Source of the DNA: Pseudoxanthomonas sp. F37
Lineage (GTDB): Bacteria; Pseudomonadota; Gammaproteobacteria; Xanthomonadales; Xanthomonadaceae
Length of the DNA: 64,000 nt
NCBI RefSeq assembly: GCF_022965755.1
Contig: NZ_CP095187.1
Coordinates: 1,302,001-1,366,000 of the forward strand
Direction of reading: 5' to 3'
Within the stretch, counting starts at the first letter, position 1, and each line of letters begins with the position of its first letter. The position numbers were made by a program, and so were the translations under genes. This document shows, one piece after another, positions 1-64,000 of the stretch. The notes under the pieces were generated by a model. The model did not search any database. It saw only the letters and a list, made by a program, of their open reading frames with translations, and was not told the DNA's origin.

Positions 1-2289
1 CGACACGCGCGCGGCGTTGGAATCGAACAGCTTCGGGAAGATCAGTTCGACCGAGCCGGTGGTCTTCAGCGAACCGCCCAGCGGCTGGCCTCGGTAGCCG
101 CTGATGACTTCCGAGCGCGGGCCCAGGGTGTTGTCGCGGAAGCCGCGCACCGAGCGCGTGCCGCCGGCATAGAAGTTCTCGTAGAACGGCAGGCCGCTGG
201 CGACCAGGGTCCTGTCGAGGGTGCCACCGTCGGCGCAGGTGCCGTCCGCCGCCGGTGCCGTCGTCGTCGCCTGGCCAGGGATCTGCGGGTCGGAGCCGTT
301 CACGCGGCAGATGTAGCGGTAGATGTCCGAGCCGTAGCTGTCGCCGTAGCCGACCTCGGCGCGGGTGTTGAGCACGAACGAGGGGCTGAGCGACCAGTAC
401 TTGGAAAACTCGTAGTTGAGCTTGTAGTACTCGACGGTGGAGCCGGGCAGTGCGATCTCCGCCGAGATGCGCTGGTAGGTGCCGCCGGTGGGCATGAAGT
501 AGTCGTTGCGGGTGTCGCGCGCCCAGCCCAGCTCCGTCCGCCAGGCGTGGAAGGTGCGCTGGCCCACCGCGTTGATGTAGTCGATGATCGATTGCGGCGT
601 GGAACCGGCGAAGGTCAGGATCTCGTTGCTGTCCAGGCCGAACAGCAGCGAGACGGTGTCGTTCTCGGTGATCGGCAGGCCCAGGACGCCCTGTGCCGCG
701 GCGCTGGTGGTGGAGTACTGCGCGGTGTTGAAGTCCGAGTAGTCGAACTCGCGCCACCACAGGTTGTAGCCCAGCGACATGCCTTCGTCGGTGAAGAACG
801 GGTTGGTGTACGAGAACGAATAGCGCTGCAGGTAGTCGCTGCGCTGCGCCTCGACGGCCACGCGGTTGCCGCCGCCCAGGAAGTTGTTCTGCGACAGCTG
901 GATGGAGGTGGTCAGGCCGGACAGCTGCGAATAGCCCAGGCCGAAGACGAAGCTGCCGGAGGTGGTTTCCTTGACATTGAACACCACGTCCACCTGGTCG
1001 GTCGTGCCGGGGACCGGCGTGGTCTCGACATCGACGGTCTCGAAATAGCCCAGGCGGCGCAGGCGCACGCGCGAGCGGTCCACCGCCACCTGCGAGAACC
1101 AGCTGCCCTCGAACTGGCGCATCTCGCGGCGCATCACTTCGTCGGACGTGCGCGTGTTGCCCTTGAAGACGATCCGGCGCACGTTGACGCGCGGGCCCGG
1201 CACCACCTGCAGGTTGATGGCGACGGTGCGGTTCTCGCGGTCGATGGTCGGGATGGGGTTCACCTGCGCGAACGCGTGGCCGATGTTGCCCAGCGTGGCG
1301 GTGATGGAGTCGGACGTCATTTCCAGCAGGATGCGCGAGAACGTCTGCTCGGGCTTGACGATCACCAGCTTCTCGATCTCCTCCTTCGGCAGCACCGTGT
1401 CGCCGGTGACCTTCACGTCGGAGATCTTGTACTGCTCGCCTTCGGTGATGCCGGCGGTGATGAACATGTCGCGCTTGTCGGGACTGATCGATACCTGGGT
1501 GGAGTCGATGTTGAAGTCCACGTAGCCGCGGTCCAGGTACCAGGAGTTCAGGCGCTCCATGTCGCCGGACAGCTTCTCCTTGGAATACTGGTCGTCGCGA
1601 CGGTACCAGGACAGCCAGCTGGTCTCCTTGGACTCCCAGTTCTCCAGCAGGTCCTCGGTCTCGAACTTCTCGGCGCCCACCACGTTGACGTGCCTGATCT
1701 TGGCCGCCTTGCCTTCCTTCACCGTGATGGTGACGTCCACGCGGTTGCGGTCCAGCGCACTGACCGTGGGGGTGATCTCGACGTTGTACTTGCCGCGGTT
1801 GTTGTACTGGCGCACCAGTTCCTGCATCACCCGGTCCAGGCTCAGGCGGTCGAAGGTCTCGCCTTCGGCCAGGCCGATGTCCTTCAGGCCCGACAGCAGG
1901 TCCTCGGTCTTGATGTCCTTGTTGCCGGACAGGGTCAGCTTGTTGATGGCCGGCCGCTCGGTGACGGTGACCACCAGGATGTCGCCCTGGCGGTCCAGCC
2001 TGACGTCCTCGAAGAAGCCGCGCTTGTACAGTTCGCGGATCGCTTCGGCCGCCTTCGCCGGCGTGACCACGTCGCCGCGCTCGATCGGCAGGTAGGTCAG
2101 CACGGTGCCGGTGGAGATGCGCTGCAGGCCATCGATGCGGATGTCGGTGGCGGTGAACGGCGCGGTGGCCAGTGGCGCGGAGGCCACGGGTGCGGCAGCG
2201 GGTTCCGTCGTCTGGGCCAGTGCCGGCATGGCGATGGCCGAAGCCAGGGCGAGGGCAAGCAGGCGGCGGGAAGGCAGTCGCGTCATCAT
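1..2289 (-). CDS. bamA: Outer membrane protein assembly factor BamA (C-terminus off window)
   Basis: Central subunit of the BAM complex, which folds beta-barrel proteins into the outer membrane. The 763 codons present run from a signal peptide (hydrophobic stretch ending ALAQT, about residues 10-24) through five POTRA domains (about 35-430) into the Omp85 barrel. The conserved barrel motif VRGF is visible near the left edge. The last part of the barrel lies beyond position 1. Two consecutive ATG codons (2289 and 2286) are possible starts. It is the last visible gene of the minus-strand series frr-uppS-cdsA-dxr-rseP-bamA, the standard gammaproteobacterial order. Identification is firm. Confidence 0.97.
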   Translation of the reverse strand, partial: MMTRLPSRRLLALALASAIAMPALAQTTEPAAAPVASAPLATAPFTATDIRIDGLQRISTGTVLTYLPIERGDVVTPAKAAEAIRELYKRGFFEDVRLDRQGDILVVTVTERPAINKLTLSGNKDIKTEDLLSGLKDIGLAEGETFDRLSLDRVMQELVRQYNNRGKYNVEITPTVSALDRNRVDVTITVKEGKAAKIRHVNVVGAEKFETEDLLENWESKETSWLSWYRRDDQYSKEKLSGDMERLNSWYLDRGYVDFNIDSTQVSISPDKRDMFITAGITEGEQYKISDVKVTGDTVLPKEEIEKLVIVKPEQTFSRILLEMTSDSITATLGNIGHAFAQVNPIPTIDRENRTVAINLQVVPGPRVNVRRIVFKGNTRTSDEVMRREMRQFEGSWFSQVAVDRSRVRLRRLGYFETVDVETTPVPGTTDQVDVVFNVKETTSGSFVFGLGYSQLSGLTTSIQLSQNNFLGGGNRVAVEAQRSDYLQRYSFSYTNPFFTDEGMSLGYNLWWREFDYSDFNTAQYSTTSAAAQGVLGLPITENDTVSLLFGLDSNEILTFAGSTPQSIIDYINAVGQRTFHAWRTELGWARDTRNDYFMPTGGTYQRISAEIALPGSTVEYYKLNYEFSKYWSLSPSFVLNTRAEVGYGDSYGSDIYRYICRVNGSDPQIPGQATTTAPAADGTCADGGTLDRTLVASGLPFYENFYAGGTRSVRGFRDNTLGPRSEVISGYRGQPLGGSLKTTGSVELIFPKLFDSNAARVS

Positions 2290-2408
2290 CACATCCGGTT
2301 GGGGTGGCTCCTGCAACGCAGGGGTGGACCGCAGGGCCGCGGTCCGGGGTGTCGCCAGGGAGGGGCAGGCCGCCTTGGAGCGTGCCGGCCCTAGGAGGTC
2401 CAGGGGCA

Positions 2409-3785
2409 TCAGGTCACCAGACGCGTCATCAGACGCAGGATGTCGTTGTAGAACGCCAGTCCCATCAGGCCCGCCAGCGCGGCCAGGCCCACGTATTGTC
2501 CGGCCACCATGTGGCGCTCGCTCAAGGGGCTGCCCTTGACCAATTCGATAAGGTAATACAGCAGGTGGCCGCCGTCCAAGACGGGGATGGGCAGCAGGTT
2601 GATGATGGCCAGGCTCAGCGACATGGCGGCGAGGAACCACAGGAACCAGTCCGGTCCGCGCTTGGCCGACACGTTGGCCACCTGGGCGATGGTGATGGGG
2701 CCGGACACGTTCTTCAGCGAGGCGTCGCCGGTCAGCATGCGACGGATCATGCCCAGCGAATCGGAGGTCAGCTTGCCGGTCTCGCGCAGCGCTGCCGGCA
2801 CCGCCGCCAGCGGCCCGTAGTGCAGGGTGGCGTCGTACTCGGGCAGGCGGGTCGTTTCCGGCGCCGCCAGGCCGAGGGCCCAGTACTGGCCCTTGGCGCC
2901 GTCCGGCAACGGGGTCAGGCGCGGCGCCAGCTCGAACGCCAGGCGCTCGCCGGCGCGGTCCACTTCGACCATGGCCATGCCGCCCCGCTTGCCCAGTGCA
3001 TCGACCTGGGCGGCGATGTCGCCGAAGCCATGCACCGGCTGGCCGTCCACGGCCGTGACGATGTCACCGGCCTGCAGCACGCCGTCCGCCGCCGAGCCCG
3101 GGGCGACCTTGCCGACGATGGCGGGGGTCACCCAATGGCGCCAGACCAGTCCGCTCAGCGCGACGGCATTCTCCTGGTCGAAGTCCGCCGGCAGCCGCGA
3201 CAGCGGCAGGGTGCGGGTCGTGGTGCCGCCGCCGGCGGTCTCCACTTCCACCGGCAGGTCCTCACCATCGATGGCGGCCTTGGTCAGCACGATGGACGCA
3301 TCGGTCCAGGTATCGATCGTCCGGTCGCCGACCCGCAGGATGCGGTCGCCCCGCTGGAAGCCTGCATCGGCCGCGATGCCCGACACGCTGCCCACGGTGG
3401 CCGAGTAGTCCTGCTTGCCGATCACGAACATCGCCCACAGCAGGACCACGCACAGCAGCACGTTGGCCAGGGGGCCGGCCGCCACCACGGCGATGCGCTG
3501 CCAGACGGACTTACGGTTGAAGGCCTGCTCGCGCTGCGTGGCCGGGACTTCGCCCTCGGTTTCGTCCAGCATCTTCACGTAGCCGCCCAGCGGGATGGCG
3601 GCCAGGGCGAACTCGGTGCCGTGGCGGTCGCGGCGCGACCACAGCGGCTTGCCGAAGCCCACCGAGAAACGCAGTACCCTCACGCCGCAGCGGCGCGCCA
3701 CCCAGTAATGGCCGAATTCGTGGAAGGTGACCAGCACGCCCAGCGCCACGATCATCCACCAGATGGAGCCCAGCAGGTCGCTCAT
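2409..3785 (-). CDS. rseP: RIP zinc metalloprotease RseP (site-2 protease)
   Basis: Inner-membrane intramembrane protease of the M50 family; family members cleave the anti-sigma factor RseA during the sigma-E envelope stress response and clear signal-peptide remnants. The zinc motif HEFGH is at residues 22-26 in the first membrane helix. A central periplasmic region contains tandem PDZ folds, and the second catalytic motif LDG is at about 403-405 in the helix-rich C-terminus. Its 458 residues match the usual ~450. The start lies 13 bp after the dxr stop, and bamA follows, so stress protease and BAM subunit are likely co-transcribed. Confidence 0.97.
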   Translation of the reverse strand: MSDLLGSIWWMIVALGVLVTFHEFGHYWVARRCGVRVLRFSVGFGKPLWSRRDRHGTEFALAAIPLGGYVKMLDETEGEVPATQREQAFNRKSVWQRIAVVAAGPLANVLLCVVLLWAMFVIGKQDYSATVGSVSGIAADAGFQRGDRILRVGDRTIDTWTDASIVLTKAAIDGEDLPVEVETAGGGTTTRTLPLSRLPADFDQENAVALSGLVWRHWVTPAIVGKVAPGSAADGVLQAGDIVTAVDGQPVHGFGDIAAQVDALGKRGGMAMVEVDRAGERLAFELAPRLTPLPDGAKGQYWALGLAAPETTRLPEYDATLHYGPLAAVPAALRETGKLTSDSLGMIRRMLTGDASLKNVSGPITIAQVANVSAKRGPDWFLWFLAAMSLSLAIINLLPIPVLDGGHLLYYLIELVKGSPLSERHMVAGQYVGLAALAGLMGLAFYNDILRLMTRLVT

Positions 3786-3798
3786 CGGATATCGGCGC

Positions 3799-4986
3799 TC
3801 ATGGGGAGAGGTGGCCTGCGAGGTTGCGGTCGGTCAGTCGGCGGGCCTGCATGTCCGCCGCCAGCAACGTCTCCAGCGAATCGGCCGGCGTCGCGGGCAG
3901 CGCGGCGAGGGCATCCTCGACCAGCGCAGGGATGGATAGGAAACCGATGCGGCCCTGAAGAAAGGCTGAAACCGCGACTTCGTTCGCAGCATTCAGCACG
4001 GCCGGTGCGGTACCGCCTGCCGCCATCGCCTCCCAGGCCAGCCGCAGGCAGGGGAAGGCGTCGGTGTCGGGCGCTTCGAACTCCAGCCGTGGGTGCCGCA
4101 GCAGGTCCAGCCCGCCCACGCCCGACGCGATGCGCTCGGGCCAGGCCAGGCCGACCGCCAGCGAGGTCCGCATGTCCGGCAGGCCCAGCTGCGCCAGGGT
4201 GGAACCATCGACGAATTCCACCAGCGAATGCACCAGGCTCTGGGGATGGACCAGCACGTCCAGCCGTTCGCGCCCCACGCCGAACAGGTGGTGGGCTTCG
4301 ATCAGTTCCAGTCCCTTGTTCATCAGGGTGGCCGAATCGACCGAGATCTTGGGTCCCATCGACCATTTGGGATGGGCCACGGCCTGCTCGCGCGTCACCT
4401 GCGCCAGCTCGCCGCGGCGGTAACCGCGGAACGGGCCGCCCGAGGCGGTCAGCACGATGCGGCTGACATCGCCCTGAGCCTGTCGTGAACGCAGGCACTG
4501 GAAGATGGCGTTGTGCTCGCTGTCGATGGGGATGATCTCGGCACCCGAGGCGTCCGCTGCGCGGGTCACCAGTTCGCCGGCCAGCACCAGCGATTCCTTG
4601 TTGGCCAGCAGCAGGCGCTTGCCGGCGCGCGCCGCTGCCAGGGTCGACGACAGGCCCGCGGCGCCGACGATGGCGGCCACGACGGTGTCGCACTCCGGTC
4701 CCGAGACCAGCGCCTCCAGCGCCGGCATGCCCGCATGGGCCTGGGTGGGCAGGCCGGCGCCGGCCAGGCCGTCGCGCAGCCGCGCATGCAGGTTTTCGTC
4801 GGCGATCACCGCGTGGGCGGGGCGGTGCGCCACGCACAGGGCGACCAGCGCATCGACGCTGTGGCCTGCGGCCAGCACGCTGGCGCGATACCGGCCGGGA
4901 TGGCGCGCGATGACATCCAGCGCGGACGCGCCGATCGAGCCGGTCGCGCCCAGAACCGCGACGTTGCGGGATGCGTGCGTGGGCAT
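3799..4986 (-). CDS. dxr: 1-deoxy-D-xylulose 5-phosphate reductoisomerase
   Basis: Converts 1-deoxy-D-xylulose 5-phosphate to 2-C-methyl-D-erythritol 4-phosphate with NADPH, the committed step of the MEP isoprenoid pathway; cytosolic. The N-terminal NADPH motif GATGSIG is at residues 13-19. The metal-binding motif [10 protein letters not shown] and the serine-rich flap ASGGPFRG are present. Length is 395 residues, as usual. The start was chosen at the ATG just before the NADPH fold; an open frame continues upstream but that is a cdsA shadow. The start lies 2 bp downstream of the cdsA stop, implying translational coupling, and the pathway joins the neighbouring uppS. Confidence 0.97.
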
Positions 4987-4988
4987 GC

Positions 4989-5840
4989 TCAGAATCCGAA
5001 GACTTCCTTGCCCAGCACGAAGATGGGCAGGGCCGCCAGCACGCCGTCGATGCGGTCCAGCACGCCACCATGCCCCGGGATGACGTCGCCGGAGTCCTTG
5101 GCGCCGACATGCCGCTTGAGCAGGCTCTCGAACAGGTCGCCCACCACCGAGAACAGCACGGTGAAGATGGCCACCAGCAGCACGCCCGGCAACTGGGCCA
5201 CGCCCGCACCGGCCAGCAGCGCCCCGGCCGCGGCCACCAGCATGCCGGCGGCCAGGCCACCCAGCAGGCCTTCCAGGGTCTTGTTCGGGCTGATGCGCGG
5301 TGCCAGCTTGCGCCCGGCGAACCAGCGGCCGCCGAAGTGGCGTCCGGTGAAGTAGGCGCCGCTGTCGGCGGCCCACACGATGGCCAGGGCGACGAACAGC
5401 CAGATGTGGCCGTTCGGCACCGAGGAGTGGATCAACCCCAGTGCGCACCAGGCCGGCACGACGGCCAGCGTGCCGGCGGCCAGCTTGAACACGCGCGCCC
5501 ACGTCTGGTGATCGGAGGCGAAATGGAAGAAGCGCAGCCACAGCAGCGCCAGCAGCCACCAGCCGGCGCCCACCAGCGCCATCAGCCGCAGCGGCACCAG
5601 GTCGGTGGAGCCGCGCGAGGCCCACACCAGCAGCACCATCAGCAGCAGGTTGGCGGTCAGCAGCACCGTGCGCTGCAGGGTGTCGTCGATCTCGGCCAGC
5701 TTGAACCATTCCCACAGGCCCACCAGGAATACCAGCGCCGCCAGCATCACCAGCCATGAGGTGGGCAGCAGCAGGATGGCGCCTATGGCGAAGGGCGCCA
5801 TGACCAGCGCGGCGATGACACGGGTGCGGGTGGCGCTCAT
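4989..5840 (-). CDS. cdsA: Phosphatidate cytidylyltransferase (CDP-diglyceride synthase)
   Basis: Membrane enzyme making CDP-diacylglycerol from phosphatidic acid and CTP, the branch point of phospholipid synthesis. The 283-residue protein has about eight hydrophobic helices. Near the C-terminus it carries the family signature with the elements [17 protein letters not shown] and LDRID, including the catalytic/metal aspartates. Start ATG overlaps the stop of uppS by 4 bp (ATGA), the usual coupling in this cluster. An unrelated in-frame extension upstream was ignored because it reads through uppS. Confidence 0.96.
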
Positions 5841-6595
5841 GCGGGTGAATCCTCGGTGGCGCCGCCGGCCACTTGGGCACTGGTCAGGCCGAAGCGGCGC
5901 TCGCGCCGGGCGAAGTCGTCCAGCGCGCGCTGCAGGAGCGTGGCGTCCAGGTCGGGCCACAGCACGTCGGTGAACCAGAGTTCGGTGTACGCCAGCTGCC
6001 ACAGCAGGAAGTTGCTGACGCGGTGGTCGCCGCCGGTGCGGATGAACAGGTCGGGCGGGGGCAGGTCGGCCAGCGCGACGTGCGCGCCCAGTGCCGCCTC
6101 GTCGATGTCCTCCGGCCGCAGGCGCCCGGCTGCGACCTCGGCGGCCAGCGCCCTGGCCGCGAACGCGATGTCCTGGCGGCCGCCGTAGCTGGCGGCGATG
6201 ACCAGGTGCAGGCGGGCATTGCCGGCGGTCAGGTCCTCGGCGGCATCCATGCGCGCGCGGATATCCGCAGAAAAGCGCGCACGGTCGCCGATGAAGCGCA
6301 CGCGCACCTGGCGCCGGTGGAGTTCCTCCACCTCGCGGTCCAGCGCATTGAGGAACAGCTTCATCAGCGCGCCGACTTCCTCCTCCGGCCGTCCCCAGTT
6401 CTCGCTGGAGAACGCGAACAGGGTCAGCGCGCCGATGCCGCGCTCCAGGCAGAAGTCGATGCAGACATTGACCGCGCGCGCGCCCGCACGGTGGCCGATC
6501 ACGCGCGGGCGACGCCGGCGCTCCGCCCACCGCCCGTTGCCGTCCATGATGACGGCCAGGTGGCGGGGCACGGCTGGGGACGCGGCAGGGGACAT
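5837..6595 (-). CDS. uppS: Undecaprenyl (polyprenyl) diphosphate synthase
   Basis: cis-Prenyltransferase that condenses isopentenyl diphosphate with farnesyl diphosphate to make the C55 lipid carrier for peptidoglycan and O-antigen. The family hallmark IMDGNGRWA is at residues 16-24, with the catalytic Asp18. LFAFSSENW and the C-terminal [15 protein letters not shown] region (isopentenyl diphosphate/Mg site) follow. Length 252 is typical. It lies 8 bp after frr and overlaps cdsA by 4 bp. In this cluster it connects the dxr pathway to lipid-carrier supply for the cell envelope. Confidence 0.97.
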
Positions 6596-6603
6596 GGCAG
6601 TCC

Positions 6604-7161
6604 TCAGACCGCCATCAGTTCCTGTTCCTTTGCCTTGACCACGTCGTCGACGTCCTTGATGGACTTGTCGGTCAGCTTCTGGATCTCCTCCTCGGCGCGA
6701 CGCTCGTCGTCCTCGGTGATCTGCTTGTCCTTCAGCAGGTCCTTGATCTGCTGGTTGGCGTCGCGACGGATGTTGCGGATGGCCACCTTGGCGTCCTCGC
6801 CCTCGCCGTGCACCACCTTGGAGAGTTCCTTGCGGCGCTCCTCGGTCAGCGCGGGCAGGTTGAGCCGGATGGTGGTGCCGGCGGTGTTCGGGGTCAGGCC
6901 CAGGTCCGAGGCCAGGATGGCCTTCTCGACCGCGCCCACGATCTGCTTCTCCCACGGGGTGATGGTCAGCGAACGCGAGTCGGAGATGGTGACGGTGGCG
7001 ACCTGGCTCAGCGGCACGTCCGAACCGTAGTAGTTGACCTTCAGGTGCTCGACCAGGGCCGTGGAGGCGCGGCCCGTGCGGACCTTGACCAGCGTGTGGC
7101 GGAGCGCGTCGATGCTCTTGGCCATGCGCGCCTGCGCGTCTTTCTTGATGTCGTTGAGCAT
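6604..7161 (-). CDS. frr: Ribosome recycling factor
   Basis: RRF splits the post-termination ribosome together with EF-G. The 185-residue protein shows the complete two-domain fold, with conserved RTGRAS at about residues 29-34, [10 protein letters not shown] and the C-terminal helix ending AKEQELMAV. The ATG at 7161 is preceded by the Shine-Dalgarno-like GAAAGGGCG. In many relatives pyrH directly precedes frr; here a cation-efflux gene lies between them, and a perfect TATAAT 34 bp upstream suggests frr has its own promoter. Confidence 0.97.
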
Positions 7162-7194
7162 CGCCCTTTCCGTTGCAAAGCCTGTAAACGGCCG

Positions 7195-7223
7195 ATTATA
7201 GGGCGATTCGGGGCCGTTGCCGA
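7195..7223 (-). promoter_or_regulatory. Putative frr promoter
   Basis: On the minus strand a perfect TATAAT (7195-7200) lies 33 bases before the frr ATG. The -35 region at 7218-7223 (TCGGCA) is poor. It would give frr-uppS-cdsA-dxr-rseP-bamA a promoter independent of the efflux gene upstream. Inference from sequence only. Confidence 0.4.
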
Positions 7224-7238
7224 CCGCCGCCGCATCGC

Positions 7239-8168
7239 TCAACGGGAATGATGCGGCGCCGCATCGTGCAGGTCGTGGCCGCAGCCGACCCCGCGCTCGA
7301 TCTGCAGGGTGGCGTGGTTGATGCCGAAGCGGTGGTCCAGGGCATGCACGGTGGCATCGATGAAGGCGTCGTGGTCGTCCTCGCGCGGCCGCACCAGGTG
7401 GGCGGTCAGGGCGATCTCGTTGGCGCCCAGCGACCAGATGTGCAGGTGATGCACCGCCGCCACGCCCGGCTGGGCCCGCAGGAAGGTGCCCACCTCGTCC
7501 GCGTCCACGCTGCCCGGCACGGCGTCCATGGCGGCATCGAAGCTGTCGCGCAGCAGGCGCCACGACCCGATCGCCACCACCACCGCGATCAGCAGGGCGG
7601 TGGCCGGATCCAGCCAGGCCCAGCCCAGCGTGGCCATGCCCACCCCGGCCAGGACCGCGGCCAGCGACACCGCGGCGTCGGCCATCAGGTGCAGGAAGGC
7701 CCCGCGCTTGTTGAGGTCGTGCGCATGCCCGTCCCGCACCAGCCAGGCGGCGCCCAGGTTGACCAGGATGCCCAGCGCGGCCACCACGATGACGGGCGTG
7801 GCGGGGATGTCCGGGGGCGCACTGAACCGGCGGAAGGCTTCCCAGCCCAGCGCGCCCGAGAACACCATCAGCAGTACCGCATTGGCGAGCGGGGACAGCA
7901 GGGTGGCGCGGCGCCAGCCGTAGGTGTGCCGGCCGCGCGGGGGGCGACGGGCGATCGCCGCGGCGCTCCACGCCAGCGCCAGCCCCAACACGTCGCCCAG
8001 GTTGTGCAGGGCGTCCGAAAGCAGGGCCAGCGAGTTGGTGTGGAAGCCGTAGCCCGCTTCCAGCGCGGTGTAGGCCAGGTTGATCAGGGTGACCGAGGCG
8101 AACGCACGCGTTGCCGATGCATGCGGATGCGCATGCGCCGCGTGGCCGTGATCGTGTCCAAGTCCCAT
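7239..8168 (-). CDS. Cation diffusion facilitator family efflux transporter (ZitB/CzcD-like)
   Basis: Inner-membrane exporter of divalent metals, most likely Zn2+, by proton antiport. The 309-residue protein has a His-rich N-terminus (six His within residues 5-16), then six hydrophobic helices. The two metal-site motifs are visible: SDALHNLGD in helix 2 and HLMADA in helix 5. A cytoplasmic C-terminal domain with several His follows. It is inserted between pyrH and frr, an unusual place. The exact metal cannot be told from sequence. Confidence 0.9.
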
Positions 8169-8244
8169 GGAGCGTAGGGTGCCGGCAGGCGGTGGCCGGA
8201 CACTATTACAGCCAACGGCAGGACATGCCCGTGCTGCGCCAGGC

Positions 8245-8970
8245 TCAGCCGCGGCCTTTCACCAGCGTGCCCACGTGCTCGCCGCGCAGGATGCGCATCA
8301 GGTTGCCGGGCACGGACAGGTCGTAGATGCGCAGCGGCACGTCGCTGTCGCGGCACAGGGCGAAGGCGGCGGTGTCCATCACCTGCAGGTCGCGGGCGAT
8401 GACCTCGTCGTAGGTGAGCTGGTCGTAGCGCTTGGCATCGGGGTGCTTGCTGGGGTCCTTGTCGTACACCCCGTCCACCTTGGTGGCCTTCAGCAGCAGG
8501 TCCGCGCCGATCTCGATCGCGCGCAGCGCCGCGCCCGAGTCGGTGGTGAAGAAGGGATTGCCGGTGCCGGCGGCGAAGATCGCGATGCGGCCCTTCTCCA
8601 GGTGGCGGATGGCGCGACGGCGGATGTAGTCCTCGCACACGTCGTTGATCTTGATGGCGCTCATCACCCGGCACTTGGCGCCCAGCTTCTCCAGCGCGTC
8701 CTGCATGGCCAGGGCATTGATCACGGTGGCCAGCATGCCCATCTGGTCGCCGGTCACGCGGTCCATGCCGCCGGCCGCCAGGCCGGCGCCGCGGAAGATG
8801 TTGCCGCCCCCGATCACCAGGCCCACTTCCGCGCCCGCCTCGCGCGCCTCGATGATCTCGCGGGCGATGCGGGTGATCACGGTGGGATCGATGCCGTAAT
8901 CCTCGGCCCCCATCAGCGCCTCGCCGGACAGTTTGAGCAGGATGCGGCGATAGGCGAGGGGAGCGGGCAT
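8245..8970 (-). CDS. pyrH: Uridylate kinase (UMP kinase)
   Basis: Bacterial UMP kinase of the amino-acid-kinase fold; phosphorylates UMP to UDP in pyrimidine synthesis. The motif [10 protein letters not shown] is near residues 10-19, [12 protein letters not shown] follows, and the nucleotide region [10 protein letters not shown] is present. Length 241 is standard. A TAGAAT at 9001-9006 on the minus strand, 31 bp upstream of the ATG, may be its -10 element. Unlike in E. coli it is separated from tsf by three unrelated genes and from frr by one. Confidence 0.97.
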
Positions 8971-9021
8971 GGGGGTCTCGGCGTGGGGGCAAACGCGTCG
9001 ATTCTAGCCGAGCGGGACGTT

Positions 9022-9411
9022 TCAGTCGCCGGGTTCGTAGATCGCGTACAGCTTGCGTGCCGGTTCCAGCACCTCCCACACGCCGCTGAAGCCGGCGGGT
9101 ACCACGAAGCTCTGGCCGGCCTCCAGCACCACGACGTCCCCGCCCGCGTGGTCGCGCAGCCGCACGCGTCCGCTGAGCAGATGGCAGAACTCGTGCTCGG
9201 TGTACTCCACGCGCCAGGCGCCCACGCCGCCTTCCCACACCCCGCAGTGGAATCGTTGGTCCGGCGAGGAATACGCGTTGGCGAGGGCCTGGTGCGGCTG
9301 GCCATGGACCAGGCGCCCGGCGGCGACCGGCGCGCGCGTGGCGTCATCCGGCAGATGCGGTACGGCAACGATGCGGGGCATGGCGGGGTCTCGGGTCGGG
9401 GCCGCTATCAT
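9022..9411 (-). CDS. Cupin domain protein (DUF861/Cupin_3 type)
   Basis: Small 129-residue single-domain cupin. The conserved segment HEFCHLLSGRVRLRD, followed by VVVLEAGQSFVVPAGF, is the Cupin_3/ureidoglycine-aminohydrolase-like barrel, with likely metal ligands in the first motif. Substrate is unknown. The ATG at 9411 is preferred because AAGGGA lies at proper spacing upstream; an internal ATG at 9381 lacks a ribosome binding site. It is divergent from the AIM24-like gene starting at 9446, leaving only 34 bp for both start regions. Confidence 0.75.
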   Translation of the reverse strand: MIAAPTRDPAMPRIVAVPHLPDDATRAPVAAGRLVHGQPHQALANAYSSPDQRFHCGVWEGGVGAWRVEYTEHEFCHLLSGRVRLRDHAGGDVVVLEAGQSFVVPAGFSGVWEVLEPARKLYAIYEPGD

Positions 9412-9445
9412 GGCGTTCCCTTTCGGCAGCCATCAAGGAACGGCC

Positions 9446-10141
9446 ATGAGCGTGCGCACCCTGCAGGAATTCCTTGCCTCGACCCATGAAAAGGACGCCG
9501 GCGCGGACGCGTTCGAACTGGAGAGCCCGCACCTGCTGGAGGTGCGCCTGAACGGGCTGGTGTGGGCCAAGGCGGGGGCGATGGTGGCGCGCAAGGGGTC
9601 GGTGAAGTTCACCCGCCAGGGCGTGCTGGAGCAGGGCCTGGGCAACCTGCTGAAGAAAGCCGTCAGTGGCGAAGGCATGCAGTTGATGAAGGTCGAGGGG
9701 CAGGGCCGGGTGTATCTGGCCGACGCCGGCAAGAAGATCACGCTGCTGCGCCTGGCCGGCGAATCCATCTTCGTCAACGGCAACGACGTGCTGGCGGTGG
9801 AGTCGGGCATCGAGAGCCGCATCACCATGATGCGCAAGGTGGCCGGCATGCTGTCGGGCGGCCTGTTCAATGTGCGGCTGAGCGGGCACGGCATCGTCGC
9901 CATCACCTCGCACTACGAGCCGCTGACGTTGCCGGTGAACGCGCAGACCGGCCCCGTGTTCACCGACCCCAATGCGACCGTGGCGTGGTCCGGTGGCCTG
10001 GCGCCCGAAATCATCACCGACATCTCGCTGGGCACGCTGATGGGGCGCGGATCGGGCGAGAGCATCCAGCTGCGCTTCGCCGGCGAGGGCTGGGTAGTGG
10101 TGCAGCCGTACGAAGAGGTGGCGCTGCAGCCGCGGCCGTAG
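9446..10141 (+). CDS. AIM24/TIGR00266 family protein
   Basis: 231-residue protein of the AIM24 family (double-stranded beta-helix, tryptophan-RNA-binding-attenuator-like fold). Visible family features are a glycine-rich central part and the C-terminal GGLAPEI...GRGSGESIQLRFAGEGWVVVQP. Bacterial members have no established function; the mitochondrial homologue supports inner-membrane organisation. The start is supported by AAGGAA 6 bp upstream. It is convergent with the HDOD-GGDEF gene, with stops 10 bp apart. Confidence 0.8.
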   Translation: MSVRTLQEFLASTHEKDAGADAFELESPHLLEVRLNGLVWAKAGAMVARKGSVKFTRQGVLEQGLGNLLKKAVSGEGMQLMKVEGQGRVYLADAGKKITLLRLAGESIFVNGNDVLAVESGIESRITMMRKVAGMLSGGLFNVRLSGHGIVAITSHYEPLTLPVNAQTGPVFTDPNATVAWSGGLAPEIITDISLGTLMGRGSGESIQLRFAGEGWVVVQPYEEVALQPRP

Positions 10142-10151
10142 CCGGCGCGCG

Positions 10152-11684
10152 TCAGCCGCCCATGGCGCCGACCGAGACGCGGTTGCGGCCCTCGCGCTTG
10201 GCGCCGTACAGCGCCTCGTCCGCCGCGCGCAGCAGGTCGTCGACGTGGCGGAACTGCTCCAGCGCGCCCTGGGTGGCCAGGCCGGCGGAGAAGGTGATGT
10301 GCAGGGGGTGTCCATCCACCTCGGCCATCGCCACCCCCGAGACTTCCGACAGGATGCGGCGCACGACCTGCGCGGCGGCGTCCTCGCCGATGCCCGGCAG
10401 CACCACCAGGAATTCCTCGCCGCCGTAGCGGGCGACGATATCGCTGCTGCGCACGTGACGCAGCAGGGCCTTGGCGAAGTTGCGCAGCACCTCGTCGCCG
10501 ACCAGATGGCCCCAGCGGTCGTTGACCTGCTTGAAGTCGTCCAGGTCGATGAAGGCGATCGACAGCGGCCAGCCGTGGCGGGTGGCGGTATCGAATTCCT
10601 TCTCCAGCACCTCTTCCAGCTGGCTGCGGTTGTACACCCCGGTCAGGGGGTCGCGACGGACCTCTTCGGCCAGGCGGCGCGCGCGGTCCTCGTGCTCGTC
10701 CGCTTCCTTGCGCGCACGCGCGGCTTCCTGGATCTCGCGCAGGTTGCGCACCACCAGCAGTTCGCGTGCCTGGTCGAGCAGGGCCTGGATGCGGGCGGGC
10801 GGCGCGGGCGGCACGTCGAACATCGCGCAGACCTCGGGCAGGGCGGACACCATTTCCTCGGTCAGCGCCAGGTAGGACGCATAGTCCAGCCCCAGGCGCG
10901 TCGCCGCCTGCATCGCGGCGTCGCGATGGGCCTGTTCGCTGCGCGATGCGTCGGCACCGGCCAGCCAGATGTCGGCGACGTGGCCGGAGACCGCCACGCA
11001 GGCATTGAAGGGCGTATCGGACGCGGGCGCTTCGCTTTCCAGGATCGCCTCGCGCAACAACGCCGGCAGGTTCCACTGCCGTGCCAGCCAGCCGCCGACC
11101 GTCGCGTGGTCGCACCCCAGCCATTCGCGCTCGGCCGCCAGCAGTCCGGCGTTGTCGGCGGCGCGCTCGACCAGCCGCGCGTAGTCTTCGCCCAGCACTT
11201 CCAGCAGGGCCAGCATGCCGATGTCCTGCAGCAGGCCGGCCAGCATCAGTTCTTCCGCCTTGCGCAGGCCGGCATGCTGGCCGAGCAGTCGCGATGCCAG
11301 CGCCGCGGTCACGCTGCGGCGCCACACGCGCTCGCGCGCCACCGGATGGCTGCCCTGGCCGCACTGGGCGAGGGAAAAGCCCAGCGCCAGCGTCAGCGTG
11401 GCGTTGAGACCCAGCACGGTGAGCGCCTGGGACAGGTTTTCCACGCGGCGCCGGCTGGCGTACAGCGGCGAGTTGGCGATGCGCAGCATGCGCGCGCTGA
11501 GCGCCGCATCCAGGCCGATGGTGTCGGCGGCCGTCGCCATCACCACATCCGGGTCCTGCGCCAGTTCGATGATGCGCAGCGCCACCCCGGGCGGGCTGGG
11601 CAGGTTGCGGCAGTTCAGCAACTGGGCTTCGAGTTCGGGACGCATCCGGGCGCGCGCAAGGCGTGAGAGAGTGACCGGCAGCAT
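10152..11684 (-). CDS. HDOD domain-containing diguanylate cyclase
   Basis: A 510-residue two-domain cytosolic signalling protein. Residues about 15-215 form an HDOD domain (degenerate HD phosphohydrolase fold; LPSPPGVALRI, LQDIGMLALLE). A short coiled-coil rich in Arg/Glu follows, then a GGDEF domain with an intact GGEEF active site at 421-425. An RxxD inhibitory-site motif (RSSD, 412-415) lies five residues before it. It should therefore make c-di-GMP and be subject to product inhibition. The start is the ATG at 11684; no clear Shine-Dalgarno is seen and 11645 is an alternative. It lies downstream of the tsf terminator. Confidence 0.88.
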   Translation of the reverse strand: MLPVTLSRLARARMRPELEAQLLNCRNLPSPPGVALRIIELAQDPDVVMATAADTIGLDAALSARMLRIANSPLYASRRRVENLSQALTVLGLNATLTLALGFSLAQCGQGSHPVARERVWRRSVTAALASRLLGQHAGLRKAEELMLAGLLQDIGMLALLEVLGEDYARLVERAADNAGLLAAEREWLGCDHATVGGWLARQWNLPALLREAILESEAPASDTPFNACVAVSGHVADIWLAGADASRSEQAHRDAAMQAATRLGLDYASYLALTEEMVSALPEVCAMFDVPPAPPARIQALLDQARELLVVRNLREIQEAARARKEADEHEDRARRLAEEVRRDPLTGVYNRSQLEEVLEKEFDTATRHGWPLSIAFIDLDDFKQVNDRWGHLVGDEVLRNFAKALLRHVRSSDIVARYGGEEFLVVLPGIGEDAAAQVVRRILSEVSGVAMAEVDGHPLHITFSAGLATQGALEQFRHVDDLLRAADEALYGAKREGRNRVSVGAMGG

Positions 11685-11796
11685 GCCAGCAAAGCGTGAC
11701 GAAGTGTCACCTTTGTAACCAGTTTCGGCGCTGCGCGCGCAAACTTTAGACGGCTGCGACGAACGGTCGCACGGGGCGGACCAACGCCCGCCCGGA

Positions 11797-11835
11797 AACG
11801 GAAAAAGCCGCGGTTTCCCGCGGCTTTTCCGTGTT
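11797..11835 (-). terminator. Rho-independent terminator of rpsB-tsf
   Basis: A GC-rich stem of about 14 bp (11799-11813 with 11818-11831) lies just after the tsf stop. On the minus strand it is followed by a CTTTTTCC stretch. It separates the rpsB-tsf unit from the HDOD-GGDEF gene downstream. Confidence 0.85.
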
Positions 11836-11854
11836 CGGCGGACCGGTGCGCGGC

Positions 11855-12733
<879 letters not shown>

Positions 12734-12822
12734 GGGATTACCTCGGTTATCGAATTCGGTGGACGGACGGAACGCCGTCCTGTCTTGTCCCGGCCCGTGC
12801 GGATCGCGCCGGGCGGGGAAGG

Positions 12823-12851
12823 AAAGCCGCCGCGCAGCATGGCGCGGCGGC
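12823..12851 (-). terminator. rpsB-tsf intergenic attenuator hairpin
   Basis: A perfect 10-bp GC stem (12826-12835 with 12842-12851, 6-nt loop) sits 13 bp after the rpsB stop. It is followed on the minus strand by TTTCCTT. Position and shape resemble the intercistronic partial terminator known between rpsB and tsf in E. coli, so it may set the S2:EF-Ts ratio. Confidence 0.6.
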
Positions 12852-12863
12852 GTTGCAGCCGGA

Positions 12864-13667
12864 TTACTCGGCGGCCGCTTCGTCGGACTTCTTGCCGGCG
12901 GCCTTCTTGGCCGGCGCGCGACGGGCGCCCTTGTCGTCGCCGCCTTCGGCGAACTCTTCCTCGCGCACCACCGCGGCGTTCGGCGCAGCGGCCTTGCCTT
13001 CCAGCACGGCGTCGGCGGCGGCGCGCGCGTACAGCTGCACGGCGCGGATGGCGTCGTCGTTGCCGGGGATGGCGTAGTCGACCAGGGCCGGATCGTAGTT
13101 GGAGTCGACCACCGCGACCACCGGGATGCCGAGCTTCTTGGCTTCCTTGATGGCGATGTCTTCATGGCCGATGTCGATGACGAACAGGGCGTCCGGCAGG
13201 CGGTTCATTTCCTTGATGCCGCCCAGCGAGGCCAGCAGCTTCTCGCGCTCGCGGCGCAGGCCCAGCACTTCGTGCTTGACCAGCTTCTCGAACGTGCCGT
13301 CGGTTTCGGCGGCTTCCAGTTCCTTCAGGCGGGCGACCGACTTCTTCACGGTGGCGAAGTTGGTCAGCGTGCCGCCCAGCCAGCGCTGGGTCATGTACGG
13401 CATGCCGCAACGCTCGGCCTCTTCCTTCACCGCCTCGCGCGCGCTGCGCTTGGTGCCCAGGAACAGGATGGTGCCGCGCTTCTGCGCCACGCCCGAGATG
13501 AAGTTCATCGCGTCGTTGAACAGCGGAACGGTCTTCTCAAGGTTGATGATGTGGATCTTGCCGCGGGCGCCGAAGATGTACGGCGCCATCTTGGGGTTCC
13601 AGTAGCGGGTCTGGTGGCCGAAATGGACGCCGGCTTCCAGCATCTGGCGCATGGTGACTTGGGGCAT
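12864..13667 (-). CDS. rpsB: 30S ribosomal protein S2
   Basis: S2 of the small ribosomal subunit. The 267-residue protein starts [20 protein letters not shown], with conserved RYWNPKM and KFLxDA-like FVIDIGHE segments. The C-terminus carries an Ala/Lys/Glu-rich tail of about 35 residues beyond the usual fold. GGAG lies 8 bp before the ATG. The ~200-nt untranslated leader upstream fits the S2 autoregulatory leader seen in gammaproteobacteria. Confidence 0.97.
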
Positions 13668-13986
13668 TGCGGTAACTCCATCGAAGGGGAACCCACCGTC
13701 CGGTTCAAGGGAGGACGGCGCCGGTGAGGGCGGGGTTCCGGGGTTGGGCCTCCCTGCGGCTTCCGTGTCCGAACCCTTCAGCGAAGGGCACCCCGGCACG
13801 GGTTGGGGCAGCAGGTGTGGATTCGTCGGTGTCGCCCGACGTGGGCGGTCCGGCCGGGCGGACCCGGGCGCGAAGCCGCGGGAGTATAGCCGGGCAGGGC
13901 GGGTCGCGGCAAATCAGGGCCTGGCTGAACCGGGGCGGGGTGCTCGGAACGTTCAGCCCGGCGGCCAAATGGGGGATAATCGGCCA
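13668..13986. other. rpsB/map divergent intergenic region with long rpsB leader
   Basis: 319 bp without a gene. For rpsB (minus) a sigma-70-like promoter reads TTGCCG (13907-13912), 18 bp, TATACT (13883-13888), giving a leader of roughly 200 nt. Such a leader is the known site of S2 feedback repression in gammaproteobacteria. For map (plus) a GATAAT at 13975-13980 ends only 6 bp before the ATG. No convincing small gene was seen. Confidence 0.6.
13975..13986 (+). promoter_or_regulatory. -10 element of map abutting its start codon
   Basis: GATAAT at 13975-13980 is followed by six bases and then the map ATG. A TTCAGC at 13952-13957 lies 17 bp upstream as a weak -35. If used, transcription would begin at or within a base or two of the ATG, giving a leaderless mRNA; no Shine-Dalgarno is present in the right place. 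Confidence 0.45.
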
Positions 13987-14763
13987 ATGGCCATCCAGTT
14001 GAAAACCCCCGAAGACCTCGCCCAGATGCGCATCGCCGGCCGCCTTGCCGCCGAAGTGCTGCAGGTGGTCGCCCCGCACGTGAAGCCGGGCGTGACCACC
14101 GCCGAACTGGACCGCATCTGCCACGATCATATCGTCAACGTGCAGAAGGCCATCCCGGCCAACGTGGGCTACAAGGGCTTTCCGGCCACCGTCTGCACCT
14201 CGGTCAACAACGTCATCTGCCACGGCATTCCCAGCGAAGGGAAGGTGCTCAAGGACGGCGACATCCTCAACATCGACGTCACCGTCATCAAGGACGGCTG
14301 GCATGGCGACACCAGCCGCATGTACATCGTCGGCACGCCGTCGGTGATGGCCAGGCGCCTGGTGGACGTGACCCGCGAGGCCATGTTCCGCGGCATCCGC
14401 GCGGTCAGGCCCGGCGCGACCCTGGGCGATGTCGGCCACGCGATCCAGCAGTACGCCGAAAGCGAGCGCTTCAGCGTGGTGCGCGAGTACTGCGGCCACG
14501 GCATCGGCAAGGTCTACCACGACGAACCGCAGGTGCTGCATTACGGCCGCCCCGGCGAGGGCGTGGTGCTGAAACCCGGCATGACCTTCACCATCGAGCC
14601 GATGATCAACGAGGGCGCGCGCCACACCCGCGTGCTGCCCGATGGCTGGACCGTGGTCACCAAGGACCGCAAGCTGTCCGCGCAGTGGGAGCACACCGTT
14701 GCGGTGACCGAGGACGGCGTGGAGATCCTGACCCGCGTGCCGGGCGACGACAACGACCTGTGA
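13987..14763 (+). CDS. map: Type I methionine aminopeptidase
   Basis: Removes the initiator Met from nascent proteins; cytosolic, two divalent metals. The pita-bread fold is complete in 258 residues. Metal ligands are visible in NIDVTVIKDGWHGDTSRMY (two Asp), in CGHGIGKVYH (His) and in FTIEPMIN (Glu), and a C-terminal Glu lies in QWEHTVAV. The start was placed at the ATG giving MAIQLKTPEDL; a longer open frame upstream reads through the promoter. The stop overlaps the GTG start of glnD. Confidence 0.97.
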   Translation: MAIQLKTPEDLAQMRIAGRLAAEVLQVVAPHVKPGVTTAELDRICHDHIVNVQKAIPANVGYKGFPATVCTSVNNVICHGIPSEGKVLKDGDILNIDVTVIKDGWHGDTSRMYIVGTPSVMARRLVDVTREAMFRGIRAVRPGATLGDVGHAIQQYAESERFSVVREYCGHGIGKVYHDEPQVLHYGRPGEGVVLKPGMTFTIEPMINEGARHTRVLPDGWTVVTKDRKLSAQWEHTVAVTEDGVEILTRVPGDDNDL

Positions 14764-17402
14764 GCAGTCCTCCAGCCGCGAACGGACAGGCGACGCGGCT
14801 TCCGGACATCGGCCCGGACGTCGCCGACGACGCGGCCTGGGCGGCGGCGGCGCGCGCCTCGCTGGCCCATACCGATGCCCGGCTGGACAAGCGCTTCGAC
14901 CAGGACGACGGCATGGACCGCATCCTGGCGCTGCGCGCGCGGGCGGTCGACCACCTGCTGAAGGACGCCTGGCTGCGTTGCATTCCGGCGGAGGCGCCGA
15001 TGGCGCTGTTCGCCGTGGGCGGGTACGGGCGCGGCGAACTGTTCCCGCAGTCCGACGTGGACGTGCTGGTGCTGGCCTCGGCCGACACCCAGCAACGGTA
15101 CCACGAGGCGGTGGCGCGGTTCTTCGCCATGCTGTGGGACGCCGGGCTGCCGATCAGCCACGGCGTGCGCTCGGCGACCGAGTGCACGGCCGCGGCCGCG
15201 GCCGACCAGACGGTGCTGACCGCGCTGATCGAAGAGCGCCTGATCGTCGGCGAGCCGGTGGACGAAGCCCTGCTGATCGACGCCATCGGCGCGGCGCGGG
15301 TGTGGCCGCCACGCGACTTCTTCGTCGCCAAGCGCGAGGAACTGCGCATCCGCCATGCCCGCTTCGGCGACACCTCCGACAACCTGGAGCCCAACATCAA
15401 GGACGGCCCCGGTGGCCTGCGCGACCTGCACACGCTGGGCTGGATGGCGCTGCGCACCTTCGGCGTGCGCGACCTCGAACCGCTGGTGGGCATGGGCCAT
15501 CTGGGCCAGGACGAAGCGGTCGCGCTGGCACGCGAGCGCCGCGCCCTCGGGCGCCTGCGCTACGGCCTGCACCGTGTCGCCGGGCGCGCGGAAGAACGCC
15601 TGCGCTTCGATTACCAGAAGACGCTGGCCCAGCGGCTGGGCTTCGCCGACGACGCCGAAAGCCTGGGCGTCGAGAAGATGATGCAGGGGTTCTACCGCAG
15701 CGCCGCCATCGTGCGCCGGATCAGCGACCGCCTGCTGCAGCGCTTCGAGGAACAGTTCGACGGCGAGGCGCTGCCCGAGCCGCTGGACGACCGGTTCGCC
15801 CTGCGCCGCGGCTACCTGGCCGCACGCGATCCCGCCTGGCCGGGGAACGATGCCGGCCAGGTGTTCGCCCTGTTCGCCGCGTGGGCCGCCCACCCGCAGG
15901 TGCGCGGCCTGCATTCGCGTACGGCACGCGCGCTGGCCGAGGCGCTGCCGAAGCTGTCCGCCTATCCCGACGCCACGCGCGCGCAGCGCGATGCCTTCAT
16001 GGCGCTGCTGCGCGGGCCGCGCGCGGTGGAAACGCTCACCCGCATGGCGCGGCTCGGCGTGCTGGGGCAATGGATCCCCGCGTTCGCGCGGGTATCGGGC
16101 CGCATGCAGTTCGACCTGTTCCATGTGTACACCGTCGACCAGCACACGTTGATGGTGCTGCGGAACATCGCCGCTTTCGCGGCCGGCCGCGCGGACGAGC
16201 GCTTCTCGATCGCGCACGAAGTCTGGCCGCGCCTGCGCAAGCCGGAGCTGCTGCTGCTGGCCGGCCTGTTCCACGACATCGCCAAGGGCCGCGGCGGGGA
16301 CCATTCCGAACTCGGCGCGGTCGACGCGCGTGAGTTCTGTGCCGCGCATGCGCTCAGCGAATCCGACGCCGATCTGGTGGCCTGGCTGGTGGAACAGCAC
16401 CTGCGCATGTCGGTGACCGCGCAGAAGCAGGACATCGCCGACCCGGACGTGATCCATGCCTTCGCCGCGCGGGTGAAGGACCGCGAGCGGCTGGACTACC
16501 TGTACCTGCTGACCTGCGCCGACATCGCCGGCACCAGCCCCAAGCTCTGGAACGCGTGGAAGGACCGGCTGCTGGCCGACCTCTACTTCGCCGCGCGCCG
16601 GGTACTGCGCGAAGGACTGGAGAACCCCGTCGCGGTGGACGAGCGCCTGGCGGAGGCGCGCGGCAGCGTGCGCGCGCTGCTGGAAGTGCAGGGCATGACG
16701 GCCGCGCAGGCCGATGCATTGTTCGCCGCGATGCCGGAGGAGAGCTTCCTGCGCTTCCGTCCGGAACAACTGGCGTGGCAGGCGCAGGCCATCCGGGGCG
16801 CCACCCCGGGCCAGACGCGCGTGCGCGCGCGCCGGATCGCCGACGATGCCGATGCGATGGAAGTCTTCGTGCATTCGCCGGACCGCGACGGCCTGTTCGC
16901 CGCCATCCTCGCCACCCTGGACCGCATGGGCTTCGCCATCCACCAGGCGCGCGTGCTGGTGGGCCCGCAGGGCGCGGTGTTCGATACGTTCGAGGTGCTG
17001 CCCGCCGATGCCTATGCCACGCGCGATCCGGCCGACATCGAACACGGGCTGGGCCAGGCCCTGGCGCGTCCGCTGGATGGCGTGCGTACTTCGCGGCGTG
17101 CGGTTCCGCGGCAGCTGAAGCACTTCCGGTTCGCGCCGCGCATCGAGTTCGGCATCACGCCGGATGGCCGGCGCACGATCCTGGGCCTGGTGGCCCCGGA
17201 CCGTCCCGGGCTGCTGTCCGACGTGGCGCAGGTGCTGCGCCGGCAGGGACTGCGCGTGCACGATGCGCGCATCGCCACGTTCGGCGAACGCGCCGAGGAC
17301 GTGTTCCAGATCACCGACGAGCACGACCAGCCCCTCATTGAAACCGACAGGCAGGCCGCGCTGCGCGATGCGCTGCGCGCCGGCCTGGACACTCCCACCT
17401 GA
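14760..17402 (+). CDS. glnD: [Protein-PII] uridylyltransferase / uridylyl-removing enzyme GlnD
   Basis: Bifunctional nitrogen sensor that uridylylates PII under low glutamine and deuridylylates it under high glutamine. The 880-residue protein (E. coli 890) has a nucleotidyltransferase motif [15 protein letters not shown] at residues 87-101, an HD domain with [15 protein letters not shown] in the middle, and two C-terminal ACT domains (about 700-880). The start is the GTG at 14760, overlapping the map stop as GTGA; this gives a natural N-terminus and coupling, whereas in-frame starts further upstream lie inside map. Confidence 0.95.
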
Positions 17403-17424
17403 GCACACCCCTGCAGGACCTTCG

Positions 17425-18276
17425 ATGACCCGCAAAGCCACCAAGACCGAAGAACTGAAGTCCACCATCGAGAGCGCCTTCGAGCGCCGCGCCGAGCTGA
17501 CGCCGGCCGAGATCGAGGGTTCCACCCGTACCGCCGTCGAACTGGCCATCGAGGGCCTGGAGAGCGGGAAACTGCGCGTGGCCGAACCCGACGGCAAGGG
17601 CGGCTGGAAGGTCAACGAGTGGCTGAAGAAGGCCGTGCTGCTGTATTTCCGCGTCAACGAGATGGAGCTGGTCGAAGCCTACCCCGCGCCGTTCTGGGAC
17701 AAGGTCGAGGCCCGCTTCGGCGCCTTCGACGAGAACGACTTCCGCAAGGCCGGCGTGCGTGTGGTGCCCGGCGCCATCGCGCGCCGCGGCACGTACTTCG
17801 GCAAGGACGTGGTGCTGATGCCCAGCTTCGTCAACATCGGCGCCCATGTCGGCGAGGGCACGATGGTCGATACCTGGGCGACGGTGGGTTCGTGCGCGCA
17901 GGTCGGCAAGCACTGCCACCTGTCCGGCGGCGCCGGCATCGGCGGCGTGCTGGAACCGCTGCAGGCCAGCCCGACGATCATCGAGGACCACTGCTTCATC
18001 GGCGCGCGCTCGGAAGTCGTCGAAGGCGTGGTGATCGGCCACCACAGCGTGATCGGCATGGGGGTGTTCATCGGCCAGTCCACGCGCATCTACAACCGCG
18101 CCACCCGGGAAATCACCTACGGTTACGTGCCGCCGGGCAGTGTCGTCGTCTCCGGCTCGCTGCCGGCCGCCGACGGGTCGCACTCGCTGTACTGCGCGGT
18201 GATCGTCAAGCAGGTCGACGAGAAGACGCGGAGCAAGACCAGCGTCAACGAGCTGCTGCGCGGGTTGGCGGACTGA
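17425..18276 (+). CDS. dapD: 2,3,4,5-tetrahydropyridine-2,6-dicarboxylate N-succinyltransferase
   Basis: Succinylates tetrahydrodipicolinate in the succinylase branch of lysine/diaminopimelate synthesis. The 283-residue protein has an N-terminal helical part and a left-handed parallel beta-helix built from hexapeptide repeats ([14 protein letters not shown]...[10 protein letters not shown]). AGGA lies 7 bp before the ATG and 22 bp separate it from glnD. dapE of the same pathway is 0.9 kb downstream. Confidence 0.96.
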
Positions 18277-18290
18277 GCCTTGCCAAAGCC

Positions 18291-18791
18291 ATGATCGCAT
18301 CCGCGTTCGCCTTGGCTGCGCTTGCCGCCGTGCCAGCGGACTTGCCGGCCGGTTGGCATCCTCTTCCAGCGGCAGCGCTGACAGGGGAATGGCGCGACGA
18401 GTCGCCGGTCCGTTTCGCCAGGCTCGTTGCGGATTTCAACGGAGACGGCCATGAGGATCTCGCGATCCTGCTGCGCTCCTCGCGCAACGAGGCGCTCTGG
18501 GTCCGCCTGGGGAATGGCCCCGGCGCGGCGGTCTGGCAGAAGCTGGCTGAACTGCCGGATGGCGTGACAGACGATCCCTCCACCATGGGCGTGCAACGGG
18601 TCACTCCCGGCGTCGTGCCCTACGGATGCTTTGACGGCGCCGGGGATTGCAACTTCGGTCCCGATGCGCAGCGTCCCAAGCTGGTGCTGACATCGCCGGC
18701 CATCGATTTCTTCCGGATGGGGTCATCCGCATCCGTTTTCTTCTGGAGCAACTCACGCAGGACATTCCTGCGGGTGTGGACGAGTGACTGA
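18291..18791 (+). CDS. Small secreted protein with an FG-GAP/VCBS-like motif, function unknown
   Basis: 166 residues starting with a likely Sec signal peptide (MIASAFALAALAAVPA). A calcium-loop-like motif VADFNGDGHEDLAIL at about residues 48-62 is typical of FG-GAP/VCBS repeats, here as a single copy. Two Cys (CFDGAGDC) may form a disulfide. It sits 14 bp after dapD and is followed at once by the ArsC-like gene, so it is probably co-transcribed with the dap genes, although it has no evident metabolic role. I do not recognise a named family. Confidence 0.65.
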   Translation: MIASAFALAALAAVPADLPAGWHPLPAAALTGEWRDESPVRFARLVADFNGDGHEDLAILLRSSRNEALWVRLGNGPGAAVWQKLAELPDGVTDDPSTMGVQRVTPGVVPYGCFDGAGDCNFGPDAQRPKLVLTSPAIDFFRMGSSASVFFWSNSRRTFLRVWTSD

Positions 18792-18792
18792 T

Positions 18793-19152
18793 ATGACGAC
18801 GCTTTACGGCTTGAAGAACTGCGACACCTGCAAGAAGGCGACGAAGTGGCTGGACCGTTTCGGCGTCGCGTATGAATTCGTCGACTATCGCGACAACCGG
18901 CAGCCGCCCGAGACGCTGAAGGACTGGGCGGAGAAAGCGGGTGGATGGGATGCGTTGATCAACAAGTCGTCGACCACGTGGCGGCAACTGCCGGAAAACC
19001 GCAAGACGCCCGGCTCGGACGCGGAGTGGAAGCTGCTGCTGAAGGAGTATCCGCAGCTGATCCGCCGTCCTGTCGTCGTCGGGGGCGTGGCGGGCTTTTC
19101 ACAGGGCTTCAGCGACAATGGCTTCAAGAAGCAGTTCGGAGCCGGATCGTGA
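18793..19152 (+). CDS. ArsC/Spx family reductase-like protein (YffB type)
   Basis: 119-residue thioredoxin-fold protein with the N-terminal redox motif NCDTCKKA (Cys at about 11 and 14) and the ArsC-family ending RRPVVVGG...GF. E. coli yffB, also next to dapE, is the closest known context; its function is unsettled. The start could be the ATG at 18793 or an in-frame GTG at 18784 that overlaps the preceding gene. The stop overlaps the GTG start of dapE, implying coupling. Confidence 0.88.
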
Positions 19153-20294
19153 GCGATGTCGTCGAGCTGTCCTGCGAACTGATCCGCCGTCATTCGGTGA
19201 CGCCGGACGATGCCGGTTGCCAGCAGGTCCTGGCGACCCGGCTGTCGCAATGGGGATTCCACTGCGAGCACCTGCGCTTCGGCGAGACCGACAACCTCTG
19301 GGCCACGCACGGCAGCGGATCGCCGGTGCTGGTGCTGCTGGGCCACACCGACGTGGTGCCGCCCGGGCCGCTGGATGCGTGGACCAGCGATCCGTTCGTG
19401 CCTACCGTCCGCGACGGCGTGCTCTACGGGCGTGGCACCGCCGACATGAAGTGCAGCGTGGCCGCCTGCACGATCGCACTGGAACGCTTCGTCGACGCGC
19501 ACCCGGACCATCCGGGCACGGTCGCGCTGCTGGTCACGTCGGACGAGGAAGGCCCGGCGCACGATGGTGTGAAGAAGGTTGCCGAGCTGTTCCGCGAGCG
19601 CGGACAGAAGATCGACTGGTGCATCACCGGCGAGCCGTCATCGAAAGACGTGCTGGGTGACCTGCTGCGCGTGGGTCGTCGTGGCACGCTGACCGGCACC
19701 CTGCAGGTGCACGGCGTGCAAGGCCACGTGGCCTATCCGCACAAGGCGCTCAATCCCATCCACAAGGCGTTGCCGGCGCTGGACGAACTCGCCGCGCGCC
19801 AGTGGGACGAGGGCTACGAGACCTTCCCGCCGACCAGCCTGCAGATCTCCAACATCAACGCGGGTACCGGCGCCAGCAACGTCATTCCGGGTGAGCTGCA
19901 GGTGGTGTTCAACCTGCGCTTCAATCCCAGCTGGACGGCGGAGAAGCTGGAGCAGGAAATCGAAGACATCTTCCGTCGCCACGGCGTGGACTACAGCCTG
20001 CAGTGGCTGCGCGGCGGCGAGCCGTTCTACACGCCGGAGGGCCACCTGCGCGCCACCGCGCGGGCGGTGCTGGGCGAATTCGCCGGCGCACCGCCGGAAG
20101 AAAGCACGGCGGGCGGCACCTCCGATGCGCGCTTCATCGCCCCGCTGGGCGCGGAGTGCATCGAGGTCGGGCCGGTCAACGCCAGCATCCACAAGGTCGA
20201 CGAGCACGTGCGCGTGGCGGATCTGGAAGCACTGCCGGGCTTGTACCAGGCCTTGGTGGAGCGCCTGATGCTGCCGGCTCGCACCGCGCTGTAG
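19149..20294 (+). CDS. dapE: Succinyl-diaminopimelate desuccinylase
   Basis: M20-family di-zinc amidase releasing L,L-diaminopimelate from its N-succinyl form. The 381-residue protein shows the ligand motifs [28 protein letters not shown] and a C-terminal His ([10 protein letters not shown]). GTG start at 19149 overlaps the stop of the ArsC-like gene. The last 12 codons, with the stop, belong to a 36-bp sequence that is tandemly duplicated just downstream. The TAG stop is also the foot of a GTAG palindrome. Confidence 0.96.
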
Positions 20295-20330
20295 GAGCGC
20301 CTGAGGCTGTCGGCTCGCACCGCGCTGTAG
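20259..20330 (+). repeat. 36-bp tandem duplication spanning the dapE stop
   Basis: Copy 1 (20259-20294) encodes the end of DapE including TAG. Copy 2 (20295-20330) matches at 34 of 36 positions and is noncoding. Each copy starts GAGCGCC and ends GTAG, and a third GAGCGCC follows, so slippage at the GTAG-REP foot is the simple explanation. Confidence 0.9.
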
Positions 20331-20397
20331 GAGCGCCCTGGGGCGCGATGCCTTTCCACCCGTTCCTGAAAAGCATGGCGCCCTGGGGCGCTCCTAC
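20327..20397. repeat. GTAG-type REP inverted pair (BIME-like)
   Basis: Two inverted copies of a GTAGGAGCGCCCTGGGGCGC palindromic element face each other at 20327-20350 and about 20374-20397. This matches the GTAG-tetranucleotide REP elements known in Stenotrophomonas and relatives, which are mobilised by RAYT transposases. None of the RAYT genes is in this window. A GTAG of the same element also forms the dapE stop one repeat earlier. Confidence 0.85.
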
Positions 20398-20435
20398 AGG
20401 AGTGCGGTGGTTGCAGGCGCAACTTTTTTCGGGGC

Positions 20436-20464
20436 TTGCCAAGGTCTGGTCGGACCGGTTACGG
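20436..20464 (+). promoter_or_regulatory. Candidate promoter of the asnB leader
   Basis: TTGCCA (20436-20441), 17 bp, TTACGG (20459-20464). The -35 is fair and the -10 weak. If real, transcription starts within a few bases of the leader peptide ATG at 20472, which has no Shine-Dalgarno, so the leader peptide would be translated leaderless. Confidence 0.35.
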
Positions 20465-20471
20465 TCGCCCC

Positions 20472-20555
20472 ATGCCCTGCCGCGCCATCATCGCCAATAA
20501 CCGCAACAACCTGCGCCCGAACAACCGGACGCGGGCGATGCGGCTCTGCGACTAG
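20472..20555 (+). CDS. Asparagine-rich leader peptide of asnB (27 aa)
   Basis: An ATG-to-TAG frame of 27 codons, too short for routine gene calling, lies 99 bp upstream of asnB. Six of its codons are Asn, in three adjacent pairs at codons 9-10, 12-13 and 17-18 (about 20496-20501, 20505-20510, 20520-20525). The composition is far above chance in this GC-rich genome. It is followed by a strong terminator, and alternative pairings exist (see the attenuator entry). The role proposed, ribosome stalling when charged tRNA-Asn is scarce, follows the classical trp/his leader model and is inference. Confidence 0.8.
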   Translation: MPCRAIIANNRNNLRPNNRTRAMRLCD

Positions 20556-20615
20556 GCAAGGAAAGACCTGCCGGATTCCAGAAACCCGCATCGCAAGATG
20601 CGGGTTTCTTCGTTT
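20489..20615 (+). promoter_or_regulatory. Attenuator upstream of asnB (mutually exclusive hairpins)
   Basis: Four segments can pair in the classical way. Segment 1 (20489-20495, CATCGCC) pairs with segment 2 (20534-20540, GGCGATG) over 7 bp. Segment 2 (20535-20543, GCGATGCGG) pairs with segment 3 (20586-20594, CCGCATCGC) over 9 perfect bp as antiterminator. Segment 3 pairs with segment 4 as a 12-bp terminator. A ribosome stalled at the first Asn pairs would cover segment 1 and leave 2 free. A ribosome reaching the TAG at 20553 would cover segment 2, so the terminator forms. Confidence 0.78.
20581..20615 (+). terminator. Rho-independent terminator of the asnB attenuator
   Basis: A perfect 12-bp stem, GAAACCCGCATC (20581-20592) with GATGCGGGTTTC (20597-20608), has a GCAA loop and is followed by TTCGTTT. 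It lies 40 bp before asnB rather than after a gene, as expected of an attenuator. Confidence 0.85.
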
Positions 20616-20654
20616 CCGGCTTCCGCCACCGACCCCACCCAGGAGCTTCCACCC

Positions 20655-22346
20655 ATGTGTTCCATCTTCGGCATCTTCGGGCTGCAGCCCGGCGACGACA
20701 TCGCGGCCCTGCGAAGGCAGGCCCTGGAGCTGTCCCAGAAGCAGCGCCACCGCGGTCCCGACTGGAGCGGCGTGTACCACGACGGGGGCGCCATCCTGGT
20801 GCACGAGCGGCTGGCCATCGTCGACCCGGCCGGTGGTTCGCAGCCCTTGCGTTCGGCGGACGGCGACCTGGTGCTGGCCGTCAATGGCGAGATCTACAAC
20901 CATCGCGAACTCAAGGCGGAACTGGCGCAGGACTACGCCTTCCAGACCGGTTCGGACTGCGAAGTCATCAACGCGCTGTACCGCGAAGACGCGCCGGCGT
21001 CGTTCCTCAACCGTCTCAATGGCATCTTCGCTTTCGCATTGTGGGACAAGGCGACAGGGCATGCATTGATCGCGCGCGATCCGATCGGCGTCTGCCCGCT
21101 GTACTGGGGCCACGACCGCGAGGGCCGCCTGTGCGTGGCCTCGGAGATGAAGGCGCTGGCGCCGATCTGCGCCGACGTGGCGCAGTTCCCCCCGGGCCAC
21201 TATTACGACACCGCCACGCGCGCGCTGGTGAAGTACTACGAAAAGCCCTGGCGCGACTACGCGGCGGTCGAGGGCGTGCAGGTGCCGAAGGACGAACTGC
21301 GCGAAGCCTTCGAACGCGCGGTGCACCGGCAGCTGATGACCGACGTGCCCTACGGCGTGCTGCTCTCGGGCGGACTGGATTCCTCGCTGGTGGCGGCCGT
21401 GGCCGCGCGCTATGCGCGCCATCGCGTCGAGGACAACGACAGGACGGAGGCATGGTGGCCGCGGCTGCACTCCTTCGCCATCGGCCTGGAAGGCTCGCCC
21501 GACCTGGCCGCCGCCGAAGTCGCGGCGAAGGCGCTGGGCACGGTGCACCACGGGTTCACCTACACGTTCCAGGAGGGTCTGGATGCGATTCCCGAGGTGA
21601 TCCGCCACATCGAAACCTACGATGTCACCACCATCCGCGCCTCCACGCCCATGTACCTGCTGGCGCGGCGAATCAAGGCGATGGGGGTGAAGATGGTGCT
21701 GTCGGGCGAGGGCAGCGACGAGATCTTCGGCGGCTACCTGTACTTCCACAAGGCGCCGAACGCGCGCGAATTCCATGAGGAACTCGTGCGCAAGCTGGAC
21801 GCGCTGCACAACTACGACTGCCTGCGCGCCAACAAGTCGATGATGGCCTGGGGCGTGGAGCCGCGCGTGCCGTTCCTGGACGTGGAGTTCCTCGACGTGG
21901 CGATGAAGATGGATGCCGCGTACAAGATGGTCGACAAGACCCGCGATGGCGCGCGGCGGATGGAAAAGGGCGTGCTGCGCGAGGCCTTCGAAGGCTACCT
22001 GCCGGAGTCGATCCTGTGGCGGCAGAAGGAGCAGTTCAGCGATGGCGTGGGCTATGGCTGGATCGACGGCCTGAAGGCGCATGCCGAGGCGCAGGTCAGC
22101 GACCGCGAACTGGCGGCGGCCGACAAGCGTTTCCCGGTCAACCCGCCGCAAACCAAGGAAGCCTACTTCTACCGCACGCTGTTCGAGCAGCACTATCCCG
22201 GACAGGCCTGTGCGGAGACGGTGCCCGGCGGCAAGTCGATCGCCTGCTCGTCGCCGGCCGCCATCGCCTGGGATGCGAGCTTCGCCAAGATGGCCGATCC
22301 CTCGGGCCGCGCCGTTGCCGGCGTGCATGCATCGGCATTGTCCTGA
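20655..22346 (+). CDS. asnB: Asparagine synthase B (glutamine-hydrolysing)
   Basis: Makes asparagine from aspartate, ATP and glutamine. The 563-residue protein (E. coli AsnB 554) starts MCSIFGIFG, Cys2 being the glutaminase nucleophile. Conserved RHRGPDWSG, NGEIYNHREL and the synthetase ATP loop LLSGGLDSSL (about residues 236-245) are present, as is SGEGSDEIFGGY. AGGAG lies 9 bp before the ATG. Expression is probably governed by the Asn-codon leader immediately upstream. A convergent hairpin follows the stop. Confidence 0.97.
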   Translation: MCSIFGIFGLQPGDDIAALRRQALELSQKQRHRGPDWSGVYHDGGAILVHERLAIVDPAGGSQPLRSADGDLVLAVNGEIYNHRELKAELAQDYAFQTGSDCEVINALYREDAPASFLNRLNGIFAFALWDKATGHALIARDPIGVCPLYWGHDREGRLCVASEMKALAPICADVAQFPPGHYYDTATRALVKYYEKPWRDYAAVEGVQVPKDELREAFERAVHRQLMTDVPYGVLLSGGLDSSLVAAVAARYARHRVEDNDRTEAWWPRLHSFAIGLEGSPDLAAAEVAAKALGTVHHGFTYTFQEGLDAIPEVIRHIETYDVTTIRASTPMYLLARRIKAMGVKMVLSGEGSDEIFGGYLYFHKAPNAREFHEELVRKLDALHNYDCLRANKSMMAWGVEPRVPFLDVEFLDVAMKMDAAYKMVDKTRDGARRMEKGVLREAFEGYLPESILWRQKEQFSDGVGYGWIDGLKAHAEAQVSDRELAAADKRFPVNPPQTKEAYFYRTLFEQHYPGQACAETVPGGKSIACSSPAAIAWDASFAKMADPSGRAVAGVHASALS

Positions 22347-22366
22347 TCTTTCCATCTTTCGCCCAC

Positions 22367-22400
22367 ATCAACCCGCGCCGCGAAGCGGCGTCGGGTTGAT
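22367..22400. terminator. Hairpin between asnB and the convergent gene
   Basis: An inverted repeat (ATCAACCCG...CGGGTTGAT with a GC core and GAA loop) of about 15 bp with one bulge lies between two convergent genes. It lacks a long T run but is placed to end both transcripts. Confidence 0.6.
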
Positions 22401-22407
22401 TGAGGTG

Positions 22408-22884
22408 TCAGATGGCAGTGTTCACCAGTTGCTTGCCAAGACGAAGATGGTTTGGCGATAACCGTTTGATGCTGTCGAAGGCATCCTTGTAGGCTGAAAC
22501 GTCCCATTGCCAAGCCTCCTGGATCCGATACTGAGAGTCGTAAAGCATCCAGATCAGATAGTCCCAGTCATAGTTTGTGGCCTTTGGGACCCAAGTGACC
22601 AGGCTGCCACGCTTACCGCTAGGACGATTACCTTTGACCTGGTAACGAGCGCCATCGAAGATGAAGTCATGGCCCTTTTGAACTGCGGTTGTTCCTTGCA
22701 TGCCGCAGGAATAGGAGGCTGTAGAGCAGCCGACTAAGCGAGCCGCGTCATACTCGGACAGAACGGTTGTGATTTGGGGTGCATTTCCGAATGCTCGCTC
22801 CCAGGCCAGCGCTGCGCGCACCAACTGTTCACGCAAGCCTTCCATGGGGCTCGGTGGAGCCAATGGGGAGAGGGACGTCGTCAT
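22408..22884 (-). CDS. Conserved protein of unknown function, low-GC, possibly endonuclease-like
   Basis: 158 residues, no signal peptide or membrane helix. Visible features are SEYDAARLVG near residues 44-53 and GARYQVKGNRPSG at about 77-89, followed by TNYDWDYLIWMLYD. An acidic residue followed by a Q-V-K motif recalls PD-(D/E)xK nucleases, but this is only a motif-level resemblance. Base composition is clearly lower in GC and codon use less biased than in neighbours, suggesting recent transfer. Its ATG overlaps the stop of the acylase gene by 4 bp. Similar proteins appear scattered in other proteobacteria in my memory, without known function. Confidence 0.7.
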   Translation of the reverse strand: MTTSLSPLAPPSPMEGLREQLVRAALAWERAFGNAPQITTVLSEYDAARLVGCSTASYSCGMQGTTAVQKGHDFIFDGARYQVKGNRPSGKRGSLVTWVPKATNYDWDYLIWMLYDSQYRIQEAWQWDVSAYKDAFDSIKRLSPNHLRLGKQLVNTAI

Positions 22885-25262
22885 GGCCGCAGCGTGAGGG
22901 TATGGATCGCGTCGCCGGGCAGGAACGGTGTCGGCCTGCCATGCACCCAGTCGTCATGGCCGGCGCCCCAGAACGGCGACATCGGGTGGCCGCTCTGGCC
23001 ACCGGGCATGTGGATGATGCCGTCGGCCTCGTGACCGGGCGATACCACCATGCGCTCGGACGCGCCGAAGGCCGGGCCCTGCACGCGGGGCATGGCGCCG
23101 TCGCCGGCGAGCGCTTCGCCCGGCATGCAGAGCCGGGGCTTCAGGAAGGCAGGCAGGGCGTCGGCCAGCGGGTGGCAGATCCTGGCCGTATTGCGCTCGC
23201 CCCAGCGGCGCTCGGCCAGCGGCCCCTGTGCGGCCAGGTCGTCGCGCACTTCCTTCGCCGCATCTTCCAGCAGCGCGTCCCAGCTCGGGTAGCGGCGCGA
23301 GAGCAGGTGGGCCGGGCGTTGTTCGAGCAGCGGCCACACCACGCCCTCCAGCTGCGGCAGGTCGGGCATGACGAAGTCCTCGCCCAGCGCCGCCTGCGCG
23401 GGTGCGGTCAGACCGTCGGCGATGCGCGCGTGCACGGCCAGGCGCCAGGCGCGCACCAGGCGGTAGCTGACCGAATCGATGTCCGCGGTGCCCTCCCACC
23501 TCTTGCCGGCGTCGGCGAGGGCTTTCATGGCGGAGTCCGCCGGCGCCCTCGTGGCCTCGGCCTGCAGCAGCGTCCACCAGCGTTCCAGGAACAGCGCGCG
23601 ATCATCCAGCTGGATCGCCAGCAGGTCCTTTTCGGTGAAACGGTCCTTCGCCATCAGGCCATCGCGGATCTGCCTGGCGCGCGCGCCCAGCGCATAGCCG
23701 CCGTCGCCGACGCGCGCCAGCGCGTCGCCCTCGATCACGCGCGCGTTGGCGGTCCAGAGGCGGTGGTTTTCCGGCGACGTCAGCACGGGCGAGAGCTGAT
23801 AGGACAGGTCCCAGGGCGTGCAGGAGGGCGCCGCGTCGTCGTGGGACGGCGTGGCCGCACTCCGGTCGAGCGCATGCGCGCACGCACCCGCGCGCGAAGG
23901 CAGCGGGCCGAGGATGCGCCACGCGATGCGGCCATTGCGGTCGGCCACGACCAGGTTCTGCGCCGGCGTGGCGGTGCGCTGGGCCACGGCGAGGGCGGCG
24001 GACAGGTCGCCGGCCCGCGCCAGGTCGGACAGACCGAAGTTCAGTGCGCCCGGCAATTGCGCGACCCAGCGCAGCGCCAGTGCAGGACGGTCCCCTTCCG
24101 CGGGATGGACGATCGGGCCATGCCGGGTATCCAGCACCTCGAACGGCACGTCTTCGCCACCGGCCACCTGGATGGTTTCGGCATGGCGGGTGACGGGCTC
24201 GCAGCCCGGGTGGGCGCCGCCTCCGCACGGGACCACCGGGTACCAGTCCGCCGTGTCCGCGTAGCTGTTGGTGAAGCCCCAGGCGACGCGTCCGTTGCTG
24301 CCGACAATGATCGCGGGCAAGCCCGGCAGGCTGAAACCGGAGACATCGACCTTGCCGCCCGGCGCATGCGGGTCGGGATAGCGCAGGCGCACGCGGAACC
24401 AGATGCCCGGCGCGCGCAGTCCCAGGTGCATGTCGTCGGCGACGATGGCGCGGCCATCGGCGGTCAGCGCACCGGCGATGGCCCAGTTGTTGCTGCCGGG
24501 CGTGCCCTTGTCGGCCAGGCGCTGGTGGGAATCGGTCCTGGGCATCGGCAGCGTACGCAGGTCGACCTGGCCGGCATCCGGCAGCACGGCGTTGCCGCGC
24601 GGTTCGCCGAACAGCGGCGCGTCCCATTCGGTCCCGTCGTGAGCGAGCAGCGCGTACAGGTCCTGCGGCACATGCCGGCGGATCTGCCACAGGCCCAGCT
24701 CGCGCACGTTCTGCGCATCCTGCAGGTCGAAATACATGGCGTAGCCGGTGAGCGCCGAGTCCAGCACTTCCCATGGGCGCGGTTCCTGCCGCAGCAACAG
24801 GTAGGGCCAAGGCCTGGTGCGCAGGTCGCCGAGACCGGCGTTGACGCCGTCGGCATAGGCCTGCAGCTGCGGCATGCGGCCGCCCGCGAACGCGTCCAGG
24901 TTGGCCGACACGCGCGCGCGGATACGGTGGACGCGGCGTTCCTTGTCCAGGCCCACGGCGATGGGGCCGAACAGCGCCGCCAGCTCGCCCGCCGAGCTGC
25001 GGCGCATCAGGTCCATCTCGAAATAGCGCTCCTGCGCGTGCACGTAGCCCAGTGCGCGGACGGCGTCGGATTCGCTGGCCGCATCGATGGTCACCACGCC
25101 CAGGGCATCGCGTTGCACGCTGACGGGTGCCGACAGCCCCGCCAGGCCCGACTCGCCCTCCAGCTGCGCCAGGCTTCCCCGCAGCATCCACCATGCGATC
25201 AGGAGCACCGATACGATCAGGGCCAACAGCAGCAGCGCGATGCGCCGGGTCCACTTCAGCAT
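22881..25262 (-). CDS. Penicillin acylase family protein (S45 Ntn-hydrolase)
   Basis: 793-residue N-terminal-nucleophile hydrolase of the penicillin acylase family, which cleaves amides such as acyl-homoserine lactones or beta-lactams. A hydrophobic segment at residues 8-26 anchors or exports it to the periplasm. After an alpha-chain/spacer region the maturation site TPGSNNW places the nucleophile at Ser257, with family residues N258-N259-W260. The beta chain follows ([13 protein letters not shown]). The substrate cannot be told; acyl-homoserine-lactone acylase is one possibility. It may be co-translated with the low-GC gene downstream. Confidence 0.88.
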
Positions 25263-25419
25263 TGCGGGTCCTGAGGCTAGGGGCGGGCGGGGCGATTATT
25301 CCACGGAAGCGATGACGGTCCATGCCGCGGCGCGACGACGAACGCGACTGATTCCGATTCGGCCGCCAGCCGGCCGGATGGGGCATCCTGTGCGCCTCGC
25401 TACAGGAGCCGTACCCCCC

Positions 25420-25905
25420 ATGAAAGGCCACCCGGACGTCGTCGACTACCTCAAGTTCCTGCTGCGCGGCGAGCTGGCCGCGCGCGACCAGTACTTCATC
25501 CATTCGCGCCGTTACGAGGACCAGGGCCTGAAGGCGCTGTTCCACCGCATCGACCACGAGATGCAGGAAGAGACCCAGCACGCCGACGCGCTGCTGCGCC
25601 GCATCCTGTTCCTGGAAGGCGACCCGGACATGCGCCCGGAAGCCTTCACGCCGGGCAGGACCGTCGAGGAGATGCTGCAGCGCGACCTGGAGGTCGAGTA
25701 CGCGGTGCGCGCGCACCTGGCCAAGGGTGTGGCCCTGTGCGAGCAGCACGGCGACTACGTCAGCCGCGAGATCCTGCTGGCCCAGCTGAAGGACACCGAG
25801 GAAGACCACGCGCACTGGCTGGAACAGCAGCTGGGGCTGATCAGGCGCCTGGGCATCGAGCTGTACCTGACGTCCAAGCTCGACGGCGAACCGGCCGCCA
25901 CGTAA
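25420..25905 (+). CDS. bfr: Bacterioferritin-type ferritin lacking the heme-ligand Met
   Basis: 161-residue four-helix iron-storage protein with close bacterioferritin similarity ([37 protein letters not shown]). Ferroxidase ligands corresponding to E18, E51, H54, E94, E127 and H130 are present. The residue aligned with E. coli Met52, the heme ligand, is Thr (EETQHA instead of DEMKHA). This suggests a non-heme subunit, as in known two-subunit bacterioferritins. Start ATG 25420 follows CAGGAG. No second bfr gene is in the window. Confidence 0.9.
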
Positions 25906-25971
25906 CCGCGGGTCTGGCGCTCGGCATCAGCCCCGTATTTCCTGGCCGTTGCGCAAGATGCCGCGCTGGCC

Positions 25972-26045
25972 GTAGGAGCGCCCCATGAGCGCGATGCTGT
26001 TGACGCCGGCAACGCAAGAGCATCGCGGGCATGGCCCGCTCCTAC
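25972..26045. repeat. GTAG-type REP inverted pair
   Basis: GTAGGAGCGC at 25972 and its inverted partner ending in GCGCTCCTAC-like sequence at 26045 (here CCCGCTCCTAC) flank a ~30-bp centre with GCGATGC/GCATCGC arms. The right-hand foot provides the TAG stop of tpmT read on the minus strand. Confidence 0.85.
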
Positions 26046-26704
26046 AGATGTCCCTTCGTCAGGTGGTACACGGCAGTGTCCAGCGCACTCAGGCCTTCCT
26101 CGCGGAAGCGCGGCTCCTGGTCGAGGATGTCGCGCCGTTCCAGCAGGCTGTGGCGCCACGGTGCCGCGAACAATGCGTCCACTTCCGCCTGTTCCACCGA
26201 GAAGGGCGGACCGGCCTTCTCGGCCTGCGGATACTCCAGCGTGATGAGCAGTCCCTGGCATCCGGCCGGGAGCGATGCATAGACCGTGTCGCGATAGCGC
26301 AGGCGCAGGTCCGGGGGCAGCGCGATCAGCGCCGCGCGGTCGTAGACCCCGGCCACCTCCGCGAGCAACGCCGGATCCAGCCCGAATGCATCGCCCAGGA
26401 TGATCTCCACAGGACCGGCGCTGAAGTGCTCGCCGTAGCGGCTGGTCGTGCGCACGGGCGCCAGGCCTGCCTCATCGAAGAACTGCGTCACGGCCAGCGG
26501 CGACAGCTCCACGCCCAGCACCCGATGGCCCTGCGCGGCCAGCCAGTGCATGTCGAGCGATTTCCCGCACAGCGGTACCAGCACGCGGCTGCCCGCCGGC
26601 AGCTGCAGCGAGGGCCAGTGCTTTTCCAGCAGCGGCATCACGTCGCCGCGATGGAAGCCGATCTGCCCTTCCTGCCAGCGTTGCAACCAGAAATCGGCGT
26701 CCAT
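26042..26704 (-). CDS. tpm: Thiopurine S-methyltransferase
   Basis: SAM-dependent methyltransferase of the bacterial TPMT family, which methylates thiopurines and, in bacteria, selenite/tellurite. The 220-residue protein has the N-terminal [14 protein letters not shown] signature, SAM motif [16 protein letters not shown] and [12 protein letters not shown]. Its final codons read Gly-His-Leu then TAG, and the TAG belongs to the REP palindrome that begins there. Co-factor binding residues look intact. Confidence 0.93.
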
Positions 26705-26861
26705 TGTCGCGGTCCTCGTCGGTGTCCGTAGATCGAAACGTGCCTGGATGTTGCCGGGGTACTTTCACGACCGGGCCGGGCGACTGCACCCCCGGTCGAC
26801 TTTCCGCAGCGCCCCCTGAAACCATGGTTGGCGGCGGTGGCGAGCGCGCCCATGCGGTGAA

Positions 26862-29105
26862 CTACTGGACGTCCAGCCCGTCGACCTTCTGCCACCCCCG
26901 CGGCAACAACCCGCCCCGCGTCGCCCGCGCGCCGACATACTCGTCCAGGTCCTTGAACGACAGGCTCATCGTGCGCTGCCCGCTCTTCACCAGCAGCGTG
27001 CTGCCCGGCGCGACGGCGGCGATGGCGACCACGCGCTCGGTGCCCAGCTTGGCCTTCGGGATTTCGATCAGCTTGTTGCCCTTGCCCTTGTCCAGTTCGG
27101 GCAGTTCGCTGACCGGGAATGCCAGCAGGTGGCCCGCGCTGGTCACGGCGACGATGCGGTCGGTCCCGACGTTGGCCACCTGTGCGGGCTGCAGCACGCC
27201 CGCGCCCGGGGTCAGGTTGAGCATCGCCTTGCCCGCCTTCTGGCGTCCGGTGAGGTTTTCGAAGCGGGTGACGAAGCCATAGCCGTGCGAGGACGCCAGC
27301 ACGAAGCGGCTGTCGTTGTCGCCGCTGGCCAGTGCCCGGAACGACGCGCCCGCCGCCGGCGAGAAGCGGCCGGTCAGCGGCTCGCCGTTGCCGCGCGCAG
27401 AGGGCAGCGTGTGCACGGCGGTGGAGTAGCTGCGGCCTTCCGAATCCAGGAAGGCCACCTGTTGCGTGCTGCGCGAGCGTACCGCCGCCAGCAGACTGTC
27501 GCCGTCGCGGTAGGACAGCGTGGCGGCATCCACGTCGTGGCCCTTGGCGGCGCGGATCCAGCCCTTCTCCGACAGCACCACCGTCATCGGCTCGCTGGCG
27601 ACCAGTTCGGTTTCGTCCAGTGCCTGCGCGGCATCGCGCTGCACCAGCGGCGACAGGCGCGCGTCGCCGAATTTCTTCGCGTCCGCCGTCAGTTCGTCCT
27701 TGATCAGCTTCTTCAGCTTGGGCTTGGAGTCCAGGATGGCGGCGATCTTCTCGCGCTCGGCCTGCAGTTCGTCCTGCTCGCCGCGGATCTTCATTTCCTC
27801 CAGGCGGGCGAGCTGCTTCAGCTTGGTGTCCAGGATGTAGTCGGCCTGTTCCTCGCTCAGCGCGAAGCGCGCGATCAGCGCGGCCTTGGGTTCGTCCTCG
27901 GTGCGGATGATGCGGATGACTTCATCCAGGTTGAGGAACGCGACCAGCAGGCCTTCCAACAGGTGCAGGCGACGCTCGACCTTTTCCAGCCGGTGTTTGA
28001 GGCGGCGCGTCACCGTATCGCTGCGGAACGCCAGCCATTCGGTCAGCAGCATCTTCAGGTTCTTGACCTGCGGCCGGCCGTCCAGCCCGATGATGTTCAG
28101 GTTGACCCGGTAGCTCTTCTCCAGGTCGGTGGTGGCGAACAGGTGGCCCATCAGCTGCTCCGCGTCCACGCGGCTGGAGCGCGGGATCAGCACCACGCGC
28201 ACCGGGTTGGCATGGTCGGATTCGTCGCGGATGTCTTCCAGCCAGGGCAGCTTCTTGGCCCGCATCTGCGCCGCGATCTGCTCGATCACCTTCGACGGCG
28301 ACACCTGGTAGGGCAGGGCATCGATGACGATGTTGGCGTTGTCCTTGCGCCACACGGCGCGTGCGCGCACGCTGCCGGTGCCGTTCTCGTACAGGGTGCG
28401 CAGGTCGGACGCCGCGGTGATGATCTCCGCCCTGGTGGGGTAGTCCGGGCCGCGCACGTGTTCGCACAGGTCGGCCACGGTCGCGTCCGGGTCGTCGATC
28501 AGGCGGATGCAGGCGCTGACGATCTCGTTGAGGTTGTGCGGGGGTACGTCGGTGGCCATGCCGACGGCGATGCCGGTGGTGCCGTTGAGCAGCAGGTGCG
28601 GCAGGCGTGCCGGCAGCCAGGTGGGTTCCTCCAGCGTGCCGTCGAAGTTGGGCGTCCAGTCCACCGTGCCCTGGCCCAGTTCGCCCAGCAGCACCTCGGC
28701 GATGGGCGTGAGCTTGGACTCGGTGTAGCGCATGGCGGCGAACGACTTAGGATCGTCCGGCGAACCGAAGTTGCCCTGGCCCTCGATCAGCGGGTAGCGG
28801 TACGAGAACGGCTGCGCCATCAGCACCAGCGCTTCGTAGCAGGCGCTGTCGCCGTGCGGATGGTACTTGCCGATCACGTCGCCCACGGTGCGTGCGGACT
28901 TCTTCGGCTTGGCGCCGGCGTTCAGGCCCAGCTCGCTCATCGAATAGACGATGCGCCGCTGCACCGGCTTCAGCCCGTCGCCGATGAAGGGCAGGGCGCG
29001 GTCCAGCACCACGTACATCGAGTAGTCGAGGTAGGCGCGCTCGGCGTACTCGCGCAGCGGGATCTGCTCGAAGCCGTGGAAGGTGGGGCGGATCGTTTCG
29101 GTCAT
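26862..29105 (-). CDS. parC: DNA topoisomerase IV subunit A
   Basis: Breakage-reunion subunit of topoisomerase IV, which decatenates daughter chromosomes with ParE. 747 residues. The catalytic Tyr127 lies in AAMRYTES after Arg126. The quinolone-resistance region [10 protein letters not shown] has the wild-type Ser87 and Glu91. The C-terminal domain has beta-pinwheel repeats; the full-length GyrA-box is absent, as expected of ParC. The 157-bp gap to tpm shows no gene. It is transcribed alone. Confidence 0.96.
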
Positions 29106-29161
29106 TGCGGGCGTGCGGTCTGCGGGTCGGAAAACCCGGCCATTCTACCCGCCGCCCCGTC

Positions 29162-30982
29162 TCAGCCGCCGATACCCGGCAGCAGCGGCCCGTCCAGCCA
29201 CAGCCAGCGCGCCAGCCAGGCGGTGGTGAGGGCGATGGCCAGGGTGAGCGGTGCCCCCACGCGGAGGAAATCGCCGAAGGTGTAGCGGCCGGGATTGAGG
29301 ATCAGCAGGTTGCCATGGTGGCCGATGGGGGTCAGGAACGAGGCCACCGCGCCCATCGCGGTGCACACCACGAACGGCACCGGATCCAGGCCCAGGCCCG
29401 TCGCCAGGGCCAGCGCGATGGGGGCCAGCAGCACCGTGGTGGCGGCGTCGGACAGGATCTGGGTCAGCAACGCCGCCGTGCCGAACATCACCAGCAGCAG
29501 CACCAGCGGCGACCAGTGCGCGGCGTGGTTCAGCAGCAGGTCCGCCACCAGCGCGGCGGTGCCGGTCTTCTCCATGGCGATGCCCAGCGGGATCACCCCG
29601 CCGATCATCACGAAGATGCGCACGTCGATTTCCTGGTAGGCGCGCTCGATGTCCACGCAGCGGGTCAGCACCATCGCCACCGCGCCGGCCAGGAAGGCGA
29701 TGTGCGGCGCCAGCGTTTCGGTGGCCGCGGCGGCCACGGCGGCCGCCATGATCAGCAGCGCCACCGGCGCGCGCCGGCGCGGCTTCTCCCGGCCGCCGAA
29801 CGGCATCAGCATCAGGAAGCCGTGGTGGGTCGCCAGCGGCTCCAGGTTCTGCTGCTGGCCCCACAGCACCAGCAGGTCGCCTTCCTGCAGCACGGTCTCG
29901 GACAGTTCGCCGTGCAGCCAGCCCTCGCGGCGCCACAGTCCCACCACCACCACGCCGAGATTGCGCAGGAAGTCGATGTCGGCCACGCTGCGGCCGACGA
30001 ATTCGGAATGGGGCGCCACGACCGCCTGCACCAGTTGCTCGTCGCCCAGCGCTTCGGACGTGGGGCGTTCGCCGGGCGTGTCGCCGTACTTGGCCACGGC
30101 GTGCAGGGCCAGGCCTGGCTCGTCGCGGATGGAGGCGATCTCATCGGGCGAGGCGCGCACCAGCAGCACATCGCCGGCGGCCAGCGGGCTGTCGGGGTGC
30201 TGGTTGCGGCGACGCATGCCGTGGCGCAGCCAGTCGACCACCTGCAGGCGGTCCTTGAAGGCGCCGGAGAAGTCGCCGCGGGTCTTGCCGACCCAAGGCG
30301 AATCCGCTTCCACCAGCAGTTCGGTGTAGTAGCGGTCCAGCTTCAGGTAATCGCCCTGCGGTGTTTCCCCGTCGCGCTTGGGCACCAGCCAGCGCGCCAG
30401 CAGCATATACACCGTGCCCAGCAGCACCAGCGCGATGCCGATGGGGCTGATGGCGAAGATGTCCAGTGCGGGCAGGCCGGCGCGCTTGATCAGGTCGTTG
30501 GAGAGCAGGAACGCCGGCGCGCTGAACAGCGTCAGCGTGGTGCCCAGCGATGCGGCCAGCGACATGGGCATCAGCAGGCGCGACGCGGCCAGCTTCTGCT
30601 CGCGCGCGATGCGCATCAGGATGGGCAGCATCATCGCCGTGACCATCACGTGGTGCGAGAACGCCGCCAGCGCCGCCGTGGCCGGCATGACCACGGCGAT
30701 GGTGCGCCACTCGCTGCCGCCCGCCGCCCGGCCGATGCCGGCGCCGATACGGTCGGTGATGCCGGTGGCCGACAGGCCGGCCGACAGCACGAACACCGCG
30801 GCCACGATGATGGCCGGCTCGCTGGCGAAGCCCGCCAGCGCCTCCTTCGGTCCCAGGATCCCGCTCAGGGTCAGTGCCAGCAGGGCCAGCAGCGCGACCA
30901 GGTCGATGCGCAGCTTCTCGCTGATGAACAGTCCCAGCGTGACCGCCAGGATGACCAGGAAGAGGATCTGTTGGAACTCCAT
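29162..30982 (-). CDS. SLC13/DASS-type transporter with two TrkA-C (RCK_C) domains
   Basis: 606-residue inner-membrane carrier. Two hydrophobic halves, each about 5-6 helices (residues ~1-195 and ~405-606), bracket two soluble RCK_C domains (about 205-390; DVLLVRASPDE and DLLVLWGQQQN are the end strands). This is the SAC/CitT-like family of sodium-coupled sulfate or dicarboxylate transporters. SNxP-like motifs appear as SDAATTVLL near the C-terminus. Substrate is unresolved; sulfate or organic anion is plausible. Confidence 0.88.
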   Translation of the reverse strand: MEFQQILFLVILAVTLGLFISEKLRIDLVALLALLALTLSGILGPKEALAGFASEPAIIVAAVFVLSAGLSATGITDRIGAGIGRAAGGSEWRTIAVVMPATAALAAFSHHVMVTAMMLPILMRIAREQKLAASRLLMPMSLAASLGTTLTLFSAPAFLLSNDLIKRAGLPALDIFAISPIGIALVLLGTVYMLLARWLVPKRDGETPQGDYLKLDRYYTELLVEADSPWVGKTRGDFSGAFKDRLQVVDWLRHGMRRRNQHPDSPLAAGDVLLVRASPDEIASIRDEPGLALHAVAKYGDTPGERPTSEALGDEQLVQAVVAPHSEFVGRSVADIDFLRNLGVVVVGLWRREGWLHGELSETVLQEGDLLVLWGQQQNLEPLATHHGFLMLMPFGGREKPRRRAPVALLIMAAAVAAAATETLAPHIAFLAGAVAMVLTRCVDIERAYQEIDVRIFVMIGGVIPLGIAMEKTGTAALVADLLLNHAAHWSPLVLLLVMFGTAALLTQILSDAATTVLLAPIALALATGLGLDPVPFVVCTAMGAVASFLTPIGHHGNLLILNPGRYTFGDFLRVGAPLTLAIALTTAWLARWLWLDGPLLPGIGG

Positions 30983-31073
30983 GCGTGCCCCGGGGGAAAA
31001 GTGCCGCCTGACGGCCGGCCATCAGCCTACTTGGGTTTCCGGCATGCGCGTGTGAGGCGTCCGGCTGCCGGAA

Positions 31074-31102
31074 ACGAAAAACCCCCGCTTGCGCGAGGGT
31101 CT
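31074..31102 (-). terminator. Terminator of tRNA-Leu
   Basis: On the minus strand an 8-bp stem ACCCTCGC/GCGGGGGT (31081-31100, GCAA loop) is followed by TTTTTCG. It lies 10 bp beyond the tRNA 3' end. Confidence 0.85.
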
Positions 31103-31112
31103 TCGTGATGCG

Positions 31113-31197
<85 letters not shown>

Positions 31198-31290
31198 AGG
31201 TAAGCGAGGCGCGCATTTTGAGGACCGGGCGGGGGAATGTCAACGGGTGTTTTCGCATGGCGTTGTTCAGCCGGGGTGTACCATCGACGC

Positions 31291-33732
31291 ATGACCAAGA
31301 AAAACACACGGAACGGCGGCAAGAGCGGCGCCGGCAAGGGAAGCACGACGCACACGAAGGGTGCCGGCCCGCGATCGGGCAAGCCCGCCAAGGCCGGCAA
31401 GAGCCTGCCCCCCTGGATGCCCGACCTCCCGGCGGGCGGTGGCGGGGCCAAGCCTGCGGCCCCGGCCACACGCCGCACCGCGCCCGCGCGCACGGCGGGA
31501 CGGTTCGTCGATCCCCACGCGCAGCGCGAAGCGCGGCGCTACGAACAGCCCATCGCCAGCCGCGAGGCCATCCTGGGCTTCCTGGAAGCCGCGGAGGGGC
31601 CGCAGACGGCCGAGGAGATTGCCGGCCCGCTGGGCCTGGAGGCCCCCGACCGCTTCGAAGCCCTGTCCAAGCGCCTGGGCGCGATGGTCCGCGACGGGCA
31701 GCTGGTGCAGAACCGGCGCGGCGGTTTCGCACCGGTGCAGCACACCGCGCTGATCGCCGGCACGGTGATCGCCAACCCGGACGGCTTCGGTTTCCTGCGG
31801 CCCGACACCGGCGGGGGCGACGACCTGTTCCTGCCGCCCTACGAGATGCGCAAGGTCATGCACGGCGACCGTGCGCTGGCCAACGTCACCGGCATCGACC
31901 GGCGCGGCCGCCGCGAAGGCAGCATCGCGCGCGTGCTGGAGCGCGGGGTGACCCGGCTGATCGGCCGTTTCGGCTTCGAGGTGGGCATCGCCTACGTGGC
32001 CCCGGACGACAAGCGCATCCAGCGCAACGTGCAGATCCCGCAGGACGCCATCGGCGGCGCGCGCGACGGCCAGCTGGTGGTGGTCGAGCTGACCCAGGCG
32101 CCGGATGCGCGGCGCCCGCCCATCGGCAAGGTGATCGCGGTGCTGGGCGACAGCCTGACGCCGTCGCTGGTGGTGGAAGCCGCGATCCATGGACACAACC
32201 TGCCGCACGAATTCCCGCAGGAGGTGCTGGACGAGGCCACGGCGGTGCCGCTGGTGGTCGAGCCGGCGATGGTCGGCGACCGCGTCGACCTGCGGTCCAC
32301 GGCGCTGGTCACCATCGATGGCGAGGACGCCAAGGACTTCGACGACGCGGTCTACTGCGAACCCACGCGCGATGGCTTCCGCCTGATCGTCGCCATCGCC
32401 GACGTGTCGCACTACGTCCGCCCGGGGACGCCGCTGGACGACGAGGCGCAGAAGCGCGCGACCTCGGTCTATTTCCCCGGCTATGTGGTGCCGATGCTGC
32501 CGGAGACGCTGTCCAACGGCATCTGCTCGCTGAATCCCAGGGTCGATCGCATGACCTTCGTCTGCGACATGCAGGTCAACCGCGACGGCGAGGTGACCGG
32601 CTCGAAGTTCTACGAAGCGGTGATGAACTCGCACGCGCGCCTGACCTATACCCAGGTGTGGAAGGCGGTGGGCGAGAACGACGAGGAAACCCGCGCACAG
32701 ATCGCCCCGGTGCTGCCGCATGTCGAGCGCCTGTACCAGCTCTACCACGTGCTGGCGAAGGCGCGCACGCAACGCGGCGCCATCGAGTTCGAGAGTTCGG
32801 AGGTCCGCTTCGTGCTGGACAACCGCGGCGAGGTCACCCAGGCCGGCATGCTGGTGCGCAACGATGCGCACAAGCTGATCGAGGAGTGCATGATCGCCGC
32901 CAATGTGGAAGCGGCCCGTTTCCTGTTGAAGGCGTACATCCCAGCGCCGTACCGCATCCACGAGAAGCCGCCGGAGACCAAGTACATGGACCTGCTGGAA
33001 TTCCTCAAGGAATTCAAGCTGTCGATGCCGTCGTGGGGCAAGGTGCAGCCGAAGGACTTCACCCACCTGCTCAAGAAAGTGCGCGAGCGGCCCGACGCGG
33101 CGCTGCTGGAGTCGGTGCTGCTGCGCAGCCAGAGCCTGGCGGTGTATTCGCCCGACAATGTCGGCCACTTCGGCCTGGCGCTGGAGGCGTATGCGCATTT
33201 CACTTCGCCGATCCGCCGGTATCCCGACCTGCTGGTGCACCGCGCGATCAAGCACGGGCTGACGAAGAAAAAGCCCGATGCCTTCCTGTACGCGCCGCGC
33301 GACATGGCCGCGCTGGCGCTGCAGTGCTCCGAGCGCGAGCGCCGCGCCGACGAGGCCGAGCGCGAAGTCGACGAGCGCTTCCGCGCGGCATGGATGGAGC
33401 AGCATGTCGGCGGCCAGTTCGACGGCGTGATCAGCGGCGTCACCAGCTTCGGCCTGTTCGTGGAACTGGACCAGTCCAAGGTCAACGGGCTGGTCCACGT
33501 GACCCAGCTGCCGCACGACTATTACCACTTCGACCCGCTCCGCAAGACGCTCTCGGGCGAGCGACGCGGCATGTCGTTCCGGCTGGGCGACCGGGTGCGC
33601 ATCATCGTGCTGAAGGCCAGCCTGGAGGAACGCAAGATCGACTTCCGCCTGGTCGAGGACAAGCAGGACCAGGGCCTGCCGCCGCCGCCACCGCGTGGCC
33701 AGCCGGCCAAGCGGAAGAAGCGGAAGTACTGA
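31291..33732 (+). CDS. rnr: Ribonuclease R
   Basis: Processive 3'-5' exoribonuclease that degrades structured RNA. The 813-residue protein has a Lys/Gly-rich N-terminus, a winged-helix and cold-shock domains, and the RNB catalytic core with DGEDAKDFDDAVYCE metal ligands. S1 follows (FDGVISGVTSFGLFVEL), and a basic Pro/Lys tail ends in KRKKRKY. The start at MTKKNTRN is preferred; a frame opening further upstream is not supported. The last 80 bp are copied several times downstream. rlmB, its usual partner, is 1.4 kb away beyond those repeats. Confidence 0.96.
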   Translation: MTKKNTRNGGKSGAGKGSTTHTKGAGPRSGKPAKAGKSLPPWMPDLPAGGGGAKPAAPATRRTAPARTAGRFVDPHAQREARRYEQPIASREAILGFLEAAEGPQTAEEIAGPLGLEAPDRFEALSKRLGAMVRDGQLVQNRRGGFAPVQHTALIAGTVIANPDGFGFLRPDTGGGDDLFLPPYEMRKVMHGDRALANVTGIDRRGRREGSIARVLERGVTRLIGRFGFEVGIAYVAPDDKRIQRNVQIPQDAIGGARDGQLVVVELTQAPDARRPPIGKVIAVLGDSLTPSLVVEAAIHGHNLPHEFPQEVLDEATAVPLVVEPAMVGDRVDLRSTALVTIDGEDAKDFDDAVYCEPTRDGFRLIVAIADVSHYVRPGTPLDDEAQKRATSVYFPGYVVPMLPETLSNGICSLNPRVDRMTFVCDMQVNRDGEVTGSKFYEAVMNSHARLTYTQVWKAVGENDEETRAQIAPVLPHVERLYQLYHVLAKARTQRGAIEFESSEVRFVLDNRGEVTQAGMLVRNDAHKLIEECMIAANVEAARFLLKAYIPAPYRIHEKPPETKYMDLLEFLKEFKLSMPSWGKVQPKDFTHLLKKVRERPDAALLESVLLRSQSLAVYSPDNVGHFGLALEAYAHFTSPIRRYPDLLVHRAIKHGLTKKKPDAFLYAPRDMAALALQCSERERRADEAEREVDERFRAAWMEQHVGGQFDGVISGVTSFGLFVELDQSKVNGLVHVTQLPHDYYHFDPLRKTLSGERRGMSFRLGDRVRIIVLKASLEERKIDFRLVEDKQDQGLPPPPPRGQPAKRKKRKY

Positions 33733-34515
33733 TCAACCACGCCGTCGTCCCAGCGCACGCTGGGACCCAGTTTGATCCTGCTTCTTGTCCCGATATCCAA
33801 GGCAACAGCAAGATCAAGATGGATCCCGGCGTACGCCGGGATGACGAACGGACTTGCCGACGGGTCGAGGGCACGCACGACCAGGGCCTGCCGCCGCTGC
33901 CGCCGCTGCCGCCGCCACCGCGTGGCCCGCCGGCCAGGCGGAAGAAGCGGAAGTACTGACCTACGCCGTCGTCCCAGCGCACGCTGGGACCCATTTTGAT
34001 TTTGCTTCTTGTTCTGATATCCAAGGCAACAGCAGGATCAAGATGGATCCCGGCTTACGCCGGGATGACGAACGGACCTGCCGACGGGTCGAGGACGCGC
34101 AGGACCAGGGCCCGCCGCCGCCGCCGCATGGCCAGCCGGCCAAGCGGAAAAAGCGGAAGTACAGATCAACCACGCCGTCGTCCCAGCGCACGCTGGGACC
34201 CAGTTTGATGCTGCTTCTTGTCCCGATATCCAAGGCAACGGCAAGATCAAGATGGATCCCGGCATACGCCGGGATGACGAACGGGCCGGCCGACGGGTCG
34301 AGGACAAGCAGGACCAGGGTCTGCCGCCCCGCCGCCGCGTGGACAGCCGGCCAGGCGGAAGAAGCTGGAAAAGTGGAAGTACCGATCGACCACGCCGTCG
34401 TCCCAGCGTACGCTGGGACCCAGTTTGATCCTGCTTCTTGTCCTGATATCCAAGGCGACAGCAGGATCACGATGGATCCCGGCGTGCGCCGGGATGACGA
34501 ACGGACTTGCCGCCT
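33652..34515 (+). repeat. Tandem array: rnr 3' end plus palindromic element, four copies
   Basis: Four head-to-tail units of about 210-224 bp start with GTCGAGG at 33652, 33864, 34088 and 34297. Each unit has a copy of the rnr tail (Pro-rich stretch, KRKKRKY) followed by a ~110-bp large imperfect palindrome. That palindrome has an outer hairpin GTCCCAGCGCACGCTGGGAC (33747-33766 in unit 1) and a second hairpin ATCCCGGCGTACGCCGGGAT (33823-33842). Only the first tail is coding. Later tails carry substitutions, Pro-tract length changes, and in unit 3 a TGA stop changed to AGA. The array, with the 80 bp after it, fills 33733-34596, and no other gene was seen there. Confidence 0.9.
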
Positions 34516-34596
34516 GGTGACGAACGGACTTTGCCGACGGCCGCAGTCCCTCACGGCCCCACAGCACGGCGTAGCCTCTTCCAGGATGATCTCCCC

Positions 34597-35070
34597 ATGC
34601 CCACCCAGATCCACACCGGCGGATGCCAATGCGGCGCCATCCGCTTCCGTATCACCGGCGAGTTGAAGGACGCTTCCATCTGTCATTGCCGCATGTGCCA
34701 GAAAGCGTTCGGTGCCTACTACGCGCCGCTGGTATCGACGCGCGGGGCGCGGCTGGAATGGACACGCGGGGAGCCGAAGCGGTTCCGCTCGTCCAATGTG
34801 GTGCAGCGTGGCTTCTGCGGCGAATGCGGCACCCCGCTCACCTACGAAGCTCCGGATGGCGTGGCGGTGGCGGCGGGCGCGTTCGATGATCCCCACCCCC
34901 TGGCGCCGTGGGTGCAGTACGGCGTGGAAGGCAAGCTGCCCTACGTGGACGACCTGGCGGCACTGCCGCAGCGGCGCACCGAGGAGGACCAGGCCGCGGC
35001 CGCATTCCTTGCCGACGTGGTCTCTTTCCAGCATCCGGACCACGACACGCCGGCCTGGCCGCCGCGCTGA
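34597..35070 (+). CDS. GFA family protein (glutathione-dependent formaldehyde-activating-like)
   Basis: 157-residue zinc-binding Mss4-like fold protein of the GFA family. The Cys motifs CQCG (about residues 10-13), CHCRMCQ (about 31-37) and CGECGTP (about 72-78) are all present. Most family members have no proven formaldehyde activity. The ATG at 34597 follows AGGATGAT. The gene separates rnr (with its repeat array) from rlmB. Confidence 0.88.
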   Translation: MPTQIHTGGCQCGAIRFRITGELKDASICHCRMCQKAFGAYYAPLVSTRGARLEWTRGEPKRFRSSNVVQRGFCGECGTPLTYEAPDGVAVAAGAFDDPHPLAPWVQYGVEGKLPYVDDLAALPQRRTEEDQAAAAFLADVVSFQHPDHDTPAWPPR

Positions 35071-35121
35071 GCGGGCGGTCGATGCGATAATGCCGGCCTT
35101 CCCAACGCGGCCGCACAGCGC

Positions 35122-35865
35122 ATGAGCAAGCAGAACCAGTGGATCGTCGGCGTCAACGCGGTGGCCTCGGCCATCGAGAACGACGCCGACAACGTGCGCG
35201 AGGTGCTGGTCGAGGGCGGCAGCAAGAACGCGCGCCTGACCGAGATAGAAGAAAACGCGCGCCGCAAGGGCATCGACGTGCGCCGCGTCACCGGGCAGGC
35301 GCTGGACGGCGTGGCCGGCTCGTTGCGCCACCAGGGCGTCGCCGCCCGCTATGCCGCCGCCAGGACCTGGGACGAGGGCGAACTGCAGGGCCTGGTGGAA
35401 GCCGCCGAGGGCAAGGCGCTGCTGCTGGTGCTGGACGGCGTGCAGGACCCGCACAACCTGGGCGCCTGCCTGCGCAGCGCCGCCGGTGCCGGCGTCACCG
35501 CGGTGGTCATCCCCAAGGACAAGTCGGTGGGCGTCAATGCCACCGTGCGCAAGACCTCGGCCGGTGCGGCCGACCGCATCCCGGTGGTGCAGGTCACCAA
35601 CCTGTCGCGCTGCCTGCGCGACCTGCAACAGTTGGGCGTCTGGATCTACGGCCTGGCGGGTGAAGCCGAGGCGTCGCTTTATTCGCTCGACCTGCGCGGC
35701 AACGTCGCGCTGGTGCTGGGTGGCGAAGCCGACGGCCTGCGCCGGCTGACGCGCGAGCATTGCGATGGCCTGGTGAAGATCCCCATGCCCGGCGACATCG
35801 AGAGCCTCAACGTGTCGGTCGCCGCCGGCGTCACCCTGTTCGAAGCCGTCCGCCAACGCCAATAA
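35122..35865 (+). CDS. rlmB: 23S rRNA (guanosine-2'-O)-methyltransferase RlmB
   Basis: SpoU-family methyltransferase for Gm2251 in the peptidyl-transferase P loop of 23S rRNA. The 247-residue protein has an N-terminal substrate-binding domain and a knotted SPOUT domain. Motif 1 is LDGVQDPHNLGACLRSA and motif 3 is IPMPGDIESLNVSVAAG at the C-terminus. rnr-rlmB neighbourhood is conserved in gammaproteobacteria. Confidence 0.96.
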   Translation: MSKQNQWIVGVNAVASAIENDADNVREVLVEGGSKNARLTEIEENARRKGIDVRRVTGQALDGVAGSLRHQGVAARYAAARTWDEGELQGLVEAAEGKALLLVLDGVQDPHNLGACLRSAAGAGVTAVVIPKDKSVGVNATVRKTSAGAADRIPVVQVTNLSRCLRDLQQLGVWIYGLAGEAEASLYSLDLRGNVALVLGGEADGLRRLTREHCDGLVKIPMPGDIESLNVSVAAGVTLFEAVRQRQ

Positions 35866-35875
35866 GGGAATCCGC

Positions 35876-37066
35876 ATGCCCGCAACGCCGCACCGTTTTC
35901 CGATCCGGCTGGCGGCGTTGCTGCTCGCCGTCGTTTCCGCCGGCACGTTCGCGCAGGACGCGCCCCGCGCGCGTGCTCGCGACCTGGGCGTGGCGCCGGG
36001 CATTTTCGCCACCGGCACCCACAACGCCATCACCGACGTGGCCGGCGTGCGCGTGGGGCAGGTGACGCTGGTGGAGGGCGACAGCGTGCGCACCGGCGTC
36101 ACCGCCATCCTGCCGCATCCCGGCAATGCCTACCGCTCGCGCGTGCCTGCCGCGGTGCATGTCGGCAACGGCTTCGGCAAATTCATCGGCAGCACCCAGG
36201 TGAACGAACTGGGTGAACTGGAAACGCCCATCCTGCTGACCTGCACGCTGTGCGTGTGGAAGGCCGCCGACGCGATGGCGGCCTGGATGCTGGAGCGTCC
36301 GGACATGCAGCAGGTGCGTTCGCTCAACGTGGTGGTCGGCGAGACCAACGATGGCGGACTCAACGACATCCGCGCGCGCCCGGTCACGGCCGAGGCGGTG
36401 CGCCGTGCGCTGGATACGGCCAGTGCAGGGCCGGTGCAGGAGGGCAGCGTGGGCGCCGGCACCGGCACCGTGGCGTTCGGCTGGAAGGGCGGCATGGGCA
36501 CTTCCTCGCGCAGGCTGCCCGCATCGCTGGGTGGATGGACCGTCGGCGTGCTGGTGCAGAGCAATTTCGGTGGCGTGCTGCAGGTGGCCGGTGCGCCGGT
36601 GGGGCGCGCGCTGGACCGCTACGCGTTCCAGCAGGCGGTCGCATTGCAGGCGCAGGGCCGGCGTGGCCTTGCCGACGACCGTGGCGACGGCTCGATCATC
36701 ATCGTCATCGCCACCGATGCGCCGCTGGGCGACCGCAACCTGCGCCGCGTCGCCTCGCGCGCGATGATGGGTCTGGGGCGCACCGGCAGTTCGGCGTCCA
36801 ACGGCAGCGGCGACTACGTGCTCGCGTTCTCCACCGCGGACTCGGTCCGTCGCGGGTTCGATGCGCCGAAGCTGGACACCTCGGAACTGGCCAACGAGCA
36901 GATGAGCGCGGTGTTCCAGGCCAGCGTGGAAGCCGTCGAGGAAGCGATCTACAACTCCATCTTCATGGCGACCACCGTCAGCGGCAACGGCCAGACGGTC
37001 GAAGCGATTCCGCTGGATCGCGTGCGCGATGTCCTGCGCCGGCACGGTATCGCACCGGCGAAGTAG
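35876..37066 (+). CDS. P1 (S58) family aminopeptidase, DmpA-like
   Basis: Secreted Ntn-type hydrolase of the DmpA/BapA family (D-amino acid or beta-aminopeptidase). 396 residues. Signal peptide at 1-26 (ends GTFAQD). The autocleavage site GDGSIIIVIATDAP places the catalytic Ser at 273 after Gly272. Family motifs DVAGVRVGQVTL, ETNDGGLND and SVGAGTGTVAFGWKGGMGTSSR are intact. It lies 10 bp after rlmB and may be co-transcribed; the true peptide substrate is unknown. Confidence 0.92.
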   Translation: MPATPHRFPIRLAALLLAVVSAGTFAQDAPRARARDLGVAPGIFATGTHNAITDVAGVRVGQVTLVEGDSVRTGVTAILPHPGNAYRSRVPAAVHVGNGFGKFIGSTQVNELGELETPILLTCTLCVWKAADAMAAWMLERPDMQQVRSLNVVVGETNDGGLNDIRARPVTAEAVRRALDTASAGPVQEGSVGAGTGTVAFGWKGGMGTSSRRLPASLGGWTVGVLVQSNFGGVLQVAGAPVGRALDRYAFQQAVALQAQGRRGLADDRGDGSIIIVIATDAPLGDRNLRRVASRAMMGLGRTGSSASNGSGDYVLAFSTADSVRRGFDAPKLDTSELANEQMSAVFQASVEAVEEAIYNSIFMATTVSGNGQTVEAIPLDRVRDVLRRHGIAPAK

Positions 37067-37078
37067 TGCGCACCCCGC

Positions 37079-37618
37079 TCAGTGCACGACGTTGCGGACG
37101 AAGCGCAACGGCGTGTCGCCGTCGTTGCGGTAGGCGTAGTCGCAGTCGCTGGGAAATACGAAGAAGTCGCCGGCTGCGACGACGTGTTCGCGGCCCGGCA
37201 GTTCGATCACCAGGCTGCCTTCGATGACGAAGAACATCTCGTGCCAGCCGGCCGGGTCCGCCGCCGAGGTGTAGCGGTCGCCCGGCATCAGCGTCCAGGC
37301 CCACAGTTCCACGTCGTGCGCCGCAGGTGCGGTGGCGAGCAGCACGCCCTGCGACCCCCGCACGCGGCCGCTCCAGGCGAGTGCTTCGATACGGTCCAGG
37401 CCCGGCGCGCCCGGCGGCTTCACCAGATCGGCGAAGCTCACCCGCAAGGCCTCGGCGATCCGGTCCAGGGTGTTCAGGCTGACATTGGCGTCGCCGGATT
37501 CGATGCCGACCAGCATCCGCCGGCTGACGTCGGCCGCCTCGGCAAGGGCCTGCTGGCTGAGGCCAGCCCCTGTCCGCAACCGGCGGACATTCTCGGCGAC
37601 GTGTTCCAGTACGCTCAT
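37079..37618 (-). CDS. XRE-family regulator with C-terminal cupin
   Basis: 179 residues. An HTH_3 domain (about 8-62; SQQALAEAADVSRRMLVGIESG) is followed by a cupin barrel (about 105-178; GWHEMFFVIEGSLVIEL and AAGDFFVFPSD). Such proteins sense a small ligand, often an amino acid or polyamine, and regulate the neighbouring transporter. It is divergent from the EamA exporter at 37725, with a clear palindromic operator between. Start ATG 37618 gives MSVLEHVAENV. Confidence 0.88.
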   Translation of the reverse strand: MSVLEHVAENVRRLRTGAGLSQQALAEAADVSRRMLVGIESGDANVSLNTLDRIAEALRVSFADLVKPPGAPGLDRIEALAWSGRVRGSQGVLLATAPAAHDVELWAWTLMPGDRYTSAADPAGWHEMFFVIEGSLVIELPGREHVVAAGDFFVFPSDCDYAYRNDGDTPLRFVRNVVH

Positions 37619-37628
37619 GGGCAGGGGT

Positions 37629-37680
37629 TGCGCACTATATTGCTCACGGCTATGCTTCCAGTTGCGCAATATAGTGCGCA
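37629..37680. promoter_or_regulatory. Palindromic operator between the cupin-HTH regulator and EamA exporter
   Basis: Two 15-bp arms, TGCGCACTATATTGC (37629-37643) and GCAATATAGTGCGCA (37666-37680), are perfect reverse complements 22 bp apart. Each arm sits in its own half-site pair, TGCGCA-N6-TGCTCA on the left and TGCGCA-N6-TGCGCA on the right. AT-rich -10-like TATA sequences overlap both. This is the expected binding site of the divergent XRE-cupin regulator. Inference, but the symmetry is exact. Confidence 0.75.
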
Positions 37681-37724
37681 GTCCCCGTCCCCACAAGCGC
37701 ACGCTCCCCCGCGTGCAGGCCCCC

Positions 37725-38615
37725 ATGCATTCCCTATCCCGTCCGCAGGCCGCCTCGCCGTGGCAGCCCATCGCCCTGCTGCTGGTGGCGATGGTGTCCA
37801 TCCAGTCCGGCGCCGCGCTGGCCAAGCATCTGTTTCCCGCCGTCGGCGCGACCGGCGCCACCGCCCTGCGCCTGAGCCTGGCGACCCTGTTGCTGGCAGC
37901 GGTATTCCGGCCCTGGCGCATGCGCGTGGGGCGCCACCAGTGGCCCGCGCTGCTGGCGTACGGCGTCTCGTTGGGCCTGATGAACCTGATGTTCTACAAG
38001 GCACTGGAAACGGTGCCGCTGGGCATCGCCATTGCGCTGGAGTTCACCGGTCCCTTGGCCGTGGCGCTGTTCGGCTCGCGCCACCTGCGCGACGTGGTCT
38101 GGGTCGCGCTGGCCGTGCTGGGGCTGGTGCTGCTGGTGCCCGAGCAGGGTGCGCAGGCCCTGGATCCCGCCGGTGCGGCCTATGCGCTGGGCGCGGGTGC
38201 GTGCTGGGCGTCGTACATCGTGTTCGGGCAGAAGGCCGGCAACGACCACGGCCCGCAGACCGTCGCCTTGGGCACCTGCATCGCCGCGGTGGTCGCGGTG
38301 CCGTTCGGTGTCGTGCATGCGGGCACCGCGCTGCTCTCGCCCGTGCTGCTGCCCATCGCCTTGGGCGTGGCGCTGCTGTCCACGGCGTTGCCCTACAGCC
38401 TGGAAATGGTGGCGTTGACGAAACTGCCCACGCGCACCTTCGGCATGCTGATGAGCCTGGAGCCGGCCATCGGCGCGTTGTGCGGCCTGCTGTTCCTGCA
38501 CGAGCGCCTCACCGTGCTGCAGTGGCTGGCGATCGGCGCGATCATCGTCGCGTCGGCGGGCGCTGCGATGACGGCGCGCCCGCCGGTGGATTCGGCGGGC
38601 AGCGGCGAAGGCTAG
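37725..38615 (+). CDS. EamA/RhtA-like DMT-superfamily exporter
   Basis: 296-residue inner-membrane protein with ten predicted helices in two EamA repeats ([19 protein letters not shown]...; [12 protein letters not shown]...; [18 protein letters not shown]). Closest in character to RhtA, a threonine/homoserine exporter, although the substrate is not known. The ATG at 37725 is chosen; the frame opens further upstream through the operator. The stop overlaps the stop of the convergent macro-domain gene. Confidence 0.88.
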
Positions 38616-39110
38616 GCGAGCAGGGCGCGATAGAGCGCCAGGTCTTCCTGGGAGTAGCAGCAGAAGACCACGCTCGACGGCAGCGTGGCCGCGGCCATGG
38701 CCGTACGCACGCTGTCCACCGCCACGCGCGGCCATGTCGGCGGGATAGCCGTAGATGCCGGTACTGATGCAGGGAAAGGCGAGGCTGAGTACGCCATGCC
38801 GCGCCGCCAGCGCCAGACTGTTGCGGTAGCAGGCGTCCAGCAGCGCAGGCTCGCCCGCTTCGCCGCCGCGCCAGACCGGCCCGACGGTGTGGATGACGTG
38901 GCGCGCGGGAAGCCGGTAACCGCGGGTGATCTTCGCTTCACCGGTGCGGCAGCCGCCCAGCAGGCGGCACTCGGCGACCAGATCCGGTCCTGCAGCGCGA
39001 TGGATGGCGCCATCCACCCCGCCGCCGCCCAGCAGGGAACTGTTGGCGGCATTGACGATGGCATCGACCCGCAGCGTGACGATGTCGGCCTGGATCGCGG
39101 TCAGTGGCAT
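38612..39110 (-). pseudogene. Macro domain ADP-ribose deacetylase, frameshifted
   Basis: An O-acetyl-ADP-ribose deacetylase-type macro domain. The reading from ATG 39110 is canonical ([42 protein letters not shown]) until about 38730. There the C-terminal part (VAVDSVRT..., [16 protein letters not shown]) continues in a different frame. The interval is 499 bp, not a multiple of three, consistent with one extra base in a CGCGCG run near 38725-38732. It is either a real inactivation or a sequencing error. The intact length would be about 165 residues. Next to rnt. Confidence 0.85.
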
Positions 39111-39130
39111 GGCATCGCCTGGGTGAGGCT

Positions 39131-39760
39131 TCAGCCGAGCGGCCTGGGCCAGGCATTGGCGATGGTGCAGAACAGGCGCGCGGTCTGCTCGGCATCGTAG
39201 ACGGCGGAGTGCGCGTCTTCGGCGTTCCAGTCGAACCCGGCGGCGGCGACGGCCCGCGCCAGTACGGTCTGGCCATAGGCCACGCCGGCCAGCGTCACCG
39301 TGTCGAACACGCTGAAGGGATGGAACGGATTGCGCTTGTGGCCGACCCGCGCCACCGCCGCATTGAGGAAGTTCAGGTCGAAGTGCGCGTTGTGGCCCAC
39401 CAGGATCGCCCGCTGGCAGCCGTGCTTCTTCACCGCCGCGCGCACCGGTGCGAACACGTGGTCCAGCGCCTCTTTCTCGTGCTTGGCGAAGCGGAACGGA
39501 TGGTCCAGGTCTATCCCGGTGACCTCCAGCGACTTGGGGTCGATCTCGGTGCCGGGCGCCGGGTGCAGGTGCACGCTGGAGGTGGCGCCCATCACCAGCA
39601 GGCCGTTCTCGTCCAGATCCAGCGGCACGGCGGCCAGTTCGAGCAGGGCATGGCGGTTCCAGTCGAAGCCGCCGGTCTCCACGTCCACCACGACGGGCAG
39701 GTAGCCGCGGAAGCGGCGGGCCATGGGGGTGGTGCGGACAGATTCGGCGGCGTTCTCCAT
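39131..39760 (-). CDS. rnt: Ribonuclease T
   Basis: DEDDh exonuclease that trims tRNA CCA ends and matures stable RNAs; works as a dimer. 209 residues. ExoI VVDVETGG with Asp26/Glu28, Exo[13 protein letters not shown] and Exo[14 protein letters not shown] with the catalytic His are all present. ATG 39724 (MARRFRG) is an alternative start. The 20-bp gap to the macro-domain gene suggests one transcription unit. Confidence 0.95.
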
Positions 39761-39829
39761 GCGCGGAAGGGTAGCAGAGGTCGGCAGGGCTTCCTTTGCT
39801 GGATACCCAACCGCACGTCAGGCTTGTTG

Positions 39830-39907
39830 CGGGAGCGCCCTCGGGCGCGATGCCGTTGATTCCGATCGCTCCCATGGCAGGAGCATCGCGCCCGAGGGCG
39901 CGCCTAC
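39830..39907. repeat. GTAG-type REP inverted pair
   Basis: Left element CGGGAGCGCCCTCGGGCGCG (39831-39850) faces a right element whose sequence read on the minus strand is GTAGGCGCGCCCTCGGGCGC. GCGATGC-like segments lie between them. The right foot supplies the TAG stop of the DUF2063 gene, read on the minus strand. Confidence 0.82.
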
Positions 39908-40656
39908 GGTGCCGCCGGGACCGTGCCCAACAAGGTGCCTTCCTGCCGCATGCGCACCAGCATGGCGGTGCCCTGTTCGATGAAGGCGGGCACCTGGTCG
40001 ACCCCCGCTTCGTCGCACAGCTGGCGGAGCGCTTCCACGCCGGTGTGCCGCCCTTCGCCGAGCAGTTCGAGCAGGCGATAGACCAGCGGCGAGATCGCCG
40101 CAAAGCGCACCTGGTGGCCGGCATCGCGGCGCACCAGCAGCAGGGTGGGTTCGTCCGGCGGCGCGTCGGGCTGGAAGTCCGGACCGATGCGATGCACCGG
40201 CCACTGGTACGCCAAGGCCCACGCGAACGGCGACATCACGGGAACCCCTGCGAGCAGATCGCCCTGGGGATCGTGCGACGGCAGGCTGTCGTCGGCGATC
40301 TGCAGCGCCAGTTCCACCCACTCGTAATGCGCCAGTTCGCGCAGCCACGGCGGGTCGTCGCCACCGGTGCGGGTTTCCAGGAAACGGATGAACTCGCGCG
40401 CGATCTCGGGAAACAGCGGGGTCTGGCTGCGATGCCGGGCGTAGAAGCCGCGCACGAGGCGGCGCCATGCATCCTCGCCCAGGGTCCTGCGGATCACCGG
40501 GAAATTGCCCGCCAGCAGGCCCTCGATGTTGTTGAAGAACAGATCGCGGTAGATCGCCAGCCGACGTTCCTCGATGCCGGGCGGTGGCGGATGCGACGAC
40601 GGATCGCGCAGATGGCGCGACAGTGCGAACTGCTGCTCGCGCAGAGTGTCAGCCAT
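39904..40656 (-). CDS. DUF2063 protein, HvfC/BufC-type partner of the iron oxidase
   Basis: A ~250-residue protein of the DUF2063 (putative DNA-binding domain) family. This family partners DUF692 enzymes in RiPP loci: HvfC of the Haemophilus hvf operon, BufC of bufferin operons. Family residues are in [14 protein letters not shown] and [17 protein letters not shown]. Start MADTLREQ at 40656 is preferred over an upstream ATG at 40683. It overlaps the DUF692 gene by 8 bp. The protein likely presents the precursor to the enzyme. Its TAG stop lies in a GTAG REP. Confidence 0.85.
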
Positions 40657-41500
40657 GGTTCGAGCGCGTCGCCGTGCCGGCATGCATGGCTTGCAGGTCG
40701 CGGATCCGCTGCACTTCCCCGGCCAACTCGGCCAGCGGCGGGAAGTTGAAGTCGCGTTCCAGCAGGGTGGGGCGCACGCCGTGCCGTTGGTAGGCCAGCG
40801 CCAGCAGCGACCACACGTCGTCCTTGACCGGCGCGCCGTGCGTGTCCACCTTCAGGTCGTCGGCCTCGTCGTAATGGCCGGCCACGTGGTAGGAGGCGAT
40901 GCGCGTGGACGGCATGCGGGCCAGGAAATCGCGTGCGTCGTAGCCGTGGTTGACGGCGTTGACGAAGACATTGTTGACGTCCAGCAGCAGGTCGCAGTCG
41001 GCCTCTTCCAGCACCGCGGCGATGAAGTCCGCTTCCGCCATCGCCTGGAAGGGAGCCGCGTAGTAGGAGACGTTCTCCACCGCGATGCGCCGACCCAGCG
41101 CATCCTGCGCCTGGCGGATGCGTGCGGCGACATGGTGCACGGCCTCCTCGGTGAACGGGATCGGCATCAGGTCGTACAGCTGGCCGTCGTCGGCGCAGTA
41201 GCTCAGGTGCTCGCTGTAGAGCACGACCTCGTGCCGGTCGAGGAAGCGGCGCGTGCGGGCCAGGAAGGTGTCGTCCAGGGGCGCCATGCCGCCCAGCGAC
41301 AGCGACAGTCCGTGGCAGGTCAGCGGGTGCCGCGACGAAAGCGCGTGCAGGGCTTCCCCGAGACGGCCACCGACCCCGATCCAGTTGTCCGGCGCGCACT
41401 CGAGGAAGTCGAACGCGCCCGCGGGTGCTTCCCGCAGGTCGTCGAGCAGGGCGCGCCGCAGGCCCAGGCCTGCGGACGCGGAGGGAAGGCGTGTGGTCAT
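40649..41500 (-). CDS. DUF692 multinuclear non-heme iron oxidase (HvfB/BufB/MbnB-like)
   Basis: 283-residue MNIO enzyme with a TIM-barrel-like fold. Metal-ligand and family motifs are seen in [55 protein letters not shown] and [11 protein letters not shown]. MNIOs oxidise Cys of peptide substrates to oxazolone/thioamide or other products and act with a DUF2063 partner, which is the next gene. The putative peptide precursor gene is 51 bp upstream. Confidence 0.93.
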
Positions 41501-41551
41501 GCGGCGCGGAGCCCGGTCCCGGCCGCCAGGCCGGGACCGGTGCTCACGGAC

Positions 41552-41965
41552 TCACTTGTCGCCGGTCTTCTTGTCGCCGCCGCACTTGCCCTCGCCGCAC
41601 TTGCCTTCACCGCACTTGCCCTCGGCACCCTTGGCGCCGGCGTGGGCCTTGTGCTCGGCCGCGTCGATGAAGCCGTCCTTGTTGGTGTCCATCCCGGCGA
41701 ACATCGCCGCCTGGCCGGGATGCATGGCGTCGAACTCGGCCTGGGAGACCTTGCCGTCCTTGTCGGTGTCGGCCTTGGCCATGCCGCATTTGCCTTCGCC
41801 GCACTTGCCTTCACCGCATTTGCCTTCGCCCGCCTTCGCGGCCTCGGGCGCGGCCAGCAGGTAGCCCTGCGCCAGCGGCTCCATCGCGAAGGTCGAGCCG
41901 GCCAGCAGGATGCCGCCGGCCAGTGCGACGGCCACGGCGGCGGGTTTGGTGGTGGTCTTGGACAT
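41552..41965 (-). CDS. EF-hand/EGKCG-repeat RiPP precursor (HvfA-like, bufferin/oxazolin type)
   Basis: 137 residues. Signal peptide about 1-27 (STFA|ME). Six EGKCG motifs occur in two groups of three, at residues 47-61 and 115-129; they hold all six Cys of the protein (50, 55, 60, 118, 123, 128). Between them lie two canonical EF-hand loops, D66-E77 and D93-E104, each with DxDxDG or DxNxDG spacing. EGKCG is the modification motif of HvfA/oxazolin-type RiPPs, where MNIO enzymes convert the Cys. This is thus the substrate of the adjacent DUF692-DUF2063 pair. Likely periplasmic metal (copper) binding or stress protection; inference. Confidence 0.85.
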   Translation of the reverse strand: MSKTTTKPAAVAVALAGGILLAGSTFAMEPLAQGYLLAAPEAAKAGEGKCGEGKCGEGKCGMAKADTDKDGKVSQAEFDAMHPGQAAMFAGMDTNKDGFIDAAEHKAHAGAKGAEGKCGEGKCGEGKCGGDKKTGDK

Positions 41966-42058
41966 CTGGTCTCTCTCCCGGGAAGGTGCGGGGGATCCGC
42001 ACCGGCGTGCCGGGATTGTAGCCGCGCCTTGTTAGCGGTCCGTATGCGCGCCGGCCGG

Positions 42059-42092
42059 AAAAGGAAACGCCCCGCGGGGCGGGGCGTTCCGG
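42059..42092 (-). terminator. Terminator of phoU
   Basis: On the minus strand a stem GGAACGCCCCGC/GCGGGGCGTTTCC (42064-42090) is followed by CTTTT. It closes the pst-phoU unit before the RiPP operon. Confidence 0.85.
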
Positions 42093-42112
42093 GTGCTGCG
42101 CTGCGGTAAGGG

Positions 42113-42823
42113 TCAGACCGCGCCGGTGGTGCTGGTCTCGTCGCGCTTGTCGCGGGGCGGCAGCGGCTGGTCGCCATGCACCAGGAACCACACGTTCTCG
42201 GCGATGTTGGTGGCATGGTCGCCGATCCGTTCCAGGTTCTTGGCCATGAACAGCAGGTGGGTGCACGGCGTGATGTTGCGCGGGTCTTCCATCATGTAGG
42301 TCAGCAGCTCGCGGAACAGCGCGGTGTAGTGCGCGTCCAGTTCGGCGTCGCGCGCGCGCACCTGCACGGCCTGCTCGGCATCGCTGTTCTGGTAGGCCAC
42401 CAGCACGTCGCGCACCTGCCGGGCCGCCAGCCTGCCCAGCGCGCGCAGGCCGGTGATCTGCGGCATCGGCGGCGAGACGTTCAACGCGATGGAGCGCTTG
42501 GCCACGTTGGCGGCGTAGTCGCCGATGCGTTCGATGTCGGCCGGGATGCGCAGGCCGGCGAGGATCTCGCGCAGGTCGCGCGCCATCGGCCCGCGCAGGG
42601 CCAGGTGCATCACGTCATGGCTGACCTGGTGCTCGATGGCGTCGATGGCCTCGTCGTTGGCGATGATGCGCTGGGCGGCCTTGTCGTCGCGGCGCTCGAC
42701 CACGTCCAGCGCGGCCTCCAGCTGGGCCACGGCGGTTTCGCCCATGCGCACGATCTCGGCCACGATGCGGCGCTGTTCTTCGTCGTAGCTCTTCACGATA
42801 TGGTCGTTAGGTTGGGTGTTCAT
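42113..42823 (-). CDS. phoU: Phosphate transport regulator PhoU
   Basis: 236-residue protein of two PhoU three-helix repeats with the paired family motifs (about residues 30-105 and 130-215; ADIERIGDYAANVAKRS and NLERIGDHATNIAENV). It links the Pst transporter to the PhoR sensor and restrains phosphate uptake. It is the last gene of the pst cluster, 136 bp after pstB with an inverted-repeat element between them. Confidence 0.97.
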   Translation of the reverse strand: MNTQPNDHIVKSYDEEQRRIVAEIVRMGETAVAQLEAALDVVERRDDKAAQRIIANDEAIDAIEHQVSHDVMHLALRGPMARDLREILAGLRIPADIERIGDYAANVAKRSIALNVSPPMPQITGLRALGRLAARQVRDVLVAYQNSDAEQAVQVRARDAELDAHYTALFRELLTYMMEDPRNITPCTHLLFMAKNLERIGDHATNIAENVWFLVHGDQPLPPRDKRDETSTTGAV

Positions 42824-42832
42824 GGCGAGGCC

Positions 42833-42942
42833 GGGAATGGGGAGCGGAGAATAGGGAATGGAAACGGCGGTGGATGCCTGAGGATCGGAGGTGCCAGGTT
42901 GGATCGGAACCGAGCGTGCGATTCCCCATTCTCCATTCCCGA
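42833..42942. repeat. Inverted 'GGGAATGG' repeat element between pstB and phoU
   Basis: GGGAATGGGGAGCGGAGAAT at 42833-42852 faces ATTCCCCATTCTCCATTCCC at 42921-42940 as an imperfect inverted pair with a ~65-bp spacer. This kind of intergenic element is common in Xanthomonadaceae, in my memory. A long stem would form in the pstB-phoU mRNA. Confidence 0.7.
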
Positions 42943-42959
42943 TACCCTCGGTTCCGGCA

Positions 42960-43778
42960 TCAGCCGAACCTGCCCGTGATGTAGTCTTCGGTCTGCTGCT
43001 TGCCGGGGTTGGAGAAGATGGTCGAGGTGGCGTCGTGCTCGACCAGCTCGCCCAGGTACATGAAGGCCGTGTAGTCCGACACGCGTGCCGCCTGCTGCAT
43101 GTTGTGCGTCACGATGGCGATGGTGTACTGGTGCTTCAGTTCCTCGATCAGCTGTTCGATCTTGCTGGTGGAGATGGGATCCAGCGCCGAGGTCGGCTCG
43201 TCCAGCAGGATCACGTCCGGACGCAGCGCGACGGCGCGCGCGATGCACAGGCGCTGCTGCTGGCCGCCGGACAGGCCCAGCGCACTCTGCTTCAGCTTGT
43301 CCTTGGCCTCGTCCCACAGGGCGGCCTGGCGCAGCGCCTGCTCGACGCGCACGTCCATGTCGGCCTTGCCCAGGCGTTCGTGGTGGCGGATGCCGTAGGC
43401 GACGTTCTCGTAGATCGTCATCGGGAACGGCACCGGCTTCTGGAACACCATGCCCACCTTGCTGCGCAGGCGGTTCATCGGGTACTTGGCGTCGAGGATG
43501 TTGTCGCCGTCCAGCAGCACCTCGCCGGTGGCGCGCAGCTTGGGGTACAGCGAATAGATGCGGTTGAAGACGCGCAGCAGGGTGGACTTGCCGCAGCCGG
43601 AGGGACCGATCAGCGCGGTGACCCGCTTCTCCGGGATCTCCAGGTTGATGCTCTTCAGCGCATGGAAGTCGCCGTAGTAGAAGTCCAAGCCCTTGGCGGC
43701 GAGTTTCACGCTGGCCGGGGCGGCGTGTTCGTCGTGGCGTTGCGGCGTCACCACGGCGATGCGGGCGGCGTCATTCAT
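42960..43778 (-). CDS. pstB: Phosphate ABC transporter ATP-binding protein PstB
   Basis: ATPase of the high-affinity phosphate importer. 272 residues. Walker [10 protein letters not shown] at 58-66, ABC signature [10 protein letters not shown], Walker [14 protein letters not shown] and the H-loop (VTHNMQQA) are intact. Its ATG overlaps pstA by 8 bp. The N-terminus has about 20 extra residues before the fold. Confidence 0.98.
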
Positions 43779-44622
43779 GGGTCACCTTGTTTCGAAGAAG
43801 GATGGTTCGCGCAATCAGGCTGAGGATCAGCACCATGCCGGTGACCAGGAAGGCGCCGGCCCAGGCCAGCGAGTTCCACGAGTCGTAGGGGCTCATCGCG
43901 TACTGGAAGATGACCATCGGCAGGTTGGCCATCGACTGGTTGAGGTCGGTGCTCCAGAACTGGTTGTTGAAGGCGGTGAACAGCAGCGGCGCGGTTTCGC
44001 CGCTGATGCGCGCCAGCGCCAGCAGCACGCCGGTGACGATGCCCGGCAGCGCCGAACGCATCAGCACCTGGGTGGTGACCTTCCATTGCGGGACACCCAG
44101 CGAAAGCGCGGCTTCGCGCATCTGCTGCGGCACCAGCCGCAGCATCTCGTCGGTGGTGCGCACGATCACCGGCAGGGCGATGAAGGCCAGTGCCACCGCG
44201 CCGGCCCATGCCGAGTAGTGGCCCATCTGCGCCACCATCACGGTGTAGATGAACAGGCCCAGCACGATGGACGGCGCCGACAGCAGGATGTCGTTGACGA
44301 AGCGCACGGTTTCGCCCAGCCAGTGCTTGTTGGCGTATTCGGCCAGGTACGTGCCGGCGGCGATGCCGATCGGCGTGCCCAGCACGATCGCCAGCAGGCT
44401 GATCACCGCGCTGCCGAACAGGGCGTTGGCCAGGCCGCCCGGTTCGTTGGGCGGCGGCGTCATCCGGGTGAACAGGTCCAGGTTCAGGCTGCCCATGCCC
44501 TTGGTGATCGTGGTCCACAGGATCCAGACCAGCCACATCAGGCCGAACAGGGCGGCGACGATGGACAGCGTCAGGGCGACGCCGTTCTTGACCTTGCGCC
44601 AGGTATAGAGCGAAGCGGACAT
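43771..44622 (-). CDS. pstA: Phosphate ABC transporter permease PstA
   Basis: Inner-membrane channel subunit with six helices; 283 residues. The EAA loop ([25 protein letters not shown]) contacts PstB. The start ATG shares one base with the stop of pstC (TGATG), a translational coupling junction. Upstream in-frame ATGs lie in pstC shadows and were rejected. Confidence 0.97.
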
Positions 44623-45593
44623 CAGTTGCCCTCCCGCTTGGCCAGCTGGCGCAGCATCAGGCGGGCGATCGCCAGCACGATGAAGGTCAGCACGAACAGG
44701 GTGAAGCCGAGCAGCAGCAGCGAGCCCTTGTGCAGCGGATCGGTGGCTTCGGCGAATTCGTTGGCGATGGTGGAGGCGATGGACGTGCCCGGCTCCAGCA
44801 GCGCGGCGCTGATCGTGTAGGCGTTGCCGATGACGAAGGTCACCGCCATCGTTTCGCCCAGCGCACGGCCCAGGCCGAGGAACACGCCGCCGATCACCGC
44901 CGAGCGGGTGTAGGGCAGCACCACGTCCCACACCACCTCCCAGCGCGTGGAGCCCAGCGCGTAGGCCGATTCCTTCAGCCGCCCGGGCACGGTCAGGAAC
45001 ACCTCGCGCATCACCGAGGAGATGAAGGGGATCACCATGATCGCCAGCACCAGGCCGGCGGTCAGCATGCCGATGCCGAGCGGCGGACCGGACAGCACGC
45101 TGCCGATCAGCGGCAGCTGCCCCAGGTTGTCGTTGATCCACGGGTAGACGTGTTCGCTCAGCTGCGGCGCCAGCACGAACAGGCCCCACATGCCGTAGAT
45201 GATCGAGGGGATGCCGGCCAGCAGTTCGATGGCCATGCCGACCGGGCCGCGCATCCAGGCCGGTGCGACTTCGGTCAGGAACACCGCAATGCCGAAGCTC
45301 ACCGGCACCGCGATCAGCATGGCCAGGCCGGCGCTGACCAGGGTGCCGAATATGGGCACCAGTGCGCCGAATTCGCGCGTGCCGACGTTCCATTCGGTGC
45401 TGGTGAAGAAGCCCGGGCCGAAGGTCTGCAGGGCTTCGCGGCCGCCCCACAACATGGAAAGCGCCGCGGCGATCAGCGAGATCAGGACGAACAGGCCGGC
45501 GCCGGTGAGCGTCAACCGGAACATCGTGTCGGCGCGCGCGTCTTTTGCAGTGCGCACGTCCGTCAGGGAAGCGGGGAGGGCGGTGGCGTTCAT
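44622..45593 (-). CDS. pstC: Phosphate ABC transporter permease PstC
   Basis: Second membrane channel subunit; 323 residues, six helices. The family segment ELLAGIPSIIYGMWGLF and EAA-type loop KESAYALGSTRWEVVWDVVLP are present. It is preceded by a 112-bp gap from pstS containing a strong hairpin that probably reduces read-through. Confidence 0.97.
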   Translation of the reverse strand: MNATALPASLTDVRTAKDARADTMFRLTLTGAGLFVLISLIAAALSMLWGGREALQTFGPGFFTSTEWNVGTREFGALVPIFGTLVSAGLAMLIAVPVSFGIAVFLTEVAPAWMRGPVGMAIELLAGIPSIIYGMWGLFVLAPQLSEHVYPWINDNLGQLPLIGSVLSGPPLGIGMLTAGLVLAIMVIPFISSVMREVFLTVPGRLKESAYALGSTRWEVVWDVVLPYTRSAVIGGVFLGLGRALGETMAVTFVIGNAYTISAALLEPGTSIASTIANEFAEATDPLHKGSLLLLGFTLFVLTFIVLAIARLMLRQLAKREGN

Positions 45594-45668
45594 GCAACCC
45601 GGGTCGTGGGGGAAGGGCGGAGGGAGCGCAGGCGGCTAGTGCACGGGTGGCGGGTTACCGGGTGATGA

Positions 45669-45698
45669 CACCGGGCCGCCCCTGCAGGCGGCCCGGTG
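45669..45698 (-). terminator. pstS-pstC intergenic hairpin
   Basis: A perfect 12-bp stem CACCGGGCCGCC/GGCGGCCCGGTG with a 6-nt loop lies 8 bp past the pstS stop on the minus strand. No T run follows, so it likely acts as an attenuator or mRNA 3' end protector that keeps the binding protein more abundant than the permeases. Confidence 0.65.
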
Positions 45699-45705
45699 CG
45701 ATCGC

Positions 45706-46800
45706 TCAGAGCTTGATCTCGGTCTGCCAGTACTGCTCGATCTGGCCCACCAGTTCCGGCGGCAGCGGCACGTAGTCCAGTTCGTTGGCCTGCGCCTGGC
45801 CCTGTTCGTAGGCCCACTTGAAGAAGTCCAGCGTGTGCCTGGCCTTCGCCGCATCCTTGGGCTGCTTGTAGACCAGGATGAAGTTGGTCGCGGTGATCGG
45901 CCATGCCTGGGCGCCAGGGGCGTTGGTGATGACCAGGTTGAAGTCCTTGGCATTGGCCCAGTCGGCGCTGGCCGCCGCGGCGGCGAAGCTTTCCGAGGTG
46001 GGCTGCACGAAGTTGCCGGCGGCGTTCTGCAGCGAGGCGTACGCCATCTTGTTCTGCTCGGCGTAGGCCAGCTCGACGTAGCCGATCGAACCCTTCAGCT
46101 GGCGCACGTAGGCCGCCACGCCCTCGTTGCCCTTGCCGCCCACGCCGCCCGGCCAGTTGACGCTGGTGCCTTCGCCCACCTTGTCCTTCCACTCCGGGCT
46201 GACCTTGGACAGGTAGTTGACGAAGTTGAAGGTGGTGCCCGAGCCGTCGGAGCGGTGCACGGTGTTGATCTTGCCGGTAGGCAGTGTCACGCCCGGGTTC
46301 AGCGCGGCGATGGCCGGGTCGTTCCAGGTGGTGATCTTGTGCAGGAAGATGTCGGCCAGCACGGTGCCGTTGAGCTTCAGCTGGCCCGGCTGCAGGCCTT
46401 CCACGTTGATGACCGGCACCACGCCGCCGATGACCGAGGGGAACTGGCCCAGGCCCGCCTGCGCCAGTTCTTCCGGCGACAGCGGCTTGTCGGAGGAACC
46501 GAAATCGACGGTCGCGGCCTTGATCTGCGCGATGCCGCCGCCCGACCCGATGGACTGGTAGTTGATCTTGGCGCCGGTGGCCTTGTTGTAGTCCGTGGAC
46601 CAGCGGGCCATCAGCGGATAGATGAAGGAGGCGCCGGCACCGGTGATCTCGGCCGAGATCTTCTGTGCGCCTTCGGCGGACGCAGTGGCGCCCTCGGTGC
46701 CCGCGGTCGCGGCCGGGGCATCGGTCTTGCCGCCGCAGGCGACGGTGAAGAGTGCGGTGGCAAGGGCCAGCGTGGCCACTCGTGCGTTGCGGACGTGCAT
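45706..46800 (-). CDS. pstS: Phosphate-binding lipoprotein PstS (copy 1)
   Basis: Periplasmic phosphate-binding protein of the Pst system. The 364-residue precursor has a lipobox ending TVAC with Cys22, so it is a lipoprotein, followed by a short Ala/Gly/Thr linker. Phosphate-loop motifs GAGASF, GSGGGI and RSDGSGTTFNF are present. It heads the pstCAB-phoU unit and has a Pho-box-like element in its promoter. It is paralogous to the gene at 47013-48026. Confidence 0.96.
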   Translation of the reverse strand: MHVRNARVATLALATALFTVACGGKTDAPAATAGTEGATASAEGAQKISAEITGAGASFIYPLMARWSTDYNKATGAKINYQSIGSGGGIAQIKAATVDFGSSDKPLSPEELAQAGLGQFPSVIGGVVPVINVEGLQPGQLKLNGTVLADIFLHKITTWNDPAIAALNPGVTLPTGKINTVHRSDGSGTTFNFVNYLSKVSPEWKDKVGEGTSVNWPGGVGGKGNEGVAAYVRQLKGSIGYVELAYAEQNKMAYASLQNAAGNFVQPTSESFAAAAASADWANAKDFNLVITNAPGAQAWPITATNFILVYKQPKDAAKARHTLDFFKWAYEQGQAQANELDYVPLPPELVGQIEQYWQTEIKL

Positions 46801-46839
46801 GGGCTCTCCAGACGGGTCGTTTGTGATCCACGCTATGAA

Positions 46840-46857
46840 ATGATGTTTTTGTTACAG
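46840..46857 (-). promoter_or_regulatory. Pho-box-like site upstream of pstS
   Basis: On the minus strand CTGTAAC-AAAA-ACATCAT reads like the PhoB consensus of two CTGTCAT half-sites 4 bp apart, matching about 5/7 and 4/7. It lies 40 bp before the start. Plausible rather than certain. Confidence 0.5.
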
Positions 46858-46913
46858 CGTGATGACATGCCGGTCTCAGGCCGTAATGCGACCTGCCCGT
46901 GCCGGATGCGTCG

Positions 46914-46942
46914 ACAAAAAAAGGCGGGCCCGAAGGCCCGCC
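46914..46942 (-). terminator. Terminator of pstS copy 2
   Basis: On the minus strand an 8-bp perfect stem GGCGGGCC/GGCCCGCC is followed by a run of eight T. Strong Rho-independent terminator between the two pstS genes. Confidence 0.92.
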
Positions 46943-47012
46943 CGGGGAGCGGCGAGGAGGGACGCCGATCCCTGACCGGCACGGGGGAGAGACCGTGCCG
47001 ACGATGCTGCGA

Positions 47013-48026
47013 TCAGTACTTCAGGTTCGCTTTCCAGTACGTCTCGATCTGCTGCACCAGCGCCGGCGGCAGGGGGACGTAGTCCAGCGACTTGGCCTGG
47101 GCGTCGCCGTTGGCGTAGACCCAGCGGAAGAAGTCGCGCGCGTCCTTGTTGCCCTTCTTCGGCGCCTTGTGGATCAGGATGAAGTTGGTGGCGGTGATCG
47201 GCCAGGAGTTCGCGCCCGGGGCGTTGGTCATGACCAAGAAGAAGTCCTTGGACTTGCCCCATTCGGCGCTGGCGGCCGCAGCGGCGAAGGTCTCGTCGTT
47301 CGGCTGCACGAAGTTGCCCGAAGCGTTCTTCAGGCTGGCGTAAGGCATCTTGTTCTGCAGCGCGTAGGACAGCTCGACATAGCCGATGCCGCCCTTGATC
47401 TGCTTCACGTAGGCGGCGACGCCTTCGTTGCCCTTGCCGCCCACGCCGGTCGGCCACTGCACGGTGGTGCCTTCACCGACCTTGCTCTTCCACTCCGGGC
47501 TGACCTTGGACAGGTAGTTGACGAAGTTGAACGTGGTGCCCGAGCCGTCCGAGCGGCGGACGACCGTGATGCGCTGCGCCGGCATGGTCAGGCCCGGATT
47601 CAGGGCGGCGATGGCCGGGTCGTTCCAGGTCTTGATGGTGCCCAGGAAGATGTTGGCCAGGGTCGGTCCGTCCAGCTTCAGCTGGCCGGGCTTCAAACCG
47701 GCAACGTTGACGACGGGGACCACGCCGCCGATCACCGACGGGAACTGGGCCAGGCCGTACTTGGCCAGTTCTTCCGGCTTCAGCGGGGCGTCGGAGGAGC
47801 CGAAGTCCACCGTGCCGGCCTTGATCTGCGCGATGCCGCCGCCCGAACCGATCGACTGGTAGTTGACGCGGTTGTTGGTGGCCTTGGCATAGTCGGCGGA
47901 CCACTTGGTCATCACCGGATACACGAACGATGCGCCGGCGCCGGTCACGTCGGCGGCGAACACCGGCGCCGAGAAGGCCGAGGCGAGCGCGAGCAGCGCC
48001 ACGCGGGATTTGAGCGAGTTGAGCAC
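47013..48026 (-). CDS. pstS: Phosphate-binding protein PstS (copy 2, secreted)
   Basis: Second PstS, 337 residues, with a cleavable Sec signal (VFA|AD after about residue 24) and no lipobox, so it is free in the periplasm. The ligand motifs match copy 1. The start is GTG at 48026, chosen because AGGAG lies 7 bp upstream (AGGAGATTTCC-GTG) and it gives a clean signal peptide; open frame further upstream is not supported. It is monocistronic because a strong terminator follows. Confidence 0.95.
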   Translation of the reverse strand: MLNSLKSRVALLALASAFSAPVFAADVTGAGASFVYPVMTKWSADYAKATNNRVNYQSIGSGGGIAQIKAGTVDFGSSDAPLKPEELAKYGLAQFPSVIGGVVPVVNVAGLKPGQLKLDGPTLANIFLGTIKTWNDPAIAALNPGLTMPAQRITVVRRSDGSGTTFNFVNYLSKVSPEWKSKVGEGTTVQWPTGVGGKGNEGVAAYVKQIKGGIGYVELSYALQNKMPYASLKNASGNFVQPNDETFAAAAASAEWGKSKDFFLVMTNAPGANSWPITATNFILIHKAPKKGNKDARDFFRWVYANGDAQAKSLDYVPLPPALVQQIETYWKANLKY

Positions 48027-48459
48027 GGAAATCTCCTGGGATGAGGCAGGGTGGAAGGCACGGGCGTGCCCGTTGGGTGGCCATTTCACGACGCTTGTGT
48101 GACAGCCCGGTGTCGCAATCAAGACAGTCCCGTGACGACGGGTGGTCCGCCTGGCGAGGGGCCATGGGCGCATGGGCGCGGGCAGATTGGGGGGGGGGCA
48201 GTCGGTGCCCTGGCGCACGAGAAGGTCGCGCAGGTGACCCTATATATGCGCGCGCTGCGCAGCGCGCGTCGGCACCGCCGGTCGGGCAGGGGGAGGGGGG
48301 GGGGGGCTGTCATATTACGGTCACGAAACTCACATGTGACTGCAAGATTTCACTCCCATGCTTTAGCGCATCTTTGACGGGCGCTTAATGATTTCCGAAG
48401 GGAAAGCAAGCTTCCGCGAAGCCCGCGCTCTTACTCCACCTTCCATCCGGAGAGTCACC
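48027..48459. other. Divergent pstS2/oprP promoter region with two poly(G) tracts
   Basis: 433 bp without a credible gene. From left to right: a Pho-box half (CTGTCAC read on minus, 48099-48105) for pstS2; a run of ten G (48189-48198); TATATAT (48241-48247); a GC palindrome CGCGCGCTGC/GCAGCGCGCG (48250-48269); a run of 12 G (48295-48306); then a well-matched Pho box, and the oprP start region. The G runs are out of proportion to their GC-rich setting. Confidence 0.7.
48307..48324 (+). promoter_or_regulatory. Pho box upstream of the OprP-like porin
   Basis: CTGTCAT-ATTA-CGGTCAC fits the PhoB consensus CTGTCAT-N4-CTGTCAT at 7/7 and 5/7. It starts immediately after a G12 tract. It would place the porin under PhoB control with the pst genes. 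Confidence 0.75.
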
Positions 48460-49758
48460 ATGCGTTATTCCCTTCTGGCTGCCGCACTTGCCGTCGCCAT
48501 GGGCAGCACCAGCTTCTCTGCATCCGCCGCCGACAACCGCGACCAGACGATCGCCGAACTGAAGGCGCAGCTGGAGGCGCTGACGGCCAAGGTGGCCGAG
48601 CTGGAAGAGCGCAGTGATGCGCAGTCCGACATCAACATCAGCACCCAGGAGAACCTGGACAAGATGTCGACCACCATGCCTAAAGTCGAGACCAAGGGTG
48701 GCATCAAGATCACTTCGCCGGACAAGAAGTTCGAGGCGTCGATCGGCGGCCGCATCCACTTCGACACCTACGCCTTCGATCGCGACATCGCCAGCACCAC
48801 CGGCACCACCGAGTTCCGCCGCGCCCGCCTGACCCTGGGCGGCAAGGCCTACGGCTGGGAGTACAAGCTGGAGCAGGACTTCGGCGCGGGTACCAACCTG
48901 GAGGGCCTGCGTGACGCCTACATCGCCAAGAGCGCGCTGGGCGGCAAGTTCACCATCGGCCACTTCAAGCCGTATCGCGCCATGGAAGAGCTGACCAGCT
49001 CCAATGAACTGCTGATGATGGAGCGCCCGTTCGCCTCCGCCACCGGCCTGTTCTCCGGGCGCCAGTTCCAGCAGGGCGTGGGCTATCTGCGCGCCGGCGA
49101 GAACTACACCGCCGGTGCCGCCGTGTTCAACCTGCGTGGCGCGTCCAGCTCGCGCAACGAGGGCATGGGCGCCTCCGGCCGCGTGACCTTCGCGCCGATC
49201 AACAACGACAACAACACCCTGCACCTGGGCGCGTGGTACAGCTACGAGAACGCGAATCAGGGTTCGGACAACCTGTCGGCCTCGTTCAACTACGCCGGTC
49301 GCCGTGGCCCGTCGCAGAACATCGCCACCACCACGGGTGCCAGCCGCAACGAAGTCACCGTGTACGCCGTCGAAGCCGCCGGTTCCTTCGGCCCGGCCTT
49401 CTTCCAGGCCGAATACGCCGACGCCTCCTTCGGCCAGCCGCTGGGCGCCGACCAGGACGTGACCAGCTATTACGTGCAGGGCAGCTTCATGCTCAACGGC
49501 GGCCACAAGCCGTACAAGGGCGCCACCGGTGTGTTCGGTTCGCCCAAGGTCGCCGACAAGGGCCTGTGGGAACTGACCGGCCGCTACGACTACGCCGAGA
49601 ACGAAACGCTCAACCGTGAAGTCACCAGCTGGATCTTCGGCGTCAACTACTACGTCAACCCCAACCTGCGCTTCATGCTGAACTACACGCAGGGCGACAA
49701 CGAGGTCACCGGCGACGAGACCGCCCAGTACGCGCTGCGCACGCAGTTCAACTGGTAA
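48460..49758 (+). CDS. oprP: OprO/OprP-family phosphate-selective porin
   Basis: Outer-membrane channel for phosphate/polyphosphate. 432 residues: signal peptide 1-24 (ASAADN), a coiled-coil segment (about 27-60), then a 16-strand barrel with the C-terminal aromatic end QFNW that is typical of outer-membrane proteins. GGAG lies 7 bp before the ATG. It is divergent from pstS2 and preceded by a Pho box, so it likely feeds phosphate to the Pst importer. Confidence 0.93.
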   Translation: MRYSLLAAALAVAMGSTSFSASAADNRDQTIAELKAQLEALTAKVAELEERSDAQSDINISTQENLDKMSTTMPKVETKGGIKITSPDKKFEASIGGRIHFDTYAFDRDIASTTGTTEFRRARLTLGGKAYGWEYKLEQDFGAGTNLEGLRDAYIAKSALGGKFTIGHFKPYRAMEELTSSNELLMMERPFASATGLFSGRQFQQGVGYLRAGENYTAGAAVFNLRGASSSRNEGMGASGRVTFAPINNDNNTLHLGAWYSYENANQGSDNLSASFNYAGRRGPSQNIATTTGASRNEVTVYAVEAAGSFGPAFFQAEYADASFGQPLGADQDVTSYYVQGSFMLNGGHKPYKGATGVFGSPKVADKGLWELTGRYDYAENETLNREVTSWIFGVNYYVNPNLRFMLNYTQGDNEVTGDETAQYALRTQFNW

Positions 49759-49777
49759 GCACCGCGCAGGACCGGAA

Positions 49778-49816
49778 ACGAAAAGGCCCCGGGCATGTCC
49801 CGGGGCTTTTTTTGCC
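49778..49816 (+). terminator. Terminator of oprP
   Basis: The stem AGGCCCCGGG/CCCGGGGCTT (49792-49811 region) is followed by seven T. It ends the porin gene. Confidence 0.88.
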
Positions 49817-49882
49817 GGCCCGCAACAACCTGTGGGCGCCATTCGCAAAAAGGCCGCGCCGGCGGCAGGCGATGCCGCCGCG

Positions 49883-50545
49883 TCAGGCGACGGTCTTGTC
49901 CTTGAAGCGGCAGAGGTCGCGGATCACGCACTGCGGGCAGTCCGGCTTGCGCGCCTTGCACACGTAGCGCCCGTGCAGGATCAACCAGTGGTGCGCGTCC
50001 TGCATGAACTCCGCCGGCACCACCTTCATCAGCTTGTCCTCCACCGCGCGCACGTCCTTGCCGGGTGCCAGCCCGGTGCGGTTGGCCACGCGGAAGATAT
50101 GCGTGTCCACCGCCATGGTCGGCTCGCCGAAGGCGGTGTTGAGCACCACGTTCGCGGTCTTGCGGCCCACGCCCGGCAGGCTTTCCAGCGCCTCGCGCGA
50201 GCGCGGTACCTCTCCGCCGTACCGGTCGATCAGGATCCGGCAGGTGGCGATGACGTTCTTCGCCTTGGCGTTGAACAGGCCGATGGTCGATATGTACTTC
50301 TTCAGCCCGTCTTCGCCCAGCGCGAGGATCGCCGCCGGCGTGTTGGCCACCGGGAACAGGCGTCGCGTGGCCTTGTTGACGCCCACGTCGGTGGCCTGCG
50401 CGGAGAGCGTCACCGCGACCAGCAGTTCGAAGGGGGTGCGGTATTCCAGTTCCGTCGTCGGGCGCGGATTGAGCTCGCGCAGCCGCGAGAACAGTTCCAC
50501 CACTTCATCGCGCTTCAGGGTCGGACTGCGGCGGGGCGGGTTCAT
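49883..50545 (-). CDS. nth: Endonuclease III
   Basis: Base-excision repair glycosylase/AP lyase for oxidised pyrimidines. 220 residues. Helix-hairpin-helix LPGVGRKTANVV, catalytic Lys there and Asp in VDTHIFRVANR, and the C-terminal [4Fe-4S] ligands C-x6-C-x2-C-x5-C (CKARKPDCPQC...C) are present. ATG 50545 overlaps the stop of the upstream 122-residue gene by 4 bp. Confidence 0.97.
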   Translation of the reverse strand: MNPPRRSPTLKRDEVVELFSRLRELNPRPTTELEYRTPFELLVAVTLSAQATDVGVNKATRRLFPVANTPAAILALGEDGLKKYISTIGLFNAKAKNVIATCRILIDRYGGEVPRSREALESLPGVGRKTANVVLNTAFGEPTMAVDTHIFRVANRTGLAPGKDVRAVEDKLMKVVPAEFMQDAHHWLILHGRYVCKARKPDCPQCVIRDLCRFKDKTVA

Positions 50546-50910
50546 GGCTTTGAGCGCTCCGCGGCCCGCGCGCGCGCGCGCTCGAGCACCGCCGCGGCCG
50601 CGGCCGGCAGGGCCGGCCTGGCGGGGGTCACGGGGGTGGCGGGAACAGCCGCGATGCGTCGCGCCTCGCGTTCGGCGGCGCGACGCTCCAGCCGTGCCTG
50701 CCGCTGGCGATAGCGCCCGCGTGCGGCCCACGCGCTGCGCAGGCGGGCCTGCACGCGCGCGATCGCCCCGGCCTGCGCGGGGTCGGTGCCGTGGTCTGGA
50801 CAGGGCGTCCACGCCATCAGGCCCCCATCGAGTGCGGCGTCGACCTCATCGCTGGCCAGCAACGCGGCCAGGTGTTGCGTCCGTTCGCAAGCGGGGCAGG
50901 GCACGGCCAT
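50542..50910 (-). CDS. Small nth-coupled protein with N-terminal Cys motifs, function unknown
   Basis: 122 residues. The N-terminus carries CPAC (about 5-8) and CPDH (37-40), a possible zinc site. The C-terminal half is Arg/Ala-rich and probably helical (residues ~50-120) with strong positive charge, suggesting RNA/DNA contact. It overlaps nth by 4 bp. No named family recognised; Xanthomonadaceae-type conserved hypothetical is likely. Confidence 0.7.
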   Translation of the reverse strand: MAVPCPACERTQHLAALLASDEVDAALDGGLMAWTPCPDHGTDPAQAGAIARVQARLRSAWAARGRYRQRQARLERRAAEREARRIAAVPATPVTPARPALPAAAAAVLERARARAAERSKP

Positions 50911-50913
50911 GCC

Positions 50914-51696
50914 TCAACGGCCGGTGAAGGTCGGCTTGCGGCGCTCCATGAACGCGCGGGTGCCTTCGCGCATGTCATCGGTGGCGAACATCAGGCCGAA
51001 CTGCGCGGTCTCGTATTGCAGGCCTTCCTCGATGCCGCACTCGCCGCCGATGTTGACCACGTCCAGCGTGGCGCGCAGGGCCAGCGGAGCGGATGCGGCC
51101 AGCTGCATCGCCACCTTCAGCGTTTCCGTCTCCAGCTCGGCGGCCGGCACCACGCGGTTGACGATGCCCAGCTGCAAGGCGCGCTCGGCCGTTACCGGCG
51201 CGCCCAGCAGGCACAGTTCCAGGGTGGCGGCGCGGCCGGCCAGGCGCAGCAGGCGCTGGCTGCCACCGAAGCCGGGGATCAGTCCCAGGCCGATCTCCGG
51301 CTGACCCAGCTTGGCGGTATCGGCGGCGATGCGCAGATGGCAGCCCATGGCAAGCTCCAGTCCGCCCCCCAGCGCGAAACCGTTGACCATCGCCACCACG
51401 GGCTTGGGCAGGGTCTCGATGCTGCGCATCAGCCGTTGCCCGCGCAGCGAGAAGTCGCGTCCCTCGGTGGGCCGCAGGTCCGCCATCTCGGCGATGTCCG
51501 CCCCCGCCACGAAGGCCTTGGGACCGGCGCCGGTCAGTACCACCACGCGTACGGCGGGGTCCGCCGCCGCAGCGTCGAAGGCGGCCTGCAGGGCGTCCAG
51601 CGTGGCGGCATTGAGGGCGTTGAGCTTGTCGGGACGATTGACGGTGATGCGGCGGATGCCATCGGTATCGGCAACCAGGACGAGACGGTCGGACAT
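50914..51696 (-). CDS. Enoyl-CoA hydratase/isomerase family protein (crotonase)
   Basis: 260-residue crotonase fold. The CoA-binding/oxyanion segment AFVAGADIAEM and the second oxyanion Gly in NGFALGGGLELAMGC are intact. The two catalytic Glu of true hydratases appear in LELAMG and GQPEIGLGL. Probable short-chain enoyl-CoA hydratase of fatty acid or amino acid breakdown. It lies 3 bp upstream of the nth-coupled gene, a possible operon. Confidence 0.9.
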   Translation of the reverse strand: MSDRLVLVADTDGIRRITVNRPDKLNALNAATLDALQAAFDAAAADPAVRVVVLTGAGPKAFVAGADIAEMADLRPTEGRDFSLRGQRLMRSIETLPKPVVAMVNGFALGGGLELAMGCHLRIAADTAKLGQPEIGLGLIPGFGGSQRLLRLAGRAATLELCLLGAPVTAERALQLGIVNRVVPAAELETETLKVAMQLAASAPLALRATLDVVNIGGECGIEEGLQYETAQFGLMFATDDMREGTRAFMERRKPTFTGR

Positions 51697-51858
51697 GGGT
51701 TTTCTGCGGCTGTTTGTAAAATTTGGGTAAAGAGGGAACTCCCCCCGGAAGGTCCGGTCAGAGTCGCCTGTCGTCAGTGGCGGTTAAGCGCCCCGGCGGC
51801 TATCCTAGCGCGTCCATTCCAGGCGGTATGCCGCCGCCCTACCCCGGAGACTGTGTTG

Positions 51859-52560
51859 ATGAAGTTGCGTTCGTTAGTGGTCGCTGTTGCGGCATTCGCC
51901 ATGGCCGGTAGCGCCCTGGCCCAAGACGTCTCGTCCGAGAAGGGCAAGTTGAGCTACTACTTCGGCTACGACTATGGCAACAACCTGGCCGAGCTGACCG
52001 CACGTGGCGAGCAGCTGGACATCAACTCCGTGGTGAAGGGCCTGCAGGACGCCTACGCCAAGCAGAAGCCGGCGCTGACGGCCGAGCAGCTGAAGCCCGC
52101 GCTGGAAGCCTTCCAGAAGCGCGAGCAGGCCCGCGCGCAGCAGGCCAAGGCCGAGTACGACAAGGTCGCGGCCGAGAACAAGACCAAGAGCGACCAGTTC
52201 ATCGCCAGCTTCAAGGCGCAGCCGGGCGTGAAGACCCTGCCCGGTGGCGTGGCCTACAAGGTGCTGGAGAACGGTACCGGCGCCAAGCCCACCCAGGCCA
52301 GCACCGTCGAGCTGCAGGTGGCCGGTGCCTATCCGTTCGGCCAGCGTCCCAGCGAGGCGCGCCCGCCGCAGCAGATGAAGGACGTGAAGGTCAGCGCCAT
52401 CGAGATGCAGGCCATGCGCGACGTGCTGCTGCAGATGCCGGTGGGCTCGAAGTGGGAAGTGGCGCTGCCGCCGGACAAGGCCTACGGCGCCGATCCGCGC
52501 ACCGGCTTCCCGCCGAACGTGGCCGTCGTGTTCGAGATCAAGCTGGTCAGCGCGAAGTAA
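51859..52560 (+). CDS. FkpA/Mip-like periplasmic protein with degenerate FKBP domain
   Basis: 233 residues with a Sec signal (1-21, SALAQD). Residues ~25-125 form the helical FkpA/Mip N-domain (dimerisation) and ~135-233 an FKBP fold. The usual FKBP active-site segment (DGTxFDSS and PGW) is missing and replaced by GAYPFGQRPSEARPP. The C-terminal strand signature GSKWEVALPPDKAYG is kept. It may act as a chaperone without prolyl isomerase activity. The start follows GGAGACTGTGTTG; a long upstream open frame is a shadow. Confidence 0.85.
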   Translation: MKLRSLVVAVAAFAMAGSALAQDVSSEKGKLSYYFGYDYGNNLAELTARGEQLDINSVVKGLQDAYAKQKPALTAEQLKPALEAFQKREQARAQQAKAEYDKVAAENKTKSDQFIASFKAQPGVKTLPGGVAYKVLENGTGAKPTQASTVELQVAGAYPFGQRPSEARPPQQMKDVKVSAIEMQAMRDVLLQMPVGSKWEVALPPDKAYGADPRTGFPPNVAVVFEIKLVSAK

Positions 52561-52580
52561 TCCCCGCCCGATCGGTTCCT

Positions 52581-52614
52581 CCCTGCGCCGGCCTTGTGCC
52601 GGCGCAGTGCTTTC
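52581..52614 (+). terminator. Terminator of the FKBP-like gene
   Basis: The stem CTGCGCCGGC/GCCGGCGCAG (52583-52607) is followed by TGCTTTCC. It lies between the FKBP-like gene and the NUDIX fusion gene. Confidence 0.7.
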
Positions 52615-52660
52615 CGACGCAGGCGAACGTTCCGCGCTACCCTGCGCAGGTGTGAGACGA

Positions 52661-53464
52661 ATGAATACCGCTTTCCGTGCCGTGCTGAGTCCTTGCATCG
52701 GTGTCTGCACACTGGACGAGGACGGGCTTTGCGAGGGTTGTCTTCGCACCACCTCGGAGATCGCGCGCTGGTCGCAGATGAACGATGACGAACGCCTGCG
52801 CTTGATGGAGCACGTGCTGCCCGGACGGGAACGCGCGCGCGCGCCCTGGGCCGACCGGCTGCGCGAAGGCGAACTCCTGCGGCGCGCACTGCATCCGCTC
52901 GGCGCGGTGCCCGGCGCCCCGGGCTGGAACCACGAGGAGCTGATCGATCTGCTGCCCCCCGGGCAGCTGGCCGAAGCCGCCGTGCTGGCCGGTCTGGTGC
53001 CCCGTGCGGAGGGAACCCAGGTGCTGTTGACGCGCCGCACCGACGGCCTGCGCCATCATGGCGGGCAGGTGAGCTTTCCCGGCGGCCGCGTCGAGCCCAC
53101 CGACCCGGATGTCGTGGCCGCCGCATTGCGCGAGAGTCACGAAGAGATCGCGCTGGCCGCCACCCAGGCGGTGCCGCTGGGATTCCTGGACCCGTTCACC
53201 ACCATCAGCGGCTTCCGCGTGGTGCCGGTGGTGGCGGTGATCGATCCCTCGTTCGTGCCGCGGCCCGAACCCAATGAGGTCGCCGACGTGTTCGAAGTGC
53301 CGCTGGACTACCTGCTGGCACCGGACAGCCTGCGCCGCGTGGAGGTGGACTACCGCGGTCGCCGGCGGGTGGTGCTCGAGTACGGCTGGCCGGGGCAGCG
53401 CATCTGGGGCGCGACGGCCGCCATCCTGTTCAACCTGCGGGAACGACTGGAGCGGATCGCATGA
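52661..53464 (+). CDS. DUF1289 - NUDIX (CoA pyrophosphatase-like) fusion
   Basis: 267 residues. The N-terminal DUF1289 part (about 8-60; CIGVCTLDE...CEGCLRT, Cys-rich) is joined to a NUDIX domain. The NUDIX box is GGRVEPTDPDVVAAALRESH plus EEI, with the GGQVSFPGG lead typical of CoA/acyl-CoA diphosphatases. Start ATG 52661 gives MNTAFRAVL; an upstream open frame was not adopted. It overlaps the sulfurtransferase gene by 4 bp. Confidence 0.88.
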   Translation: MNTAFRAVLSPCIGVCTLDEDGLCEGCLRTTSEIARWSQMNDDERLRLMEHVLPGRERARAPWADRLREGELLRRALHPLGAVPGAPGWNHEELIDLLPPGQLAEAAVLAGLVPRAEGTQVLLTRRTDGLRHHGGQVSFPGGRVEPTDPDVVAAALRESHEEIALAATQAVPLGFLDPFTTISGFRVVPVVAVIDPSFVPRPEPNEVADVFEVPLDYLLAPDSLRRVEVDYRGRRRVVLEYGWPGQRIWGATAAILFNLRERLERIA

Positions 53465-54318
53465 ACTGGACCACCCTCGTCGAAGCGACCGACCTGGCAC
53501 GTGCCCTGGGCGACCCGGCATTGCGGGTGGTGGATGCGCGGTTCGTGATGCTCAACGCGGCCCCCGACGCCGGCCGCGCGGCCTACGCCGAAAGCCATAT
53601 CCCCGGAGCGGTGTACGCCGATCTCAACCGCGACCTGTCGGACCTCTCGAAGGCGGGCGAAGGGCGGCATCCGTTGCCCGACAGCGATGCCTTCACCCGA
53701 CGGCTGGGCGAATGGGGCATCGGGCCCTCGCACCAGGTGGTCGTCTACGATGCGGGCGACGGCAGCATGGCGGCCGCCCGCGCCTGGTGGTTGCTGAAGC
53801 TGCTCGGCCACGCGCGCGTGGCGGTGCTCGATGGCGGCCTGGCCGCATGGCGGGCCCTCGGTGGCGAAGAGACCAGCGGGCATGCGGTGCCACCGCCCGT
53901 GGCGGCCTATCCGGCGCACTTCCAGGCGCGCCATCTCGTCAGCGCCGATGAAGTCGTGGAGCGGTTGGACGAGGACACCGGCTGGCTGTTCGATGCGCGT
54001 GCCGCCGAACGTTTCCGCGGCGAGGTGGAGCCCATCGACCCGGTGGCGGGCCATGTGCCGGGTGCGGTCAACCTGCCGTTCGCCCAGACCCTCCGCGATG
54101 GCCGTTTCAAGCCCGCCGCGGAACTGCATGCGCTGCTGTCGGACAGGCTGGGCGATCGTCACCCGTCGGACAGCGTGCTGATGTGCGGTTCCGGGGTGAC
54201 GGCGTGCCACCTGCTGCTGGCCTTCGAACATGCCGGCCTGCACGGCGCGCGGATCTACCCGGGATCGTGGAGCGGCTGGATCAGCGACCCCGCGCGGCCG
54301 GTCGCGCGCGGCGACTGA
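53461..54318 (+). CDS. Tandem-rhodanese sulfurtransferase (SseA-like)
   Basis: 285-residue two-domain sulfurtransferase. The first rhodanese domain is inactive; the second carries the catalytic loop CGSGVTA with the nucleophile Cys at about residue 241. The CGSGVTA form is that of 3-mercaptopyruvate sulfurtransferases (SseA) rather than classical rhodaneses (CRKGVTA). ATG 53461 overlaps the NUDIX gene, so the two are co-translated. Confidence 0.9.
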   Translation: MNWTTLVEATDLARALGDPALRVVDARFVMLNAAPDAGRAAYAESHIPGAVYADLNRDLSDLSKAGEGRHPLPDSDAFTRRLGEWGIGPSHQVVVYDAGDGSMAAARAWWLLKLLGHARVAVLDGGLAAWRALGGEETSGHAVPPPVAAYPAHFQARHLVSADEVVERLDEDTGWLFDARAAERFRGEVEPIDPVAGHVPGAVNLPFAQTLRDGRFKPAAELHALLSDRLGDRHPSDSVLMCGSGVTACHLLLAFEHAGLHGARIYPGSWSGWISDPARPVARGD

Positions 54319-54327
54319 GGCGCCGCG

Positions 54328-55104
54328 CTACTTCTTCAGCTTGTCCACCAGGGCCCGCAATGCCGCCTGCGTGTCCGGCGCATGCCAAGCATCGACGAAG
54401 CGTTCGAGCTGGATCAGGGAAGGATCCAGCGCTTGGACCAGGTCGCGGCGGGCCAGCGCGCGGGTCTGCAGCATGGGCTGGTGCGGCAGTCCCAGCAGCT
54501 GCTGCAACCAGGCCACGGCGCGCGCGACCACGGTGTCCTGGTCCGCCAGTTCATCCACCAGGCCGATCTCCACCGCCCGCTCGGCCGCCACCATCTCGCC
54601 CGCCACCAGCAGGCGTTCGGCGCGGTAGGTGCCCACCACGCGCCGCATCAGGCGCTGGATGCCTTCGGGCACCACCAGGCCCACCTGGGTTTCGTTCAAC
54701 CCCAACGCGAACGGCCGCGCCGGATCGGCACTGCGCGCCATCACCCGATAGTCGCAACACAGGGCCAGCACGCAGCCCCCGGCGGGGGCGTGGCCGGTGA
54801 TCGCGGCCACCACGGGCACGCGCGATTCGGCCAGGGTGCGCGCCGCGCCGAAAAAGGCCTGCCAGGCATCGAGCAGCGCCTTCCGGTTGTCGCCCAGCGA
54901 CATCAGATAGGGCACGTCCATGCCGGCGGAAAAGATCTTCGGATTGCCGGCCAGCACGATGCCGCGCACGCCTTCATCGAGCGCCTTCTCGAGCGCCTCG
55001 ATCAGGGCGCGGCACAGGTCGGTGTCGAGGGCATTGACCGGTGCCCGCGCCAAGCGGATTTCGCGGATGTCGCCATGGTCGGCGGTTTCGATGAGTCCGG
55101 TCAT
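54328..55104 (-). CDS. Enoyl-CoA hydratase/isomerase family protein (second crotonase)
   Basis: 258 residues. The oxyanion motif NPKIFSAGMDVPYL and HAPAGGCVLALCCDYRV are present. It lacks Glu at the usual second catalytic position (GLNETQVGLVVP), so it is more likely an isomerase than a hydratase. Substrate unknown. It is divergent from the copper-chaperone gene with 36 bp between their starts. Confidence 0.86.
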   Translation of the reverse strand: MTGLIETADHGDIREIRLARAPVNALDTDLCRALIEALEKALDEGVRGIVLAGNPKIFSAGMDVPYLMSLGDNRKALLDAWQAFFGAARTLAESRVPVVAAITGHAPAGGCVLALCCDYRVMARSADPARPFALGLNETQVGLVVPEGIQRLMRRVVGTYRAERLLVAGEMVAAERAVEIGLVDELADQDTVVARAVAWLQQLLGLPHQPMLQTRALARRDLVQALDPSLIQLERFVDAWHAPDTQAALRALVDKLKK

Positions 55105-55140
55105 TCATGTCTCCCCGAGTCAGGGCGATATCATAGGCCC

Positions 55141-55584
55141 ATGAACCGTCGCGTCGAAACGCTTTGCCTGTCCGCCCTGCTGATGTCGTGCGCGGCGACC
55201 GCCATGGCCGCCGACTGCCTGCCCGTCGCCAAGGCCGCATGGATACGCCTGCCGCCGGTGGCAATGCCGATGATGGCCGGCTTCGCCCGCATCGAGAATC
55301 CGTGCAAGGCATCGGTGAGCATCGTAGGGGCCGAGAGTCTCGCGTTCGACGACGTGTCGCTGCACGAGACGCGCGAAGAAAACGGCGTCAGTCGCATGCG
55401 TGAAGTGGCGGCGCTCCCCATCGCGCCCGGCAAGGCCGCCGAGCTGAAGCCAGGGGGACTGCACCTGATGCTGCATGGCCCGTATCAACCGCTGGCGGCA
55501 GGGGAAAAGCCTGTGATCACGCTGAAGCTGGCCGATGGCCGCGCACTGCCGGTGGTGTTCGAGGTGCGCAAGTCGGCTCCCTGA
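55141..55584 (+). CDS. PCuAC-type periplasmic copper chaperone
   Basis: 147-residue secreted protein (signal 1-24, AMAADC). The copper motif H...M...HxM is visible in SLHETREENGVSRM and HLMLHGP. PCuAC proteins deliver Cu(I) to cytochrome oxidase. A second Cys pair (CLP, CKA) is close to the N-terminus. The gene is on its own between the crotonase gene and REP elements. Confidence 0.88.
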   Translation: MNRRVETLCLSALLMSCAATAMAADCLPVAKAAWIRLPPVAMPMMAGFARIENPCKASVSIVGAESLAFDDVSLHETREENGVSRMREVAALPIAPGKAAELKPGGLHLMLHGPYQPLAAGEKPVITLKLADGRALPVVFEVRKSAP

Positions 55585-55599
55585 GCCGGTGGGCTTCTT

Positions 55600-55763
55600 T
55601 GGGAGCGACGTCCGTCGCGGGCGTCCATCCTCACCCAGGCGGGAACGCCGCCGGCCCGGGGCGGTGCCCGTACATGCAACGCCTGCTTGTTCGTTACGGT
55701 CGGTTTTCCGAGGGTTCGCCGCTCTGTCGCTCTTCCGGTCGCGACTGACCTCGCTCCTGCAGG
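55600..55763. repeat. Intergenic inverted 'GGGAGCGAC' REP-like pair
   Basis: GGGAGCGACGTCCGTCGCGG at 55601-55620 faces GTCGCGACTGACCTCGCTCC (55739-55758), which read in reverse begins GGAGCGAGGTCAGTCGCGAC. Both have the form of a short REP palindrome, a different type from the GTAG elements. They are 118 bp apart with nothing recognisable between. Confidence 0.72.
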
Positions 55764-55776
55764 GAGCGGCAGTGCG

Positions 55777-56195
55777 CTACGCCTCCGACACCGCCCGGAT
55801 CGCCGCCGGCAGCGGCGCGCTGTGGCCGGTCTGCGTGTCCATCCAGACCACCACCACGTTGCCGTCCGAATACAGCACGCTGTCGTCCTTCGCCGACACG
55901 ATGCGGTGGCCGATGGTGACGCTGCTGGTACCCAGGCGATCCACGTACAGTTCCACCACCACGTCGTTGGGCCAGGTCAGCGGTCGCTTGTAGTTGATGT
56001 TGTTGGCGGCCACGACCGGGGCGATGCGGTCGGTCATCGACACGTCCGGCACGGTCAGCATCCAGCGCACGCGCGCTTCTTCCAGGTACGAGATGTACTT
56101 GGCGTTGTTCACGTGGCCCATGCTGTCCATGTCGCGCCAGCGCACGCTGATCGGGATCTTCGCCAGCAGCTTGCGGCCGGCGTCGCGGGAGTCGT

Positions 56196-56199
<4 letters not shown>
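55777..56199 (-). CDS. Acyl-CoA thioesterase (4HBT/YbgC-like hot-dog fold)
   Basis: 140 residues. The 4-hydroxybenzoyl-CoA-thioesterase motif [22 protein letters not shown], with the conserved Asp and His, is at about residues 21-42. Probably hydrolyses acyl-CoAs; substrate unknown. ATG overlaps the uvrA stop by 4 bp, so it is read through from uvrA. Confidence 0.9.
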
Positions 56200-59129
<2,930 letters not shown>

Positions 59130-59544
59130 CGGGTGGGGGATCCGGAAAGCGAACAAGGAAGCGTAGCCGTCCGCCCAGACGGGGGCAAATAGCCCCGGTA
59201 TCCGGGCAGGGGTACGCAGGGGCAGGTGGGGTCAGGCAGGCAGCCGTCGGGGGTCGCGCCGCGCGGCGTACTGCCCGCAGGCGGGCAGACCCGGGACGGC
59301 AGCCAACGGTCGCAGCAACAGAGGTTTGGGCAAGTGCATGATTTTCAAGGGCGGAGAGGGTCGCGTAGGCGCGAGCCGGCCAGTATGCGGTCGCCCCGAG
59401 GGCGGATTCCGTCCGCAATGGGGCGGTGGCCGCCAAGGGAGGGGGGTAGTTGACCCTAACCGCATGAATCCACTAGAATTCCGCTTCTGTCCGCCCTCGA
59501 TGGTGGGCAGGAACCCAGAATAACTACAGAACCAAGGAATCCAC
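59130..59544. other. uvrA/rplU intergenic region
   Basis: 415 bp without a credible gene. The right end carries the rplU promoter TTGACC (59450-59455), 18 bp, TAGAAT (59474-59479), and a ~60-nt leader with a short inverted repeat (CCGCCCTCGATGGTGGGCAGG). The left part (59220-59440) is GC-rich with small dyads and no obvious signal. Confidence 0.6.
59450..59479 (+). promoter_or_regulatory. Promoter of rplU-rpmA
   Basis: TTGACC (59450-59455), 18-bp spacer, TAGAAT (59474-59479). A good sigma-70 match placed 66 bp before the L21 ATG. Confidence 0.75.
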
Positions 59545-59853
59545 ATGTACGCAGTCGTAGTCACCGGCGGTAAGCAGTACCGCGTGATGAAGGGCGAGAC
59601 GCTCCGCGTCGAGAAGCTCGAGGCCGAAGCCGGCAACGAGCTCACCTTCGACAACATCCTGATGCTGGGCGATGGCGAGACCATCAGCCTGGGCGACGCC
59701 CTGAAGGGCGCCACCGTCACCGCGAAGGTCGTCGGCCACGGCCGCGCCGACAAGGTGCGCATCATCAAGTTCCGCCGCCGCAAGCACCACATGAAGCGCC
59801 AGGGTCACCGGCAGCACTACACCGAAATCGAAATCACCGGCATCAACAAGTAA
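59545..59853 (+). CDS. rplU: 50S ribosomal protein L21
   Basis: 102 residues, starting [18 protein letters not shown], with the conserved basic C-terminus [22 protein letters not shown] precedes the ATG. It is the first gene of rplU-rpmA(-obgE). Confidence 0.98.
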
Positions 59854-59865
59854 GGAGAAGCAGTC

Positions 59866-60126
59866 ATGGCACACAAAAAGGGCGTAGGCTCATCGCGCAA
59901 CGGCCGCGACTCCAACCCGAAGATGCTGGGCGTGAAGGTCTTTGGCGGTCAGGCGATCGACGCGGGCAACATCATCGTCCGCCAGCGCGGCACCCAGTTC
60001 CATCCGGGTCCGGGCGTGGGCCTGGGTCGCGACCACACGCTGTTCGCGCTGGTCGACGGCAAGGTCGAGTTCTCGATCAAGGGCGCCAAGAAGCGCCGCA
60101 CCGTCAGCGTGGTGGCGGAAGCCTGA
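59866..60126 (+). CDS. rpmA: 50S ribosomal protein L27
   Basis: 86 residues, starting [17 protein letters not shown], with [21 protein letters not shown]. The N-terminal tail reaches the peptidyl-transferase centre. AAGGAG lies 8 bp upstream and 12 bp separate it from rplU. A terminator follows. Confidence 0.98.
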
Positions 60127-60149
60127 GGCTTCGCGCACACGCATCGCGA

Positions 60150-60180
60150 AGGGCCCCGCCGCGCGCGGGGCTTTTCGTTT
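60150..60180 (+). terminator. Terminator of rplU-rpmA
   Basis: The stem GCCCCGC/GCGGGGC (60153-60159 with 60165-60171) is followed by TTTTCGTTT. It separates the ribosomal genes from obgE. Confidence 0.85.
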
Positions 60181-60197
60181 GGTGACGCCGGGATAGG

Positions 60198-61383
<1,186 letters not shown>

Positions 61384-61444
61384 CCGGCGGGTCCCGCGGC
61401 CGGCGCGCTCGGGCTGCGGCGCGCTTCAGGCGTGCCAGCGGCAA

Positions 61445-61474
61445 AAGAAACCCGCCTTCCGGCGGGTTTCGTGT
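61445..61474. terminator. Bidirectional terminator between obgE and rpsT
   Basis: A perfect 10-bp stem GAAACCCGCC/GGCGGGTTTC with TTCC loop (61447-61470) lies between convergent genes. It has a T-rich end for obgE and an AAAA/TTTT-like end for rpsT. Confidence 0.85.
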
Positions 61475-61497
61475 CTTCGCGTCCATGTACCGCTGGA

Positions 61498-61767
61498 TCA
61501 GGCGGCCTGCAGCGCCTTGATGCGGGCGTTCAGGCGGCTCTTGTGGCGGGCGGCCTTGTTCTTGTGGATCAGGCCGCGCGAGCTCAGGCGGTCGAGGATC
61601 GGCTGGGCCGAGGCGAACGCGGCCTGGGCGCCGGCGGCGTCGTTGGCGTCGAGGGCCTTCAGGACCTTCTTGACGGCGGTGCGCAGCATCGAACGCTGAC
61701 CGGCATTGCGCGCATTGCGCACCACGGTCTGCTTGGCGCGCTTCTTGGCGGACTTGATATTGGCCAC
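61498..61767 (-). CDS. rpsT: 30S ribosomal protein S20 (GTG start)
   Basis: 89 residues, helical and basic ([19 protein letters not shown]). The start codon is GTG at 61767: GTGGCCAATATC reads fMet-Ala-Asn-Ile, with AGGAA upstream. In E. coli rpsT starts with UUG, and the weak codon is part of S20 autoregulation; a non-ATG start here is in line with that. Confidence 0.97.
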
Positions 61768-61835
61768 AGTGGGATTCCTGGTGAATACCTGAGAGAATTC
61801 AGGGGTTGAACGGAAGACGGATAATCGAGCCGGAA

Positions 61836-61864
61836 ATTATGGGGCATTCAATGGGTTGCGTCAA
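61836..61864 (-). promoter_or_regulatory. Promoter of rpsT
   Basis: On the minus strand TTGACG (61859-61864), a 17-bp spacer, and CATAAT (61836-61841). Near-consensus promoter placed ~70 bp before the rpsT GTG. It overlaps the 5' leader region of murJ on the other strand. Confidence 0.8.
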
Positions 61865-61894
61865 GCCGGCGGTTCTGTCGGGGGATCCGTCGCG

Positions 61895-63505
61895 ATGAGC
61901 GGGAAGCTCCTGCGCTCGGCCGCCGTCTTCAGCTCCATGACCTTCCTGTCCCGGCTCTCGGGACTGGTCCGCGACCAGGTCTACGCCAACGTCTTCGGGG
62001 CGGGCGGGATGATGGACGCCTTCTTCGTGGCCTTCCGCATCCCCAACTTCATGCGCCGGCTGTCCGCGGAGGGCTCGTTCTCGATGGCCTTCGTGCCGGT
62101 GCTGGCCGAGTACAAGGCCACCCGCAGCGCGGGCGAGGTCAAGGCCCTGGTCGACCGCGTGGCCGGCACCCTCACCGCGGCCCTGCTGGTGTTGACCGCC
62201 ATCGTCATCCTGCTGGCGCCGCAACTGGCCCGCCTCATCGCGCCGAACTTCGAGCCGGCGCAGATGGCCATGCTGACCGATCTGCTGCGGGTGACGTTTC
62301 CGTATGCGCTGTTCATCTCACTGGCTTCGCTGGTGGGCGCCATCCTCAACAGCTACCAGCGCTTCGCTATTCCGGCGCTGTCGCCGGTACTGCTGAACCT
62401 GGCGATGATCACGGCGGCGCTGGCGGCCCGGGAGTGGTTCGACAGTTCGGTGATGGTGCTGGGGTGGGGCGTGTTCGCCGCCGGCATGCTGCAGTTGGCT
62501 TTCCAGCTGCCGTCCCTGGCGCGCTTGGGCCTGCTGCCGCGGCCCAGGCTGGATGTCGCCCATGCCGGCGTACGCAGGATCATGACCCTGATGGTGCCCA
62601 CGCTGTTCGGCTCGTCGGTGGCCCAGGTCAACCTGCTGCTGAACACCTGGGTGGCCGCGCTGCTGGTCAGCGGCAGCGTCAGCTGGCTGTACTACAGCGA
62701 CCGCCTGCTGGAGTTCCCGCTGGGCATGTTCGGCGTGGCCATCGGCACGGTGATCCTGCCGCACCTGTCCAGCCGCCATGCCGAAACCGATCCGGACGGC
62801 TACTCGAAGGGCCTGGACTGGGGCTTCCGGCTCTGCCTGCTGATCGGCCTGCCGGCCTGCGCCGGCCTGATCCTGTGCGCCCAGCCGCTGCTGTCCACGC
62901 TGTTCCAGTACGGCAGGTTCGATGCGGCCGACGTCCGCATGGCCAGCTGGAGCCTGATGGCCCAGTCCATCGCCGTGCCGGCCTTCCTGCTGGTGAAGGT
63001 GCTGGCGCCGGCGTTCTATTCGCGCCAGGACACCCGCACGCCGGTCAAGGCGGCGGTGGTGGCGGTGCTGACGAATGCCTTCTGCACCCTGCTGTTCTTC
63101 GCCGCCCTGCTCTACGGCACCGAGCCCGGCCGGCAGGCGCTGCAGGCGGCCGGCGGGGACCTGAAGCTGGCCCTGGGCCAGGTGCACGGGGCGCATGCCT
63201 TGCTGGCCCTGGCCATTGCGGTGGCCGGCTGGGTGAATGCGCTGCAGCTGGCCTGGCTGCTGCGCAAGGCGGGTGTCTACCGGCGGCAGCCCGGCTGGGG
63301 CCGGTTCCTGCGCCAGATCGGCGTGGCCACGGCGGCGATGACGCTGGTGGTGCTGGCCTTCCGCGTGCTGTGGCCGGACTGGACACCGTGGGCCTGGTGG
63401 GACCGGGGCTGGCGCCTGGCCGTGATGGTGGGAGCGGGTGGCGCGCTGTATGCCGGGCTGCTGTGGGCGCAGGGCATCCGGCCGCGTGACCTGCGTGGTC
63501 ATTGA
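61895..63505 (+). CDS. murJ: Lipid II flippase MurJ (MviN)
   Basis: Flips lipid II across the inner membrane for peptidoglycan synthesis. 536 residues with about 14 membrane helices and the MviN family motifs (SRLSGLVRDQVYANVFG; FRIPNFMRRLSAEGSFSMAFVPV; SRQDTRTPVK). Start MSGKLLRS at 61895 follows GGGGA; a frame opening at 61856 was not used. rpsT-murJ-ribF order is conserved in gammaproteobacteria. Confidence 0.96.
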   Translation: MSGKLLRSAAVFSSMTFLSRLSGLVRDQVYANVFGAGGMMDAFFVAFRIPNFMRRLSAEGSFSMAFVPVLAEYKATRSAGEVKALVDRVAGTLTAALLVLTAIVILLAPQLARLIAPNFEPAQMAMLTDLLRVTFPYALFISLASLVGAILNSYQRFAIPALSPVLLNLAMITAALAAREWFDSSVMVLGWGVFAAGMLQLAFQLPSLARLGLLPRPRLDVAHAGVRRIMTLMVPTLFGSSVAQVNLLLNTWVAALLVSGSVSWLYYSDRLLEFPLGMFGVAIGTVILPHLSSRHAETDPDGYSKGLDWGFRLCLLIGLPACAGLILCAQPLLSTLFQYGRFDAADVRMASWSLMAQSIAVPAFLLVKVLAPAFYSRQDTRTPVKAAVVAVLTNAFCTLLFFAALLYGTEPGRQALQAAGGDLKLALGQVHGAHALLALAIAVAGWVNALQLAWLLRKAGVYRRQPGWGRFLRQIGVATAAMTLVVLAFRVLWPDWTPWAWWDRGWRLAVMVGAGGALYAGLLWAQGIRPRDLRGH

Positions 63506-63589
63506 GGCCCGGCACGCCCGGCTATACTTCAAGGTTGTTGCATACCAAACGGATCGCCCGCACCGGACGATCCGCCCTGACAGGATTCC

Positions 63590-64000
63590 ATGAGCAGGCT
63601 GTTCCGTGACGTCGATGGCGGGCCTCTGTGCCCGCACGGTAGCGTGGTCTGCATCGGCGCCTTCGATGGCCTGCATTCGGGCCACCGTGCGCTGGTGCGC
63701 CATGCCGTTGCGCGTGCCCGGACCTTGGGCGTGCCGGCCGTCGTGGTCACTTTCGAACCGCTGCCGCGGGAGTTCTTTGCCCGGGACAACCCGCCGCCCC
63801 GGCTGACGCTGGCGCGGGCCAAGGTGGAAGGCCTGCTGGACCTGGGCGCCGACCGCGTGGGCCTGCTGCGCTTCGATGCCACGTTGTCGGCGATGTCCGC
63901 CGAGGACTTCGTCCGCACCCTGCTGGTCGGCCGGCTGCGGGCTCGCGAAGTGTGGATCGGCCCGGAGTTCCGCTTCGGTCACCGCCGCGGCGGCGACCTG
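63590..64000 (+). CDS. ribF: Riboflavin kinase/FAD synthetase RibF (C-terminus off window)
   Basis: Bifunctional enzyme for FMN and FAD synthesis. The first 137 codons hold the adenylyltransferase domain: GAFDGLHSGHRALVRHA is the HxGH nucleotide-binding site (about residues 23-39), and PEFRFGHRRGGDL lies at the window end. AGGATT precedes the ATG. A TATACT at 63523-63528 may be its -10. The kinase domain lies beyond the window; ileS is the usual next gene. Confidence 0.96.
   Translation, partial: MSRLFRDVDGGPLCPHGSVVCIGAFDGLHSGHRALVRHAVARARTLGVPAVVVTFEPLPREFFARDNPPPRLTLARAKVEGLLDLGADRVGLLRFDATLSAMSAEDFVRTLLVGRLRAREVWIGPEFRFGHRRGGDL

Follow-up and report, generated by a model that had tools for sequence, protein, structure and literature searches.

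A predicted leader-peptide attenuator reading asparagine codons upstream of asnB in Pseudoxanthomonas and its relatives

Background

In Proteobacteria, the trp, his, leu, ilv, thr and phe operons are the classical examples of ribosome-mediated transcription attenuation. In these systems the biosynthetic gene is preceded by a leader ORF with a run of regulatory codons and by an intrinsic terminator, and an antiterminator overlaps both the end of the ORF and the 5' arm of the terminator. Sinorhizobium trpL and the mycobacterial cysteine leaders are leaderless, with the start codon at the 5' end of the transcript. In the Firmicutes, the charging of tRNA-Asn is sensed by T-box leaders of asn genes, in which the RNA binds the tRNA directly and translation is not needed.

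Here we analyse the region upstream of asnB in a 64,000-nucleotide stretch (the window) of the genome of Pseudoxanthomonas sp. F37, a single contig of 3.97 Mb. The initial annotation of the window proposed that a short Asn-rich ORF controls asnB by attenuation, in that a ribosome stalled early would free an RNA segment (segment 2) to form an antiterminator, and completion of the peptide would cover it. Comparative and modelling evidence supports this logic, and the asnB leader is, in our assessment, very probably a ribosome-mediated transcription attenuator that reads the charging of tRNA-Asn.

Results

Organization of the asnB leader

The features of the locus are collected in Table 1. The downstream gene is identified as asnB by a match to NCBIfam NF006949 at 879 bits (cut-off 499), with TIGR01536 also matching, and the upstream neighbour on the same strand is dapE. 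The leader ORF encodes the peptide MPCRAIIANNRNNLRPNNRTRAMRLCD, followed by a stop codon, and on re-reading its annotated coordinates and its six Asn codons in three adjacent pairs proved correct.

Table 1. Features of the asnB leader region (positions in the window)
Feature	Position	Strand	Basis or remark
Putative -35 element, TTGCCA	20436..20441	+	18-nt spacer to TACGGT
Putative -10 element, TACGGT; transcription predicted to begin at 20472 or immediately beside it	20460..20465	+	consensus match
Leader peptide ORF, 27 aa, six Asn codons in three pairs, probably leaderless	20472..20555	+	ORF reading and conservation
Segment 1, 7 bp with 20534-20540	20489..20495	+	formed in the window; conservation no better than chance
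Asn codon pair 1 (AAT AAC)	20496..20501	+	
Asn codon pair 2 (AAC AAC)	20505..20510	+	
Asn codon pair 3 (AAC AAC); in the model, last stalling site at which segment 2 stays free of the ribosome	20520..20525	+	
Segment 2, 5' strand of antiterminator (GCGATGCGG), within ORF end	20535..20543	+	pairing
Intrinsic terminator hairpin (3:4), then interrupted T-run to about 20616	20580..20609	+	pairing, covariation
Segment 3, 3' strand of antiterminator, overlaps terminator 5' arm	20586..20594	+	pairing
Shine-Dalgarno-like AGGAG of asnB	20641..20645	+	by inspection
asnB, glutamine-hydrolysing asparagine synthase B, 563 aa	20655..22346	+	profile matches

The three pairings named in the annotation are all perfect in the window, at 7 bp for 1:2, 9 bp for 2:3 and 12 bp for 3:4. 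The 12-bp terminator stem (20581-20592/20597-20608) is lengthened by one more pair to the limits given in Table 1; it is followed by an interrupted T-run (TTTCTTCGTTT), and its end lies 46 nt from the asnB ATG. The antiterminator shares bases with both the ORF end and the terminator 5' arm, and antiterminator and terminator are mutually exclusive. All the anatomical parts of a ribosome-mediated attenuator are present: an ORF with Asn codons, a terminator and an exclusive antiterminator. The leader region as a whole folds more stably than its dinucleotide shuffles (z -3.3), chiefly on account of the terminator.

Such an arrangement is rare. Among 445 short ATG ORFs in the window (12-45 aa), a single one combines at least five Asn codons with a terminator behind it, and this is the asnB leader. 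Control DNA flanking 80 asnB loci (730 kb, both strands) contained four ORFs with at least five Asn codons beyond the excluded leader region; one of the four has a terminator, and by its own sequence it is an asnB leader, on a masked contig (L075). This leader-like ORF, MLSFRHANRANSNRNNAANNRARPMRERDQA at L075:1044 (+), adjoins a masked stretch about 460 nt upstream of asnB, and a second Asn-rich end lies nearer the gene, which could reflect either a duplication or an assembly gap.

Of 173 leaders, 126 have their best sigma-70-like -10 element ending 6 or 7 nt upstream of the ATG, and a TTGC-like -35 element together with a -10 at this distance recurs in most leaders. From this spacing the RNA is predicted to start at the leader ATG. 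The ATG is therefore probably the transcript start, as judged from the promoter consensus, and ribosomes would load on it in leaderless fashion; the same suggestion in the initial annotation gains support from the -10 spacing. Between dapE and the leader, at 20280-20402, there are two REP-like repeats, one direct (22 nt) and one inverted (32 nt, CTGTAGGAGCGCC...), both missing at the corresponding site in several relatives. Sub-threshold Rfam microRNA matches at 20312-20444 are located on the inverted repeat and were rejected as chance.

Distribution of the leader

Regions upstream of asnB were sampled from 30 genomes of the genus, 80 named loci, 102 more loci of the family and 40 loci from other families of the order. 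Scanned uniformly, the 252 upstreams (duplicates included) gave 176 distinct Asn-rich leaders, a few of which, with only three Asn codons, may be chance. One fixed rule placed a terminator in 149 of the 176; when the rule is relaxed, the same terminator is recognized in many of the others. About 170 distinct asnB leaders are spread over three families of the order. ORF and terminator are present in 30 of 30 upstreams of the genus; the leader is also found in 18 of 20 sampled upstreams of family f12 (one of them weak) and in all three of family f2, and is absent from the 17 sampled in families f5, f7, f9 and f10 (one upstream being incomplete). Conservation of an Asn-rich ORF with a terminator, which the annotation had named as a check on its proposal, is thus borne out across the family and the order. 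The spacing is also constrained, with 16-36 nt between stop codon and terminator and the last Asn codon mostly 27-36 nt ahead of the end of the stop codon.

With a covariance model trained on 29 leaders, the asnB leader was the top match in 37 of 38 genomes of the genus (E 1e-45 to 9e-29); in the 38th (G024) an AsnB match is absent as well. The second matches that we inspected in the genus were ilvC leaders, plain terminators and a tRNA-adjacent hairpin, with no second Asn leader among them.

No Asn leader was found in a set of family members (L200-L214) whose AsnB is about 63-67% identical, which suggests gene replacement or lost control. In a class-wide search, close AsnB relatives lay almost all within the order. 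Two loci labelled Alphaproteobacteria, a Tardiphaga MAG (L103) and Rhodopseudomonas sp. AAP120 (L108), encode an AsnB 82-83% identical to that of the window; about 330 nt before the match they share a different upstream neighbour, and they have no Asn leader. In these two cases asnB appears to have been transferred with its attenuator left behind, contamination being another possibility.

Pairing and covariation of the alternative stems

In the first block of 65 leaders, a ten-pair antiterminator has standard pairs in 93% of cells, versus 20-40% when one side is slid; the corresponding values for alignment A1 are 92.4% versus 20-49%. The number of covarying antiterminator pairs in A1 is not above shuffles (286 of 500 reach it), so the case for covariation rests on the second block and on a swap of the arms. 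In the second block, 24 of the 33 leaders have GC and nine have AU at one antiterminator pair, with zero exceptions; the change replaces the encoded Arg by Gln and is accompanied by the matching change in the terminator arm. Double changes of this kind in the antiterminator are few, and they lack phylogenetic independence. When terminator arms were swapped among 26 representatives, pairing became weaker, and 12 of 5000 permutations equalled the true pairing. The terminator itself is paired in 98.7% of cells, with double changes at three pairs. Second block, arm swap and terminator together speak in favour of the covariation that the annotation had expected in relatives.

The 1:2 pairing fared differently: it is formed in the window, as annotated, and is not conserved above a codon-shuffled control. 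Across the leaders, segment 2 pairs with the upstream ORF at a score of 0.62, versus 0.67 after codon shuffling, and a 1:2 protector stem, which would favour the terminator when the leader is untranslated, is not supported as a conserved element.

Ribosome position and the proposed mechanism

In our model the leading edge of the ribosome lies 12 nt past the A-site codon's first base, and the RNA that was folded runs from this edge through the terminator 5' arm. For the window leader, antiterminator availability is 1.0 for A-site positions up to and including the last Asn codon; the three codons that follow give 0.62, 0.29 and 0.01. Averaged over 144 leaders, availability is 0.78 when the last Asn codon occupies the A site, and 0.65, 0.37 and 0.16 for the next three codons, the exact switch codon depending on the assumed ribosome edge to within one or two codons. 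A ribosome at the regulatory codons is thus computed to free the antiterminator, and one at the ORF end to block it. The drop directly after the last Asn codon implies that the end of the Asn run coincides with the switch point, and the annotated alternative structures, once their energies were computed, do switch at this codon.

When the 3' arm of the terminator is included, equilibrium folding of the window leader gives -60.1 kcal/mol for the terminator versus -52.1 kcal/mol for the antiterminator, and the terminator is favoured for every ribosome position. The choice of stem would consequently have to be kinetic, made during transcription, as in other attenuators. In the mechanism that we propose, the RNA would start at the leader ATG or right beside it, with a ribosome loading straight onto this 5' end. 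Were Asn-tRNA scarce, the ribosome would wait at the Asn codons and leave segment 2 free to pair with the terminator 5' arm, allowing RNA polymerase to continue into asnB. With plentiful Asn-tRNA, it would pass the last Asn codon and cover segment 2, so that the terminator could form and transcription would end near 20609-20616.

The preference for the hairpin in all states at equilibrium, like the interrupted T-run of the window, would also suit a leader in which the ORF senses Asn and the main effect falls on translation initiation or mRNA stability of asnB, the hairpin being a processing or sequestering element. We consider this improbable, given that a run of five or more T follows the hairpin in most relatives and that the asnB Shine-Dalgarno lies about 32 nt past the hairpin, outside the alternative stems.

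Codon constraint and the leader peptide

Selection on the Asn codons is evident. Across 60 distinct aligned blocks, the core Asn codons hardly vary at positions 1 and 2, and at position 3 most of them alternate between T and C (AAT/AAC); the counts lack phylogenetic independence. It is this codon constraint that leads us to infer translation of the ORF. Elsewhere the peptides form blocks unlike one another save for their Asn runs (e.g., NRNNLRANNRARPMRVCD, NNNNRNNASLPRAGD, NRNNANNRNAERRPRR, ANNANTNNARNLGRVGV and NNRSNNNRRLHKGAGA).

A conserved, short, basic peptide with dapE upstream on the same strand could also be read as a functional small protein, or its Asn content as coincidence, with the hairpin merely terminating a constitutive small RNA or the dapE transcript. 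Complete divergence of the peptide ends between clades, with Asn runs and layout kept, argues against this reading, as do the free drift at the third positions of the Asn codons, the above-chance pairing of segment 2 with the terminator arm and the lack of a Pfam match; we regard it as very unlikely. RNA control of some asn genes elsewhere (the T-boxes of Firmicutes) might point to a metabolite riboswitch or a protein-dependent antiterminator governing the hairpin, with the ORF incidental, but this is barely credible for a leader region with zero Rfam families at gathering score, no match to the T-box covariance model even at E 1, and poor conservation outside the Asn codons and stems.

Codon usage within the Asn runs is skewed: AAT accounts for 46% of the Asn codons in the leaders versus 13% in asnB of the same set (leaders L002-L111), counts that are not phylogenetically independent. 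AAT and AAC are decoded by one and the same tRNA, tRNA-Asn(GUU), in which queuosine is normally present. That the enrichment makes the switch sense queuosine modification besides tRNA-Asn charging is conceivable and improbable; a plainer cause, the keeping of the Asn stretch unstructured, is likelier.

Asparagine and the charging of tRNA-Asn

The product of asnB makes the amino acid that the leader would read. Matches to the AsnRS model were obtained in 149 of 149 family genomes, 144 of them above the curated cut-off. GatB is absent from the window genome, and the same search finds it in 12 of 14 control genomes, leaving AsnRS as the sole route to charged tRNA-Asn in the window genome. With no GatB, free asparagine must be the source of Asn-tRNA, so that charging of this tRNA makes sense as a signal to asnB. 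The absence of GatB thus offers a physiological reason why charging can report free asparagine.

Discussion

The annotation had suggested that an Asn attenuator for asnB may be undescribed, and within the literature searched this is supported. No asparagine or Asn-codon leader of asnB was found in the literature and RNA families covered by our search, whose scope did not extend to the main 2004 proteobacterial survey (Vitreschak), and a broader search of the Xanthomonas literature likewise yielded no asparagine leader. Asparagine is unmentioned in Naville and Gautheret 2010 and in Seliverstov 2005. As far as we could check, asparagine specificity is new for leader-peptide attenuators, an earlier prediction being possible.

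If the proposed attenuator is real, asparagine joins the short list of amino acids with leader-peptide attenuators, and a simple model for the control of asparagine synthesis becomes available for Xanthomonas, Stenotrophomonas, Lysobacter and relatives. A leader responding to asparagine in this way could also serve as an asparagine reporter part for laboratory use. Its spread over three families, with all but the Asn codons and stems turned over, makes a good case for the study of attenuator evolution.

A close counterpart is found in the window genome itself. A classical-looking leader with its terminator, at about 315-482 of locus L257 (G000:C1:3442700-3444200), has in order the peptide MLQRHTPTTTGLTAASAASFLVLVLITSPTSAGRTGV, a stop codon, about 30 nt, a GC-rich terminator and a gene that we take to be ilvC from its IlvC-like N-terminus. 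Its layout is identical to that of the asnB leader, from which it differs in its Val/Leu/Ile codons and in the gene, and this leader is conserved elsewhere in the genus (L259-L262).

The asnB leader shares with the classical attenuators the regulatory codon run, the intrinsic terminator, the downstream biosynthetic gene and the position of the antiterminator across ORF end and terminator arm; it differs from them in that it would read asparagine, is probably leaderless and has a segment 1 that is not conserved above chance. It resembles Sinorhizobium trpL and the mycobacterial cysteine leaders in its regulatory codon run and in its probable start codon at the RNA 5' end, those leaders being specific for other amino acids. 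The mycobacterial leaders lack an obvious terminator (PMC1262725), unlike the asnB leader. Like the T-box leaders of Firmicutes, it would sense the charging of tRNA-Asn upstream of an asparagine gene, but it would do so through a translating ribosome, whereas the T-box is translation-free.
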